Shown piece by piece: positions 1 to 53,402 of a stretch of DNA of 53,402 nucleotides; position 1 is the first letter of the stretch; each line of letters opens with the position of its first letter. Source of the DNA: Bacillota bacterium (GTDB lineage Bacteria; Bacillota; UBA994; UBA5500); contig JAKOXL010000022.1 of assembly GCA_029781045.1 (NCBI GenBank), forward strand, positions 1 through 53,402. Direction: 5' to 3'. Both the position numbers and the translations under genes were made by a program. A model generated the notes under the pieces. That model worked only from the letters and a program-made list of their open reading frames with translations. It was not told the origin of the DNA and did not search any database.

Positions 1-1053
1 ACGGCCGGCCCGTTGCACCAGCGAGTTGATCGGGGCTAGCTCACTATGTAACTGATCAGCACTAATGTCTAACCCGGCCTCCACCACCTGGGTAGCAACT
101 AAAATAGCATTGCCGCGTGTTGCCTGCGGCCCAAAGTACACATCAAGTTGGGCCTCGATTCTTTCCCGGTCAGCTGCGAAAAAACGGTTATGCAACAGAA
201 AGATTTGCGTTTCGCTATCTCCAAGCAGATGGGTGATCTCTTGAAATATTTCCTGGGCCCGGCCCACGGAATTGCAAATTATAATGCTTCTATTTTTATG
301 GGCAGCAACCACCGCCTCTCCTGTCAAAGGAGTTAAATGCATATAATAACGCCGTTCCTTTTGCCTATGGCTAGGCAGTTGCTTAACTTCATCGGGTGTA
401 AGGGCTACGTGTTTGGCCTTTAACATCTTGGCCAATTGTTGCTGCGCCGGTTGCGATAGGGTTGCTGTCATGCACATAAACTGACTCATGTGCTGCAAAC
501 GATCAACCATCTCCAGCGAGGTCTTTAAAGCCCTTTGCCCATCTAACAGGTGAATTTCATCTAATACAACCAACGAACCGACCAGAGCGCCGCTGTTAAT
601 GTTGCTGAGTTTCTTCGGAATAGACAGGGGAGCCAGCAAGTAGCTAGACAAAACCTGATCGATGGTGGTGAAGATGATCTCTCCTTGCAGAAAGGGATCA
701 TCTTTTCTAGCCCCCGTCTGAACTGTTACCCGGGGTATTTGCATATCGGGGAAGCGTTGTGCCACCCGTTCGAGGGCCTTACAGGTAGACTCATAAAGGG
801 AATGGGCTAACGAACGAAGGGGCAAACAATACAGCAGCCTATCGGCGAGCGGAGTTCCGTTTACCCAAGCATAAACAAAGGGTAGCAAGGCCGCCCAGGT
901 TTTACCTGAACCGGTGGGAGCCGAAAGCACAATATTATGGCCATCTAACAATGTCCTGGCTACTTCCAGCTGGTAGTCATAGGGGCGTAATCGGTCATTG
1001 CCCATAAGTATCCCAAATAGGGAACTAATATCGCGAATCGGCACCTCTCTCAC
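1..1053 (-). CDS. cas3: CRISPR-associated helicase Cas3, N-terminal 351 residues (cut by window start)
   Basis: Translating the minus strand from a GTG at 1053 gives an open frame to the window edge. It shows the SF2 helicase series of Cas3: Walker A SAPTGSGKT near residues 44-52, a DEIH box (VVLDEIHLLD) near 165, MTATLS, and QVVEAGLDIS followed by LVQRAGR at the cut end. Cas3 unwinds and degrades DNA marked by Cascade. The helicase core begins almost at the N-terminus, so no HD nuclease domain precedes it; HD must be C-terminal or in a separate gene, as in Cas3'/Cas3'' systems. The start lies 1 base after the cas6 stop (TGA-G-GTG), which implies an operon. A second in-frame GTG at 1044 is an alternative start. 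The type I subtype cannot be fixed from this fragment. Confidence 0.9.
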   Translation of the reverse strand, partial: MREVPIRDISSLFGILMGNDRLRPYDYQLEVARTLLDGHNIVLSAPTGSGKTWAALLPFVYAWVNGTPLADRLLYCLPLRSLAHSLYESTCKALERVAQRFPDMQIPRVTVQTGARKDDPFLQGEIIFTTIDQVLSSYLLAPLSIPKKLSNINSGALVGSLVVLDEIHLLDGQRALKTSLEMVDRLQHMSQFMCMTATLSQPAQQQLAKMLKAKHVALTPDEVKQLPSHRQKERRYYMHLTPLTGEAVVAAHKNRSIIICNSVGRAQEIFQEITHLLGDSETQIFLLHNRFFAADRERIEAQLDVYFGPQATRGNAILVATQVVEAGLDISADQLHSELAPINSLVQRAGR

Positions 1054-1054
1054 C

Positions 1055-1993
1055 TCACAACAGCCGGTATTTCCCCAAACCAAATACCGTATTCTTGCCC
1101 ACATGCAACACTTCACCCCATCGTAAGAGAGGGATAAATGGGGTCAATTCACCTTGCAGTGAAACTTTGCCTACCAGGCCACCCAACTTCATCCGTCCCT
1201 TCTGGCGACTGGAATAACGTTCCCAGTCAAACCAGGTAAGGCTATTACTACTGGTGGAAATTTGCTTTGCCTGCTCCAGCAACTCATCATGGACTCCTCG
1301 AGGCACAGCTACCCAGGGGCACAGATCGTGGAAGCGGCGCAATAGGGCGCGCACCAACAATTCGAAAGTAAACTCATCCTGCAGCTTTCCTTGCCGTGTT
1401 AACCTCACTGGCGTCATGAACTCAATGCCTAACTCCTTATATTCTTTCTCAGTAAGCAGGTCTGGTGTCGTGATAAACATATCATCTATCGTGTTGATAA
1501 CGTTACTCGTACTCTCATAAATTTGCTTAGGCAAACGAAGAGGGTGCATGGCTTCTATGTTTTCCAAGCACATACGCCCTCTGCCCCGGCCTATACCGTT
1601 TTCACCCATGGCCTGCAAAGCAATAACCAGGTACGGAAAATGGTCTAGGGCTGGGCCAATCAAAACCAGACCAAACTGAAAAGGTTCTTCCGGTGTATAC
1701 ATTGTCTTTTCGGTAAGGGGCGGCTCTATTACATAAGGCCGAGCCACCGCCCGATTACCGCGGAATGTTTCAAAAGTGCTGCAGTAAAGGCATTGTTCGC
1801 CTAATAGGCAGGTGTTACAATCGGGCTGTTTAGTTGCGCACATGATCTGCCGCAAAGCAGCCCCGAAAGCCCCTCGCAGGGTAGAGCCTTTGTACCGGGG
1901 CAAGTATAAAGTTTCCTCCGCCCGAAAGTTGATCTTGAAAACCCCCGCCCGCAACTGTTCTATTAACTTTGAAGCGCAAAAAAAGGGTTCCAT
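1055..1993 (-). CDS. cas6: Cas6 pre-crRNA endoribonuclease (RAMP family)
   Basis: A 312-residue protein of the Cas6 family that cuts CRISPR transcripts within repeats. It begins with the family pattern LPRYKGSTLRGAFG, then a four-cysteine cluster (CATKQPDC, CLLGEQCLYC) near residues 58-77, a glycine-rich GENGIGRGRGRM segment in mid-protein, and a C-terminal GKVSLQGEL... NTVFGLGKYRLL glycine-rich RAMP tail. The start MEPFFCASK at 1993 is preferred over the upstream in-frame MFEIL at 2080 because AAAGGCGG sits 6 bases before it. It is the first visible gene of the minus-strand cas operon and leads directly into cas3. The divergent array's repeats would be its substrate. Confidence 0.85.
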   Translation of the reverse strand: MEPFFCASKLIEQLRAGVFKINFRAEETLYLPRYKGSTLRGAFGAALRQIMCATKQPDCNTCLLGEQCLYCSTFETFRGNRAVARPYVIEPPLTEKTMYTPEEPFQFGLVLIGPALDHFPYLVIALQAMGENGIGRGRGRMCLENIEAMHPLRLPKQIYESTSNVINTIDDMFITTPDLLTEKEYKELGIEFMTPVRLTRQGKLQDEFTFELLVRALLRRFHDLCPWVAVPRGVHDELLEQAKQISTSSNSLTWFDWERYSSRQKGRMKLGGLVGKVSLQGELTPFIPLLRWGEVLHVGKNTVFGLGKYRLL

Positions 1994-2229
1994 AGGTTTC
2001 CGCCTTTCGTTTTGCTTGTATGCATTATTTCGACAAAATGATCTATTTTCCTTTGCCAAACAGAGTAAAATTTCAAACATAAACGAATAGAGTTGCCTGC
2101 AAAAGGGTTATCAGCAACAAGGCGGTTGGATGTACTAAACTTACTGAAGGAAAAGGCAACGTGAATAGAGAAATAGGAAAATAACAGAAGACTGCCGGGG
2201 AAAACTAATATCACAGCTTCGGCAAACGG

Positions 2230-2465
2230 TTTTGCGAAGGAAACCCCCGTTTTTGTGCAGATGCAGCCCATTCGCAAAATCCGGGCTATTGCTTCCCAGT
2301 TGGATAACAAAAAACCCCGTTAGTATCGGGGTTGAAGGCTCACCCAGTTACATCCGCACTGACCCGTTAGAGGGGACCGTCTGCTGCTACTGTCTTTTGA
2401 CTGCAGAGTTAGCAAAACAAGAGTGCCCCGCTCTTTTGGTGCGGGGGGCTTTCGTTTTAGGTAGC
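2230..2465 (+). repeat. Spacerless second copy of CRISPR leader, repeat and trailer
   Basis: Positions 2230-2279 match the leader of the main array at 2714-2763 in 47 of 50 bases, including inverted arms TTTGCGAA and TTCGCAAA. A single degenerate repeat follows at 2347-2383 (about 26 of 37 bases match the consensus and its 3' GAAAC is lost). Then 2406-2465 matches the main array's trailer at 3723-3781 except for one G. There are no spacers. It therefore looks like an array collapsed to leader, terminal repeat and trailer, next to its active sister. A small hairpin AACCCCG/CGGGGTT at 2313-2333 sits between leader block and repeat. Confidence 0.75.
2426..2458 (+). terminator. Intrinsic terminator in trailer of vestigial CRISPR copy
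   Basis: Stem CCCCGC/GCGGGG with a 9-base loop, followed by CTTTCGTTTT. The same element recurs after the main array. Confidence 0.55.
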
Positions 2466-2713
2466 TATGGGCAATTGTATTGGCCAATGGGGCTGGTGAT
2501 AAATACCAAATCACACACTCTTCCTCCGGTTAAACTCTGACCGGTACACTCTCAAGACGGATCTAGCTAGCAGATCAGAGCACAAGTTTTAGGCCAGCCA
2601 CTCGGCAGCCCAAACCCCACGTCCATTGCAGGAAAAAACCTCGTAAATATAGAAAAGGGTAGCGTACCGCAGGGAATGCTAAGAATGCCATCCAATATTC
2701 ATAAGTAAAACGA
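2466..2713. other. Intergenic spacer between the two leader copies
   Basis: About 250 bases with no convincing gene, promoter or repeat. The short ORFs here have no ribosome site and no recognisable composition. Confidence 0.5.
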
Positions 2714-2838
2714 TTTTGCGAAGGAAACCCCTGTTTTTGTGCAGATGCGGCCCATTCGCAAAGTCGGGGCATTTGCATTCTAAACCGATGCCAAACAAAG
2801 CCGGACGCATCGGGGTTTTTACCGCATCAGCGATTGCG
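2714..2838 (+). promoter_or_regulatory. CRISPR leader of the main array
   Basis: AT-rich, and it directly abuts the first repeat on the side opposite the degenerate terminal repeat. It contains the 50-base block shared with 2230-2279. It also contains a hairpin CCGATGC/GCATCGG followed by GGTTTTT at 2785-2820, which looks like an intrinsic terminator ending 18 bases before repeat 1. No clear -35/-10 pair was found between this hairpin and the array. Confidence 0.65.
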
Positions 2839-3692
2839 GTTACACTCCCATTGACTCGTTAGAGAGGACTGAAACTGTCTTTCTGCGTTAGCCCGTTGTA
2901 TTTACGCCACGTTACACTCCCATTGACTCGTTAGAGAGGACTGAAACCCCCTGCTCACCAGCGACTGGATGAGGACTGGCCTGCCCTGTTACACTCCCAT
3001 TGACTCGTTAGAGAGGACTGAAACTTAATCTGTTCATCTTAATACCTCCATGTCGATTTTGGTTACACTCCCATTGACTCGTTAGAGAGGACTGAAACCG
3101 CAGCGCCCGCTTGATGAAAGCCAGACCTTTTCTGAGTTACACTCCCATTGACTCGTTAGAGAGGACTGAAACTTTTTCGCACTCGTTACAACACGTGCCT
3201 GCACAAAGTTACACTCCCATTGACTCGTTAGAGAGGACTGAAACCAAACAGGGTGTTACAACAGCCCTGTTTTTTCCGTGTTACACTCCCATTGACTCGT
3301 TAGAGAGGACTGAAACTTGTGGTGTATCATAGTGGCTTTGGCAACAAACCCTTGATGGTTACACTCCCATTGACTCGTTAGAGAGGACTGAAACATCAAA
3401 GGGCAAAGTACTAGGCAGCGCATAGACGGCGTTACACTCCCATTGACTCGTTAGAGAGGACTGAAACGTTGCCTGCCCACCACATCAGCTACACCTGTTA
3501 TAGTGTTACACTCCCATTGACTCGTTAGAGAGGACTGAAACTGTTACCTGTCGCATGTCTTTTTACTGTTGAGTTTACGGTTACACTCCCATTGACTCGT
3601 TAGAGAGGACTGAAACGAAATTGGTACTGTTTGTATGGTAGTTACAGGTGGATTAGTTAAAACTGCTCTGACCCGTTAGAGGGGACTGTCTG
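2839..3692 (+). CRISPR. CRISPR array, 11 identical 37-bp repeats plus one degenerate terminal repeat, 11 spacers
   Basis: The repeat starts GTTACACTCC and ends GGACTGAAAC. Copies begin at 2839, 2911, 2988, 3062, 3136, 3208, 3280, 3358, 3431, 3505 and 3580; a degenerate twelfth lies at 3656-3692. Spacers are 35 to 41 bases and all differ. The 3' GAAAC end, the leader on the left and the decayed repeat on the right all indicate transcription on the plus strand, away from cas6/cas3. Eleven identical repeats suggest recent upkeep. Spacer 6 (3245-3279) contains AACAGGG/CCCTGTT followed by TTTT, a terminator-like hairpin. No spacer was seen to match elsewhere in the window. Confidence 0.97.
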
Positions 3693-3742
3693 CTGCAATT
3701 GCTGGCAGCATTTTTGGCTGAAGAGTTAGCAAAACAAGAGTG

Positions 3743-3774
3743 CCCCGCTCTTTTGGTGCGGGGGCTTTCGTTTT
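3743..3774 (+). terminator. Terminator in CRISPR trailer
   Basis: CCCCGC/GCGGGG stem followed by CTTTCGTTTT. It lies within the 59-base trailer (3723-3781) shared with the vestigial copy. It would end the pre-crRNA transcript. Confidence 0.6.
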
Positions 3775-3832
3775 AGGTAGCAAAGGACAGGATAAATATA
3801 GGCTATCACTAACAAGTCAAAGAAACTGCGGG

Positions 3833-3870
3833 AAAAACAAAAACACCACAAGGTGAAATCCTTGTGGTGT
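3833..3870 (-). terminator. Terminator of the tRNA operon
   Basis: Perfect 11-bp stem ACACCACAAGG/CCTTGTGGTGT with a 6-base loop, followed on the minus strand by TTTTGTTTTT. It lies 13 bases past the last tRNA. Confidence 0.85.
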
Positions 3871-3882
3871 GTTTTATGCTTA

Positions 3883-3959
3883 TGGTGGGAGCAACAGGGA
3901 TCGAACCTGTGACCTCTACCGTGTCAAGGTAGCGCTCATCCCAACTGAGCTATGCCCCC
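3883..3959 (-). tRNA. tRNA-Val (anticodon GAC)
   Basis: Cloverleaf read on the minus strand. Acceptor GGGGGCA pairs with TGCTCCC, anticodon stem CTACC/GGTAG with loop TTGACAC, T-loop GGTTCGATCC, discriminator A and encoded CCA. Last gene of the cluster. Confidence 0.95.
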
Positions 3960-3977
3960 ATTAATTATTTGCTTACA

Positions 3978-4066
3978 TGGTGCCGAGGACCGGAATCGAA
4001 CCGGTACGAATCTCACGATTCGCGGGATTTTAAGTCCCGTGCGTCTGCCTGTTCCGCCACCTCGGC
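3978..4066 (-). tRNA. tRNA-Leu (anticodon UAA)
   Basis: 89 nt with the long variable arm of a class II tRNA. Anticodon stem CGGGA/TCCCG with loop CTTAAAA; acceptor GCCGAGG/CCTCGGC; CCA encoded. Confidence 0.95.
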
Positions 4067-4078
4067 TCGTTACAAATA

Positions 4079-4153
<75 letters not shown>

Positions 4154-4190
4154 CCGCTAGCCGAACTGGCAAATAGCTATAAAAAATATA

Positions 4191-4265
4191 TGGAGCGGAA
4201 GACGAGATTCGAACTCGCGACCCTCGCCTTGGCAAGGCGATGCTCTACCACTGAGCTACTTCCGC
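4191..4265 (-). tRNA. tRNA-Gly (anticodon GCC)
   Basis: 75 nt. Acceptor GCGGAAG/CTTCCGC, anticodon stem TCGCC/GGCGA with loop TTGCCAA, CCA encoded. Confidence 0.95.
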
Positions 4266-4280
4266 TTGCTAATCAAGGAA

Positions 4281-4356
<76 letters not shown>

Positions 4357-4360
4357 ACGA

Positions 4361-4436
4361 TGGCGGTGCCGAAGGGAATCGAACCCTCGATCTCCGGCGT
4401 GACAGGCCGGCATGTTAACCGCTACACCACGGCACC
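4361..4436 (-). tRNA. tRNA-Asp (anticodon GUC)
   Basis: 76 nt. Acceptor GGTGCCG/CGGCACC, discriminator G as usual for Asp, anticodon loop CTGTCAC, CCA encoded. Confidence 0.95.
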
Positions 4437-4441
4437 GTATA

Positions 4442-4517
4442 TGGTGGGCACAACAGGGCTCGAACCTGTGACCCCCTGCTTGTAAGGCAGGTGCTCTCCC
4501 AGCTGAGCTATGCGCCC
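4442..4517 (-). tRNA. tRNA-Val (anticodon UAC)
   Basis: 76 nt. Acceptor GGGCGCA/TGTGCCC, anticodon stem CCTGC/GCAGG with loop CTTACAA, CCA encoded. First gene after the internal promoter at 4530-4558. Confidence 0.95.
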
Positions 4518-4529
4518 GTGCAGTTATCA

Positions 4530-4558
4530 ATTATACTTGAAAATCTTCGTCTGGTCAA
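4530..4558 (-). promoter_or_regulatory. Sigma-A promoter of the seven-tRNA operon
   Basis: On the minus strand, TTGACC, 17 bases, TATAAT, ending 12 bases before tRNA-Val(UAC). Near-consensus spacing and hexamers suit a strong stable-RNA promoter. Confidence 0.85.
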
Positions 4559-4658
4559 CTGCGTTATTAGCTGCGCGTAACTGTTACAAACAGGGGCGCA
4601 GAAATTACTATAACACGGATCGAGCCAGTTGTAAATGGCAATTACTTGGTATTAAAGA

Positions 4659-4733
4659 TGGTACGCCCGAGAGGAATCGAACCTCCGCCTCCAGATCCGG
4701 AGTCTGGTGCTCTATCCACTGAGCTACGGGCGT
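4659..4733 (-). tRNA. tRNA-Arg (anticodon CCG)
   Basis: 75 nt. Acceptor ACGCCCG/CGGGCGT, anticodon stem CCAGA/TCTGG with loop CTCCGGA, CCA encoded. It is 141 bases from the next tRNA and has its own promoter. Confidence 0.95.
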
Positions 4734-4748
4734 ATAACATCCTTTGTT

Positions 4749-4777
4749 ATTTTAGCGGAAAACAACGCAAGATGCAA
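4749..4777 (-). promoter_or_regulatory. Promoter of tRNA-Arg
   Basis: Minus strand TTGCAT, 17 bases, TAAAAT, ending 15 bases upstream of the tRNA. Confidence 0.65.
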
Positions 4778-4821
4778 GGCACATGCGGCTCGCCAAATGG
4801 CCATAGCTATAAATTGCCAAG

Positions 4822-6222
4822 TTAACTGAGCTGATGCACCAGTTCCTTAAACTTACGGCCGCGCTCTTCAAAGTCTTTGAACATATCGAAGCTGGCGCAT
4901 GCTGGCGACAATACCACGGCGCTGCCAGGCCTCGCCTGTTCTTTAGCCCAGAGCAATGCTTCTTTTAAAGATGTGAACTGTTGCATGGGCAAGCTGGTGC
5001 CTTGAGCTGCCAGCTCTTCATGAACAGCGGCAGCAATAGCTGGTGCTGTTTGCCCGATCAAAGCTAAGGCATCGACACGTCCCACAACAGCCTTGGCCAG
5101 AGGCTCGAAAGGAATCTTTTTATCATAGCCGCCAGCAATCAGCACGATAGGATAAGGTAATGCCGCTAAACCGGCGATGGTGCGGGAAGGTGAACTGGCG
5201 ATGGAATCGTTGTAATACCGCACACCATCTAGTTCGCGCACCAATTCCAGTCGATGCTCCACTCCGGCGAAGCTAGTGGCTACTTGCCGGATAGCACTTA
5301 ACTTAGCACCTTTTGCATAGGCCACCATGGCCGCAGCCATCACATTTTCTACGTTATGATTGCCCAGCAGTTTAAGCTCATTGGTGGCACACAAAACTTC
5401 TTCTTGCTGCTTTCCACGTAGAACGATTTGACCATTGCGCAAGAAAGCGCCAACAGCCACTTCCTCTTGCCGACTGAAGTAGTAGACCTGACCTTTTGTT
5501 AGCGGGGCTAACTCTTTAGTTAAAGCGTTATCCCAGTTTAGGACAGCGATTTCGTTATGATCTTGAGTGCGCAAAATATTGGCTTTAGCCTGTACATATT
5601 CGTCAAAGGAAGGGTGGTAGTCCAAATGATTAGGGCTAAGATTGGTGATCACTGCCGCCTGCGGGCTTTCACTCAAAGTCATAAGTTGAAAGCTGCTCAG
5701 CTCCAAGACAATCTCGGCCGTGTCAGGGATATGTAGTACTTGTTCAATCAAGGAATTACCAATATTCCCTCCCAGATAGACCTTTCGTCCGTCGGCCTTC
5801 AACATTTCACTAATCAAAGTGGTGGTAGTGGTCTTGCCATCACTGCCAGTTACAGCGGTGATGGGAGCCGCAGCTAAGGCAAACACCAACTCTATCTCGC
5901 TGGACAGCCATGCTCCTCGCTTTACCGCTGCCTGCAATTCTGGCAGATCGGGCCGCATAAAGGGTGTGCGGAAAAGCACTTGGCAATCATCCAAGTGGGC
6001 GAGATAATCCTTTCCTAAGCGCAGTTCTACTGGGATTTCGGTTAGTTCTGCTAAGACCTCGGCCAGCTGGTCCTCTTCCTTGCGGTCACAACCGACTATC
6101 TGACAACCCAGTCCGTGCAGAAAGCGAATCAAGGGTACTCCACTGCGCAGACCTAGGCCAAGCACTCCTACCTTCTTACCCTTCAATTCCTCGATAACTC
6201 GCTGCTGTTTATCAGTGAGCAT
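4822..6222 (-). CDS. murD: UDP-N-acetylmuramoyl-L-alanine--D-glutamate ligase
   Basis: A cytoplasmic Mur ligase that adds D-Glu to UDP-MurNAc-L-Ala in peptidoglycan synthesis. The 466 residues give full family length. An N-terminal Rossmann segment (KVGVLGLGLRSG) is followed by the ATP loop VTGSDGKTTTT, then ELSSFQL, NLSPNHLDYH and the C-terminal NDSIASSPSRTIAGL block, which are the standard Mur landmarks. AGGAGGGG lies 6 bases before the ATG. It stands alone here, without the rest of a dcw cluster. The only close same-strand neighbour is the PspC gene upstream, from which a weak hairpin separates it. Confidence 0.96.
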   Translation of the reverse strand: MLTDKQQRVIEELKGKKVGVLGLGLRSGVPLIRFLHGLGCQIVGCDRKEEDQLAEVLAELTEIPVELRLGKDYLAHLDDCQVLFRTPFMRPDLPELQAAVKRGAWLSSEIELVFALAAAPITAVTGSDGKTTTTTLISEMLKADGRKVYLGGNIGNSLIEQVLHIPDTAEIVLELSSFQLMTLSESPQAAVITNLSPNHLDYHPSFDEYVQAKANILRTQDHNEIAVLNWDNALTKELAPLTKGQVYYFSRQEEVAVGAFLRNGQIVLRGKQQEEVLCATNELKLLGNHNVENVMAAAMVAYAKGAKLSAIRQVATSFAGVEHRLELVRELDGVRYYNDSIASSPSRTIAGLAALPYPIVLIAGGYDKKIPFEPLAKAVVGRVDALALIGQTAPAIAAAVHEELAAQGTSLPMQQFTSLKEALLWAKEQARPGSAVVLSPACASFDMFKDFEERGRKFKELVHQLS

Positions 6223-6258
6223 GACTGCCCCTCCTTTTATCTAGTCTCCAGTACCGTC

Positions 6259-6288
6259 AAAGGCTGCCCCTCTGGCGGAGCAGCCTTT
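6259..6288 (-). terminator. Weak hairpin between the PspC gene and murD
   Basis: Nine-bp stem AAAGGCTGC/GCAGCCTTT with a 12-base loop. There is little U-tract on the minus strand, so termination may be partial. Confidence 0.4.
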
Positions 6289-6312
6289 TGAACCTCTATA
6301 GCCAAGTTAAGT

Positions 6313-6507
6313 CTATTCCGGCTCCAATGGTATGATTACGGCTGCCACAACGTATGCTAGTACTCCCGTACCATAGATGATTACGGCGAAAGCCCATAGC
6401 AGGCGGACAATAGTTACATCAACGCCGAAATAGTCGGCCAAACCGCCGCAAACGCCGGCAATACTCCTAACTCGCCGCGAACGATATAGCCTTTTGCTTG
6501 ACTGCAT
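6313..6507 (-). CDS. Small PspC-domain membrane protein
   Basis: A 64-residue protein consisting of one PspC domain: basic N-terminus KRLYRSRRVRS, then IAGVCGGLADYFGVD, which is the family signature, and one hydrophobic segment (LLWAFAVIIYGTGVLAYVVA) leading to VIIPLEPE. The start at 6507 is chosen because GGAGGAGGTGGGGG directly precedes it; an upstream in-frame start at 6585 would add a glycine run with no domain meaning. PspC proteins are linked to envelope stress in enterobacteria. Stand-alone copies in Firmicutes are mostly uncharacterised. Confidence 0.85.
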   Translation of the reverse strand: MQSSKRLYRSRRVRSIAGVCGGLADYFGVDVTIVRLLWAFAVIIYGTGVLAYVVAAVIIPLEPE

Positions 6508-6550
6508 TCCCCCACCTCCTCCACCTACTGCCATATAATTATGCAATCCA

Positions 6551-6582
6551 GCAAACACCCACCACAGGCAGGTGGGTGCTTT
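6551..6582 (-). terminator. Terminator after glmL
   Basis: Minus-strand stem CACCCACC/GGTGGGTG followed by TTTGCTGG, placed 10 bases beyond the glmL stop. The U-tract is short. Confidence 0.5.
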
Positions 6583-6591
6583 CACTATATT

Positions 6592-7965
6592 TTACGCAGC
6601 AGGTAACGGCCGTAGTGTCTGCTGCAAGAGCTGCAGAGCACTTTTCGGGTGGGATGCGGCCAAAAGCCCGGCCGCGAATAGCACATAATCGGCGTCTAAC
6701 ATGAAGTTGGCTTCCACTGGTTTCATTAACTGTAATTCTCCAGGTTGTTGCAGTGCTCCTGCCAAGATATAACCGGGGTTGGGGCTAAATTTTAGCACTC
6801 CCCCAATACCAATTATCTGCTGGAGAGAGCGCAGATCCTTTCCCCGCAGCAGGTAGCTACGCCCTTGCGGCGTGGCAACAACCTCTACTTGCCCTACGTG
6901 TCGATTCACCGCCAGTTGTACACAGGCTCTAGCCAGCAATTGCTCTTGCTGGCGTTCTGTCTCATTGCTGGGCATCCAGGTGGGTTCAGAAACGGTGGCA
7001 GCAAACTGGGCCCAGTTCACTTGAGGCAGGTTCAGATCCTTGACCAAGCGGGCCATGAGGGGACCGGCCGCGCTGATGGCACCGCTGGCACTGCTACGCA
7101 TGCCTATGTCGGCTTCAACGGTGCGATAGGTAGGTGGCGGCATCAGGCCCACACTCTGCATGGTGTCATCATTGGGATAACCAGGTGCTATGGAGTAGAC
7201 ATCGGTGGTGGCGCCGCCTAAATCCACGGCCAGCAGATCGCCTTTCTCAGCGGCGTAGAGCTCTAGCCCAGCCAACACGGCCGCCGGCGTAGGCATAACC
7301 ACCTCACCCAGCATGGCCTCCAGTTCCTGTAGGCCTTTGGCCAGTACAATCCGTTCCAAGAACAAATCCCGAATGGCTTGCCGGGCCCCATCCACCTCTA
7401 AACGGCCCAAGCGGGGTAGCACGTTAGCGGCTACACGGCAGGTATAGTTGGCTGCGCGCAAGATGGCAGCAGCCTCGTCGGCCACAACTCGGTTACCGGC
7501 AATGACAACGGCTGTATCTAGCTGAATGGTGGCCAGCGCCTGCGCATTGGCTAATAGGGTTGCTTCATCACCACCATCGGTGCCGCCGGCCAATAGAATA
7601 ATGTCGGGAGCCAGCTGGCTAATCTCCTGTAAATCGCTGGACAGGAGACGATGGCCATAGACCTTAAGCACTTTTGCTCCCGCGCCTAGGGCTGCCATGC
7701 GGGCCGCTTCTCCTGTGAGTTCTGGCACCAGGCCGATGGCCACTAGGCGCAGACCGCCGGCGGCACTGCTGGCCGCTCGGCGCAGACCAAAACTAATGCC
7801 CAGCGGCAATTGTTGTTTCAGCTTCTGCCAGGCGTGATCCACACCAAGCCGGACGTCTCGTGGCGTAGTGAAGACCGCACTCGTACCCAGGAGCGACCCG
7901 TCATCTAGATCAACAGCACACAGCTTTGTGAAGGTGCTGCCAATATCGGCAAGAAGGGCGTACAT
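6592..7965 (-). CDS. glmL: GlmL/MutL-family reactivating ATPase for a B12 mutase
   Basis: A 457-residue ASKHA-fold protein. The N-terminus LLADIGSTFTKLCAVDL is the phosphate-1 loop; LLAGGTDGGDE and LLAVDLGGATTDVYSI are the later nucleotide-binding motifs, all typical of the methylaspartate-mutase accessory protein family. Such proteins lie beside adenosylcobalamin-dependent mutases and aminomutases and are thought to reactivate or chaperone them. Here it follows the mutase gene by 2 bases (7965 to 7968), so the two are cotranscribed. It is the best evidence in the operon that the neighbour is a true B12 mutase and not a methyltransferase. Confidence 0.88.
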   Translation of the reverse strand: MYALLADIGSTFTKLCAVDLDDGSLLGTSAVFTTPRDVRLGVDHAWQKLKQQLPLGISFGLRRAASSAAGGLRLVAIGLVPELTGEAARMAALGAGAKVLKVYGHRLLSSDLQEISQLAPDIILLAGGTDGGDEATLLANAQALATIQLDTAVVIAGNRVVADEAAAILRAANYTCRVAANVLPRLGRLEVDGARQAIRDLFLERIVLAKGLQELEAMLGEVVMPTPAAVLAGLELYAAEKGDLLAVDLGGATTDVYSIAPGYPNDDTMQSVGLMPPPTYRTVEADIGMRSSASGAISAAGPLMARLVKDLNLPQVNWAQFAATVSEPTWMPSNETERQQEQLLARACVQLAVNRHVGQVEVVATPQGRSYLLRGKDLRSLQQIIGIGGVLKFSPNPGYILAGALQQPGELQLMKPVEANFMLDADYVLFAAGLLAASHPKSALQLLQQTLRPLPAA

Positions 7966-7967
7966 AT

Positions 7968-9605
7968 CTACCTTAACGCCAACCTTTGTAACCGCTCTCT
8001 CTCGCTGAGCGGGCGACCGGTGTCTGGATCTACGGCCACACAGGCCCCCTCAATTAGTCGGGTCTGCAACCGCCCCTTGGCCACATTGCTGCCCGCCAGA
8101 TGGGGGGCATCCAAAATACCTGCTCGAATGGCAGCTACTAAGACATCGGGGTCACTGCCTAAGGGTTTGCTGGGGTCACCTAGATGCCGAATGGCGGTTA
8201 AGAGCTCTTCTGCTTCAGCCAACAACTGGTTCTTGCGAGCGATAATGACCGGATCATGCTGGATTTCCGGCAGGCCGTCGAGGGCGTTGTGCAGCATGCC
8301 AGCCACAATCTGGCAACTCTCAATCACATCTTGAGCGGTGGCCACATGATCGGCCTCGCAGAAGCCAACCACGTGGATAATATCGGGTTTCAATGAAAGG
8401 GCCAAGTGCATCGACGATGCCAGCTGGCCTTTAGCCTTGTTCAAGTTAGGATCAAAGCTCGCCAAGCCACTGCGGACCTGGGTATAGCTCTGGAAGTTCT
8501 CATCATGCAATGAAGAAATGAGCTCCTTCTTAGCCAACATTTTGGCTAAGTCTTTGTTATACCAAGTACCATTGGGAGTATTGAACATGTACTGGGCCAC
8601 ATAGTGTTTAACGCCCTGATGCTTGGCAAAGGCCGCAGCCAAGTAGGCCATGACAACGGCAATAGTGTCGCTGGCCTCGCGTAGGCTCCAATGGTGGGCC
8701 TCATTTACTTCCAAGGGGATATCCCGCTGACCATACCAGGCGATGGCCGCCAGGTTTTCTTTAATGGCAGTGGCTAGCGGCCGATTGGAGCGGCCATCTA
8801 GCTCGCTGTACCAACAAAGAGGAACGGCGCCCCAGGCGTTATGCAAAGTCTCAGTAGCCAGTTCAGCCCACTGGATTAGGTCACGGGTGCCAGCGTAAAT
8901 GCGCAGGAGGGGGAAATTGCCGGCTCGGCTAGCTTCATATAGCGCCTCCAAGTCTTCCCGCTTGCGCAGTGGTACACCGCCAGCCCCAGTCTGCTTTGGG
9001 TCCATCTCCTCCGGGCGAAAGAAGCTGGCTTGGGCGTTCTGGTCGGGGCCAATGGATATGATATCGAGCACTTTGGCCTCAGCTATTTGCCTGATGCCCG
9101 CAATGGTAGCTTCTAGGCTGGGCAAACCGAAATGATGGCGCAACAAGGGATAGGGCCGTTTGGCGGCCAAGCGCGGCAACAACTTATCGGGGTAACGCTC
9201 CTCCAAGGGTCGCTGATCACGCCCTTGCAGAAAGGCAATGATTTCGTCTACACCCTCCAAGCCAGAGAAGCAACGTCGAAAGATGCCGGTCTTAGTGGCT
9301 GCTTCCGCTGCCGGCGGAGTACCACCAAAGATCAACTCTATATCTCCCAGGCCCACCTCCAGGAGCGCATTGTGTAACTCCCGGGCCAAGCTGGGAACCA
9401 GATCGGGAGTAAGGCGATAGCTAACCGCAAGAATGTCGGGCCTATACTCCTGCGCGGCCTGCACTATGCCCAACAGACCGACGGCAGGCCCCAGGAACTC
9501 GGTATCGTAGCCCTGTTCTTCTGCTAGGCGCAGAAAACGTAAGGTCCCGGCCACATGGACATCGTGTCCCAGAGGAGCACCTAAAATCTTGCGTTTCTTG
9601 CTCAT
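7968..9605 (-). CDS. Fused adenosylcobalamin-dependent mutase (B12 domain plus TIM barrel), substrate unknown
   Basis: A 545-residue protein. Residues 1-130 form a B12-binding Rossmann domain with DVHVAG (the DxHxxG cobalt-ligand motif), a SYRLTPD segment and a closing FGGTPP. The rest, with GPDQNAQASFF, an IYAGTRDL strand and EVNEAHHW, resembles the TIM-barrel catalytic subunit of glutamate mutase (GlmE) without being a clear orthologue. In glutamate mutase the two parts are separate subunits (GlmS, GlmE); here they are one chain with the B12 domain first. The ATG at 9605 overlaps the upstream stop as ATGA, so translation is coupled. An upstream in-frame start at 9695 is rejected because it lies inside the previous gene. 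A carbon-skeleton rearrangement of an amino or hydroxy acid is inferred. Confidence 0.7.
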   Translation of the reverse strand: MSKKRKILGAPLGHDVHVAGTLRFLRLAEEQGYDTEFLGPAVGLLGIVQAAQEYRPDILAVSYRLTPDLVPSLARELHNALLEVGLGDIELIFGGTPPAAEAATKTGIFRRCFSGLEGVDEIIAFLQGRDQRPLEERYPDKLLPRLAAKRPYPLLRHHFGLPSLEATIAGIRQIAEAKVLDIISIGPDQNAQASFFRPEEMDPKQTGAGGVPLRKREDLEALYEASRAGNFPLLRIYAGTRDLIQWAELATETLHNAWGAVPLCWYSELDGRSNRPLATAIKENLAAIAWYGQRDIPLEVNEAHHWSLREASDTIAVVMAYLAAAFAKHQGVKHYVAQYMFNTPNGTWYNKDLAKMLAKKELISSLHDENFQSYTQVRSGLASFDPNLNKAKGQLASSMHLALSLKPDIIHVVGFCEADHVATAQDVIESCQIVAGMLHNALDGLPEIQHDPVIIARKNQLLAEAEELLTAIRHLGDPSKPLGSDPDVLVAAIRAGILDAPHLAGSNVAKGRLQTRLIEGACVAVDPDTGRPLSERERLQRLALR

Positions 9606-10741
9606 GACAACTCCCCTTCCAAGACATAACGGCGAATCTCTTTGGCTGTTAACCCGGCAATGCCCATCCTTTCCACCGTACGCCCCTCTTGCCAATAGTT
9701 TTCCCCCAAGAGCAAGGAGCCCAGATGGATCATGGCCCGGATGGTTGGCGTAGGCACTCCCAGTAGGCCGCCCAGAGCAGCGATGGGTACCAAGCTCATG
9801 GGCACATCTTCCGTAATATAGCGGTGATAAATACTGGATGGAGCTTTAATCCCTTTATAACCATGATTATTCTGAATGGCTTCATAAAGGGTGCGACCGG
9901 CTGCATCATAGGCCACATAGAGCCAGGTACGAGCACTGGTAGCCGGGATACCTAGGGCCGCAGCGACAGCTATCCTTTCCGCATCCATTGCTTCTAAGAC
10001 TTTAGCTACGGTAGGAGTAACCCCTTCCATATAAAAGTCGAAGTCACCGCGAGTAGCCTCTATACGAGCCGCATTTAGTATAACCAGCCCTGGGTGGAAA
10101 ATGGCACCGATGTTGTCCAAACTAGTTTTCAATACGTTGTCTCCCGGAACGAACTGGGGCATAGCTACCCGCAAAGCGTTAACCACTTGGGCCGTATGAT
10201 GTCCCGGCAAGGCAGCCACCGGAATACTATTCTTGATACCATAAATTGTTACTTGTGCGGGATTATTATTACGTGCGGCATAGATCAAGGTTGAGGCCTC
10301 GGCGATGGTTACATCGGCCTTAGTTCCCGATGATTTTATAACATGGGAGAATTCTAAAGCACCGCCGGTGCGTCCTGGATGCAAAACTACTATCTGACCA
10401 TCTCGCAAATAGGGGGCTGCTTCGGTGGCTATAAACCGGTGGGCGTTAGCTGGTACTACCACCATGATAATATCGGCATCAGCAATGGCCTCTTCCATAT
10501 TGCTGGTTACCACTTCGATAGGGCCGAAGCCGTTTATTACTCCATTAAGGGTAATACCACCACTATTGCGGATCGGTTCTAAACGCTCGTCGGTACGGTT
10601 ATAGAGAGAAACCCGATAGCCCAGATAGGCTAGGTGTCCTGCCATGGCCTGTCCACCATGGCCAGCGCCTAGGACGGCGAAACGAGGGGCTTTATGCGGA
10701 AGGGTGTGTACTGCGGTAGGTTGGAACGTAACGGAACTCAT
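9602..10741 (-). CDS. NAD/NADP octopine/nopaline dehydrogenase-family protein
   Basis: About 379 residues. The N-terminal Rossmann fold shows FAVLGAGHGGQAMAGHLA and a second strand ending VSLYNRTDER; the C-terminal all-helical part carries DNIGAIFHPG, a conserved block of opine dehydrogenases, and YHRYITEDVPMSLVP. The family makes or oxidises N-(carboxyalkyl)-amino acids using NAD(P)H. As first gene of an operon with a B12 mutase and GlmL, it probably acts on the mutase's substrate or product, which is inference. Start choice is uncertain: ATG 10741 is given, but TTG 10747 sits 8 bases after GGAAGG and GTG 10756 is also in frame. Confidence 0.82.
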   Translation of the reverse strand: MSSVTFQPTAVHTLPHKAPRFAVLGAGHGGQAMAGHLAYLGYRVSLYNRTDERLEPIRNSGGITLNGVINGFGPIEVVTSNMEEAIADADIIMVVVPANAHRFIATEAAPYLRDGQIVVLHPGRTGGALEFSHVIKSSGTKADVTIAEASTLIYAARNNNPAQVTIYGIKNSIPVAALPGHHTAQVVNALRVAMPQFVPGDNVLKTSLDNIGAIFHPGLVILNAARIEATRGDFDFYMEGVTPTVAKVLEAMDAERIAVAAALGIPATSARTWLYVAYDAAGRTLYEAIQNNHGYKGIKAPSSIYHRYITEDVPMSLVPIAALGGLLGVPTPTIRAMIHLGSLLLGENYWQEGRTVERMGIAGLTAKEIRRYVLEGELS

Positions 10742-10803
10742 TACCAATAAAATCACCTTCCTTTTTTAGTTTTACTGGAGGGAAAGAAGAGGTACATATG
10801 GTT

Positions 10804-10832
10804 ATTATAGCAAAATACTAACTTTGCTGCAA
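10804..10832 (-). promoter_or_regulatory. Promoter of the opine dehydrogenase/mutase/glmL operon
   Basis: Minus strand TTGCAG, 17 bases, TATAAT, with TG one base upstream of the -10 (extended -10). It lies about 60 bases before the start codon. Confidence 0.7.
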
Positions 10833-10857
10833 AGTAAGTCTGCGTTTTGCGGGTGGT

Positions 10858-10887
10858 ACTAGGGGCTGTCACAAAACAGCCCCTAGT
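10858..10887. repeat. Perfect 12-bp inverted repeat
   Basis: Arms ACTAGGGGCTGT and ACAGCCCCTAGT around CACAAA. No U-tract lies on either side, so it is not a plain terminator. The GGGGCTGTCACAAAA arm resembles ends of some insertion sequences, but no transposase is present. Confidence 0.5.
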
Positions 10888-11057
10888 GCCGCTTTTGCTT
10901 GGCTGACTCGCTTCTTTGCCTCTCCTTTGATTATTGGGTCCAGTGCTTGCGTGTATGACCAACGGCCTAGTGCATTACCTGCCCAGGAGACTTGAAACCT
11001 TGATGCTGTAGCCCCTGAGTGCTTGCCAGAAGAAATTTGCATATACACTGTTGACAT
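10869..11057 (-). CDS. Possible 62-residue ORF of unknown function (doubtful)
   Basis: An ATG at 11057 follows AGGTGGTGG at a plausible distance and reads 62 residues with a basic, alanine-rich end (KRVSQAKAALGAVL). The stop lies inside the inverted repeat at 10858-10887, and the start codon lies inside the -35 box of the divergent gntR promoter. No domain is recognised. It may be a remnant or chance ORF. Confidence 0.25.
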   Translation of the reverse strand: MSTVYMQISSGKHSGATASRFQVSWAGNALGRWSYTQALDPIIKGEAKKRVSQAKAALGAVL

Positions 11058-11079
11058 ACAACCACCACCTATGTATTAT
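11051..11079 (+). promoter_or_regulatory. Promoter of the gntR/ABC operon
   Basis: TTGACA, 17 bases, TATTAT. The -10 hexamer (11074-11079) lies inside the palindrome at 11072-11107, so a bound repressor would block the polymerase. Confidence 0.8.
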
Positions 11080-11107
11080 TGTATTAAGCGCTTAATACAA
11101 TAATACA
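11072..11107. promoter_or_regulatory. Perfect 36-bp palindromic operator
   Basis: Each half is 18 bases: TGTATTATTGTATTAAGC and its exact complement, with centre AGCGCT. It covers the -10 and start region of the promoter and ends 21 bases before the GntR gene. YtrA-type GntR regulators bind palindromes of this kind over their own promoters, so autoregulation is inferred. Confidence 0.8.
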
Positions 11108-11128
11108 AGAACTCAGGGGGGTGGAGAA

Positions 11129-11500
11129 TTGAAGCCCAGCTTCGATCCTAATCAGCCCATTTACACGCAGCTGGTAGACTGGTTTAAGCAACAGATTCTA
11201 GGCGGGGAACTGGGTCCTGGGGAAAAAATAGCCCCGGTGCGTGAACTGGCTCTAGAACTGGGGGTAAACCCCAACACCCTGCAGCGGGCCATGAGTGAAT
11301 TGGAGCGGGAAGGTCTGCTTTATACGGAGCGGACCGCCGGTCGCTTTGTTACCAGCGATAGGGCCCTAATTGCGGCTCTGCGCGAGGAGGCAATCGCCAA
11401 GATCTTGCAGCGATTTCTGGCGGAGTTGATTACCCTCGGTTGTACTACCGACGATGCGTTGCGACTAATCAAGAAATACGGAGGAGAGATAAATGAGTGA
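11129..11500 (+). CDS. GntR-family (YtrA type) transcriptional regulator
   Basis: A short 123-residue GntR protein with a TTG start after GGGGGGTGGAG. The winged-helix is QPIYTQLVDWFKQQI, PGEKIAPVRELALELGVNPNTLQRAMSELEREGL and GRFVTSD; only about 50 residues follow, so there is no large effector domain. That size and an ABC operon downstream define the YtrA subgroup. It overlaps the ATPase start by 8 bases. It likely represses its own operon through the palindrome at 11072-11107, perhaps until envelope-active compounds are sensed; the inducer is unknown. Confidence 0.9.
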   Translation: MKPSFDPNQPIYTQLVDWFKQQILGGELGPGEKIAPVRELALELGVNPNTLQRAMSELEREGLLYTERTAGRFVTSDRALIAALREEAIAKILQRFLAELITLGCTTDDALRLIKKYGGEINE

Positions 11501-12194
11501 AGTTCTACTAGAAATCAAGAGTGTGAGCAAGCGTTACGGCCACAAGGGGGCATTGAGAAATGTCTCTTTTACTGTTGAGCCGGGTAAAATAGTAGGCCTA
11601 CTTGGCCCCAATGGAAGCGGAAAAACAACATTGATCAAGATCATAAATGCTTTGCTGGCTGACTACGAGGGAGAGGTGCTGATCTGCAGGCAGCGGCCAG
11701 GGAAGGAATCAAAAAGGCTGGTCAGCTATCTGCCCGACAAGATGGCACTCCCCACCTGGCTCACAGTCAATGAGGCCCTTAATCTCTATGACAGCTTCTT
11801 TTCTGATTTTGAGTTGGCCAGAGCCCAAGCACTATTAGAGGCACTGAAGGTTCCCCATAATATGCGCATTGGTGAGCTTTCCAAGGGCATGCAGGAGAAG
11901 CTGATGCTGGTGTTGACCATGTCTCGCCGAGCTAAGCTTTACGTGCTAGATGAGCCCATCGCTGGTGTGGACCCGGCGGCACGGGATCAGATCCTTTCCA
12001 CCATCCTCGATAACTTTACTGCCGGTAGCTCCATTCTGCTTTCCACCCATATCATCTCGGATGTAGAGGCCGTCTTCGACGATGTGATCTTCCTCCAAGA
12101 CGGCAACATTATCTTGCACGGCGAGGCAGAGGCATTACGTAGTGAACACGGCAAATCCATCGATCAGCTCTTCAGGGAGGTATACAAATGCTAG
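11493..12194 (+). CDS. ABC transporter ATP-binding protein
   Basis: 233 residues. Walker A GLLGPNGSGKTTLIK near residue 37, signature LSKGMQEKL near 130, Walker B KLYVLDEPIAGVD near 150 and H-loop STHI. The Q-loop region is diverged (SYLPDKMALPTWLT) as in the YtrB/CcmA-like exporters paired with YtrA regulators. GGAGGAGAGATAA precedes the ATG inside the gntR end. It overlaps the permease gene by 7 bases. It should power the membrane protein encoded next. Confidence 0.92.
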   Translation: MSEVLLEIKSVSKRYGHKGALRNVSFTVEPGKIVGLLGPNGSGKTTLIKIINALLADYEGEVLICRQRPGKESKRLVSYLPDKMALPTWLTVNEALNLYDSFFSDFELARAQALLEALKVPHNMRIGELSKGMQEKLMLVLTMSRRAKLYVLDEPIAGVDPAARDQILSTILDNFTAGSSILLSTHIISDVEAVFDDVIFLQDGNIILHGEAEALRSEHGKSIDQLFREVYKC

Positions 12195-12931
12195 TCAAGC
12201 TAATAAGGTTAGACTTACGTTTCGCGTATAAGAAGTTCCTGACCATGGCAGCTCTTATTCTCCTATTGGGCATAGTCGCCCCCTATGCCCGGATCAATGT
12301 TCTATCTGCAGGCTTGGCCATTGTCTTCAGCGTGGCCTTTGCAGTCATACCCGTTCTATGTGTATGGCTTGTGGTGCAACACTTCGAGCGGAACCTGTTC
12401 GGCCACGAGGGGTACCTCATGTTTAGTTTGCCAGTGAGCGCCAGCCAGTTGCTACTGTCGAAGGTGATCACCACCCTGATTTGGTTTAACCTGATGTTGG
12501 CGGCTGCTGCTGGCTTCATCGCACTACTCTTAAGGGGCAATATCCCCCTAATGCAGTTGCTCAAAGAAGTCTTCACCTGGGAGGTCATGAGCACTCTTCT
12601 CAAGTCGGTGCTACTGATAAATGCTAACATCTTGCCCATTATTCTAGCCATCTTTATGGGCATTGCCCTATCAACGGTGGCTGTTCGCAATAGGAAGTTG
12701 GGCATCTTCTGGGGAATAGCCGCGTCCATCGCCGGGATTGCCCTCTTTGTGTGGCTCTGTATCCAAACCGGCGGATGGCAGTATCTAAGCATGATGGCAG
12801 AAGATCAGGCGGTGATAACGATAACCATGGCGGCAGCACAAGGAATCAACTTGGCTATCGCAGCCGCCTTCTGCGCCCTCTTCTTTGGCTTGACAACGTA
12901 TATCATGAACCGGCGGTTGAACCTGGCGTAA
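12188..12931 (+). CDS. ABC-2-type membrane permease
   Basis: 247 residues with about six hydrophobic segments (for example LTMAALILLLGIVAPYARI, AIVFSVAFAVIPVLCVWLVV, the run near LMLAAAAGFIALLL, and a last one near IAAAFCALFFGLTTYIM). The GHEGYLMFSLPVS loop between the second and third segments is common in Firmicute ABC-2 exporters linked to GntR regulators. Last gene of the operon, followed by a strong terminator. Substrate unknown; drug or lipid export is the usual guess for such units. Confidence 0.85.
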   Translation: MLVKLIRLDLRFAYKKFLTMAALILLLGIVAPYARINVLSAGLAIVFSVAFAVIPVLCVWLVVQHFERNLFGHEGYLMFSLPVSASQLLLSKVITTLIWFNLMLAAAAGFIALLLRGNIPLMQLLKEVFTWEVMSTLLKSVLLINANILPIILAIFMGIALSTVAVRNRKLGIFWGIAASIAGIALFVWLCIQTGGWQYLSMMAEDQAVITITMAAAQGINLAIAAAFCALFFGLTTYIMNRRLNLA

Positions 12932-12938
12932 TAGAAAG

Positions 12939-12972
12939 ACACAGGCGGCTAATAGCCGCCTGTGTCTTTATT
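12939..12972. terminator. Bidirectional terminator between convergent genes
   Basis: Perfect 11-bp stem ACACAGGCGGC/GCCGCCTGTGT with loop TAATA, followed by CTTTATT on the plus strand. The last codons of the convergent methyltransferase gene run into this stem. Confidence 0.85.
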
Positions 12973-13767
12973 ATGCTGTTCAAAGACTTCGTATAGGACT
13001 ACGCTAGTGGCCACAGCCAAGTTCAAGGAGTCGGCCCTGCCCACCATAGGGATACGCACCAGCTGATCGCAGGCGTTCATCAGAGTGGGTGATAACCCTT
13101 CCCTCTCGCTGCCGCTAAGAAGCACCAGGGGTTGTGGATAACGTACTTGCCGATAATGGGCACTGGCTCCGCCGGCTGTACCTATAAGGGGCATCTGGGT
13201 AGTCTGCTTCCAGGCGACGAACTCTTCCGGGCTGGCCTTAACCAATTGCAGGGCGAACAAGGAGCCCATGCTACCCCGCACCGCAGCCGGATCATAGGGA
13301 TCGGTGCAGTTGCCGATGAGTATCAGCCCCTTACAGCCCACCGCATCGGCCGTGCGCATGATGCTACCCAGATTACCAGGGTCTTGCACTTCCTCTAAAG
13401 CCACCCAAAGGTCACGGTTTCCTTTAGCACTAGGCAATGGGTGCCAGCGTTCAGCAACCACCGCCCCTAAACCCTGGGGACCGTCTTTAGCCGATAAACT
13501 AGCAAAGACAGCAGCCGTCACAGTTAGGTAAGGCACTCCTCTGCCCACCAAATCCTCCACCAGTCGCCAGGCAAAGGAGCTGGTCAGCAGGTCGGGAGCT
13601 ACCACCAATTGCTGGATAGGGGCTCCTTGTTGGGCCGCTTCACCTACCAAGCGAATGCCTTCCACCCAAAACTGCCCTTGCTGCTCTCTGCCCTTACGAG
13701 TACGCAGATTGCGGATCCCCTTTACAGTAGGATTCTTAACGCTAGAGATGAGTGGTTCCAAACGCAT
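12949..13767 (-). CDS. TrmH/SpoU-family RNA 2'-O-ribose methyltransferase
   Basis: 272 residues. The N-terminus SSVKNPTVKGIRNLRTRKGRE and FWVEGIRLVGEA form the small L30e-like substrate domain. The SPOUT catalytic domain shows the three knotted motifs: EEVQDPGNLGSIMRTADAVG, LVLLSGSEREGLSP, and RIPMVGRADSLNLAVATSVV. It transfers methyl from SAM to a ribose 2'-OH in rRNA or tRNA; the exact target is not readable. It lies 4 bases after the M20 gene and is probably cotranscribed. The stop is inside the shared terminator hairpin. Confidence 0.9.
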   Translation of the reverse strand: MRLEPLISSVKNPTVKGIRNLRTRKGREQQGQFWVEGIRLVGEAAQQGAPIQQLVVAPDLLTSSFAWRLVEDLVGRGVPYLTVTAAVFASLSAKDGPQGLGAVVAERWHPLPSAKGNRDLWVALEEVQDPGNLGSIMRTADAVGCKGLILIGNCTDPYDPAAVRGSMGSLFALQLVKASPEEFVAWKQTTQMPLIGTAGGASAHYRQVRYPQPLVLLSGSEREGLSPTLMNACDQLVRIPMVGRADSLNLAVATSVVLYEVFEQHNKDTGGY

Positions 13768-13771
13768 AGGC

Positions 13772-14944
13772 CTATCGCGCCGCTAGGAACTCGTCTCTTA
13801 TCTGTTGCCGCAACTCGGGGTTGGTCAGCACGTCTAGCCCGGTTAGTGCCATAGCCTTGGCGGCGGTTAACATGGCGGCCACAGCTTCCGGAGTGGCGGC
13901 CGCCTGACAGAACTCGTGGGTATGGCTGACTAGAGTTCGCGGACCGATACGCATACTGGGATGGATGGCGGGAGCCACGTGGCTCACGTTACCCATATCG
14001 GTGGAACCCATGCTCTTGCTGGGCGGTTCAATATCCGAAACACCTAGAGCCTCCAAGTGTCCTTTGAAAGTGGCTGCAAGAAGACGATTGGAGCGCAGGT
14101 TGTCAAAAGAGAGTTCGAAATTCCGCATTTCTAGGCGACAACCAGTGGCTAAGGCAGCTCCGCGGGCCACATTTCTGGCCTTCTCCACCACTTCGTTCAG
14201 GTAGCTGCGTTCGGCTGCCCGGAAATAGAAGCGGGCAACAGCTCTTTCCGGTACGATATTAGGGGCCACACCCCCCTCGGTGATAATGCCGTGGATGCGC
14301 ACGTCGCTGGTAAGATGCTGGCGCAAAGCGTTCAGGTTGTTGAACAGGGAGATAACGGCGTCCAGCGCATTGATTCCCTCATGGGGGGCTCCTGCGGCGT
14401 GGGCCGGCTTGCCAAGAAAAGTGAACTCAATGGCATCAAGGGCCAGGGAAGAGGCGTCAACACAAGTCCGTCCTCCCGGATGCACAATGAGAGCCGCATC
14501 GTAGGTATCAAACAAGCCGGCGGCCGCCATAGGCACCTTGGCACCGTTGGTCTCTTCCGAGGGGGTGCCGAAGAGCGTTACCTCGCCGCCAACACTATCC
14601 AACACGCTGGCCAAACCGAGGGCGGCAGCGGTGCTGGCCATAGCAATCAAGTTATGTCCACAGGCATGCCCTACCTCTGGTAAGGCGTCATACTCGGCCA
14701 AAAAGGCTACTTTCGCCCCTTCCCCGCTCTTGCGGGTGGCGGAAAAGGAGGTGGGAACCCCAGCTAACCCCTTATTGACCTCAAAGCCCTGCTGAGCCGC
14801 ATAGGTACACAACAGCTCTTGGGCAAAGTATTCTTCACCGCCAATTTCCGGGTGGGCATGTAACTTGAGGGCAATTTCCTGAAGTTGAGTAGATTGGGCG
14901 TCGATACGCTCTATAATCCGTTGTCGCAGCAGTTCCAACTGCAT
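13772..14944 (-). CDS. M20-family amidohydrolase (AbgB/PABA-glutamate hydrolase-like)
   Basis: 390 residues. Metal-binding motifs are ALPEVGHACGHNL, GTPSEETNGAK and a C-terminal SHTHEF; the dimerisation domain lies between, with GKPAHAAGAPHEGINALDA. This layout fits the M20D subgroup that hydrolyses N-acyl or p-aminobenzoyl-glutamate-type amides. The start at 14944 is chosen for GGAAAGGAAG 8 bases upstream; an in-frame extension to 15067 lacks support and crosses the upstream terminator. It heads a two-gene unit with the RNA methyltransferase. The physiological substrate is unknown. Confidence 0.88.
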   Translation of the reverse strand: MQLELLRQRIIERIDAQSTQLQEIALKLHAHPEIGGEEYFAQELLCTYAAQQGFEVNKGLAGVPTSFSATRKSGEGAKVAFLAEYDALPEVGHACGHNLIAMASTAAALGLASVLDSVGGEVTLFGTPSEETNGAKVPMAAAGLFDTYDAALIVHPGGRTCVDASSLALDAIEFTFLGKPAHAAGAPHEGINALDAVISLFNNLNALRQHLTSDVRIHGIITEGGVAPNIVPERAVARFYFRAAERSYLNEVVEKARNVARGAALATGCRLEMRNFELSFDNLRSNRLLAATFKGHLEALGVSDIEPPSKSMGSTDMGNVSHVAPAIHPSMRIGPRTLVSHTHEFCQAAATPEAVAAMLTAAKAMALTGLDVLTNPELRQQIRDEFLAAR

Positions 14945-15015
14945 GTTGAACACTTCCTTTCCGTCTTTCTTCCCCCAGTTTAACACGTAGCTAAGCCCTG
15001 TAAAACCGGCTATAA

Positions 15016-15054
15016 GAAAAAGGGGTAGTTGCGTAGGAGGTACGCAGCTACCCC
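15016..15054 (-). terminator. Terminator after crt
   Basis: 14-bp stem GGGGTAGCTGCGTA/TACGCAACTACCCC on the minus strand, with one G-U pair and a 5-base loop, followed by TTTTTC. Confidence 0.85.
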
Positions 15055-15060
15055 AAGTAT

Positions 15061-15837
15061 CTAGCAATCCCGAAAACGGGGAGAACGTTTCTCCAAGAAA
15101 GCGCCCATACCTTCCTTTTGGTCGTAGGTGGTAAAACAGACCCCGAAGTACTGGGCTTCAATGGCCAGCCCTTCCGCAAGTGATGTGGCGACCCCTTGAT
15201 CCACAGCCGTCTTCAGGTACCGAAGTATTACAGCACTCTTCTGAGCTATGTCAGCAGCTAAAGCTAGAGCCCCCTCCAACAGCTCGTCGGGAGCAAATAG
15301 GCGATTGACTAGCCCTAGGGCCAAGGCCTCTTGGGCACTTATGGTGGCTCCCGTGAACAGCAGTTCTTTGGCGCGAGCCGTACCTATAAGCCGCGGTAAA
15401 CGCTGAGTAGCACCGAAACCAGGGATAATCCCTAACCCGATTTCCGGCTGGCCCAACTTGGCCTTTTCAGAAGCCACCCGCAGATCACAGGCCAGCGCCA
15501 GCTCTAGCCCTCCGCCCAGCGCATAACCGTTAATAGCTGCAATGGTGGGTTGGGGCAAGTTGGACAGTTGGTTAAAAGTGCGTTGGCCAAGAAGAGAAAA
15601 GACCTTCGCCTGCTCCTCCCCCATGGGGTGCATGACAGCAATATCGGCTCCGGCTACGAAAGCCCGGCCGCTGCCGGTGATCACCAACACCTTGATCCTG
15701 GACTCCTTGCTTATCTCTGTTAGACACTCTTCCAATTCCAGCAGCAGAGCCTCATTCAGGGCGTTAAGCGCTTCGGGGCGTTCAATAGTTAGCAGTCCGA
15801 CCCCATTATCTTGAATATCTAACCGTAAGAAATCCAT
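15061..15837 (-). CDS. crt: Enoyl-CoA hydratase/crotonase
   Basis: 258 residues. Oxyanion-hole motifs are AFVAGADIAVM and AINGYALGGGLELALACDLR, followed by KLGQPEIGLGIIPGFGATQRLPRLIG, which carries both catalytic glutamates of 3-hydroxyacyl-CoA dehydratases (the Glu of GGGLELALA and the Glu of GQPEIGLG). It hydrates crotonyl-CoA-type substrates or dehydrates 3-hydroxybutyryl-CoA. It is the second gene of an operon with hbd, 14 bases away, and is followed by a terminator. With only these two steps present, butyrate formation and short-chain fatty acid oxidation are both possible. Confidence 0.92.
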   Translation of the reverse strand: MDFLRLDIQDNGVGLLTIERPEALNALNEALLLELEECLTEISKESRIKVLVITGSGRAFVAGADIAVMHPMGEEQAKVFSLLGQRTFNQLSNLPQPTIAAINGYALGGGLELALACDLRVASEKAKLGQPEIGLGIIPGFGATQRLPRLIGTARAKELLFTGATISAQEALALGLVNRLFAPDELLEGALALAADIAQKSAVILRYLKTAVDQGVATSLAEGLAIEAQYFGVCFTTYDQKEGMGAFLEKRSPRFRDC

Positions 15838-15851
15838 TCTTCTACCCCCTA

Positions 15852-16709
15852 CTAGCTACGCTCATAGGTGTAGAAGCCGCGCCCCGTTTTGCGGCCTAAA
15901 TGGCCGGCAGCCACCATTTTGCGGAGTAATGGGCAAGGCCGATACTTGTCATCGCCCAGCTCTCTATGCAAGACTTCCATTATCGATAAACATACATCTA
16001 GGCCTATTAAGTCGGCCAAAGCCAAGGGGCCCATAGGATGATTAGCCCCGAGCTTCATGGTGGTATCTATGGCTTCCGCGCTGGCCACACCTTCCATGAG
16101 GCAGAAAATGGCTTCATTAATCATGGGGATTAACATGCGATTCACAGCAAAGCCGGGAGAATCGTTAATCTCCACCGGTGTCTTACCTAGGGCTTTGGCC
16201 AGCTCCTTGGTCAGTTCAACCACTTCCGCGCTGGTGGCCAAGCCCTTTACTACTTCAACCAGCTGCATAAGGGGAACGGGGTTGAAGAAGTGCATACCAA
16301 TCACCGACTGGGGTCGCCTGGTATAGTTGGCCAACTTGGTAATGGACAAGGAAGATGTGTTACTGGCCAACACAGCATGGGCTGGTGCTATTTGATCCAG
16401 CTCGATGAAGATTCCCTTCTTTACCTCCAGGTTCTCGGTGGCCGCTTCGATGACGAAATCGGCAGCAGCAGCCGCATCCAGATCAATAGTAGTTTCAATG
16501 TTATTGAGGATTTTCTCCTTTACGGCAGCGCTCATGCGTCCCCGTTCTACACTGCGCTCCAATTGCCGCTGGAGCCCGCTCATAGCTCGTTCCAAGTATT
16601 GTTCACTAATATCTGCCAAGATAACCTTATAGTCAGATTGGGCCGCTACTTGGGCTATACCGCTGCCCATCTGTCCTGCACCAACAATCATAATGGTCTT
16701 AATGGACAT
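15852..16709 (-). CDS. hbd: 3-hydroxybutyryl-CoA dehydrogenase
   Basis: 285 residues, the normal length. N-terminal NAD fold [19 protein letters not shown]; catalytic segment SSLSITKLA... [17 protein letters not shown] with the active-site His; then [17 protein letters not shown] and the C-terminal [18 protein letters not shown]. It interconverts acetoacetyl-CoA and 3-hydroxybutyryl-CoA with NAD(P)H. The ATG follows AAGGAGG. It is the first gene of the hbd-crt operon, driven by the promoter at 16761-16789. Confidence 0.95.
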
Positions 16710-16760
16710 GAAATCCCTCCTTGTTCAAAACTTCCGTAGCTATAGTTTTCTGTTTGAAAC

Positions 16761-16789
16761 AATCTATCTCCTGCTTTTTCCGTAGTCAA
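16761..16789 (-). promoter_or_regulatory. Promoter of hbd-crt
   Basis: Minus strand TTGACT, 17 bases, TAGATT, about 50 bases before the hbd ATG. Confidence 0.65.
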
Positions 16790-16837
16790 ACTAATTGGTT
16801 ACAGAATCTTTCATTAACCGTTGGAAAGCAAAATGTG

Positions 16838-16846
16838 TGCTATACT
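16838..16846 (+). promoter_or_regulatory. Probable extended -10 promoter of the chromate transporter genes
   Basis: TGCTATACT, 23 bases before the start codon. No good -35 at 17-base spacing, as is usual for extended -10 promoters. Confidence 0.45.
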
Positions 16847-16869
16847 GGCTATGCATGGAGGTAGATGTA

Positions 16870-17433
16870 ATGGTCAAGAAAGCACCTGTTAGTAATCTGA
16901 AGCTGTTCACCATTTTCTTTCGCGTTGGCGCCTTCACCTTTGGCGGCGGCTATGCCATGCTCCCCATCATGCAGAGGGAACTGGTAGACAAACAGGGCTG
17001 GCTGCAAGAAGAAGATTTTGTTGACATGATTGGTCTCACCCAGTCGGCGCCGGGTCCCGTTGCTGTCAACTCGGCTATCTATCTGGGCTACCGACTTAAT
17101 GGCCTCGGTGGCGCTATTAGCTCGGTCATTGGAGCTGTACTACCGTCATTGCTGGTGATTATGGCCATCGCTTGGGCCCTAAGCCGCTACAATCTGGACC
17201 TACTCAATCATGCTTTTGCTGGCGTGCGCCCAACGGTTGTTTCTCTTATTACCTATGCCGCCTGGAACTTGGGAAAAAAAGTGGTCAAATCAGTTCGTCC
17301 CTTTGCTATGGCTGCCATTTCTGCCGGTCTTATTATTCTTTTTGGGGTGCATCCAGCCATACTGATTGTGTGCGGTGCCCTGCTGGGTCTGGGCTTCAGT
17401 AGCCGCTCACAGAAGGAGGCGGCGCAGCAATGA
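16870..17433 (+). CDS. Chromate transporter (CHR family), first half-subunit
   Basis: 187 residues forming one short-chain CHR domain: FFRVGAFTFGGGYAMLPIMQREL, then GLTQSAPGPVAVNSAIYLGYR and three to four further membrane helices. The start ATG at 16870 follows GGAGGTAGATGTA; a longer in-frame reading from 16795 has no ribosome site. Short-chain CHR proteins work as pairs with opposite membrane orientation, and its partner starts 4 bases inside its 3' end. In anaerobes the pair may export chromate or move another oxyanion; no regulator is adjacent. Confidence 0.9.
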   Translation: MVKKAPVSNLKLFTIFFRVGAFTFGGGYAMLPIMQRELVDKQGWLQEEDFVDMIGLTQSAPGPVAVNSAIYLGYRLNGLGGAISSVIGAVLPSLLVIMAIAWALSRYNLDLLNHAFAGVRPTVVSLITYAAWNLGKKVVKSVRPFAMAAISAGLIILFGVHPAILIVCGALLGLGFSSRSQKEAAQQ

Positions 17434-17948
17434 TCTTTTGGCAGTTGTTCTTTACTTTTGCCTTTATCGGCTCTCTGGCCTTCGGTGGCGGCTATGTTAT
17501 GATACCGCTCATTGACAGTCAGGTAGTAGGAAAGTTAGGCTGGCTCACCAGTACCGAATTTGCCGACATTGTGGCCATAGCCGAGATGACCCCGGGCCCT
17601 ATTGCCATCAACACGGCCACCTATGTGGGCTTTAAAATGGGGGGCGTTTTAGGCTCGGTTATTGCCACGGCTGGTGTAGTGGCTCCCTCTTTTATCATCG
17701 TAATGATTCTGGCCACACTGGTAAAACGCTTTAGCAACTCACCCTATCTACAATGGGCCTTGAGCGGAATACGGCCAGTAGTTGTAGGTTTGATCGCTAG
17801 CGCGGCTTGGAACTTCGGCGCCAAGACTCTGGTGGATCTAAAATCCTGGATTCTAGCCGGAGTAATGCTGTTAGCATTAGTCAAGACCAAGATTAACCCC
17901 ATCTTGTTGATTCTCGCCTCCTTTGTTCTTGGTATTCTGTTCTTCTAA
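17430..17948 (+). CDS. Chromate transporter (CHR family), second half-subunit
   Basis: 172 residues, homologous to the gene before it: FAFIGSLAFGGGYVMIPLIDSQV and IAEMTPGPIAINTATYVGFK repeat the family signatures. The ATG overlaps the upstream stop (ATGA), so the two are translationally coupled. Followed after 20 bases by a terminator. Confidence 0.9.
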   Translation: MIFWQLFFTFAFIGSLAFGGGYVMIPLIDSQVVGKLGWLTSTEFADIVAIAEMTPGPIAINTATYVGFKMGGVLGSVIATAGVVAPSFIIVMILATLVKRFSNSPYLQWALSGIRPVVVGLIASAAWNFGAKTLVDLKSWILAGVMLLALVKTKINPILLILASFVLGILFF

Positions 17949-17968
17949 GCAACAAAGCACAAAAACCG

Positions 17969-18002
17969 AACCCACCCCATAAACTGGGGGTGGGTTCTTC
18001 TG
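17969..18002 (+). terminator. Terminator after the chromate transporter genes
   Basis: Stem GAACCCACCCC/GGGGTGGGTTC with a 7-base loop, followed by TTCTGT. Confidence 0.75.
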
Positions 18003-18029
18003 TATCTGGCGTCTAAAGGAGGCGGGTTC

Positions 18030-18605
18030 ATGGCAGACAATCTCTTCCAATGCCAACCCAAACTGGCCAGCTACGAGCGGGCTGAGATATTAAGAGAGTT
18101 TTCAATGCTAGCACAAACTACCGGGGGACAACTGAACCCGCAAGCTCTCCGCTTGAATAAGAAAAGCCAGATCATAATTGAGGGCTTGCACTGGCAGGGT
18201 TTACAAGGAGAAGTGGTGTTGCAGCACAGCTGGACCATGTTAGTAACGTTGCGCCTCTTCTTGCCAAAGGCGGTCACTGGTCAAGTACGCCTAAGCAACG
18301 TCTATGGTGAAACTTCCGGCACCCCCTTAATAGGTCCACCCCGTTTAGAAGCCAACTGGACAGACGATGATCTTATGGCTCTCCTTCCCCCCCATAGCTA
18401 CCGCATGCTAACCTCTACAGCCGAGCCCTACTCTCTCCTCTTAGATACCAACCAGATATGTCTCACCACCTACCGTTATTACACAAAGGAATTCTATATC
18501 AGGGCCCTCGCTTTCCTAGCACAGGTGGCGCAAAAGGCAATGGAGATCAACCCCCAGACTATCTATTGGGGACGCACTCGGCCAGTCGAACTACCCTGGA
18601 TGTAA
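18030..18605 (+). CDS. Hypothetical 191-residue protein
   Basis: Not recognised. The ATG follows AAAGGAGGCGG. The protein is soluble-looking, with no signal or membrane segment. A central strand-rich part (QIIIEGLHWQGLQGEVVLQHSW, LVTLRLFLPKAVTGQVRLSNVY) is followed by a tyrosine-rich C-terminal third (TTYRYYTKEFYIRALAFLAQ). Codon use matches its neighbours. It stands between a terminator and prs, so it may be a single-gene unit. Confidence 0.65.
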   Translation: MADNLFQCQPKLASYERAEILREFSMLAQTTGGQLNPQALRLNKKSQIIIEGLHWQGLQGEVVLQHSWTMLVTLRLFLPKAVTGQVRLSNVYGETSGTPLIGPPRLEANWTDDDLMALLPPHSYRMLTSTAEPYSLLLDTNQICLTTYRYYTKEFYIRALAFLAQVAQKAMEINPQTIYWGRTRPVELPWM

Positions 18606-18725
18606 GCGTTTTTTAAGAGTATGTCACTAGCTCGAACTTTGTCGAATCAGGGTGGACAACCTCCCAGGCCTGCGGTATCATGGGATAGGTTTAAGAATTC
18701 TGATATTCGGGAGGTTGGATGACTA

Positions 18726-19670
18726 ATGGCTGCCCAGCTCAAGGTTTTCGCGGGACGCGCCACCGAACCGTTAGCTGCTGAAATCTGCCAACATCTTGGC
18801 ATCAGCTTAGGCCAACGGGAAATTATCCAGTTCAGTAATGACAACACCTTCGTAAAGATCAATGAGAACGTGCGGGAATGCGACGTCTTCGTGGTGCAGA
18901 CATCTTGCCCACCAGTCAACCACAATCTCATGGAATTATTGATAATGATCGATGCCCTTAGCCGCGCTTCGGCCCACCGCATAACTGCCGTACTACCTTT
19001 CTATCCTTATGGCAGGTCGGATAAGAAGGATCAACCCCGTATTCCCATTACGGCCCGCTTGGTGGCTGATCTCCTCACCACAGCCGGTGCCGATCGGGTG
19101 GTAACAGTAGACCTGCATTCACCCCAAATTCAAGGTTTCTTTACGATTCCGTTGGATCACCTCACCGCCGCCGATATGCTCTGCAAGTATTTTGAGCAGA
19201 AGGCAATTCCTGATTTGGTGGTCGTGGCTACTGATGCGGGCGGTGCCAAGAAGGCCTCCGTATACGCCAAATGGCTCAAAGCCCCGCTGGCTATCATGGA
19301 CAAGCGGCGTAACGGCAACGATGATCAGGCCCACATAAACCACTTTATTGGCGACGTAAAAGATAAGAACGTGGTTATTCTAGATGATGAAATCGACACG
19401 GCGGGTACAGTACAGGAAACGGTGAAGGCCGTAAAGGCTGCCGGAGCCAAGGACGTATATGTAGGTTGCACCCATCCGGTCTTCTCTGGCCCAGCAGTAC
19501 AGCGTTTGCTGACATCGGATATTAAAGAAATAGTCACCACCAATACCTTGCCTACGGACCATGCCCGCTCTCTCCCCAACCTGAAGGTGCTGTCGGTAGC
19601 CCCTATGTTGGCTGAGGCTATCCGGCGCATTAACCAGGGTGAGTCGGTTAGCACCCTGTTCCGCAGTTAG
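18726..19670 (+). CDS. prs: Ribose-phosphate pyrophosphokinase
   Basis: 314 residues, the normal length. Makes PRPP from ribose-5-phosphate and ATP for nucleotide, His and Trp synthesis. Motifs are LKVFAGRATEPLAAEI at the start, LPFYPYGRSDKKDQPR, TVDLHSPQIQGFF (metal site), DKRRNGNDD (flexible catalytic loop) and VVILDDEIDTAGTV (PRPP loop). GGGAGG precedes the ATG. The insert at NGNDDQAHINHFIGDV differs somewhat from the best-known bacterial enzymes, so this may be a second-type Prs. It is followed 3 bases later by a NUDIX gene in the same operon. Confidence 0.92.
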   Translation: MAAQLKVFAGRATEPLAAEICQHLGISLGQREIIQFSNDNTFVKINENVRECDVFVVQTSCPPVNHNLMELLIMIDALSRASAHRITAVLPFYPYGRSDKKDQPRIPITARLVADLLTTAGADRVVTVDLHSPQIQGFFTIPLDHLTAADMLCKYFEQKAIPDLVVVATDAGGAKKASVYAKWLKAPLAIMDKRRNGNDDQAHINHFIGDVKDKNVVILDDEIDTAGTVQETVKAVKAAGAKDVYVGCTHPVFSGPAVQRLLTSDIKEIVTTNTLPTDHARSLPNLKVLSVAPMLAEAIRRINQGESVSTLFRS

Positions 19671-19673
19671 GAT

Positions 19674-20303
19674 ATGAACAAAGAACTGCAAGAACGCTAC
19701 GGCGACGAGCAGGTTTTGGTCATACCCGCCAGCAGCGTAGAACACTTAGCGTCCGGCCTGCAACCAATGTTTACTTTAGAGAAGGCGCAACCGCGCTTCA
19801 TCTTCCGCCATCAAGCAGAGCAAAACCCCGAATGGCGGCAGCTAATACCCTATATCGTACTACGGCAAGGCGAGCTTCTCTGGCTGACCCGGCGGCTGTC
19901 GACCCAGGGAGAGAGCCGCTTGCATAACAAGTATTCACTAGGTGTGGGCGGCCACATTAATCCCATTGACGGCCAAGGGGTATCTCCTCTGGTAGCAGCG
20001 TTGTACCGAGAATTGGAAGAAGAGCTGGACTTGGGTGGCTGGCGACCAGCTGAACCGCAACCGATAGCACTTATAAATGACTTATCTAATGCGGTTAGCC
20101 GCGATCACTTGGGTGTAGTCTTTGTCTTGGATATACCACCTCAAGTTACCGTTGCCGTGCGGGAACGGGATAAGATGGAAGGACAGTGGATAGAAGCGGC
20201 TGTAGTACGAGAACTGTACTATAAGCAGTTGGAGAGCTGGTCCCAAATTGTACTTGACAACTGGCTTGTGAAACCCTTGACAAAGGGCCTGTCCAACCCT
20301 TAG
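19674..20303 (+). CDS. NUDIX hydrolase-family protein
   Basis: 209 residues. The NUDIX region GVGGHINPIDGQGVSP... ALYRELEEELDLG keeps the REL-EE-L catalytic helix, with a slightly longer loop before it. The N-terminal 50 residues (EQVLVIPASSVE) and C-terminal tail are outside the NUDIX fold. NUDIX enzymes cleave nucleoside diphosphates linked to another group; the substrate is not readable. Its ATG lies 3 bases after the prs stop, so a housecleaning role in PRPP or nucleotide metabolism is plausible but inferred. Confidence 0.8.
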   Translation: MNKELQERYGDEQVLVIPASSVEHLASGLQPMFTLEKAQPRFIFRHQAEQNPEWRQLIPYIVLRQGELLWLTRRLSTQGESRLHNKYSLGVGGHINPIDGQGVSPLVAALYRELEEELDLGGWRPAEPQPIALINDLSNAVSRDHLGVVFVLDIPPQVTVAVRERDKMEGQWIEAAVVRELYYKQLESWSQIVLDNWLVKPLTKGLSNP

Positions 20304-20323
20304 AATGATTGAAATCATGGAAG

Positions 20324-20451
20324 AGTGCCTAGGGTTCCGCACCACAGCGGTGGACTGGTCCGAGCGGCACTGCCTCTGATAGAGGTACACCGTGGGTAGA
20401 AAAGACCCCAGCGGAAAGTTCCATCAGGAACGCCGCTGGGGTTTGTGTTTT
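20324..20451 (+). promoter_or_regulatory. ykkC-family riboswitch (probably guanidine-I) with terminator
   Basis: CTAGGGTTCCGC (20329-20340) and CTGGTCCGAG (20355-20364) match the conserved core of ykkC RNAs as remembered. AGTGCC/GGCACT closes the first domain, CCTCTGATAGAGG forms a hairpin, and ACACCGTGGG...AAAAGACCCC resembles the conserved 3' domain. The strand CCCCAGCGG (20406-20414) can pair with CCGTGGG (20390-20396) in the aptamer or with CCGCTGGGG (20433-20441) in a terminator followed by TTTGTGTTTT. Ligand binding should therefore prevent termination and turn the exporter genes on. The subtype (guanidine, ppGpp, PRPP or nucleotide) cannot be proved by eye. Confidence 0.7.
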
Positions 20452-20467
20452 AAGGAGGTGATTGTTA

Positions 20468-21493
20468 GTGCTAGCTATAAGAACGAAGAACCTGGGTAAG
20501 GAATTCTGGCGTCAGAAGAAGGCGAGCGGCCTACTAGGCAGCGTACGTAGCCTCTATCAACAGGATAAGGAACGGGTAGTGGCCGTACGCTCTCTCGACC
20601 TGGAGATTGCCGCGGGGGAGTCGGTGGCCTTTATCGGCCCCAACGGTGCTGGCAAATCCACCACCATCAAGATGCTCACTGGCATTCTCCATCCCAGCTA
20701 TGGTGAAGCCCAGGTGTTGGGACTTACGCCTTGGCAAGAGCGGCAGCGTTTGGCCTTCCATATCGGCACCGTGTTCGGCCAAAAGTCCCAACTGTGGTAT
20801 CACTTGCCGCCGGCCGACAGTTTTTTCCTTCTGGGTCGCATTTACGAACTGGATCAGCGCACCTTTGAGCAGCGTCAAGCCGAACTGGTGGAGCGCTTTG
20901 AACTCAAGGAGTTCTTCCATGTGCCGGTGCGCAAACTCTCCCTTGGTCAACGCATGCGCGCTGAGCTGGCCGCCGCCCTCTTGCACGCGCCGCAGGTGCT
21001 CTTTCTCGACGAGCCGACCATTGGACTGGACGTGGTGGCACGCCAGAGTATGCGTAACTTAATCAAGGAGATTAACAGTCTAGGGATTACCGTGTTCCTA
21101 ACTTCCCATGATACCGGTGACATTGAAAACCTGTGTCGCCGGGTTATCATGATCGATAACGGCAACCTGGTTATCGATCAATCCATCAACAGTCTGAAAC
21201 GCGACCATCTGGCAGCCAAAATAATCCGGGTGCGACTAGAACATCCTGTGGAAGGGCTGCCTCCTATTGACGGAGCCCAAGTACTAAAGCACAAGGGAGC
21301 CGGCTTGAAGATTTCCCTTGATACAAAGAAGCTGAGCGTCGATGAGCTTTATATGCGCCTACGCCAACTGGCACCTATTGCCGACATCACCATAGGAGAC
21401 CCACCCCTCGAGGATATAATCGCCAACATCTACCGCCACAACCAAGGGGGAGGTGAGGGCCATGAGTTGGAGCAAGAAGTGGCGCAAATATAG
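20468..21493 (+). CDS. ABC exporter ATP-binding protein (COG4586-like)
   Basis: About 341 residues. Walker A FIGPNGAGKSTTIKML, the long Q-loop segment VFGQKSQLWYHLPPADSF that marks the COG4586 group, signature LSLGQRMRAELA, Walker B VLFLDEPTIGLDVVA and H-loop TSHD. An extra 80-residue C-terminal domain follows (VRLEHPVEGLPP...). GTG at 20468 is preferred, 9 bases after GGAGG; TTG 20462 is nearer. Directly behind the ykkC-type leader, so export of its ligand is the natural guess. It overlaps the next gene by 32 bases. Confidence 0.88.
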   Translation: MLAIRTKNLGKEFWRQKKASGLLGSVRSLYQQDKERVVAVRSLDLEIAAGESVAFIGPNGAGKSTTIKMLTGILHPSYGEAQVLGLTPWQERQRLAFHIGTVFGQKSQLWYHLPPADSFFLLGRIYELDQRTFEQRQAELVERFELKEFFHVPVRKLSLGQRMRAELAAALLHAPQVLFLDEPTIGLDVVARQSMRNLIKEINSLGITVFLTSHDTGDIENLCRRVIMIDNGNLVIDQSINSLKRDHLAAKIIRVRLEHPVEGLPPIDGAQVLKHKGAGLKISLDTKKLSVDELYMRLRQLAPIADITIGDPPLEDIIANIYRHNQGGGEGHELEQEVAQI

Positions 21494-22262
21494 TGCAGTG
21501 GCCATCACGGCGGCCCAATCGCGGGCAGCCTACTGGCAAGAGATGGGGGCCCGCACCTTCTTCTTTGCCATCGTGCTTTTCACCTTTTCTGGCCTCTGGG
21601 GACGCATCATCGGTACCGATGGCACTTTAGCCGGATACAGTCGCCAGCAATTAGTGTGGTACCTCACTCTAACGGAGGCCATAACTCTCAGCGCCACCAG
21701 CTTACTGCAGGAAGTGGAGCAAGACGTGAAAACGGGGCAGATAGCCTATCTGCTGGCCAAACCCCTCAACTACCTGCTTTACCAGGCAGCCTATTACTTT
21801 GGGGAAATGGCGGTTACCACCTCGTTGAACTTTCTGGCCGGTGGGCTAGTGGCTTGGGCCCTGGTAGGTCTCCCCGCCATAACATTATCAGGTCTGGCAC
21901 AAGCATTGATACTCGTCGTGTTAGGTGCGGCGGTTCGCTTTTGTCTACTGGCCGCCATCGCCTTACTCAGCTTCTTTGTGGAAGAAAGCCGCCCCTTCTA
22001 CTGGATCTACTCCAAGTTCATCTTTACCCTGGGAGGGCTTTTCCTACCCATAGATCTTTACCCCGACTTCTTTCGCCGCTTAGCTGCTCTACTGCCTTTC
22101 CAGAGCATCACCTATGGGCCAGCCCGGGCTTTCATCTCTGGGGACTGGGGACAGTTTGCTAATTCAGCCAACATGGCCCTGCTCTGGTGTTTGGCCCTGA
22201 CCGGGCTGCTAAGTTGGGAATTCGCCAAGGGGGTGAAACAGATCAATGTCAACGGGGGCTAA
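21462..22262 (+). CDS. ABC-2 family permease (first of pair)
   Basis: 266 residues with about six membrane segments. FFFAIVLFTFSGLWGRIIG, the QLVWYLTLTEAITLS loop and DVKTGQIAYLLAKPLNY are typical of the ABC2_membrane_6 family, and FIFTLGGLFLPIDLYPDFFRR precedes the last helices. ATG 21462 follows GGGGGAGGTGAGGGCC. It overlaps both neighbours, so the three products are likely made in fixed ratio as one exporter. Confidence 0.85.
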   Translation: MSWSKKWRKYSAVAITAAQSRAAYWQEMGARTFFFAIVLFTFSGLWGRIIGTDGTLAGYSRQQLVWYLTLTEAITLSATSLLQEVEQDVKTGQIAYLLAKPLNYLLYQAAYYFGEMAVTTSLNFLAGGLVAWALVGLPAITLSGLAQALILVVLGAAVRFCLLAAIALLSFFVEESRPFYWIYSKFIFTLGGLFLPIDLYPDFFRRLAALLPFQSITYGPARAFISGDWGQFANSANMALLWCLALTGLLSWEFAKGVKQINVNGG

Positions 22263-23040
22263 GACTTTACGCTGGCTATTGGCCCAGTGGTCGGTCAATC
22301 TGGCTTGTGCCATGGCCTACCGCACCAGTTTTCTAATGCAGGCCATTTTTATGGTGCTGAACGACATACTATTACTATTCTTCTGGTGGGTATTGCTACA
22401 ATTGGTGCCCGACATTGGCGGTTGGGGCATGGCCGATGTTTGGCTCATGTACGGCTTGGTGGCCGGGGGCTTTAGCCTGGTTGCCATATTTGCTGGTAAC
22501 TATAATCGTATATCTATTATCATCGCTGAGGGGCAACTGGACTACTATCTGGCTTTGCCCAAGAATGTCCTTCTTCATGTACTAGTCAGCAATACTTCCT
22601 TTTCCGCGGTAGGCGATCTAGTTTTCGGCTTGGTATTAGGCGCCATGGGCTGTCGGGCTCTGGGAGCCAGTTTCCTCCTCTTCCTCCTATTCATGGTTAC
22701 CGCCGGTTCTCTTCTCTGTGCCTTTTCCGTTGCCACCAACAGCTTGGCCTTTTTTCTGGGGCGCAGCGAAGCCATAAGCCGACAGATGTCAGAAGCGCTA
22801 ACCAACTTTAGCATGTATCCGGGGACTATCTATCAGGGCGCAGCCCGTTTCGTAGTTCTCTTTCTAGTACCGGCTGCCTTCATGAGCCACATTCCCGTCG
22901 AAACCCTGCGTAGCTTCTCCTCCACCAATGTCTGGCTCATATTAGCCGCCAATGTTGTCTTGTGGGCGCTCGCCATCGCCGTCTTCCACGCGGGACTAAG
23001 ACGCTATGAATCAGGTAATCAGGTGACTCTCCGCGGTTAA
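22246..23040 (+). CDS. ABC-2 family permease (second of pair)
   Basis: 264 residues, six predicted helices, a diverged homologue of the gene before it: AYRTSFLMQAIFMVLNDILLLFFWWVLL, ISIIIAEGQLDYYLALPKNVL, and MYPGTIYQGAARFVVLFLVPAAFMS near the end. Overlaps the previous gene by 17 bases. Last gene of the riboswitch-controlled operon, followed by a terminator. Confidence 0.85.
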   Translation: MSTGAKTLRWLLAQWSVNLACAMAYRTSFLMQAIFMVLNDILLLFFWWVLLQLVPDIGGWGMADVWLMYGLVAGGFSLVAIFAGNYNRISIIIAEGQLDYYLALPKNVLLHVLVSNTSFSAVGDLVFGLVLGAMGCRALGASFLLFLLFMVTAGSLLCAFSVATNSLAFFLGRSEAISRQMSEALTNFSMYPGTIYQGAARFVVLFLVPAAFMSHIPVETLRSFSSTNVWLILAANVVLWALAIAVFHAGLRRYESGNQVTLRG

Positions 23041-23041
23041 T

Positions 23042-23080
23042 AAAACCCCTTGACCGATTGCTGAATCGGCAAGGGGTTTT
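23042..23080. terminator. Bidirectional terminator between the ABC operon and pyk
   Basis: Perfect 11-bp stem AAAACCCCTTG/CAAGGGGTTTT; the inner loop forms a second stem CCGATT/AATCGG. Confidence 0.9.
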
Positions 23081-23087
23081 GACTTAA

Positions 23088-24845
23088 CTAACTAGGAATA
23101 TGGGTTGCACCTCGGTAAATCAACCCGCGGGGAATATCAAGGGTTACCAGTTGGCCATCGTTCAACAGACTGGTGGCTCCCGGCACACCCACAATCACCG
23201 GCAAACCGAGGTTCAAAGCTACAATGGCCCCATGGGAGGTGAGCCCCCCTTCTTCTGTTACCAGACCGCTGGCCTGCTGCAATACGGGAACATAATCCTT
23301 ATCTGTGCTGACAGCAACAACAATGGCACCAGGCACCATCTTCTCCAACGCCTCTTTGGCTGTCTTGCTAGTGACGACCCGTCCCGTCACCGAGTCTTTA
23401 CCAATACCTGTACCGCGAGCCAACACATCGCCCACAATATGCACCTTGATGAGGTTAGTGGTGCCAGGAACGCCTACCGGTACGCCGGCAGTAATAACAA
23501 CCAAGTCGCCATTCTTGATCAATCCCTGGTCCAGCGAACTGGTAATGGCTGTCTTTATCATCTCATCGGTATCATCCACTCTCGGGCCTAAGACTGGATA
23601 GACTCCCCAGGAGAGGTTAAGCCGTCGCGCCACCTTGGCCTCAGTGACATAGGCGATAATAGGCATCTTGGGTCGATAGCGAGAAACCATGCGTGCCGTA
23701 CTGCCCGATGCGGTAGGCGTAATGATGGCGGCCGCCAACAGGTCTTCCGCTGCTTGCACACTGGCATGGCTGATGGCATCGGTGATGTTAGCCATCTTTT
23801 TGCCCACCTGCTGCCGCGAAGAGGTAACCTGATTATCCAATGCCTGCTCGGTATGCAGGGCAATGCGGGCCATGGTTTGGACTGCTGCCAGAGGATAGCT
23901 TCCATTGGCTGTCTCGCCCGACAACATGACAGCGTCAGTGCCATCGAAGATGGCGTTGGCCACGTCGCTGGCTTCAGCCCGAGTGGGTCGCGGAGAACGG
24001 ATCATGGAGTCCAGCATCTGCGTAGCCGTGATCACCGGCTTGCCGATGCGGTTACAGGCAGTGATCATCCGCTTTTGGATCAGGGGAACTTCTTCAGGAG
24101 GGATCTCTACCCCTAGGTCCCCCCTAGCCACCATAAGACCGTCGGCCACTTTGAGAATCTCATCTAGGTTAACAACGCCCTCTCGGTTTTCTATCTTGGC
24201 GATAATGGGGATATCACCCCCCAACTCCTCTAGTAGACGACGCAGAGTTATCACATCGGAGGCATCACGCACGAAGGACTGGGCGATGAAGTCCACTCCC
24301 AGCTCTACACCCACTTTGATATCGGCTATGTCTTGCTCCGATAGTGCTGGTAGGTTGAGGGTGCGCCCAGGAATGTTAACTCCCTTCCGGTCACTGACCA
24401 CGCCTCCCACCACCACCTGGCAGTGCAAATCGGACCCGTGCTTAGCCGTCACCACCAGTTCCAACAACCCATCGTCAATCAAAACCGTATCGCCCACTTC
24501 CACATCGGCACTCAAATGGGGCCAACTGACACTGACACCCTCAGCATCGCCTAAACGTTCACCGGCATACAGAATAAAACTCTGGCCTGCTTTAAGCACC
24601 ACCGCTCCGTCGGCAAACTTGCCAAGGCGCACTTCCGGTCCTTTTGTATCTAGAATAATCGACACAAACTTGCCCACGGCTTCAGCCGCCGCCCTAATAC
24701 GGGCAAAGCGAGCCCGCTGTTCCTCGTGGCTACCGTGAGAAAAATTCAAGCGGGCTACGTCAACCCCCGCCCTGAGTAACTGCTCCAATATCTCCGGTTG
24801 ATCGCTGGCCGGTCCGATTGTGGCCACAATTTTGGTTAATCGCAA
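23088..24845 (-). CDS. pyk: Pyruvate kinase with C-terminal PEP-utilising domain
   Basis: 585 residues, longer than the usual 470 because of an extra C-terminal phosphohistidine-type domain, as in Bacillus and many Clostridia. Catalytic part: TKIVATIGPASDQPE, DVARLNFSHGSHEE, SIILDTKGPEVR, IIAKIENREGV, LMVARGDLGVEIP, KPVITATQMLDSM, and SGETANGSYP. The extra domain (residues about 490-585) shows LVTEEGGLTSHGAIVALNLGLP with the TSHGA phosphohistidine motif. Converts PEP and ADP to pyruvate and ATP. The start is TTG at 24845 after GGGAGGG. Confidence 0.96.
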   Translation of the reverse strand: MRLTKIVATIGPASDQPEILEQLLRAGVDVARLNFSHGSHEEQRARFARIRAAAEAVGKFVSIILDTKGPEVRLGKFADGAVVLKAGQSFILYAGERLGDAEGVSVSWPHLSADVEVGDTVLIDDGLLELVVTAKHGSDLHCQVVVGGVVSDRKGVNIPGRTLNLPALSEQDIADIKVGVELGVDFIAQSFVRDASDVITLRRLLEELGGDIPIIAKIENREGVVNLDEILKVADGLMVARGDLGVEIPPEEVPLIQKRMITACNRIGKPVITATQMLDSMIRSPRPTRAEASDVANAIFDGTDAVMLSGETANGSYPLAAVQTMARIALHTEQALDNQVTSSRQQVGKKMANITDAISHASVQAAEDLLAAAIITPTASGSTARMVSRYRPKMPIIAYVTEAKVARRLNLSWGVYPVLGPRVDDTDEMIKTAITSSLDQGLIKNGDLVVITAGVPVGVPGTTNLIKVHIVGDVLARGTGIGKDSVTGRVVTSKTAKEALEKMVPGAIVVAVSTDKDYVPVLQQASGLVTEEGGLTSHGAIVALNLGLPVIVGVPGATSLLNDGQLVTLDIPRGLIYRGATHIPS

Positions 24846-24988
24846 AGGAATCCCTCCCTCATTCCAACAGAAGCCAACACCTATCGACTCATAAAGAATT
24901 TTATCAATGTAGGCATTATCCTGCTACTTTTTTCTTGAGCCCATTTCAACGGAGGAATAAGATAGTCCTAAGAAGGAGGTAGATAACT

Positions 24989-26119
24989 ATGTTTACTTGT
25001 TCAGCTTGTGGAGCCAAGTACAACGGCCAAACTCCCCGTTGGCGTTGTGACTGTGGTCATTACCTACACTTTACCTCTCCTGGTATGTTCCCCAAACAGG
25101 AGTTGAAGCAACGTCCTCCCACCCTTTGGCGTTACTTTGAAGCCTTCGGTATCGCCAGTCGGGACAATATAGTAACCATGGGCGAAGGTTATACCCCTTT
25201 AGTTGCTACGGAAATCTTTGGGCAAGAAGTCTTTCTCAAGCTGGATTACCTCTGTCCCACCGGTTCTTTCAAAGACCGGGGCACCACAGTAATGTTAAGC
25301 AAGATAAAGGAGTGGGGTATAGACCGGATAGTAGAAGATTCTTCGGGCAATGCCGGTGCCTCCGTCTCCGCCTATGCGGTTCGGGCCGGTATTCAAGCCG
25401 ACGTATATATCCCTGCCTACACTTCCGCTGGCAAGGCGGCGCAAATAGCCCTCTATGGCGCCAAGCTGGTGCGTGTTCCAGGCACACGGGAAGACACCAC
25501 CAGGGCTGCCTTGGCCGCCGCCGAGAATGCTTTCTACGCCAGCCACAACTGGAACCCCCATTTTGTAGCGGGGTTGAAGAGTCTGGCCTACGAAATAGCA
25601 GAGCAGTTGGACTGGGAGACCCCCGACTGGATAGTGGCACCTGTGGGTGGTGGCAGCCTCTTCTTGGGATTGTACGAGGGCTGGCGTGACCTGATGGATG
25701 CCGGTTACGTCACTAAGTTTCCGCGTCTTGTAGCTGTACAAGCCAGCAACTGTGCCCCCATTTATGCCGGATGGTCTCAAAACCTGGATGACGTTCCAGC
25801 TATCGAGAAGAAGGCAACAGCTGCTGAAGGGATCTCCATCGCTCAACCGGTGAAGGGTAAAGATATCCTAAAGGCTATCCGAGCCACGGAAGGTGTTGCT
25901 TGCACCGTAACCGATGAGGAAATCTGGGATACCTTGCCTCTATTGGCCCACCGTGGATTCTACGTGGAACCCACTTCTGCGGCCACACCGGCGGCGATCA
26001 AGAAACTGAAAGCTCAAGGGATCATCAAAGACACTGACAAAGTGGTTGTTGAACTGACTGGCTTCGGACTGAAAGCCACCGACAAGTTGATCGAGCACTA
26101 TAGTCACTTGTTCTCTTGA
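24989..26119 (+). CDS. thrC: Threonine synthase-like PLP enzyme
   Basis: 376 residues. The N-terminal zinc ribbon CSACGAKYNG... CDCG is followed by the PLP fold: GEGYTPL, CPTGSFKDRGTTVMLSK (PLP lysine in SFKDRG), EDSSGNAGASVSAYA, VAPVGGGSLFLG, and a C-terminal VEPTSAATPAAIKKL. The family converts O-phosphohomoserine to threonine. AAGGAGG precedes the ATG perfectly. No hom or thrB is adjacent, so a related PLP lyase role cannot be excluded. Its 3' end overlaps convergent cca by 16 bases. Confidence 0.82.
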   Translation: MFTCSACGAKYNGQTPRWRCDCGHYLHFTSPGMFPKQELKQRPPTLWRYFEAFGIASRDNIVTMGEGYTPLVATEIFGQEVFLKLDYLCPTGSFKDRGTTVMLSKIKEWGIDRIVEDSSGNAGASVSAYAVRAGIQADVYIPAYTSAGKAAQIALYGAKLVRVPGTREDTTRAALAAAENAFYASHNWNPHFVAGLKSLAYEIAEQLDWETPDWIVAPVGGGSLFLGLYEGWRDLMDAGYVTKFPRLVAVQASNCAPIYAGWSQNLDDVPAIEKKATAAEGISIAQPVKGKDILKAIRATEGVACTVTDEEIWDTLPLLAHRGFYVEPTSAATPAAIKKLKAQGIIKDTDKVVVELTGFGLKATDKLIEHYSHLFS

Positions 26120-27507
26120 TCTAGCCATTGCTGTAGCCAGCGAGTGGCATCGGATTTGTTCTTTACCCTTCCAACCACCTGCGCCTCAAGGAGGGCTTGT
26201 TTGGCCTTCTTCAGCCACGGACCCGGTGGGCGCCGGGCCAAGGAAACCAGCTCGTGACCATTAAGCAAGGGCTTAGGTGCCACCACCTCTGCCTGCCGAC
26301 AGAAATAGGCATACAAGAATTCTTCTACCATCTGCTGGTGCTTGGCAAACTGGGGGCTGGTGACCAGATCTTCACCCTTTGCCAAGTAGTCGGCCAGCGT
26401 GAAGACTACTATCAAGGGGCCAACAGAGCCTGTCCGCTGATAAAACCGATGAATGTGCTGGGGCCCGAAGTTGTCCGACCGCCAGAGTTGCACGGGATAC
26501 ATATGCCAACGTACGAAACACTCGATAAGGTCTTGCTGAGCGTTGCTGAGTCGCAGGCGACGAGCTATGGCTACAGCCATCTTGGCCCCCACCTGCTCGT
26601 GCTCATAAAAGGTGACACGTCCTTGCCGTAAGGCTCTTGTTGGTGGCTTGCCAATGTCGTGGAGCCAGGCAGCCAGCATGGTGGCAGCTTGTAAGGAAGT
26701 TGCTAAGCTATGCCAATAGGAGGCAAACCAGCGCCTGGCTGTAGCCGTTAGATGGCGCCCTTTATGAACCATATCCACGAAGATGGAAAAGGCGCGCCGA
26801 CTATGTTCATCTACAGTAAACTGATGGTATTTGTTCTGAGTTACTTGTTGCATAGCGACCACCTCGGGGAATAGCACCCGGGTGGTCCCTGTTTTTAATA
26901 GCAGCTGTTCAGCCTCGGAGGCTCGTGGATGCAGAAAGCACAAGCCAAGTTCGGCAGCAATACGTTCGGGAGCCGCTTGGAGCAGCTGAGGAGCTGCCTG
27001 TTGCATCGCAGCTATGAGGTCATCATCTAGACTCAAATCTCTAGTAATCACCAACCGGACACCGCGCAAGATGCGGATTGGATCATCTAGCAAAGCACTG
27101 GGAATGGGGAGTCGCAGACGTCTAGCTGCTAGATCAGCGCGTCCTGCCAGGGGATCGATGAGGTTCTCTCTATCTTTTAACCAATCTTCAAGCCTAAAGG
27201 CCATGGCGTTAACTGTAAAGTCTCGCCGCCGCAAATCGGCGGCGATGTCTTTATCCTGAAGGGGAGCAATATCAATCGTTGAACCTGGTGGCAGCACAAC
27301 GCGCAGAATCTGTCGAGGTTCATCTAACCAAAAGGCATGGCCTTCTGGCTGCCATAGGCTGGCGGATAAGCGGGCCGGTGATATATTGGTCACCAGATCT
27401 ATCTCTTGTGGTTCCTGCCCCAGCAAGTGATCACGCACAGCACCGCCCACCACCCAAAACTGGGCGTCTTGGCCCATCGCGGCCAATAGGCGTTGTAACA
27501 ACTCCAT
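26104..27507 (-). CDS. cca: CCA tRNA nucleotidyltransferase
   Basis: 467 residues. Nucleotidyltransferase head WVVGGAVRDHLLG, with EIDLVTN at the metal site where many homologues have DxD; RRRDFTVNAMAF; DPIRILRGVRLVIT; and an HD phosphohydrolase domain with AAWLHDIGKPPT near residue 285. It adds or repairs the 3' CCA of tRNA; the tRNAs in this window already encode CCA, so repair is its likely main job. The ATG follows GGGAGGGAAGG. It converges with, and overlaps, the threonine-synthase-like gene with no terminator between. Confidence 0.9.
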   Translation of the reverse strand: MELLQRLLAAMGQDAQFWVVGGAVRDHLLGQEPQEIDLVTNISPARLSASLWQPEGHAFWLDEPRQILRVVLPPGSTIDIAPLQDKDIAADLRRRDFTVNAMAFRLEDWLKDRENLIDPLAGRADLAARRLRLPIPSALLDDPIRILRGVRLVITRDLSLDDDLIAAMQQAAPQLLQAAPERIAAELGLCFLHPRASEAEQLLLKTGTTRVLFPEVVAMQQVTQNKYHQFTVDEHSRRAFSIFVDMVHKGRHLTATARRWFASYWHSLATSLQAATMLAAWLHDIGKPPTRALRQGRVTFYEHEQVGAKMAVAIARRLRLSNAQQDLIECFVRWHMYPVQLWRSDNFGPQHIHRFYQRTGSVGPLIVVFTLADYLAKGEDLVTSPQFAKHQQMVEEFLYAYFCRQAEVVAPKPLLNGHELVSLARRPPGPWLKKAKQALLEAQVVGRVKNKSDATRWLQQWLDQENK

Positions 27508-27645
27508 TTCCTTCCCTCCCAGCGAATGGTACGATTGCCTACCTCCATGACGAGTATACCTTTCCTTTCGCTCGAATATTAGCGGGTTTACAGTCCCAGC
27601 CTGCTCCAGTATATTAAGAGTTAGTTACAGTGGAGGAGGCTCGTC

Positions 27646-28521
27646 ATGGAAATCAGACGTGTACAACCGGCCGACAAGGCAGCCGTACTAACTCTCGTCA
27701 ACGAAATAGCCGCCGATGACTATATCCCCTATTGCTTTGATGATTGGGTAGAGGATCAGGAAAGATGCGTATTCCTAGCTGCCTGTGAGAGGGAGAAGCT
27801 GTTAGGAGTAGCCAACGTGCAGTTTCTGAGCGAGAGGGTGGCCTGGCTACAAGCTTTGCGCGTAGCTCCTGACCAAAGACGCCGCGGCGTTGGCAGAGCC
27901 CTCTCGCAAGCCTGCCTAGAGCAGGCGGCCAGCGCCGGTCGTCAGGTGGCCCGCCTTCTGATCGATGTGGATAACCATGCTTCCCTCAGCCTTACTGCCG
28001 GCGCTGGTTTTCGCAAAACCGCCCACTGGTTGCGTCTGGAGAAAACCACCGAGTCGGTAACCGCTCCTGCTCTGAGAAGCCCTCAGCGGGATGAACTTCC
28101 CCATTTGGTAGAACTGGCGCAGCAACATGGCCTTCACCTGTGGCATACCGATTGGAATACCTACGATTTGAACTTGGAAGCCTTGCAGGTTTCTGTAGAC
28201 AACGACACTCTGCGAGTTCTGGCTGATCAGCCCACCACCGCTATGCTGGATGTAACATTCGATGAAGAAGACGGGGAATACAGGGCTTTTAACCTGGTGG
28301 GACCAGAAGCTGCCGCAAAGCGAATCTTGCTGGCCATGGAAAAGCAAGCCTATGAGCAGGGGGTACGGCAGGTAGCCGTGTTACTGGCGGCCGATTCACC
28401 TCATTTACCGACTCTACAGAAATTGGGCTATAGTTTTACCTGGGTAAAAGACCCCCAGGGCTGCGAAATAGCAGATGGCTTAACCATTTGGGAGTATGAC
28501 TTAACCCAGTTGTCCAAGTAA
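27646..28521 (+). CDS. Tandem GNAT-family acetyltransferase
   Basis: 291 residues with two GNAT folds. The first (1-135) has the full acetyl-CoA motif LQALRVAPDQRRRGVGRALSQACLEQA. The second (about 150-291) keeps only a weak form (PEAAAKRILLAMEKQAYEQGVRQVAVLL) and may serve in substrate binding or dimerisation. GGAGGAGG precedes the ATG. The substrate is unknown. Single-gene unit ending at a terminator. Confidence 0.82.
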   Translation: MEIRRVQPADKAAVLTLVNEIAADDYIPYCFDDWVEDQERCVFLAACEREKLLGVANVQFLSERVAWLQALRVAPDQRRRGVGRALSQACLEQAASAGRQVARLLIDVDNHASLSLTAGAGFRKTAHWLRLEKTTESVTAPALRSPQRDELPHLVELAQQHGLHLWHTDWNTYDLNLEALQVSVDNDTLRVLADQPTTAMLDVTFDEEDGEYRAFNLVGPEAAAKRILLAMEKQAYEQGVRQVAVLLAADSPHLPTLQKLGYSFTWVKDPQGCEIADGLTIWEYDLTQLSK

Positions 28522-28525
28522 GTAA

Positions 28526-28549
28526 AATCCCGCCTCCGCAGGCGGGATT
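28526..28549. terminator. Terminator between convergent GNAT and M14 genes
   Basis: Ten-bp stem AATCCCGCCT/AGGCGGGATT with loop CCGC. The U-tract is weak on both sides. Confidence 0.65.
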
Positions 28550-28566
28550 CTTACATATCCGTTTTC

Positions 28567-30201
28567 TTAGGGCAAGATTACCTCAGCTTGGGCCTTACCA
28601 GCTCGCGGCGTATGGACAGTTATAATGGCCTTGCTACCCGGAGCAGCTTGCACCAACCACTCCACCTTTTTCTCACCCCAGCCCGGCAGGTGTTCCATTT
28701 CTATTTCGGCTTTGCCGGCAGGTACCGTTACGCCCTGCCCTGCAATACAGGCCACGATTGGCCTGGTCACATTCAAGCGCGCTGCCATATCGGAGCCGTT
28801 AGTAGGGAGGTAACCCTGGTTCACCACACCTGCGCTCACCCGGTAGAAACCGTTACCAACTGTCTCCACTTCTATTTTTCTCAGGCCCAACCGTGGCAGG
28901 CTATGGGCATGGACAAGGGTGAACATAGCGTTATTGTGACACTCGGCAGCCAAGAACTTCTCCGGTGGGTTCTGGCGCACGAACTTGGTTTTCCAACCAC
29001 CGATTTCCACTGGCCCCAGATCTGGATGTTCAAAGGGTGTCCAGGGCACAAAGCCTTCACCGCCCAGCTCCCGGTCGTTCCACTGGAGTAGCTTGAGTCC
29101 GTCGGCTTCCAGCTCCTTAGGTGACTTTTTCAATTGGGAAAGGAAATCGGATTTCTCTATGCCGGCCTGTTTCGCCACATTCCACAACTCGGTGGACCAG
29201 CAAAGAACACCTTGATGCTCATAAACCCAGTCCATGTAGATGCCACCCATGGGATTCTGCTTATCACGGGTGAAACCATCAAAAACGCCCACTTGCTGAT
29301 AGCCAGTATACTCAGTACCCCGCTCCCAAATGGCCTTGAAGTATTCCAGGTCTTTTCCCGCCAGTTTGTCATCACTCTTAGTACAAGGCGGCCGCAAATG
29401 GACTCCACCGGCGGTGTGATATGACATGGCTCCGGCGATATTCTTCTTGCTCAAAAAGAAGTTGGCAACTGTTCGGGTTTCCGGCTCAGAAAATGGATAG
29501 GGGCCGGAACTGGGTTTATTCATCCAGTTGGCCGGAGCGTTGCGATTGATATCTAGGCCATAACGAGGAGGGGCAGGCTTCACTTCCACCCCATCAAAGT
29601 TCTTGATCCGCCCTTCCGTATACAGCCGATAGAACTGACCGGCAAAGTCATCAGGAGCCCGGGGAACCATGAGGCGGGGGTCATGGGCAGATACTTTCCA
29701 ATTGCCATGGGGGTCGGGCACCCGCATTTGCGTGATGAAACCATCCCCATTTATATCTTCGGGATGCAAGCCATCCTGTTCATCCTCATAGGGGTACAGG
29801 CGGGTGCTGCTGCGCAGCATTTGGGGCGTATGGAGATAGAGTTCTGCCCCATCGATGCTGACACGGGGTATGATATAGAAAGCTTTCTGATCTAATAGGG
29901 TGGTTACGCTCGCATCGGTTCCGTAATTCTCCAACAGATAGCTGATAGTATACAGGGCCACTGCCGATCCGGTTACTTCCCCGGCATGGAAGTTGGCATC
30001 GATATAATAGGCCGGTTTGTCGTCGGCTGGCCCCGTTTCTTTATTGGTAATTTCAATTACGTAGATATCCCTCTCTTCATAGGTCTTGCCAATAGGATAG
30101 ACGGTAGCCAGCTGGGGATAGGCAGCTTGCCACGCTTGTAACAGCTCAACTATTTCCGCATAAGTATGGTACTTGGCGGCGTTGTAATGGACCTTAGTCA
30201 A
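28567..30201 (-). CDS. M14-family zinc carboxypeptidase
   Basis: About 544 residues. Zinc motif ANFHAGEVTG (HxxE) near residue 75, substrate-binding GLDINRNAPANW, third zinc ligand in AMSYHTAGGVHLRP, and a late CWSTELWN carrying the probable catalytic Glu. A beta-rich C-terminal domain follows. No signal peptide is evident, so it may act inside the cell. GTG 30207 is only 1 base from GGAGG; TTG 30201 has better spacing and is used. It is an intact relative of the broken M14 gene at 39077-41398. Confidence 0.9.
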   Translation of the reverse strand: MTKVHYNAAKYHTYAEIVELLQAWQAAYPQLATVYPIGKTYEERDIYVIEITNKETGPADDKPAYYIDANFHAGEVTGSAVALYTISYLLENYGTDASVTTLLDQKAFYIIPRVSIDGAELYLHTPQMLRSSTRLYPYEDEQDGLHPEDINGDGFITQMRVPDPHGNWKVSAHDPRLMVPRAPDDFAGQFYRLYTEGRIKNFDGVEVKPAPPRYGLDINRNAPANWMNKPSSGPYPFSEPETRTVANFFLSKKNIAGAMSYHTAGGVHLRPPCTKSDDKLAGKDLEYFKAIWERGTEYTGYQQVGVFDGFTRDKQNPMGGIYMDWVYEHQGVLCWSTELWNVAKQAGIEKSDFLSQLKKSPKELEADGLKLLQWNDRELGGEGFVPWTPFEHPDLGPVEIGGWKTKFVRQNPPEKFLAAECHNNAMFTLVHAHSLPRLGLRKIEVETVGNGFYRVSAGVVNQGYLPTNGSDMAARLNVTRPIVACIAGQGVTVPAGKAEIEMEHLPGWGEKKVEWLVQAAPGSKAIITVHTPRAGKAQAEVILP

Positions 30202-30308
30202 ATGCACTCCTCCTCTGCTCGTTTTGCCAAAAAGGTATTAGTCCTTAATTTTATTTATAAACCCTTTCTCCTGCCGAACCGACAAGAATATTTTTGTACT
30301 CGAGGTAA

Positions 30309-30333
30309 CAAAAAAGGCGCAAGGGATGCGCCT
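30309..30333 (-). terminator. Terminator after the malic enzyme gene
   Basis: Stem AGGCGCA/TGCGCCT followed by TTTTTTG on the minus strand. Confidence 0.8.
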
Positions 30334-30351
30334 CTATGCACCTGCATTGAC

Positions 30352-31527
30352 TTACGCTTGCCTTACTAGCCCTTGCTCGCGAGCCACCTGGGCCACTGCC
30401 TCAGCCACGCTGGGTACAACCCGTTGATCAAAGACATCAGGAATAATATAGTCGGGTCTGAGACCATCAGCCTGGGCTACGGCTGCAATGGCATCAGCTG
30501 CTGCCAGCTTCATAGCCTCATTAATCTCCGTGGCTTTAGCATCTAGGGCACCCCGGAAAACTCCCGGGAAGGCCAAAACGTTGTTGATCTGGTTAGGGAA
30601 ATCACTGCGCCCCGTGCCAATAATGAAAGCTCCACCGCGGGCCGCTTCCTCTGGCCAGATCTCGGGTATGGGATTAGCCATGGCCAGAACAACGGAGCGT
30701 TCATTCATCGCCGCCACCATTTCAGCCGTCACTACCCCACCGGCCGAAACCCCAATGAAGACATCGGCTCCCCTGAGAGCATCGGCCAAGGTCCCCCGCA
30801 TCTGACGGGGATTGGTCGAACGGGCCATTTCGGTCTGAGCCCAGTTCTGGTTCTCACCTTCCGAATTAAGAATGCCATAACGGTCACATAGCACGATGTC
30901 GCGGCAGCCAGCCGAGAGCAGTAGCTTTGCTATGGCTATGCCGGCGGCACCGGCACCGTTTATGACAATGCGGGTGGTAGCCATCTGGCGGTCAGTCAAC
31001 TGTAGGGCGTTCTTGACCGCGGCCAAAACCACAATGGCCGTACCGTGTTGGTCGTCATGCATGATAGGAATTGACAACCTCTGCCGCAAACGTGTTTCAA
31101 TCTCAAAGCAACGCGGGGCGGCGATATCCTCCAGATTAATGCCCCCAAAGCTGGGAGCCACCAGTTCTATGGCCTGCACTATACTGTCCACGTCCTGGCT
31201 AGCAAGGCAAAGGGGAACACCGTCGACCCCGGCAAAGGCCTTAAACAACACGGCTTTGCCCTCCATAACGGGCAATGCCGCCTGGGGTCCAATATTGCCC
31301 AAGCCCAAAACAGCGGAGCCATCGGTCACGATGGCTACCGTGTTTCCCTTACTCGTATATTCATAAACCATCTCCGGGTCCCGATGAATCTCCTTGCAGG
31401 GCTCAGCCACTCCCGGAGTGTAGGCTAGAGTCAGATCCTGCCTGTTCCGTAGCGGCACCTTGCTCTCAATCGTCAGCTTCCCTTTATGTGCTCGGTGCAG
31501 CTCTAGAGCTTGCTGGCGTATATCCAT
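30352..31527 (-). CDS. NAD(P)-dependent malic enzyme
   Basis: 391 residues of the short bacterial malic enzyme type. LTLAYTPGVAEPCKEI, GNTVAIVTDGSAVLGLGNIGP, MEGKAVLFKAFAGVDG, MHDDQHGTAIVVLAA (metal site) and the Rossmann RIVINGAGAAGIAIAKLLL are all present. Decarboxylates malate to pyruvate. It follows purA by 15 bases and is probably cotranscribed with it. Confidence 0.95.
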   Translation of the reverse strand: MDIRQQALELHRAHKGKLTIESKVPLRNRQDLTLAYTPGVAEPCKEIHRDPEMVYEYTSKGNTVAIVTDGSAVLGLGNIGPQAALPVMEGKAVLFKAFAGVDGVPLCLASQDVDSIVQAIELVAPSFGGINLEDIAAPRCFEIETRLRQRLSIPIMHDDQHGTAIVVLAAVKNALQLTDRQMATTRIVINGAGAAGIAIAKLLLSAGCRDIVLCDRYGILNSEGENQNWAQTEMARSTNPRQMRGTLADALRGADVFIGVSAGGVVTAEMVAAMNERSVVLAMANPIPEIWPEEAARGGAFIIGTGRSDFPNQINNVLAFPGVFRGALDAKATEINEAMKLAAADAIAAVAQADGLRPDYIIPDVFDQRVVPSVAEAVAQVAREQGLVRQA

Positions 31528-31542
31528 GCTATCTCCCCCTGG

Positions 31543-32811
31543 CTAGACTTGAAAAGTCTGACTACGTTCCGGTCCCACCGAAACAATGCGAATGGGAGCG
31601 CCCACCAACTCTTCAATCCGCCTAATATAACGTTGGGCGTTAAGTGGCAGGTCGGCGAAACAACGGGTCTGAGTAGTATCGGCTTGCCATCCGGGCAGGG
31701 TCTCATAAACCGGCTTCACATGATCTTGCCGATGGGGTTCGGGGAAGGTATCGATCTGCTCACCATCCAGCTCGTAACCAACGCAAATCTTTATTTCTTC
31801 GAAGGAATCAAGGACATCTAAGTTGGTTAAGCAAAGCCGTGTAAAACCGTTCAGCATATGGGCGTAACGCACCGCCACCGCATCGAGCCAGCCACAGCGA
31901 CGAGGTCGGCCGGTGGTGGCACCATACTCTTTGCCTATGGTACGGATGCGGTCACCCACTTCATCCCTTAACTCGGTGGGCATAGCCCCTTTGCCGACGG
32001 AAGTGGAGTAAGCCTTAACGATACCCAACACGTCATTTATCTTATGCGGAGGAATTCCGGCACCAACAGCGGCCCCACCGGCTAAGGGATTGGATGAGGT
32101 GACGTAAGGATACGTACCCCAGTCCAGGTCTTTTAGAGCCCCCAGCTGGCCTTCCAGTACAATCTTCTTATCTTCCGCCAGCGCCCGATGAACAATAGGT
32201 AAGACATCCTTGATATGGGGTAATAGCCTCTCGCGAGCAGAAAGGACTTCATCGGCAATCTGCTCCCCATCCAGCGGTTCATGGTTGTAGAAGACTTGCA
32301 GCAGAAGGTTCTTTTCCCGTACCTGCCGTCGCACTTTCTCCCGGAAATAGTCGGGATCTAGCAAATCGCCCACCTGGATACCGCTGCGCTGCACCTTATC
32401 CACATAGCAGGGACCTATACCGCGTAGCGTTGTTCCTAAAGAGCCATCTCCCCGGGCCTCTTCCTCTAACCTATCCAGCAATACGTGATAAGGCATCAAG
32501 AGATGGGCCCTTGCCGATATCAACAGGTTGCTGGTGTCTATACCCTTACTCTCCAGCTCTTCCAGTTCCTCCAACAGGACTAGGGGGTTAACCACCGTTC
32601 CTGTGCCTATGACACAGGTGGTTTGGGGGTTAAAAATGCCACAGGGAACAATGTGCAAGCGAAACTCGCCCAGTTGGTTTACCACGGTATGGCCGGCATT
32701 ATTCCCTCCTTGGTAGCGAATGACCATGTCGGCTTGTTCTGCCAACCAGTCCACAATCTTGCCTTTGCCTTCGTCGCCCCATTGGGCACCTACAACAGCA
32801 GTTACTGGCAT
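31543..32811 (-). CDS. purA: Adenylosuccinate synthetase
   Basis: 422 residues. First step from IMP to AMP using GTP and aspartate. N-terminal VVGAQWGDEGKGKIVDWLA, RYQGGNNAGHTV, GIGPCYVDK, LEGQLGALKDLDWGTYPYVTSSN and RPRRCGWLDAVA are all diagnostic. LEGQLGALKD replaces the more usual Q-G-A-x-x-L-D spacing only slightly. ATG 32811 follows GGAGG by 6 bases; the in-frame start at 32838 does not. Confidence 0.96.
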   Translation of the reverse strand: MPVTAVVGAQWGDEGKGKIVDWLAEQADMVIRYQGGNNAGHTVVNQLGEFRLHIVPCGIFNPQTTCVIGTGTVVNPLVLLEELEELESKGIDTSNLLISARAHLLMPYHVLLDRLEEEARGDGSLGTTLRGIGPCYVDKVQRSGIQVGDLLDPDYFREKVRRQVREKNLLLQVFYNHEPLDGEQIADEVLSARERLLPHIKDVLPIVHRALAEDKKIVLEGQLGALKDLDWGTYPYVTSSNPLAGGAAVGAGIPPHKINDVLGIVKAYSTSVGKGAMPTELRDEVGDRIRTIGKEYGATTGRPRRCGWLDAVAVRYAHMLNGFTRLCLTNLDVLDSFEEIKICVGYELDGEQIDTFPEPHRQDHVKPVYETLPGWQADTTQTRCFADLPLNAQRYIRRIEELVGAPIRIVSVGPERSQTFQV

Positions 32812-32891
32812 GAGCATCCTCCTCTCAACAAGACACAATTACATTCTAAGGCTTCCTATGAGATATTACAAATATCTAGACAGGTTGATGG

Positions 32892-33863
32892 TCACTCCAG
32901 CTCAGGTACCAGTATGCTGCGAGCTAAGAACTTGTCCCAAGCGCTCCAACGACCACTGCTGGCATCATGTTCAGCAATGATTCGGTCAAACTGGGCCAAG
33001 CGACCACTGGTCAAGTCGGCCAAATGCAGGGCCATGGCATCAATGGTCTTCGGCTGCTGCACGGCTCCCCATTCGGGCAGACCATGATGGGATAGGATCA
33101 TATGCTCCAGCTCAAGGCGTAGAGCTTCGGGAAAGCCGGGAAGTGTGGCTGCCGTTTTGGCTATTAGTTCCGCACCCAACTGTATGTGTCCCAGCAGACG
33201 GCCTTTATCAGTCAGTTGAAAGGATAGACTCTGCAGATCATACTCCTCCAGTTTGCCGATGTCGTGCAAAACGCACCCGGTAAGTAGCAGATCCCGGTTC
33301 AAGTTGGTCCCCTGCTCGGCCAGCATGGTCTGGGCATAGGTTACAACTTCCAGAGTATGTTCCAGCAGGCCACCTACATAGGCGTGATGCACTTCTCTTC
33401 CCCCAGGGGCGATGAGGAACCTACGTCGGGTAGGCTCATCAAATATGGCGCTAAGCAAGGCCCGCAGATCTGGTTGCTGAATAGACTGCACAACGGAGAC
33501 TAAGCGACGCCAGAGCACCTGCCGGTCGAAATCGCCACTGGCGATGTAATCGCTAAGGTCAACCTGGCTCGCGTCTACTGGCTGCACCCCATTAACCACC
33601 AACTGGGGTTTGCCTTTGTACTCGCCAATGCGACCCTGAAAGAGATGAACCTGGTCCACCGCTAGAGTGCTATGCAGTTCCTGGGCATTATCCCAAACAA
33701 CCGCTGCCATTTTGCCAGTCTTATCTCCTACCGTCAGCATTAGGACAAAGGCTGGCTGACCATTCTTCGCGGTAAACTGATGTAAGTGCTTTTCATAAAG
33801 GGCCAGGGGAATAACTACTTCCTGCCCCAGCTGCAAGTTGTCAACATATATCTTCTTCTCCAC
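32892..33863 (-). CDS. YhaM-like 3'-5' exoribonuclease (OB plus HD domain)
   Basis: 323 residues. N-terminal OB fold (VLMLTVGDKTGKMAAVVWD... GRIGEYKGKPQLVVNGV) and a C-terminal HD domain with HHAYVGGLLEHTLEV, CVLHDIGKLEEY and MILSHHGLPEWGA. This two-domain order is that of B. subtilis YhaM, a metal-dependent RNA/DNA exonuclease. A single-gene unit ended by the terminator at 33898-33936. Confidence 0.9.
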   Translation of the reverse strand: MEKKIYVDNLQLGQEVVIPLALYEKHLHQFTAKNGQPAFVLMLTVGDKTGKMAAVVWDNAQELHSTLAVDQVHLFQGRIGEYKGKPQLVVNGVQPVDASQVDLSDYIASGDFDRQVLWRRLVSVVQSIQQPDLRALLSAIFDEPTRRRFLIAPGGREVHHAYVGGLLEHTLEVVTYAQTMLAEQGTNLNRDLLLTGCVLHDIGKLEEYDLQSLSFQLTDKGRLLGHIQLGAELIAKTAATLPGFPEALRLELEHMILSHHGLPEWGAVQQPKTIDAMALHLADLTSGRLAQFDRIIAEHDASSGRWSAWDKFLARSILVPELE

Positions 33864-33897
33864 TCCCGTTCCCCCTCAAAACGGGTTAACCAGCAAA

Positions 33898-33936
33898 AAG
33901 AGCAATTGGACAAGCGGCCAATTGCTCTTCTTTTTC
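33898..33936. terminator. Terminator between the YhaM-like gene and kbl
   Basis: Perfect 12-bp stem AAGAGCAATTGG/CCAATTGCTCTT; U-tracts on both strands. It ends YhaM-like transcription on the minus strand and separates it from kbl. Confidence 0.8.
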
Positions 33937-33951
33937 GCTAGCTAACCCCTG

Positions 33952-35133
33952 CTACTCAATTAGCCCCATATCACGGCCGACTTTACTGAACTGCTCAAGT
34001 GCAAAGTCGAGGTCTGCCTTTTCATGAGCAGCAGAGATCATCACACGGATGCGGGCTTTGCCTCTCGGCACCGTCGGGAAGCTGATCTTAGAGGCAAAGA
34101 CACCAGCCTCAAAGAGGCGCTTGCTCATTTCGGCGGCCACTTCTGCTTCACCCAGCATTACTGGCGTGATTGGCGTCTCGCTAGCACCCACATCAAAGCC
34201 GAGCTTCTTCATCTCTGCCTTGAAGTAGCGGCCGTTCTCCCATAACCGATCCACCAGCTCACTACTGTTGGTAAGTATCTTAATAGCCTCCAAGGTCGCC
34301 ATCACATCGGGCGGCGTGAGGGCGGAGCTAAATAGGAAAGGACGAGCGCGCTGTTTCAAGAACTCAATCAGCTTGGCGCTACCGGCAGCAAACCCACCCA
34401 CAGTACCGATGGCCTTGGAGAAGGTACCAACCTCCACGTCCACTTGACCATGGAGATGGAAATGATCCACGATACCGCGACCATTCTCACCCAGAACACC
34501 TTCGCCGTGGGCATCGTCTACCATGGTGAGGGCTCCATACCTCTTGGCCAGCTCCACAATGGTCGGCAACTTGGCAATGTCGCCGTCCATACTGAAGACC
34601 CCGTCAGTGATGACCAACACATTACCTTCATTATCTTCTTTTAGTAGGGACTCGAGGTGATCCATATCGGCATGACGGAAAACCTTAATAGTGGCACGGC
34701 TAAGGCGGGCTCCGTCAATGATGGAAGCATGGTTGAGCTCATCAGAGAGGATGGTATCGCCCTTGCCCACGAGAGCAGGAATTACGGCTACGTTGGCCAT
34801 AAAACCAGACTGCAACGTGAGGGCAGCTTCCACCCGCTTGAACTCGGCGACGGCCTTATCTAGCATGTCGTGCACCGTCATGGTACCAGCAATACTCCGT
34901 ACTGCTCCGGGGCCTACCCCGTACTCATCGATGGCCTTTTTGGCCGCTTCCCGGAGAGCAGGATGATTGGCTAGGCCCAAGTAGTTGTTGGAGCACATAT
35001 TTAACACTCTGCGGCCCTCAATCGTTACCCAGGCACCCTGCGGACTTTCGATGGTCCGGATGGTGTTATACAGGTTCTGTTCTTTCAGATCGGCAAGGAT
35101 CTGCTCGACATATGCGAGGCGGTTCTCAGTCAC
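33952..35133 (-). CDS. kbl: Glycine C-acetyltransferase (2-amino-3-ketobutyrate CoA ligase)
   Basis: 393 residues of the alpha-oxoamine synthase family. [59 protein letters not shown] and [15 protein letters not shown] (PLP lysine) are present. It joins acetyl-CoA and glycine or cleaves 2-amino-3-ketobutyrate in threonine breakdown. GTG 35133 follows AAAGGGGGAG. No threonine dehydrogenase is adjacent, so the direct partner lies elsewhere. Confidence 0.93.
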
Positions 35134-35272
35134 CAAAGACTCCCCCTTTATTGAGTGAAATAGAATCACAGCAACAACAAGAATTTAGACGGGCTAAACT
35201 TCGCCGTCCAAGATTACTGTATACCAAAGACTGCGGGTACACAACCCAGAAGCTCAAAGTTTGTGAAACCAT

Positions 35273-35674
35273 TTACAAACGCGCCTTGGACAGCACATGC
35301 TGATAGGCCTGCCTCAAATCCGGGTTGCGCAAAGAGCGCCAGGCCACCTGCAAGGCTTTGGGAGCAACGTGGCGATCTCGGGGATCGTGCCCTATTATAT
35401 CCACGCTCGGCCTGAGCTCGGCCATGTAGGTCAAAATGACCTTATAGGGCCCCTCTTTTGGCTTTTGCTTGTGTACAAAACCACGTACGAAGCCTTCGTG
35501 ACCCGTCTGGCTGAGAAGGGCGCGTTCCACACCATCCTCTGGATTTTCTCCTTCCTCCAGCTCAACAGCAGGCAGCTGCCACTCAGCCTGGCCATCCTCA
35601 CCGACGTGCCTCACCATTAATAAATGGTGGTTACGCACGACTAGCGCCTCTACCTTGGTCTTGCGATAATCCAT
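35273..35674 (-). CDS. NUDIX-fold protein lacking the catalytic glutamates
   Basis: 133 residues. The start (VEALVVRNHHLLMVRH) and EWQLPAVELEEGENPEDGVERALLSQTG follow the NUDIX strand-loop-helix layout. Where active enzymes have RExxEExG, this one has RALLSQTG, so the metal-binding glutamates are gone. It probably binds rather than hydrolyses. The ATG follows GGAAGGGGAG. A single-gene unit; no regulator or partner is evident. Confidence 0.65.
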   Translation of the reverse strand: MDYRKTKVEALVVRNHHLLMVRHVGEDGQAEWQLPAVELEEGENPEDGVERALLSQTGHEGFVRGFVHKQKPKEGPYKVILTYMAELRPSVDIIGHDPRDRHVAPKALQVAWRSLRNPDLRQAYQHVLSKARL

Positions 35675-35709
35675 CCCAAAACTCCCCTTCCTTATACTAG
35701 CCGTGTTTT

Positions 35710-37356
35710 CTATTTCTTTGCTGGCACCCCGTTTCCCTGCTCGGCACTACCTTTTCCCACCCGCAAATATTTGATTTTTTCTATAAACAGGCGGTCCCCA
35801 CCTATAGTTATCTGGTCACCATGTTCTAGCACCTTGCACAAGTATACTTGCCGATCATTCACACATACGGGAGGCTGAGAAGCCAACACATCTAGCCGTA
35901 ACTGGTCATCTCTAGTCACCTTGATGCGCAACTGTTCACCGGCGGCAGCTCGCGCCAAGCGGATTTGACATCCAGCTGCCGATCCAGCGGTAAGCATGGG
36001 TTCCTTCAGATCATAACAATGCCAATGCCCATCAACACTTTGGTGACTTACTCGCCACACCGGCAATTTTCTTCTGGGACCAGGTATCATGACGGCTCCA
36101 CTGACAGTTAGGACCAGGCCCACCAGTAACAGTTTGTCGAAAGCCTTTTCCGCTTTTTCGTCCGGAAGGGGAACTACAACGCTGGCAGCAGGAGGAATAT
36201 CCACCAGTAATAAGCGTTCGCTTTTGCCAGTGAGACGGATAACAGCAGGGCCCGCCAGCACAAAACTGGGCAAGTGGGCGCTATAAACCCCGTCGTTGGC
36301 CAGCGCATCGCCGTTAATGCCCAAATCGTTGAGCTGCAACAGGGTCTTACCGCGCACATCTTCCAGTGTCACCTTAGTCGGCTTGGATTCGGCCCCTAAG
36401 TTGGTAGCTAGGCAAACCAGCCGTTGACCGGAAGGCGTTTCCCGTACCCAGGCCTGTAGCCAAGCCGGATCATCGTACCAGACGGTTACGCCGATGGGTC
36501 CGGAGGCAGAGATCACCCACTGTCCAGACCAAGTGCTTACTGTAGGCAATAGTTCAGGGGCAAGATGTAAGCAAGTATAACTAGGCCCTTCAAACAGCCG
36601 GGACTGGAAGTCGTCTAACGTGGGATCGACTAGTTCACCTGTGGGAGTGGTCAGCAGTACGGAATGGGCGGAACTGCGATCCCACTGCAGAATCAAAGAC
36701 CCAACTTCTACGGGCACCGTTAGTGCCAGCTGCATACCTATATCGTTAAAGGCCAAGCTAGTAAGGGGAGCAGGTGCTAGCCCCAACAACTCAAGCAAGG
36801 ACGCTAACCCACCGCTGGCCAGAGCACGGGGCAATCGGGGTTCTATGCCTGTGGAGCTCCAGGGAACATCAAGATCAAGTTCATAAAGCCTTACTCCCTG
36901 TTCTGCAGCCCACTGAACCTGCTCCTGCCAGTTATCAGGCAACGGAGTTCCCGCCCGCAGTAGAACAACCGTACTATTGGCACCCCCGCGGCTAGCTAGT
37001 AAGCTAATGGCCGCAGCAAGCGGGGTTTCCCATTCCTCGGGAGCAACCACTGAGGCAGCCGGGTAACATTGCTCAATGTAGGCATGCAGCTCAGCCCTAC
37101 GCAGGCGGCTTAGCAGGGCTGGTTCCTGCACCTTGTTGGATTGGCCCGTCACCATCAATCCCAACGCCCTGTCGGCGGGAAGCAAATCTATAAGGGCATG
37201 TAACCCCTCTCCATGACGGCTAAGAAAGGCATCTGTACCCTCTAGAACTAAGATGCAATCGCTGCTTGCGCCTACACCCACAGTAACCCTCTGAGCCCAG
37301 AGAGTATTCAGGAGCACTGTTGCTAATAGGCAAACTACCAGATGCTTCCGCTTCAT
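35710..37356 (-). CDS. Membrane protein with vWA-like, Ig-like and FHA-like parts
   Basis: About 548 residues. A signal peptide (MKRKHLVVCLLATVLLNTLWA) is followed by a vWA-like fold: ILVLEGTDAFLSRHGEGLHALIDLLP at the place of the metal site and STVVLLRAGTPLPDNW later. The DxSxS site reads EGTDA, so metal binding is doubtful. Next comes a beta domain with LNDLGINGDALANDGVYSA, a membrane segment near LLLVGLVLTVSGAVMIPG, and a C-terminal cytoplasmic FHA-like part (GSAAGCQIRLA... VCVNDRQV... LEHGDQITIG). The architecture suggests an outside sensor with an inside phosphothreonine-type reader. Function unknown. Confidence 0.6.
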   Translation of the reverse strand: MKRKHLVVCLLATVLLNTLWAQRVTVGVGASSDCILVLEGTDAFLSRHGEGLHALIDLLPADRALGLMVTGQSNKVQEPALLSRLRRAELHAYIEQCYPAASVVAPEEWETPLAAAISLLASRGGANSTVVLLRAGTPLPDNWQEQVQWAAEQGVRLYELDLDVPWSSTGIEPRLPRALASGGLASLLELLGLAPAPLTSLAFNDIGMQLALTVPVEVGSLILQWDRSSAHSVLLTTPTGELVDPTLDDFQSRLFEGPSYTCLHLAPELLPTVSTWSGQWVISASGPIGVTVWYDDPAWLQAWVRETPSGQRLVCLATNLGAESKPTKVTLEDVRGKTLLQLNDLGINGDALANDGVYSAHLPSFVLAGPAVIRLTGKSERLLLVDIPPAASVVVPLPDEKAEKAFDKLLLVGLVLTVSGAVMIPGPRRKLPVWRVSHQSVDGHWHCYDLKEPMLTAGSAAGCQIRLARAAAGEQLRIKVTRDDQLRLDVLASQPPVCVNDRQVYLCKVLEHGDQITIGGDRLFIEKIKYLRVGKGSAEQGNGVPAKK

Positions 37357-37464
37357 CCCTTCCACTCCCTGCAATACTTTTCCAGTTAGTTTACCCAGAA
37401 AAGCCAGGCAAGTATTCTTCCTGGGGAAGACGGCAAAACTGGCTAGTATAGGAGGTGAGCTACT

Positions 37465-38142
37465 GTGCTCTTAACAGCCATTCGTACCTTGATTCTCTAC
37501 TTGGCCGTGACAGTCGTGATGCGCATGATGGGTAAACGGCAAGTGGGTGAAATGCAACCTTATGAGCTGGTAGTAGCCGTTTTGATCGCAGAACTGGCCG
37601 CAATTCCCATGGAGGATACAGACATCCCCCTCATAAATGGCTTGGTCCCCATCGTAGTCTTGTTGGTGGTACAAATTGCCCTCTCGGAGCTTGCCCTATT
37701 CTCGGAGCGGGCCCGCAAGATAATCTGTGGAACTCCTAGTATCTTGATTTCCCAAGGAGAAATTGTAGAGCAGGAACTGCGTCGTCTGCGGGTAAACCTC
37801 AACGACTTACTGGAGCAACTGCGTAGCAAGAACTTCCCCAATGTAAAGGATGTGGCCTATGCCATTCTAGAAACCAATGGTCAGTTAAGCGTGATTCCTA
37901 AGGCGGGCTTAAGTCCGGTAACAGCTGTAGACCTAAACCTGAACATACCGTCGGGTGGACTGCCTATCAACTTAGTCCTCGATGGTCTGGTAAATGTTCA
38001 TAATCTGAAGTTGGCAGGCGTAACTGAGGAGCAGCTAATGGAAAAGGCCAAAGCACTGGGCGCCCATGATCTGCGCCAGGTGTTCTTTGCCAATATAGAC
38101 GAAACAGGCCATATTCATATGCAGCTTAAAAGGGGTAGGTGA
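37465..38142 (+). CDS. DUF421 (YetF-family) membrane protein
   Basis: 225 residues with three N-terminal helices and a soluble C-terminal domain. MMGKRQVGEMQPYELVVAVLIAELAAIPMED and GTPSILISQGEIVEQELRRLRVNLNDLLEQLR are the family signatures. GTG start after GGAGGTGAG. YetF relatives in Bacillus are tied to spore or envelope processes but remain poorly defined. It is cotranscribed with the DUF4363 gene 7 bases downstream, a pairing common in Firmicutes. Confidence 0.88.
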   Translation: MLLTAIRTLILYLAVTVVMRMMGKRQVGEMQPYELVVAVLIAELAAIPMEDTDIPLINGLVPIVVLLVVQIALSELALFSERARKIICGTPSILISQGEIVEQELRRLRVNLNDLLEQLRSKNFPNVKDVAYAILETNGQLSVIPKAGLSPVTAVDLNLNIPSGGLPINLVLDGLVNVHNLKLAGVTEEQLMEKAKALGAHDLRQVFFANIDETGHIHMQLKRGR

Positions 38143-38149
38143 CATACTG

Positions 38150-38530
38150 GTGCGTGGTATCCTCATCGTAATCGTAACTACTACGGCCATTGTTCTTCTA
38201 GGCACTACAACCCTGCATTATCTGGACCGTACTGCTATCGACTTGGCCAATCAACTACTCACGATTCAAGGGGCCATCTTACAAGAAAACTGGGCACTGG
38301 CTGAGGAAAGACTCAATGAGGCCCTGACGCGTTGGGAAGAACTGCAACCCTTGTGGTCCATCCTTATTAACCATAAAGAAGTTGACGAAATACAGATGAC
38401 CCTCGAAAGGGGTAAGGAGTTCATCCGCGGCCGGGATAAGAACTCTGCGGCCGCCGAAATAGCCGTAGCCAAGCTACTGCTAGAACACGTGCCGGAGAAA
38501 GAAAGGCTGTCATGGAGCAATATCTTCTAA
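38150..38530 (+). CDS. DUF4363-family protein
   Basis: 126 residues: one N-terminal membrane anchor (ILIVIVTTTAIVLLGTTTLHYL) and an alpha-helical repeat-like rest (ENWALAEERLNEALTRWEEL, KDRNSAAAEIAVAKLLLEH-like). GTG start. Occurs next to DUF421 genes, which it follows here. Confidence 0.8.
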   Translation: MRGILIVIVTTTAIVLLGTTTLHYLDRTAIDLANQLLTIQGAILQENWALAEERLNEALTRWEELQPLWSILINHKEVDEIQMTLERGKEFIRGRDKNSAAAEIAVAKLLLEHVPEKERLSWSNIF

Positions 38531-38533
38531 GCA

Positions 38534-38561
38534 AATAAAGCAGCCCACAGGCTGCTTTATT
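38534..38561. terminator. Terminator after the DUF421/DUF4363 operon
   Basis: Perfect 12-bp stem AATAAAGCAGCC/GGCTGCTTTATT around CACA. Confidence 0.85.
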
Positions 38562-38575
38562 GCTTCCCTATTTAT

Positions 38576-38974
38576 TTAGAAACGGCGTCGCTCATTACCT
38601 TCGTCTTCTGCATCTAGAAAAGGCAGTCCGGGCATAGCGAACGAGTGCGCATGCACTTCCCAGGCGAGGGACATGGATAATGAGTCGGCAACTTCAAAGG
38701 GGATGATACTGAGGTCCTGGGCTTCAACAACTAAAGCTGGGCGTTTCCGACCAATGCGTCTAGTAGAACGCAGAATCTCACCGACAACCAGAACAAGGGC
38801 AGGAGGGTTAATAGCTGCCGCCTTCTTAGCGGCATCCTGTCCACGATAGCGAATCAACAGTGGCAACTCGGTATCAGGGTCGAAGCCATGCAACTTGAGT
38901 AAGGGCTCTTCCTTATGCATGTCGGTGAGCAACGGTGCACGATTAGCCACAGCAATAGTGGTGAAAGCGTTCAA
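38576..38974 (-). CDS. Divergent SSB/OB-fold-like protein
   Basis: About 132 residues. NAFTTIAVANRAP, then LPLLIRYRGQDAAKK... LVLVVGEILRSTRRIGRKRPALVVEAQDLSIIP follows the strand order and spacing of single-stranded DNA-binding proteins (a partner-binding strand, a VxGxL strand, a basic loop, a final VVxAxxLxxI strand). The end GLPFLDAEDEGNERRRF is acidic then basic and lacks the standard DDDIPF tip. TTG 38974 is preferred, 8 bases after GGAGG. Assignment rests on pattern only. Confidence 0.45.
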   Translation of the reverse strand: MNAFTTIAVANRAPLLTDMHKEEPLLKLHGFDPDTELPLLIRYRGQDAAKKAAAINPPALVLVVGEILRSTRRIGRKRPALVVEAQDLSIIPFEVADSLSMSLAWEVHAHSFAMPGLPFLDAEDEGNERRRF

Positions 38975-39076
38975 GCGAACCACCTCCTAAACAGGTACTG
39001 TGATATACCCCGCAGGATATATCCTCTCCATTGTAGCCATTGGGGAGGAAAGCTGCAAGCGTTCCTATTCGTCCCC

Positions 39077-41398
39077 CTATAATAAGACACTCTGCAATAT
39101 AGCATTAAACAAAATCTTATAAGTTCCCCTAGCCTGGCCTCTAAACTGGGGACGAAAACCGATCAATGTCACACGCCCCCGGCCTAACGGAACCTCCACC
39201 AAAGCACTCTTACCTTGTAGGTGTTCGGCACCAAGAATCCAGCCAGCCACCAGGGGGTTCTGCAGAGGATAGGAGGCCACATTTATCGCGCATTCTTCCA
39301 GATCAAAGGCCGGACTGTGAAGGAAGACCACCGTCACCTCTCTGGACAAACCATAGCTAATAGGATGATCGGGCTGGAACAGCACCCGTAAGAAAGAACC
39401 GGGCACATAAAACTTTTCCGGTGGAAGATTGCTTACCACATTACGGACGGGCAACCAGAGATTTTGGATTGCCCAGTCGCAAGCTGCATCAAGGGCAATG
39501 AGGGTTCCGCCTCGCTCCACAAACTGACGTATTCGCTCTGCTCCCAAATCGCCGAGCCCACCGCTAAACTCGGGCGGGTAGAGATCGCGCGGCAGACCAT
39601 TGGCGATGACCTGTGCCCTGGCACTGGGCAAGATGAGACAGTCCAGTTCTTTCAGCGTATCACCCTGACGTATCTCAGCATCGCCCAGAGTGACATAAGG
39701 TATACCATAGCCATCGAAAACAAAACGCGTCCAGCCCTCATCGGCATTGGGAACAAAGCTTCGATAAAGGCCCACTCGGGGGAGGCGCAGTAGTCGGCAA
39801 GTCGGCAGCTGCGGATCGCTGCCCTGATACCCCACCGCATATTGGGCGCAATCTTCAGTTAGCTGTTCTAATAGGCTGAACTGAGCCTGAACAACGAAAC
39901 TGCCAACAGGGAAACCGTCCGTTCCTACAAGGGTCCGCTCCACCCTGGCACCGGCCTGGAGAGCTTGATAGATGATTCTATAGGAATGGTTGCTGCGCGG
40001 GTCTACGAGCAGGGCATCACTGATAGGCTTTAGCTGCAGGCGACTTGATTCGGCTATGGCACGAGGAGCCTGTTCCACCTCTTCCACATCGAGCATGTGC
40101 AATGGTGTGTTAGCCGCAATCACCCTTACACCCATCTGTAGAGGTAAGGAATGGGCCGTAATGTCGTAAGGACGCCGTGGCGGTCCCCCAGGATACACCC
40201 GCAGGTCTGGATAAGGTTGGGCCTCCAACAAGGTCTTAGCATAACGCCCATAGGGTTGGTTCAATGGTATGAGCAACGTTCCCTTCGGATAGGTGACACC
40301 TTCATGGGTAAAAGCCTCCTTAGCACGCTTGACCTCTACCCCGCCTAACATAAGCACTTCCAGCATTTCGGCGGCCGTACCCGGGTCATCCTGCTCTAAG
40401 GGAATGATAAAAGCATAGGGGGCTTCATTGTATTCCACCGCATTCTTATGGATGCGATAGAAGTTGCTGACCCAGCTATCCCGGTAGCGGGAGGCATGGC
40501 GTAAACAGGCCCAGGCACAAGCCTTATCATAGTCTACGATGTCTCTTAAACGCCACTCTCCACCTGTCCAAGGCTGGGGATGATTCCACGTGGCCACTCG
40601 GGGATCAAAACCACGCACTTCCCGCAATTGCTCGATGCGCACCGGGCTGGCCATGCGAGCACTGGCCGCTTCCGATAAAATACGAACACCCCCATGATAG
40701 TGCTGATATGCTCTGCTAGGGGAAAAGGCATCGTAGGTGAGATTAGTTGCCACTCCTTTGAAGCCGCGTCCACTCATCTCGGAAGCGATGCTCATACCTA
40801 ACCAGTTAACCATGCCCCTTAAGATGGGATCCACATTGACATCATAGGGATCAATGAAGGGTGGCAAGACAAAACGAGGCCCTTCACTACTCTGCTGGTG
40901 TTGATCCAGCACTATATGGGGATGCCAAACGTTATGGATTTTCTCGATGGACCAACCGGGTTTCTACTAAGTTGGCCATAAACCAGTCTCGGTTATTGTC
41001 ATGGCCTGCATATTTCTGATACAATTCCGGCAGCAGTATTCCCTCATAGGGTTTACCCAGTGATTCTTCATACCATTTAACGACTAAATCAAGGCCATCC
41101 GGATTGAGGGATGGTACCAGTAGCAGGATAACGTTTTCGAGGATCTGCTGGGTGACCGGGTCATCCTGCGTACTTGAATGGCGCGGTAATAGTCGAGGCG
41201 GGCCAGATTGGCTGGCGCCGATATGATACTGAGCAGCATAGGGCGCCCTTCGGTGGAGCGACCGATTTCCTCGACCAAAATGCGGTCCGATTGCTCGGCT
41301 ATCCGATGGAAATAACTCGTGATTTGCTGCCAGTTGGCCAACTTGCGGTCGGCGCCTACTTCAAACCCCAAATGGGTGGCGGGAGCAACCGGCTGCAT
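39077..41398 (-). pseudogene. Broken M14-family peptidase gene missing its zinc motif
   Basis: Three reading frames together encode one M14 peptidase. From ATG 41398: ATHLGFEVGADRKLANWQQI... EEIGRSTEGRPMLLSIIS to YYRAIQ near 41170. The frame then changes and resumes at DDPVTQQILENVILLLVPSLNPDG, through NNRDWFMANLVETR. A second shift at about 40954 leads to WSIEKIHNVWHPHIVLDQHQ and a 600-residue C-terminal part. In the intact relative at 28567-30201 an HAGE zinc motif precedes the matching ASVTTLLDQKAFYIIPRV; here nothing like HxxE lies between YYRAIQ and DDPV. So the first break includes a deletion of some dozens of codons, and the product would be inactive. The 611-residue downstream ORF might still be translated. 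Confidence 0.75.
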
Positions 41399-41532
41399 GT
41401 AGATCACCTACTTTCTGATATTTCGTAGTGCCTTATATATAGATTCGCCAGGAAAAACAACTATACCTGCGCCTGTTTATTTTGGCCGAGCTATACTTGT
41501 TAGTAGTGAGCTGGATGAAAGGGGACAGAACC

Positions 41533-42990
41533 GTGAAAAACCGAGCACAACGCCGTATGCCTATTGTGGAGGCACTGTTAGAGTATCAACGGCAGAAAAC
41601 CATATCTTTCCATGTTCCTGGCCACAAGCATGGCGCCGGTTTGCCTAACCTCACTAGGATTTGGGGAAAGACTATCTTCGGCCATGATTTGACCATTATG
41701 CCAGACCTGGACAGCATATATAAACCCCACGGTGTTATTGCAGAAGCCCAAAGACTAGCCGCCGAGGCCTTTAAAGCTGAGCATGCCTTTTTCATGGTAA
41801 ATGGAACAACCAGTGCCATTCAGGGAATGTTGATGGCAGCTTTGGACCCTGGCGACAAGGTCATCGTTCCCCGCAATGTCCACAAGTCGATAGTCAGCGG
41901 CTTAATCCTCAGCGGAGCTGAACCCATTTATGTACAGCCGCCGATAGACGACTACCTGGGAGTAGTACGGGGCATGACGGCCGATTCGGTACGTCAGGCG
42001 CTGCGGCAGTATCCGGAAGCAAAGGCCGTGTTCACGATTAACACCACCTATTACGGGATGTCGCCTGAGTTGGAAGCAATCGTGGAGATAGCCCATGACC
42101 ATGGCATTCCCGTGTTGGTAGACGAGGCCCACGGAGCTCATCTGGCTTTTCACCCGCTGCTGCCCCCAGCCGCCATGGAGGTTGGCGCTGACGCTGCTGC
42201 TTCCAGCACCCATAAACTGGCCGGCTCTCTCACACAGAGTTCCATGTTGTTCATACGCGGTCCCCATCTGGACCCCTTGGAAGTAAAATCGACGCTGAAC
42301 CTGACTCAGACCACGAGCCCTTCCTACTTACTCTTGGCTTCTCTGGATGCGGCCCGGCAGCATATGTACTTCCACGGAGAAGAGCTGCTTACGGAAACCA
42401 TTAACCTGGCCAACTGGGCCCGTCACGAAATCAACTGGAACATTCCCGGACTCTATGTCTACGGCAACGACCTGGTGGGCATGCCCGGTTGCCCGGCTTA
42501 TGACCCCACGAAGCTGGTGATCAGCGTGCGAGCCTTAGGCATAAGCGGTTTTGAAGTGGAGCGGATTCTAAGACAAGGCTTCCATATTCAAGTGGATCTA
42601 TCGGACCTTTATAACGTGCTGGCTGTGGTAACTATCGGCGACACGAAGGAAACGGTGAGAGCCCTGGTTGAAGCCTTGCGACAAATAGCCAGCCGTTTCA
42701 AGCCACGGGATGTGCGGGAAGAGAAAATTGAACTACCGCCCATTCCTTCTCTGGCTTATCTACCGCGGGAAGCCTACTACAGTGATACCAGAAGAATACC
42801 ACTGGTACAGGCGGCAGGACGCATTGTAGCCGAGATGTTGATGGCCTATCCTCCCGGTATACCGCTCATTGCTCCTGGCGAGATCTTGACCCAGGACATA
42901 ATCGACTATGTTCTCTCCATTAAAGAGCAAGACGTTCAAATCTATGGCACAGAGGATCCGACCGCCGAGTTTATCCGTGTCATTAGATAA
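41533..42990 (+). CDS. Orn/Lys/Arg decarboxylase-family PLP enzyme
   Basis: About 485 residues. RMPIVEALLEYQRQKTISFHVPGHKHG, the DLDSIYKPHGVIAEAQRLAAE segment, FFMVNGTTSAIQGML, DEAHGAHLAFHP and SSTHKLAGSLTQSS (PLP lysine) are typical of the fold-I SpeA/Cad-type family in Firmicutes. The C-terminal wing domain carries YLPREAYYSDTRRIPL and AYPPGIPLIAPGE. Probably arginine or lysine decarboxylation for polyamine synthesis; substrate not readable. GTG 41533 follows AAAGGGGACAGAACC and is preferred over 41482. Confidence 0.88.
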   Translation: MKNRAQRRMPIVEALLEYQRQKTISFHVPGHKHGAGLPNLTRIWGKTIFGHDLTIMPDLDSIYKPHGVIAEAQRLAAEAFKAEHAFFMVNGTTSAIQGMLMAALDPGDKVIVPRNVHKSIVSGLILSGAEPIYVQPPIDDYLGVVRGMTADSVRQALRQYPEAKAVFTINTTYYGMSPELEAIVEIAHDHGIPVLVDEAHGAHLAFHPLLPPAAMEVGADAAASSTHKLAGSLTQSSMLFIRGPHLDPLEVKSTLNLTQTTSPSYLLLASLDAARQHMYFHGEELLTETINLANWARHEINWNIPGLYVYGNDLVGMPGCPAYDPTKLVISVRALGISGFEVERILRQGFHIQVDLSDLYNVLAVVTIGDTKETVRALVEALRQIASRFKPRDVREEKIELPPIPSLAYLPREAYYSDTRRIPLVQAAGRIVAEMLMAYPPGIPLIAPGEILTQDIIDYVLSIKEQDVQIYGTEDPTAEFIRVIR

Positions 42991-42995
42991 TATAG

Positions 42996-43022
42996 GAGGC
43001 CGCGAGCAAGCGGCCTCTTTTT
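42996..43022 (+). terminator. Terminator after the decarboxylase gene
   Basis: Eight-bp stem GAGGCCGC/GCGGCCTC, loop GAGCAA, then TTTTT. Confidence 0.9.
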
Positions 43023-43124
43023 GCTTCCCTATCAGCTTCATCCGGCCGAGGTTAGCTCCCGCGCCACTTATCCCATGAAGTTTCTTCCCACATACCACAG
43101 TCAGAGAAAAACTTTTCGACAATC

Positions 43125-43290
43125 AGAGCGACCATGTCTCCTTTACGGAGACAGAATCATGTCTAGCTGGTACCTCCAGCTAGAGAACCAGCTCGGTACA
43201 GGTCGGAAGCCATGGCCGTACCCGTCGAAGCCAGTGGAGAGAAAGTTAGCTATGGTTGCAGGAGTGAGTTTCGCCCCATCCGAATAAGAA
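43125..43290 (+). other. Hairpin-rich non-coding stretch upstream of the riboswitch
   Basis: No convincing gene. Two perfect hairpins are visible: GTCTCC/GGAGAC around TTTAC (43135-43151) and TCTAGCTGG/CCAGCTAGA around TACCT (43161-43183). A GC-rich part with AGCCATGGCC and ACCCGTCGAAGCC follows. It may be the 5' leader of the next transcript or a separate small RNA. Confidence 0.35.
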
Positions 43291-43297
43291 TACAACA

Positions 43298-43396
43298 TTG
43301 AGGGTGAAGAAGCCTGCCCTGTATGTGGGCACCTGGGGCAGGCGGAGCCAGTGGTGCAACCGATCAATGCTTTGGGTATTGGTCGGCTTTTTTTTT
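43298..43396 (+). promoter_or_regulatory. Cyclic-di-GMP-II riboswitch with terminator
   Basis: GGGCACCTG (43327-43335) and GTGGTGCAACCGATC (43351-43365), joined by a CTGG/CCAG stem, match the conserved core of c-di-GMP-II aptamers as remembered (GGGCACUUG ... GUGCAACCGACC). GCCTGCCC (43312-43319) can pair with GGGCAGGC (43336-43343), as needed for the pseudoknot-type fold. The aptamer's last strand CCGATCAAT (43360-43368) also forms the terminator stem with ATTGGTCGG (43378-43386), followed by nine Ts. Binding should therefore change read-through into the downstream genes for a secreted protein, DUF5305 and the kinase-peptidase. The direction of control is probably ON with ligand but is not proved. 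Confidence 0.7.
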
Positions 43397-43523
43397 GGAT
43401 TAAAATTCCTCAAGATGGATAGAATGGAGCAAGCAAAAACTTGTGAGCGCGGTGAGTCACTACTAGCAAGAATAGTCGAGACACGAAATATACTTAAATG
43501 TCATCTCTTAAGGGGGGACTAGA

Positions 43524-44395
43524 GTTAAAAGAAAGAGTAAGCGGCGGTTAAAACTCCTATTCCTGGTTTGCGCCATATTGGGGCTAAAACTGCTAAACAT
43601 GGCAGCCAGCTATAGCAGCGCGACCATTTTCGGTCCGGCATCGGTGGGAATAACTGACTCAGCCAATGCGCTAATCGCTATTCGATTACCGCAAGAGGAA
43701 ATTTGCTTCCCTGGAAACCCGATCTCAGGGCAGATAACCAACAACATGGGGCTACCTCTTCACTCATTAACAGCAACCAACGCACTGCTTTCATCCAGCA
43801 GCCTTGCGGCTGGAGGCACTGCCAATTTCGGTTTCAACGCTCCTTCTCGTAGTGGAACTTACACGGGCACAATCGAAGCCCAGTGGACAAACGGCTCAGC
43901 CGTCATCCCCTATTCCGTAGCTGTAAGCATAGTTGACCCGGGTGACTTGGGTGTCAACTGGGATGAGAACGCACAGAAAGTTACTGTCGTGAACAAAAGC
44001 CACCATACCCTCTGGGCACACGTGGGCAATGAGTTGAGGGTGTTAGAGAGTAATCGTTCCACCCAGTTTGAACGGGCAGGAGATAAAACGACTGTAGTTT
44101 TCAGCACAAACGGCAGAGTGACCGCACTTACACCCTTGAAAACATTGATACTCCCTTGCCAACACCTCCGGAAGGGAACTTACAGAACCTGCAAGTCTTT
44201 GCTGATGCCGAATTGCAAGGCGTGGTCAATGAACAAGTCAATATAGCAGATCCTGCATCCGACAGGGGAAAATTACCAGAAGAATTGGAGTCTCAGACTC
44301 CGGCTGAGACAGAAGACAGTCTGGCAGGGCAAGTAGAGACCACAGAAGCAAATGGAAACACCTATACAGAAGTACCGCAGGAAGTAGACTCTTAG
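43524..44395 (+). pseudogene. Secreted protein with SipW-type signal peptide, frame disrupted
   Basis: The frame begins KRKSKRRLKLLFLVCAILG... AASYSSATIFG, a long basic-hydrophobic signal like those cut by SipW peptidases. There is no ATG, GTG or TTG before it: the codon 8 bases after AGGGGGG is GTT (43524). Beta-rich repeats follow (NPISGQITNNMGLPLHSL, GGTANFGFNAPSRSGTYTG). At about 44130 the reading moves to another frame (LENIDTPLPTPPEGNLQNLQ) and ends in an acidic, Glu/Thr-rich tail. The first frame alone gives 43578-44246 and the second 44156-44395. It resembles matrix or surface proteins of TasA/camelysin type in layout, not clearly in sequence. Sequence error or decay is possible. Confidence 0.55.
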
Positions 44396-44409
44396 AATGC
44401 AGCAGGACA

Positions 44410-44434
44410 CCCCTTCAATCGAAGGGGCTCTTTT
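44410..44434 (+). terminator. Terminator between the secreted-protein gene and the DUF5305 gene
   Basis: Stem CCCCTTC/GAAGGGG, loop AATC, then CTCTTTT. It would let the secreted protein be made in excess over the downstream genes. Confidence 0.75.
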
Positions 44435-44472
44435 CCGTATACAACGCGACTGACCTCTAGGAGGGAGATGAA

Positions 44473-45701
44473 ATGCCCAATGAAACAGCCAATAAATCGC
44501 GAGTTCTGGAGCGCAAGATGAGTAAGCAAAGAAGAATCATGCGGCTAGTGCTTCTGCTATTACCTATTCCCCTTGCTCTCTTGGCCCTGACTTCAATGGT
44601 ATTTGCAATCCAGTCTATAAAGGCACCTCTAGAAATAGAACAGGTAGTAGCTACACAAGTGTTAGAGCAGGAGGTTGTTTTTGACTATACAGCCACCCCC
44701 AGGATCTCTACCCTCTACCCTACTCGCGCACAACTGGGACGACAGACAACATATTTGGTTAATCTCTTAGATCAGTTCACCGTTCATATTAAGGGCCAAG
44801 TGAAAGCCCAACTGACATGAAACTGGAAGGAGCTCATCAAGTAACTATGCGCGTGGAGGCCGGCAACGTCTGGGCCAAAGACTACGTACTTAGCCCGGAA
44901 AAGCCTTTCTCCGGCGTTGGTGAATTTGTGGCTCTGGACCTTTCTCTCGTTTTGCCACTAAGAGATGTTATGAGTTTTGGTGAGCAGGTATCTAAAGAAG
45001 CCGGAGTCGCTACTGGAGTCTACAAGCTTACTCTGTTCCCGTACATGAAGACCAAAACGGTTGGCGATGGCCCGGCGCTTACCAATGAGTTCATGCCTTC
45101 TTTCGCCTTTGAACTATCCGGCCCCCTACTAACTCCCAGAGGAGTACCTCCGCAAGGGAGCTATTACGAAGAGTACGATCCTTCCCAGGATCTAGTTCAA
45201 AGCCACAGCGTTTCTCAGCCGATAATCGAGTTGGTGCCCAATTCCTTTTCTGTACTTGGACGTAGTATACCTGTGCCTACAGCCCGGATACTTAGCACCA
45301 GCGTGACATTGCTTTCCTCTTGTCTGGCCCTTTTCCTGCTGGTAAGCAACAACAAGAACAGGGTCAGGCTGACAGAAGCGGAGCTGATCAAAAAGCGATA
45401 TGGGGGAAGGATTATCGAAGTCAAAGCTGGTTCGCTAGATCTAGGTAAGCAGCGGCTACAATCGGGCAGCTTTCAAGCCCTACTGTCCCTCGCCGATGAG
45501 CGGGATAAATCCATTTTCTACACTGGCCAGATTGACGGGGTGCCCAGCACTAATACCTATTACCTCATCGATGGTGATATAGTCTACTTCTATACAATGC
45601 CTGGAGGCTCTGAGATACAGTGCTGGAATACACCTCTCCCGCCGAGGAAAGGCGGGCCCATCAAGCCTTACGGTTATACCGCTATATATCGTGGGCCCTG
45701 A
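44473..45701 (+). CDS. DUF5305-family membrane protein, split by a frame change
   Basis: Two frames cover one domain. The first (44473-44820) has a signal/anchor (RLVLLLLPIPLALLALTSMVFA) and FDYTATPRISTLYPTRAQLG, and ends at TGA. The second starts at ATG 44817 (ATGA overlap) and continues with MKLEGAHQVTMRVEAGNVWAKDYVLS, GVYKLTLFPYM, FAFELSGPLLTP, a second membrane helix (RILSTSVTLLSSCLALFLLV), and a cytoplasmic end (YYLIDGDIVYFYTM). The strand pattern runs straight across the junction, so a one-base loss in a single DUF5305 gene is likely; coupled translation of two halves is the alternative. Such proteins commonly sit beside S26B signal peptidases. The last 27 codons overlap the next gene. 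Confidence 0.6.
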
Positions 45702-47848
45702 CTTCGGTCTTGTATCTGCTGGACGTACCGCGCTTCAACCTGAGTGTAGCTCTGGGGGTCGTCATTGCCCTGCTGTTGGCAGGTCATCTAGCCAGCAGGT
45801 TCTATCAACGCCTAGATCTAACCAGGAATCTGGCAGTGACCTTAATTCTTGTAGAGACCATCGGAATCGCCCTGTTACTTATTCCTACCGGTGGCTTAAG
45901 TAGCCCTTTCATCTGGTACTCCCTTAACCCCATACTCATGGCAGCCCTCATGTTGGCAATACCCTATTGCTGGTTGGTGCTGACTGTCTTCTTAGGAGCA
46001 GCCACCTTGGGGAGTGTACTGCTGTTTGGCGAGTCACTGCAGGAAGTATGGGCTGGTAGAAGTTGGGCAATTGCCGCCTTCATTATGATCACCGCTGGAG
46101 CATCGGTGTTTTCCTACTTGATGGCCGCCCTGCGCAGAGCCTACACCCAGCTGGATGCCATGCACAGACAAACGCAGCACCTGCTGGTGGTGCAGGAGCA
46201 AAACCGGATAGCCAATGAGATCCATGATGGGGTCTCCCAGCACCTGTTCAGCATTGTCTGTGCTTTGCACAGTCTGCGACAACGGAACTCCCATATTCAG
46301 GACAGGGAGACGCAGGAGCAATTGCAGTTAATAAGCCAGACAGCCACCCGGGCGGCTCAAGAACTGCGAGCCTCCATTTACCGCATCAAACCCAGTGCCA
46401 ATAGTGGTCAAGCCTTCATAACGGCCTTAGCCGCCCAGTTGGACGATATAGCTAAACTCAATGATGTAAGAATCAATCTAGAAACTACAGGTAATGAAGA
46501 TGCGGTCAGTCCAGCACTTCGGCAAGCAATAACACGCATTGTCAAAGAAGCAGTGGCTAACGCCATTAGACACGGCCGCTGCTCTACGGTTGACATTGAA
46601 CTGGCTATGCAGCCTGGTAGCCTAGCGCCAGAAATTCAGGATGATGGAATAGGTTTTGATCCGCAAAGCAGGAAGCATGAAGGCCTGGGCCTTGGCAACA
46701 TGGTTAGCTTGGCAGCCAACTTCAATGGAAGCTTGGAAGTCAGGAGTGCACCTGAAGAAGGCACCTACATTTCAATGGTAATTATTGTATTGCTGGCGGC
46801 CATTGGTACTGGCATCAGTGGACGACCATTTCTACTCTCGGTTATTCGCTCCTACAGTATGTACCCGCTACTCTCGCGCGGAGACCTGGTTTTGATAGCC
46901 CCAGTAGGTTCTCAACAGTCCCTTCACACAGGGGATATTGTTCTGTTTAAGACAGAGAAGGGAAACTTGGCTAACAAGGGGTGGGTGATTCATCGTATTG
47001 TGGGTGGCAATGAGGTGGATGGTTATATTACCCAAGGAGACAACAATGGGGAGACCGACCAGGAAAACGGGGGAGCCCCTCCTATCAAACGGGACTGGAT
47101 AGCCAGCCGAGCCCTGACCATCGCAGGTGTGCCCATTAAAGTGCCTTTGCTAGGATACATCCCCCTCTGGGTAGAGCAGTTTCAGAAAAATACCTATTCT
47201 TTCCCCCTCATTGGCCTAGGTTTGGCTCTTATTCTGGCCGCCAGCGAGCTGGTACCAGATGGAAAGCGAAGACGATCTAAACGGGAGTCAAAACTGGACA
47301 AGGCCATGTTGTATGTGTTTGGGGGAACAACTTTAAGCCTGGTCTTAACCGCATCCATGCTAGCTGCCAGTCAAAATCTGACGCTGTTATACGAGGTTTC
47401 GGATACCAGTAGAGGGATACTTATGGGCAGCGACGTAGGCATTTTACCAATAGGTGAAGAGATAGAGCGGCCTCTAGTAGAACTGAGCAACAAGACTTTC
47501 TTGCCCGTAGTCAGCACCTGCACCACCAAGGATAGGCAGATAAGTTTTAGCCATGACTATCTCTATTTACTGAAGGAACAGAAACTGGAGGCCAGCTTCA
47601 AGGTCAGTGCGCAGACGCCGGGCAAGTATGAAAGCAAAGTGTGGGTAGGCATGTTCTTCCCCTTCCTCCCCGCTCCCGTTATTTACTGGCTGGCCAAGCG
47701 CAGTTACTGGTTGGCTCTGTTCGTAGTGGCGCTGATACCGGCCCTGCCCATCATCAGCTATCCCCTTTGGGATAGTACTTTGCGCCGACAAGCTGGGCGC
47801 GAACTGTCCAGAAGCTGGCGGCGTTGGCGGGCAAAACTCCCTATCTGA
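45620..47848 (+). CDS. Histidine kinase fused to S26B (SipW-like) signal peptidase
   Basis: 742 residues in one frame. Residues 1-185: about five to six membrane helices. Residues about 190-260: HisKA_3 phosphoacceptor QNRIANEIHDGVSQHLFSIV. Residues about 305-385: ATPase with KEAVANAIRHG (N box), DDGIGFDP (G1) and GLGLGNM (G2), ending GTYIS. Then a helix (MVIIVLLAAIGTGISG) leads into a signal peptidase: LSVIRSYSMYPLLSRGDLV (catalytic Ser), WVIHRIVGG (His), GYITQGDNN, and two or three more helices. The kinase-to-peptidase order is topologically sound. No response regulator is adjacent. ATG 46775 could start the peptidase alone, and TAA in the +1 frame at 46779 suggests a one-base change may have joined two genes. 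Confidence 0.75.
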   Translation: MLEYTSPAEERRAHQALRLYRYISWALTSVLYLLDVPRFNLSVALGVVIALLLAGHLASRFYQRLDLTRNLAVTLILVETIGIALLLIPTGGLSSPFIWYSLNPILMAALMLAIPYCWLVLTVFLGAATLGSVLLFGESLQEVWAGRSWAIAAFIMITAGASVFSYLMAALRRAYTQLDAMHRQTQHLLVVQEQNRIANEIHDGVSQHLFSIVCALHSLRQRNSHIQDRETQEQLQLISQTATRAAQELRASIYRIKPSANSGQAFITALAAQLDDIAKLNDVRINLETTGNEDAVSPALRQAITRIVKEAVANAIRHGRCSTVDIELAMQPGSLAPEIQDDGIGFDPQSRKHEGLGLGNMVSLAANFNGSLEVRSAPEEGTYISMVIIVLLAAIGTGISGRPFLLSVIRSYSMYPLLSRGDLVLIAPVGSQQSLHTGDIVLFKTEKGNLANKGWVIHRIVGGNEVDGYITQGDNNGETDQENGGAPPIKRDWIASRALTIAGVPIKVPLLGYIPLWVEQFQKNTYSFPLIGLGLALILAASELVPDGKRRRSKRESKLDKAMLYVFGGTTLSLVLTASMLAASQNLTLLYEVSDTSRGILMGSDVGILPIGEEIERPLVELSNKTFLPVVSTCTTKDRQISFSHDYLYLLKEQKLEASFKVSAQTPGKYESKVWVGMFFPFLPAPVIYWLAKRSYWLALFVVALIPALPIISYPLWDSTLRRQAGRELSRSWRRWRAKLPI

Positions 47849-47964
47849 ACAAGAGAAAGTATTTCGCGGCGCTAATTGTTTCGCTGTCAACAGAAGGAGA
47901 AGGAACAACCATAGCGAATTAGCCCTCTAGTGAAATAACCAGCAGAAAGCGGGTGTATTAGCTC

Positions 47965-49302
47965 ATGTTTGATAAGGAAGGGCTCGTAGAGATTGCCCGG
48001 CGGGCTCTCTCTTATAGCCAAGCTGAACAAACCCAAGTAAGTGTCATCGCCGAAACCATGGATCTAACCCGTTTTAACAACAATGAGATACATCAGAGCC
48101 TCTCGCGGGATAACTTAACTTTGATGGTTAAGGTTATTGACAACAGCCGCATAGGCGTTGCTAGCACCAACAAGATAACTGCCAGAGATATTGAGGCCGC
48201 TGTTGATCAGGCCCGTTTCTTCGCCAGCCTGCAACCGCCCAATGAAGACTTGGCCGACCTACCTACTCCCCGCCCTATTCCCTCAACTCCAAAGCTGGAC
48301 TACAGCGTTGTCTTGACTACGCCGGAGCAAAGGGCAGCTTGGGCCCAGCGTACAATTGAGATAGCACGTAGTGCCAATCTATCTTCATCGGGCACCATAT
48401 CCTTTGGCATTGAGCAACATCTCATCCTCAATTCCCAGGGTGTGGAAGCCTATCATGAAACGGCCAGCGGTTTCTATCGTACGATTATGAACAACGGGGA
48501 TATCACCGGCTATGCGGACCGCATTATCAAGAACGCAGACGATTTCCAAGTGGAGCCAGTGGCGAACGAGGCCAGAGAGAAAGCCACTCTTTTTAACCAG
48601 TCAATAGATATAACTCCCGACGAATATGTGACCATTTTTGAACCGGTGGCGGTGGCTGACTTGCTGCGCTTTTTGGCCTACACCAGCTTTGGTGCAGCGG
48701 CCAAGCAAGAAGGTCGCAGTTTCATGGCCACCCAAATGGGGCAGCAGGTGATGAGTCCGTGTGTTTCTATATGGGATGATGCCTTAGATCCGGAGTGTAT
48801 TATCCAACCTTTTGATATCGAAGGGGTTCCCAAGCAAAAGGTGCGGCTGATCGACCGAGGAGTTGCTGTAGGGGTGGTATATGATACCCAAACCGCCCAT
48901 AAGGAGAGCAAGCTTTCTACAGGCCATGCCAGTAGCGGTTATTACGGAGCCACACCAAGACACATGTTAATGGCTCCAGGCGATATGCCCCTAGAGGAGA
49001 TGATTCGCACAACTAAACGCGGTATTTTGGTAACCCGCTTTCACTATACTCACTGCCCCGATCCCCTGCGGGTAGTGGCCACCGGCACCACTCGCGATGG
49101 CACCTTCCTTATTGAAGATGGTCAGATTGTGGCCCGCTTAAAGAACCTACGCTTTACCGACAGTGTGCTTACCGCTTTCTCCCGGGTTTCGGGCATTTCT
49201 CCCGACCGCCGTCTCGCCCGGGACTGGTGGTCGACCTATACTTCCGTGTTACCCGCCATCCGGGTTGACGGTTTCAATTTCACTGGCGCTACTACATTCT
49301 AA
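47965..49302 (+). CDS. TldD/PmbA-family protein (PmbA/TldE-like partner)
   Basis: 445 residues. TRFNNNEIHQSLSRDNLTL... VKVIDNSRIGVAS, SSGTISFGIEQHLILNSQGVEA, then IEGVPKQKVRLIDRGVAVGVVYDT and MLMAPGDMPLEEMIRTTKRGILVTRFHY. It lacks an HExxxH motif, as expected for the non-catalytic partner of a TldD/TldE pair. It lies 13 bases before tldD. The pair is a zinc protease that degrades or trims unfolded peptides. The ribosome site is weak. Confidence 0.88.
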   Translation: MFDKEGLVEIARRALSYSQAEQTQVSVIAETMDLTRFNNNEIHQSLSRDNLTLMVKVIDNSRIGVASTNKITARDIEAAVDQARFFASLQPPNEDLADLPTPRPIPSTPKLDYSVVLTTPEQRAAWAQRTIEIARSANLSSSGTISFGIEQHLILNSQGVEAYHETASGFYRTIMNNGDITGYADRIIKNADDFQVEPVANEAREKATLFNQSIDITPDEYVTIFEPVAVADLLRFLAYTSFGAAAKQEGRSFMATQMGQQVMSPCVSIWDDALDPECIIQPFDIEGVPKQKVRLIDRGVAVGVVYDTQTAHKESKLSTGHASSGYYGATPRHMLMAPGDMPLEEMIRTTKRGILVTRFHYTHCPDPLRVVATGTTRDGTFLIEDGQIVARLKNLRFTDSVLTAFSRVSGISPDRRLARDWWSTYTSVLPAIRVDGFNFTGATTF

Positions 49303-49315
49303 GGAGGATTACCGA

Positions 49316-50755
49316 ATGCGCGATATTCTCAGCAAAGGGCTGGATTTAGCCACCAAACTGGGAGCTAGCTATGCTGACATCCGCGTGACCAAACGGGAAA
49401 CGGAGCAAATAACAGCTAAGAATGGCCATATTGAGAACCTGACACGGGGCGGAGATGAAGGTTTTGGAGTGCGAGTGCTCAAGAATGGGGCCTGGGGATT
49501 TGCGGCCACCCCCATCCTACGAGAGGGTGATCTGGAGAGAAAAATCGAAGCGGTGGTGCAAAAAGCGGTAGCCATCGCACAAGCCGCCAGCCGTGTAAAT
49601 CGCCGTCCGGTAGAGCTCGCCCCAGTAGAAAGTGTGCGCACCACTTACAAGACCCCTGCCAAGATCGATCCTTTCGCTATGCCACTGGAACGGAAACTGC
49701 AGGATTTGACGGAAATAACCAAGGCTCTGGCTTGTCTACCGGAGATTCGCGTTACCACTGCCAGTCTGCGCCTGTTCAAAGAGCAGAAGACTTTTGCCAG
49801 TACGGAAGGCAGTCACATAGAGCAATCCATTTTGCAAAGCGGTATTGCTGCCAGTGCTTTGGCTACCGGCAAGGGGCGGGCCGAACGGCGCTCATTTGCC
49901 GACCATGGAACCGGTGGCTATGAGCTGGTTGAAAACATGAAAGTGCGGGAACAGGCTCCTCGTATTGCGGGGGAAGCCGTTGCCTTGCTCAGTGCCGACA
50001 ACTGTCCGGTGGGAGAAAACACTCTTATTTTAGGAGGACACCAGATGGCTCTGCAGTTACATGAGTCGACGGGACATCCAACGGAACTGGACCGGGCCCT
50101 AGGCAGTGAAGCCACCTTTGCTGGTACCAGCTTTCTCTTGCCAGAAATGCTCAATAAGTACCGCTACGGATCAGAAGTAGTTAACATAGATATGGATGCC
50201 ACTATTCCAGGTGGTTTGGGCACCTTTGCCTACGACGACGAGGGTGTGCCAGCCCAATGTACTCCTCTGATTGAGGCCGGCATTTTTAGAAACTACACAA
50301 CCTCCCGTGAAACGGCCCCTCAATTTGGTCAGACCAGCAATGGAGCTATGCTGGCCGACGGTTGGAGCAACTTCCCGCTAATTCGCATGACTAATGTTTC
50401 TCTGTGCCCAGGCGATTGGACTTTGGAAGAAATAATCAAGGACACAAAGCGAGGCGTGCTCATGGATGGGCAGAAGAGTTGGAGTCTTGATGACAAGCGC
50501 GTGAACTTCCATTTTGGCTGTGAAATAGGCTGGGAAATTGAAAACGGAGAGATAACCCGCTTGTTACGCAACAACGCTTACACCGATCTTACGCCCCATT
50601 TCTGGAACTCCTGCGATGCGGTGGCAAGCAAAGAATACTGGCATTGTTGGGGGTTACCGTCATGTGCTAAGGGCGAGCCGGTGCAAATTGCTAATGTGGG
50701 CCACGGGGCAGCACCAGCCCGCTTCCGTGGCATTCGTATCGGTGTTGAGGCCTAA
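49316..50755 (+). CDS. tldD: TldD-family zinc metalloprotease
   Basis: 479 residues. The catalytic ALQLHESTGHPTELDRALGSEA contains the HExxxH motif; it is followed by IPGGLGTFAYDDEGVPAQ and TTSRETAPQFGQTSNGAMLADGW. N-terminal DIRVTKRETEQITAKNG is typical of the family. ATG 49316 follows AAGGAGG; a longer in-frame reading from 49163 lies inside the partner gene. It forms the active subunit of the TldD/TldE-type protease with its neighbour. Confidence 0.93.
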   Translation: MRDILSKGLDLATKLGASYADIRVTKRETEQITAKNGHIENLTRGGDEGFGVRVLKNGAWGFAATPILREGDLERKIEAVVQKAVAIAQAASRVNRRPVELAPVESVRTTYKTPAKIDPFAMPLERKLQDLTEITKALACLPEIRVTTASLRLFKEQKTFASTEGSHIEQSILQSGIAASALATGKGRAERRSFADHGTGGYELVENMKVREQAPRIAGEAVALLSADNCPVGENTLILGGHQMALQLHESTGHPTELDRALGSEATFAGTSFLLPEMLNKYRYGSEVVNIDMDATIPGGLGTFAYDDEGVPAQCTPLIEAGIFRNYTTSRETAPQFGQTSNGAMLADGWSNFPLIRMTNVSLCPGDWTLEEIIKDTKRGVLMDGQKSWSLDDKRVNFHFGCEIGWEIENGEITRLLRNNAYTDLTPHFWNSCDAVASKEYWHCWGLPSCAKGEPVQIANVGHGAAPARFRGIRIGVEA

Positions 50756-50778
50756 AGACAAATATTCCGACCAGTGTT

Positions 50779-50809
50779 GGGCTATCCTAAACCGTGGGTA
50801 GCCCTTTTT
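50779..50809 (+). terminator. Terminator after tldD
   Basis: Stem GGGCTA/TAGCCC with a 14-base loop, then TTTTT. Confidence 0.65.
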
Positions 50810-50889
50810 GTTCTCTAGATACACAAAGCACGTGTCTCGTTAACAAAATGACAAAACGCCTCCCTCATGTCTTGCCAAACCGACAAATA

Positions 50890-50898
50890 TGCTATAAT
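50890..50898 (+). promoter_or_regulatory. Extended -10 promoter of the FMN-binding lipoprotein gene
   Basis: TGCTATAAT, about 92 bases before the start codon. TTGCCA lies 15 bases upstream of the hexamer. Confidence 0.7.
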
Positions 50899-50930
50899 GT
50901 ATTAGCTAAGAGTTTCACATTCACTATATA

Positions 50931-50963
50931 CAAATATTACGTTAATTTTAAACGTAATATTTG
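50931..50963. promoter_or_regulatory. Perfect 13-bp inverted repeat in the leader of the lipoprotein gene
   Basis: Arms CAAATATTACGTT and AACGTAATATTTG around seven bases. It is AT-rich and without U-tract, so an operator downstream of the promoter is more likely than a terminator. No regulator gene is adjacent. Confidence 0.6.
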
Positions 50964-50990
50964 AGAAGAAAGAGGAGACTCATACTTAGG

Positions 50991-51716
50991 ATGAAGAAAC
51001 TACTGTCGCTGTCTATCATTCTTGTCTTGGCCTTTAGCCTGCTTACTGGCTGCAATCAGCCTAAGGCACCGGCCACAACCTATAAGGATGGCACCTATGT
51101 ATCCGTTTCCGATGCCACCGACAAGGGCTACACAAGAGCCGAAGTTACCATTAAGAACGATAAGATCGAATCAGTCAAGTTGGTCGGTATCGACAGCCTC
51201 GGTCTTGAGAAGACAGAAGCTTATGCTTACGAACTGTATCACACCGCCATCGTTGACCTAGCAGAAGAAATGGTCAGCAAGAACACCTGGGATGTGGACA
51301 TCATCACTGGTGCAACCAGCACCTCTGAGCAAGCCAAGCAGGCTGCTAAGCGGGCCATGGAAAAGGCGCTTGTTCAACCCGCTTCCAGCAACAAGTACTT
51401 TGATGGCACCTTCATGGCTATTTCCGAGCAGACTGACAAGGGCTGGACTATCGCTTGGGTTACCTTGGAGAATGACACCATCACCGATGTGAAGATCATC
51501 TCCACCACCAGTAAGACCAACGAAGATGGTAGCAGCACCTTCGTACGCAAAGATGATAGCTATCCTTATCCGCAGTACTTTGAAGCCCTAGAGATCATTC
51601 CGCAGCGCATTGTAGAGAAGAACGGTACCGACATTGAAGTTGTTACTGGCGCAACTGGCACCACTGAACAAGCCATTCAGGCAGTAGACCAGGCATTAGC
51701 TCAGGCAGCTAGGTAA
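50991..51716 (+). CDS. PplA-like lipoprotein with two FMN-binding domains
   Basis: 241 residues. A lipobox LLTGC follows the signal (MKKLLSLSIILVLAFSLLTGC). Two FMN-binding domains follow, each with a flavinylation-type motif: DIITGATSTSEQ near residue 105 and EVVTGATGTTEQ near 220, where the Thr before GAT-S/T-like is the usual FMN attachment site. Each domain begins with YKDGTYVSVS/YFDGTFMAIS and ends in an alanine-rich helix. Listeria PplA, a two-domain flavolipoprotein used in extracellular electron transfer, has the same plan. ApbE, its likely flavinylating enzyme, is the next gene. Confidence 0.88.
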   Translation: MKKLLSLSIILVLAFSLLTGCNQPKAPATTYKDGTYVSVSDATDKGYTRAEVTIKNDKIESVKLVGIDSLGLEKTEAYAYELYHTAIVDLAEEMVSKNTWDVDIITGATSTSEQAKQAAKRAMEKALVQPASSNKYFDGTFMAISEQTDKGWTIAWVTLENDTITDVKIISTTSKTNEDGSSTFVRKDDSYPYPQYFEALEIIPQRIVEKNGTDIEVVTGATGTTEQAIQAVDQALAQAAR

Positions 51717-51734
51717 CAACCAAGCAAGCTTAAC

Positions 51735-51766
51735 AAGCCGGAAGCCCGATGGCTCCGGCTTTATTC
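51735..51766 (+). terminator. Terminator after the lipoprotein gene
   Basis: AAGCCGGAAGCC and GGCTCCGGCTT form a stem with one bulged A and a CGAT loop, followed by TATTCTTT. It separates the lipoprotein transcript from apbE. Confidence 0.7.
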
Positions 51767-51795
51767 TTTGTCTTGACCTCGGCCCGGAAGAGTTA

Positions 51796-51804
51796 TGCTA
51801 TAAT
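51796..51804 (+). promoter_or_regulatory. Extended -10 promoter of apbE
   Basis: TGCTATAAT, 48 bases before the ATG. A TTGACC lies 20 bases upstream of the hexamer, too far for ideal spacing. Confidence 0.65.
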
Positions 51805-51852
51805 AAGTGGATTCAAGTTTCTCGCAAACATTGGCTAGGAGTGAGTTTGCAC

Positions 51853-52884
51853 ATGCGAAAAGGTTTCGTCTGGCTTAGCCTGCTCTTTATCGTGTTAATC
51901 ATTGCTGTCGGTGCATGGCGAGTGGCCGATAACCGTGATGTCAGCAAGTCCGAATTCTTGATGGGCACCTACATGGAAGTTAGAGCCATTGGCCGCCGTG
52001 CCCCTACCGCTCTGGAAAAAGTGTTCGCTCGCTTACGCGAGATCGAAGAACGGATGACACAGCATAGTTCGGGCAGTGAAATCGCGGCCGTCAATGCAAA
52101 GGCCGGCAGCGAGCCGGTCAGAGTTAGCGAAGACACCTTCTTTGTCATCGAAAAGGCTCTTGAGTATAGCCGCCTAACAGGGGGAGTGTTTGACCCCACC
52201 ATTCAGCCAATAGTTAAGCTCTGGCAGATTGGCTCCCCTGAGGCCCGGGTACCGTCACCGGCCGAGATCGAGGCTAACCTTCCTCTGGTAGACTATCGGG
52301 CCGTACAGCTGGACCCCACCCAGAAGTCGGTCTTCTTACCCAAGGCCGGTATGGGACTTGACCTTGGGGGTATAGCAAAAGGGTACGCAGCCGACGAGGC
52401 CGTAGCTATCCTCAAAGCCCATGGGATAAAGAAAGCCATTATCAATTTGGGTGGTAACGTCTACGTCTTAGGAACAAACCTCAACAATGAGCCTTGGAGA
52501 ATAGGCATTCAAGATCCAGAAAACCAGCGGAATCAGTACATCGCCATTGTCAGAACACAGGATTCCACCTTGGTTACATCGGGCCCCTATGAGAGATTTC
52601 TAAAGGTTGGCGACACCGTATACCATCACATCCTTAACCCAACCACCGGCTATCCAGCTGATACGGGGCTGCTAAGCGTAACTATCGTGGCCAGCAAATC
52701 AATTGACGCAGACGCCCTTAGCACCAGTGTCTTTGCTTTGGGCCGCGAAGCCGGCCTTGAGCTGGTAAATAGTTTGGCCGATGTGGAGGCCGTTGTCATT
52801 GATAACCAATACCGGGTCTTTGCCACCCAGGGTATTAGGGACCAGCTTACCATTACTAACCCCAAATACACTTTAATGCCATAG
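51853..52884 (+). CDS. apbE: FAD:protein FMN transferase
   Basis: 343 residues. A membrane-anchor N-terminus (FVWLSLLFIVLIIAVG) is followed by FLMGTYMEVRAIG, LREIEERMT, ALEYSRLTGGVFDPTIQPIVKLW, GMGLDLGGIAKGYAADEA (FAD/Mg site) and INLGGNVYVLG, all ApbE signatures. It attaches FMN from FAD to Thr of target proteins outside the membrane, and the adjacent lipoprotein carries the target motif twice. ATG 51853 is used; GTG 51841 and TTG 51847 are in frame and nearer AGGAG. Confidence 0.95.
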   Translation: MRKGFVWLSLLFIVLIIAVGAWRVADNRDVSKSEFLMGTYMEVRAIGRRAPTALEKVFARLREIEERMTQHSSGSEIAAVNAKAGSEPVRVSEDTFFVIEKALEYSRLTGGVFDPTIQPIVKLWQIGSPEARVPSPAEIEANLPLVDYRAVQLDPTQKSVFLPKAGMGLDLGGIAKGYAADEAVAILKAHGIKKAIINLGGNVYVLGTNLNNEPWRIGIQDPENQRNQYIAIVRTQDSTLVTSGPYERFLKVGDTVYHHILNPTTGYPADTGLLSVTIVASKSIDADALSTSVFALGREAGLELVNSLADVEAVVIDNQYRVFATQGIRDQLTITNPKYTLMP

Positions 52885-52897
52885 GCAGAGGATAGAA

Positions 52898-53402
52898 ATG
52901 AACACGGGAAGAAAAGTCGTGCTTTTAGGCATATTGATTGCACTGGCGTTGGCGCTGCATGTGGCGGAAAGGGCTTTGCCTCTGCCCGTATTGCCGGTAC
53001 CAGGTGTAAAACTGGGCTTGGCAAATATAGTAACACTAATGGCGATTTTTATTTTGCCTCTACCCGAAATAACATTGCTGGTTGTGGGTAGAACTATCTT
53101 AGCAGCAGCTTTTGGTGGAGGGTTATCTGGGTTTCTCTTTAGCCTGGCCGGTGGCCTGCTAAGTATGTTAGTCATGTATTTCCTTGTCCATCGGGCCACT
53201 ACCTGGTTCAGCCTCCCGGCTATTAGCGTGATGGGAGCTCTCTTTCACAATTTGGGCCAGCTACTGGTGGCAGCCCTGATTGTGAGAACTCTAGGCATTT
53301 TTCTCTACCTGCCCCTGCTATTGCTGTCGGCCGGTCTAACAGGACTAGCGGTAGGATTCACTACCCTCGTCCTGCTACGAGCATTGTCTAAAACCAAACT
53401 GA
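52898..53402 (+). CDS. Gx transporter-family membrane protein (runs off window end)
   Basis: 168 codons to the edge without a stop. RKVVLLGILIALALALHVAERALP, VPGVKLGLANIVTLMAIFILP, GRTILAAAFGGGLSGFLFSLAGGLLSM and ISVMGALFHNLGQLLVA are the glycine-rich membrane segments of the Gx/heptaprenyl diphosphate synthase component I family. It begins 13 bases after apbE, so the two form an operon. Members of this family occur in flavin-based electron-transfer loci next to ApbE. Near full family length, so only a few codons are probably missing. Confidence 0.85.
   Translation, partial: MNTGRKVVLLGILIALALALHVAERALPLPVLPVPGVKLGLANIVTLMAIFILPLPEITLLVVGRTILAAAFGGGLSGFLFSLAGGLLSMLVMYFLVHRATTWFSLPAISVMGALFHNLGQLLVAALIVRTLGIFLYLPLLLLSAGLTGLAVGFTTLVLLRALSKTKL

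Follow-up and report, generated by a model that had tools for sequence, protein, structure and literature searches.

The window analyzed here, a 53,402-nucleotide stretch of a Bacillota genome (assembly GCA_029781045.1, contig JAKOXL010000022.1; genome G000 below), contains a single open reading frame in which a NarL-type histidine kinase is followed by an S26B/SipW-like signal peptidase. This fused ORF is probably the by-product of an approximately 1.7-kb deletion in an eroding gene cassette and not an evolved sensor-peptidase. Five observations argue for this reading: (i) in a member of the same genus (G001) the cassette is intact and the two genes are separate, (ii) the segment that lies between them there and is missing here amounts to 1,677 bp and is divisible by three, (iii) the intervening genes are absent from G000, with no orthologue of either the response regulator or the secreted protein, (iv) neighboring genes of the window cassette are broken, and (v) a second congener (G002) lacks the cassette. 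Against it stand the open frames and intact catalytic motifs of both halves, relative-rate counts without a clear excess of change, an intact riboswitch, and a topology that would permit the fused order.

Domain content of the fused ORF

The ORF extends on the plus strand from a GTG codon at 45620 to a TGA ending at 47848 and remains open throughout its 742 codons in the assembly, as the preliminary description of this DNA had stated. The kinase half (45620 to 46774) begins with four hydrophobic segments within residues 1 to 180, detected by a simple hydropathy scan, and continues with the Pfam domains HisKA_3 (PF07730; residues 193 to 260, E value of 1e-12, 48.7 bits against a cutoff of 24) and HATPase_c (PF02518; residues 302 to 387, E value of 3e-12, 47.5 bits against a cutoff of 26.4). 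In the alignment, the phospho-acceptor H202 is invariant, and N314, DDGIGFD, GLGLGNM, and G357 are all present; by domains and motifs, this half is predicted to be a NarL-type (HisKA_3/HATPase_c) sensor histidine kinase. The remainder (46775 to 47848, plus strand) matches the NCBIfam signal peptidase I model TIGR02228 at residues 384 to 486 with 68.6 to 72 bits (cutoff of 51.85), and inspection predicts a catalytic pair of serine (SYSMYP, Ser413) and histidine (VIHR, His458), not lysine, with both motifs kept in the G001 peptidase. These features identify it, at the level of sequence, as an S26B/SipW-like signal peptidase I. It shares the S26B assignment by TIGR02228 and the Ser/His motifs with Bacillus subtilis SipW, but at 36.5 bits against a cutoff of 190 it falls short of the model for Bacillus SipW proper (NF046067), and it carries a long C-terminal membrane extension.

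An intact cassette in a congener

At the matching chromosomal place, bounded as in the window by an OKR decarboxylase gene on the left and FMN_bind and ApbE genes on the right, G001 (locus L032) carries six separate intact ORFs and no fusion. Behind a cyclic di-GMP riboswitch, these encode a secreted protein, a DUF5305 protein, a NarL-type kinase (L032:6449-7630; 393 amino acids, 67% identical to the window kinase half), its cognate NarL/LuxR response regulator (L032:7645-8265; 206 amino acids), a second secreted protein on the minus strand (L032:8409-8981; 190 amino acids), and a SipW-like peptidase (L032:9236-10345; 369 amino acids, 70% identical to the window peptidase half). The G001 decarboxylase gene itself appears to be frameshifted near residue 46 (L032:2200-2400) relative to those of the window and G002. 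Two separate genes in a sister genome, the outcome that the preliminary description itself had set against a real fusion, are thus what G001 holds.

The response regulator and secreted-protein genes occupy a gap of 1.6 kb between the G001 kinase and peptidase genes, and both fall wholly within the stretch that alignments place as missing from the window (G001 positions 7601 to 9277, a net 1,677 bp counted in the sister); the corresponding junction lies at 46772 to 46777 on the plus strand of the window. The rival offered in the preliminary description, a one-base indel or a single lost stop codon joining neighboring genes, drew on the position of the junction at the end of a kinase and the start of a peptidase, and also on a TAA in the +1 frame, which is present at 46779 to 46781 as described. 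This explanation was rejected and is highly improbable, since in G001 the two genes are not adjacent, with some 1.68 kb and two genes between them, and since the join has cut about 8 codons from the kinase C terminus and about 14 from the peptidase N terminus.

Elsewhere in G000, we found no orthologue of either missing gene, and relocation within the genome was dropped as an explanation because neither occurs in the assembly; the best regulator match there is 39% identical and lies beside another kinase on contig 40. A cognate response regulator adjoining the kinase, an arrangement that is usual for NarL-type kinases, if not strictly defining, is accordingly present in G001 and absent from G000. 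Direct repeats at the two breakpoints, sought in the G001 sequence, were not detected, and a repeat-mediated deletion was discarded on this ground. The fusion might also have been created by assembly or binning, through the joining of two stretches separated by 1.7 kb in the cell or the collapse of strain variants, and the division of the assembly into 57 contigs leaves room for such an error. We consider this rather unlikely, and less likely than cassette erosion, as the missing genes occur nowhere else in the assembly, G001 contains no long direct repeat able to mislead an assembler across both points, and independent damage within the same cassette points to real erosion. The deletion thus appears, from the sequences compared, to be real in the organism.

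Damage to the remainder of the window cassette

The gene for the upstream secreted protein (43528 to 44395, plus strand; 51% identity to the intact 295-amino-acid G001 gene) is damaged twice, with GTT in place of the GTG start codon and a frameshift near 44125 to 44135 that precedes the acidic tail. It aligns with its sister from the first residues despite the GTT, and the next in-frame start, TTG at 43578, would shorten the signal peptide. The adjoining DUF5305 membrane-protein gene (PF17231; 44473 to 45701, plus strand), an intact 384-amino-acid ORF in G001, carries a frameshift at about 44817 and lacks its stop codon, so that it continues for 25 codons into the kinase gene. As no split domains were found by Pfam in 20 other ORFs scanned in the window, the damage looks local to the cassette, and the fused protein, standing among damaged operon genes, is better explained as a by-product of gene loss than as a new kind of sensor. 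The second congener, G002, has its decarboxylase and FMN_bind genes side by side and lacks the entire cassette; the genus therefore displays all three cassette states, intact in G001, damaged in the window, and absent in G002.

Other features of the window include a TldD/PmbA metallopeptidase pair (47965 to 50755) between the peptidase and FMN_bind genes. Neither G001 nor G002 has the pair at the corresponding position, and the closest match found, in G003, shows 39% identity. A Cas6 gene lies at 1055 to 2080 on the minus strand, and beyond it eight tRNA genes are clustered at 3886 to 4733 on the same strand.

The control region, to which the preliminary description of the fusion makes no reference, is preserved. 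A cyclic di-GMP-II riboswitch aptamer heads the cassette (43291 to 43374, plus strand; RF01786, 80.2 bits, E value of 1e-16); the window copy is intact and scores higher than that of G001 (L032:4025-4109; 61.2 bits). An intrinsic terminator with a 12-pair stem and a T run (43360 to 43386, plus strand) shares the 3' strand of the aptamer closing stem and folds at -15.9 kcal/mol (z score of -3.7), and an equivalent hairpin in G001 also uses this strand. Since terminator and closing stem draw on the same strand, binding of cyclic di-GMP should favor read-through, and the riboswitch is expected to be an on-switch.

The junction and the prospects of the fused protein

The junction, GTYIS followed by MVIIVLL, spans codons 381 to 392. 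The preliminary description had placed it at the exact boundary between kinase and peptidase; the location is right, but the fit is inexact, with approximately 8 to 9 kinase and 14 peptidase codons gone. In the alignment to G001, the sister kinase runs on past window codon 384 for about 8 to 9 codons; on the other side, 14 N-terminal residues of the sister peptidase have no counterpart, the window match beginning at about its codon 15. Likewise, of a complete kinase with H, N, G1, and G2 boxes preceding a complete S26B peptidase, the motifs and the order stand, while completeness does not hold at the join, where both ends are clipped.

A hydrophobic segment of 19 residues (381 to 399; mean hydropathy of 2.07) survives at the junction and is the only membrane segment available to the peptidase N terminus. 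The AlphaFold model reaches high confidence in the ATPase domain alone, its peptidase half having no aligned relatives and being unusable. It assigns residues 381 to 389 to the final ATPase strand with a pLDDT of about 94, leaving some 10 hydrophobic residues for the peptidase anchor. Because this strand and the membrane segment claim the same residues, one half of the fused protein is likely to be impaired, to judge from the model. A topology with a cytosolic ATPase domain, one segment, and the peptidase outside would be feasible.

Substitution was assessed with relative-rate counts in place of dN/dS; third positions are heavily diverged between window and sister. For the kinase, the unique changes in window and sister numbered 24:13 and 22:19 with two outgroups, which suggests no clear excess in the window, and for the peptidase they numbered 4:16, with fewer changes in the window copy. 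Given this lack of excess in either half, any decay is recent.

These data also bear on the possibility that the fused ORF encodes a functional sensor-peptidase, either with the kinase coupling sensing to the processing of the secreted protein through its ATPase domain, which would be linked without a break to the peptidase membrane anchor, or as a tolerated fusion in which both halves work. The full-length ORF with every motif kept, the absence of excess substitution, the intact riboswitch upstream, and the hydrophobic segment that persists at the junction are consistent with it, as are fusions of receiver domains to S26B peptidases in other genera, which indicate that two-component domains do join SipW-type peptidases. 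We nevertheless regard it as unlikely: the partner response regulator is gone, the upstream secreted-protein and DUF5305 genes are broken, the modeled ATPase strand and the membrane segment would need the same residues, and the matches listed for 398 genomes of this phylum contained no second example. A search with TIGR04088 also found no SipW-type signal peptide in G000, which is weak evidence, as this short model likewise gives no hits or subthreshold ones on the likely substrates of related cassettes. Least probable in this group is a working single chain of kinase and SipW-type peptidase, controlled by the cyclic di-GMP riboswitch, in which sensing acts directly on export without a regulator; we hold this to be very unlikely. 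The suggestion in the preliminary description that sensing is linked to secreted-protein processing retains its basis in the nearby secreted-protein genes, but a new sensor-peptidase is not the default reading.

Related architectures and known systems

No other kinase-S26B fusion, and hence no homologue with both domains in one chain such as the preliminary description had proposed to seek, was present among the matches listed in a TIGR02228 search of the 398 genomes, and a contig search with the entire fused protein as query returned kinase matches only. Our literature search found no described kinase-signal peptidase fusion, in agreement with the earlier statement that no described protein of this order was known. 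The long S26B frames among those listed that we inspected (two in G194, one each in G311 and G352, and a shorter one in G389) were rejected as further kinase fusions, since their N-terminal domain is a CheY-like receiver and not a kinase; three were scanned with Pfam, two of which reach the Response_reg gathering score and one of which falls below it, and the other two were judged by sequence. Receiver-linker-S26B proteins are encoded in several genera of the phylum (L140:130-2136, L142:1408-2448, L150:1378-3147, and L153:1426-3408), with two copies in L174 (3376 to 5382 and 8869 to 10605) near SipW-type secreted proteins. Like the fused ORF, they place a two-component domain N-terminal to S26B, but this domain is a receiver followed by a linker, whereas the window has a kinase. 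Their occurrence in at least four genomes suggests an apparently maintained architecture. At another locus (L033 of G025, 2794 to 8915), a related kinase of 608 amino acids with an inserted domain and a regulator lie beside a 402-amino-acid S26B peptidase that has a membrane region at its N terminus, and genes for SipW-substrate-type secreted proteins adjoin them.

In the Clostridium perfringens sipW-bsaABCRSD locus, secreted matrix proteins are encoded together with a SipW-type peptidase and with the two-component pair BsaR/BsaS, which is needed for expression of the sipW operon (PMC7395162). By locus content, it resembles the cassette in grouping peptidase, secreted proteins, and two-component pair. 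However, its kinase and peptidase are separate and its gene order is different, whereas the window locus has a deleted regulator gene and a kinase that continues into the peptidase. We infer that the ancestral cassette served in making and processing surface or matrix proteins on the command of cyclic di-GMP and the two-component pair.

The history that we favor, deletion in an eroding cassette, can be set out in four steps: (i) the ancestral state would have been a six-gene cassette behind a cyclic di-GMP riboswitch, as still intact in G001; (ii) a deletion of about 1.7 kb would have removed the response regulator and secreted-protein genes; (iii) the kinase 3' end would thereby have been joined to the 5' part of the SipW-type peptidase gene, in frame by chance, an outcome that a random join yields one time in three and that needs no selection; and (iv) the cassette would now be eroding, with the neighboring secreted-protein and DUF5305 genes also broken. 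We infer that the fused product has lost function or retains it at a reduced level.

To conclude, the window locus is a snapshot of an operon deletion creating an apparently new domain architecture, and it cautions that a single genome is insufficient for calling fusions. The intact sister cassette is of moderate interest in itself, as a SipW-type secretion locus that has a NarL-type two-component pair of its own and stands under the control of a cyclic di-GMP-II riboswitch. If the fusion works, it would be a first example of a signal peptidase coupled directly to a two-component sensor.
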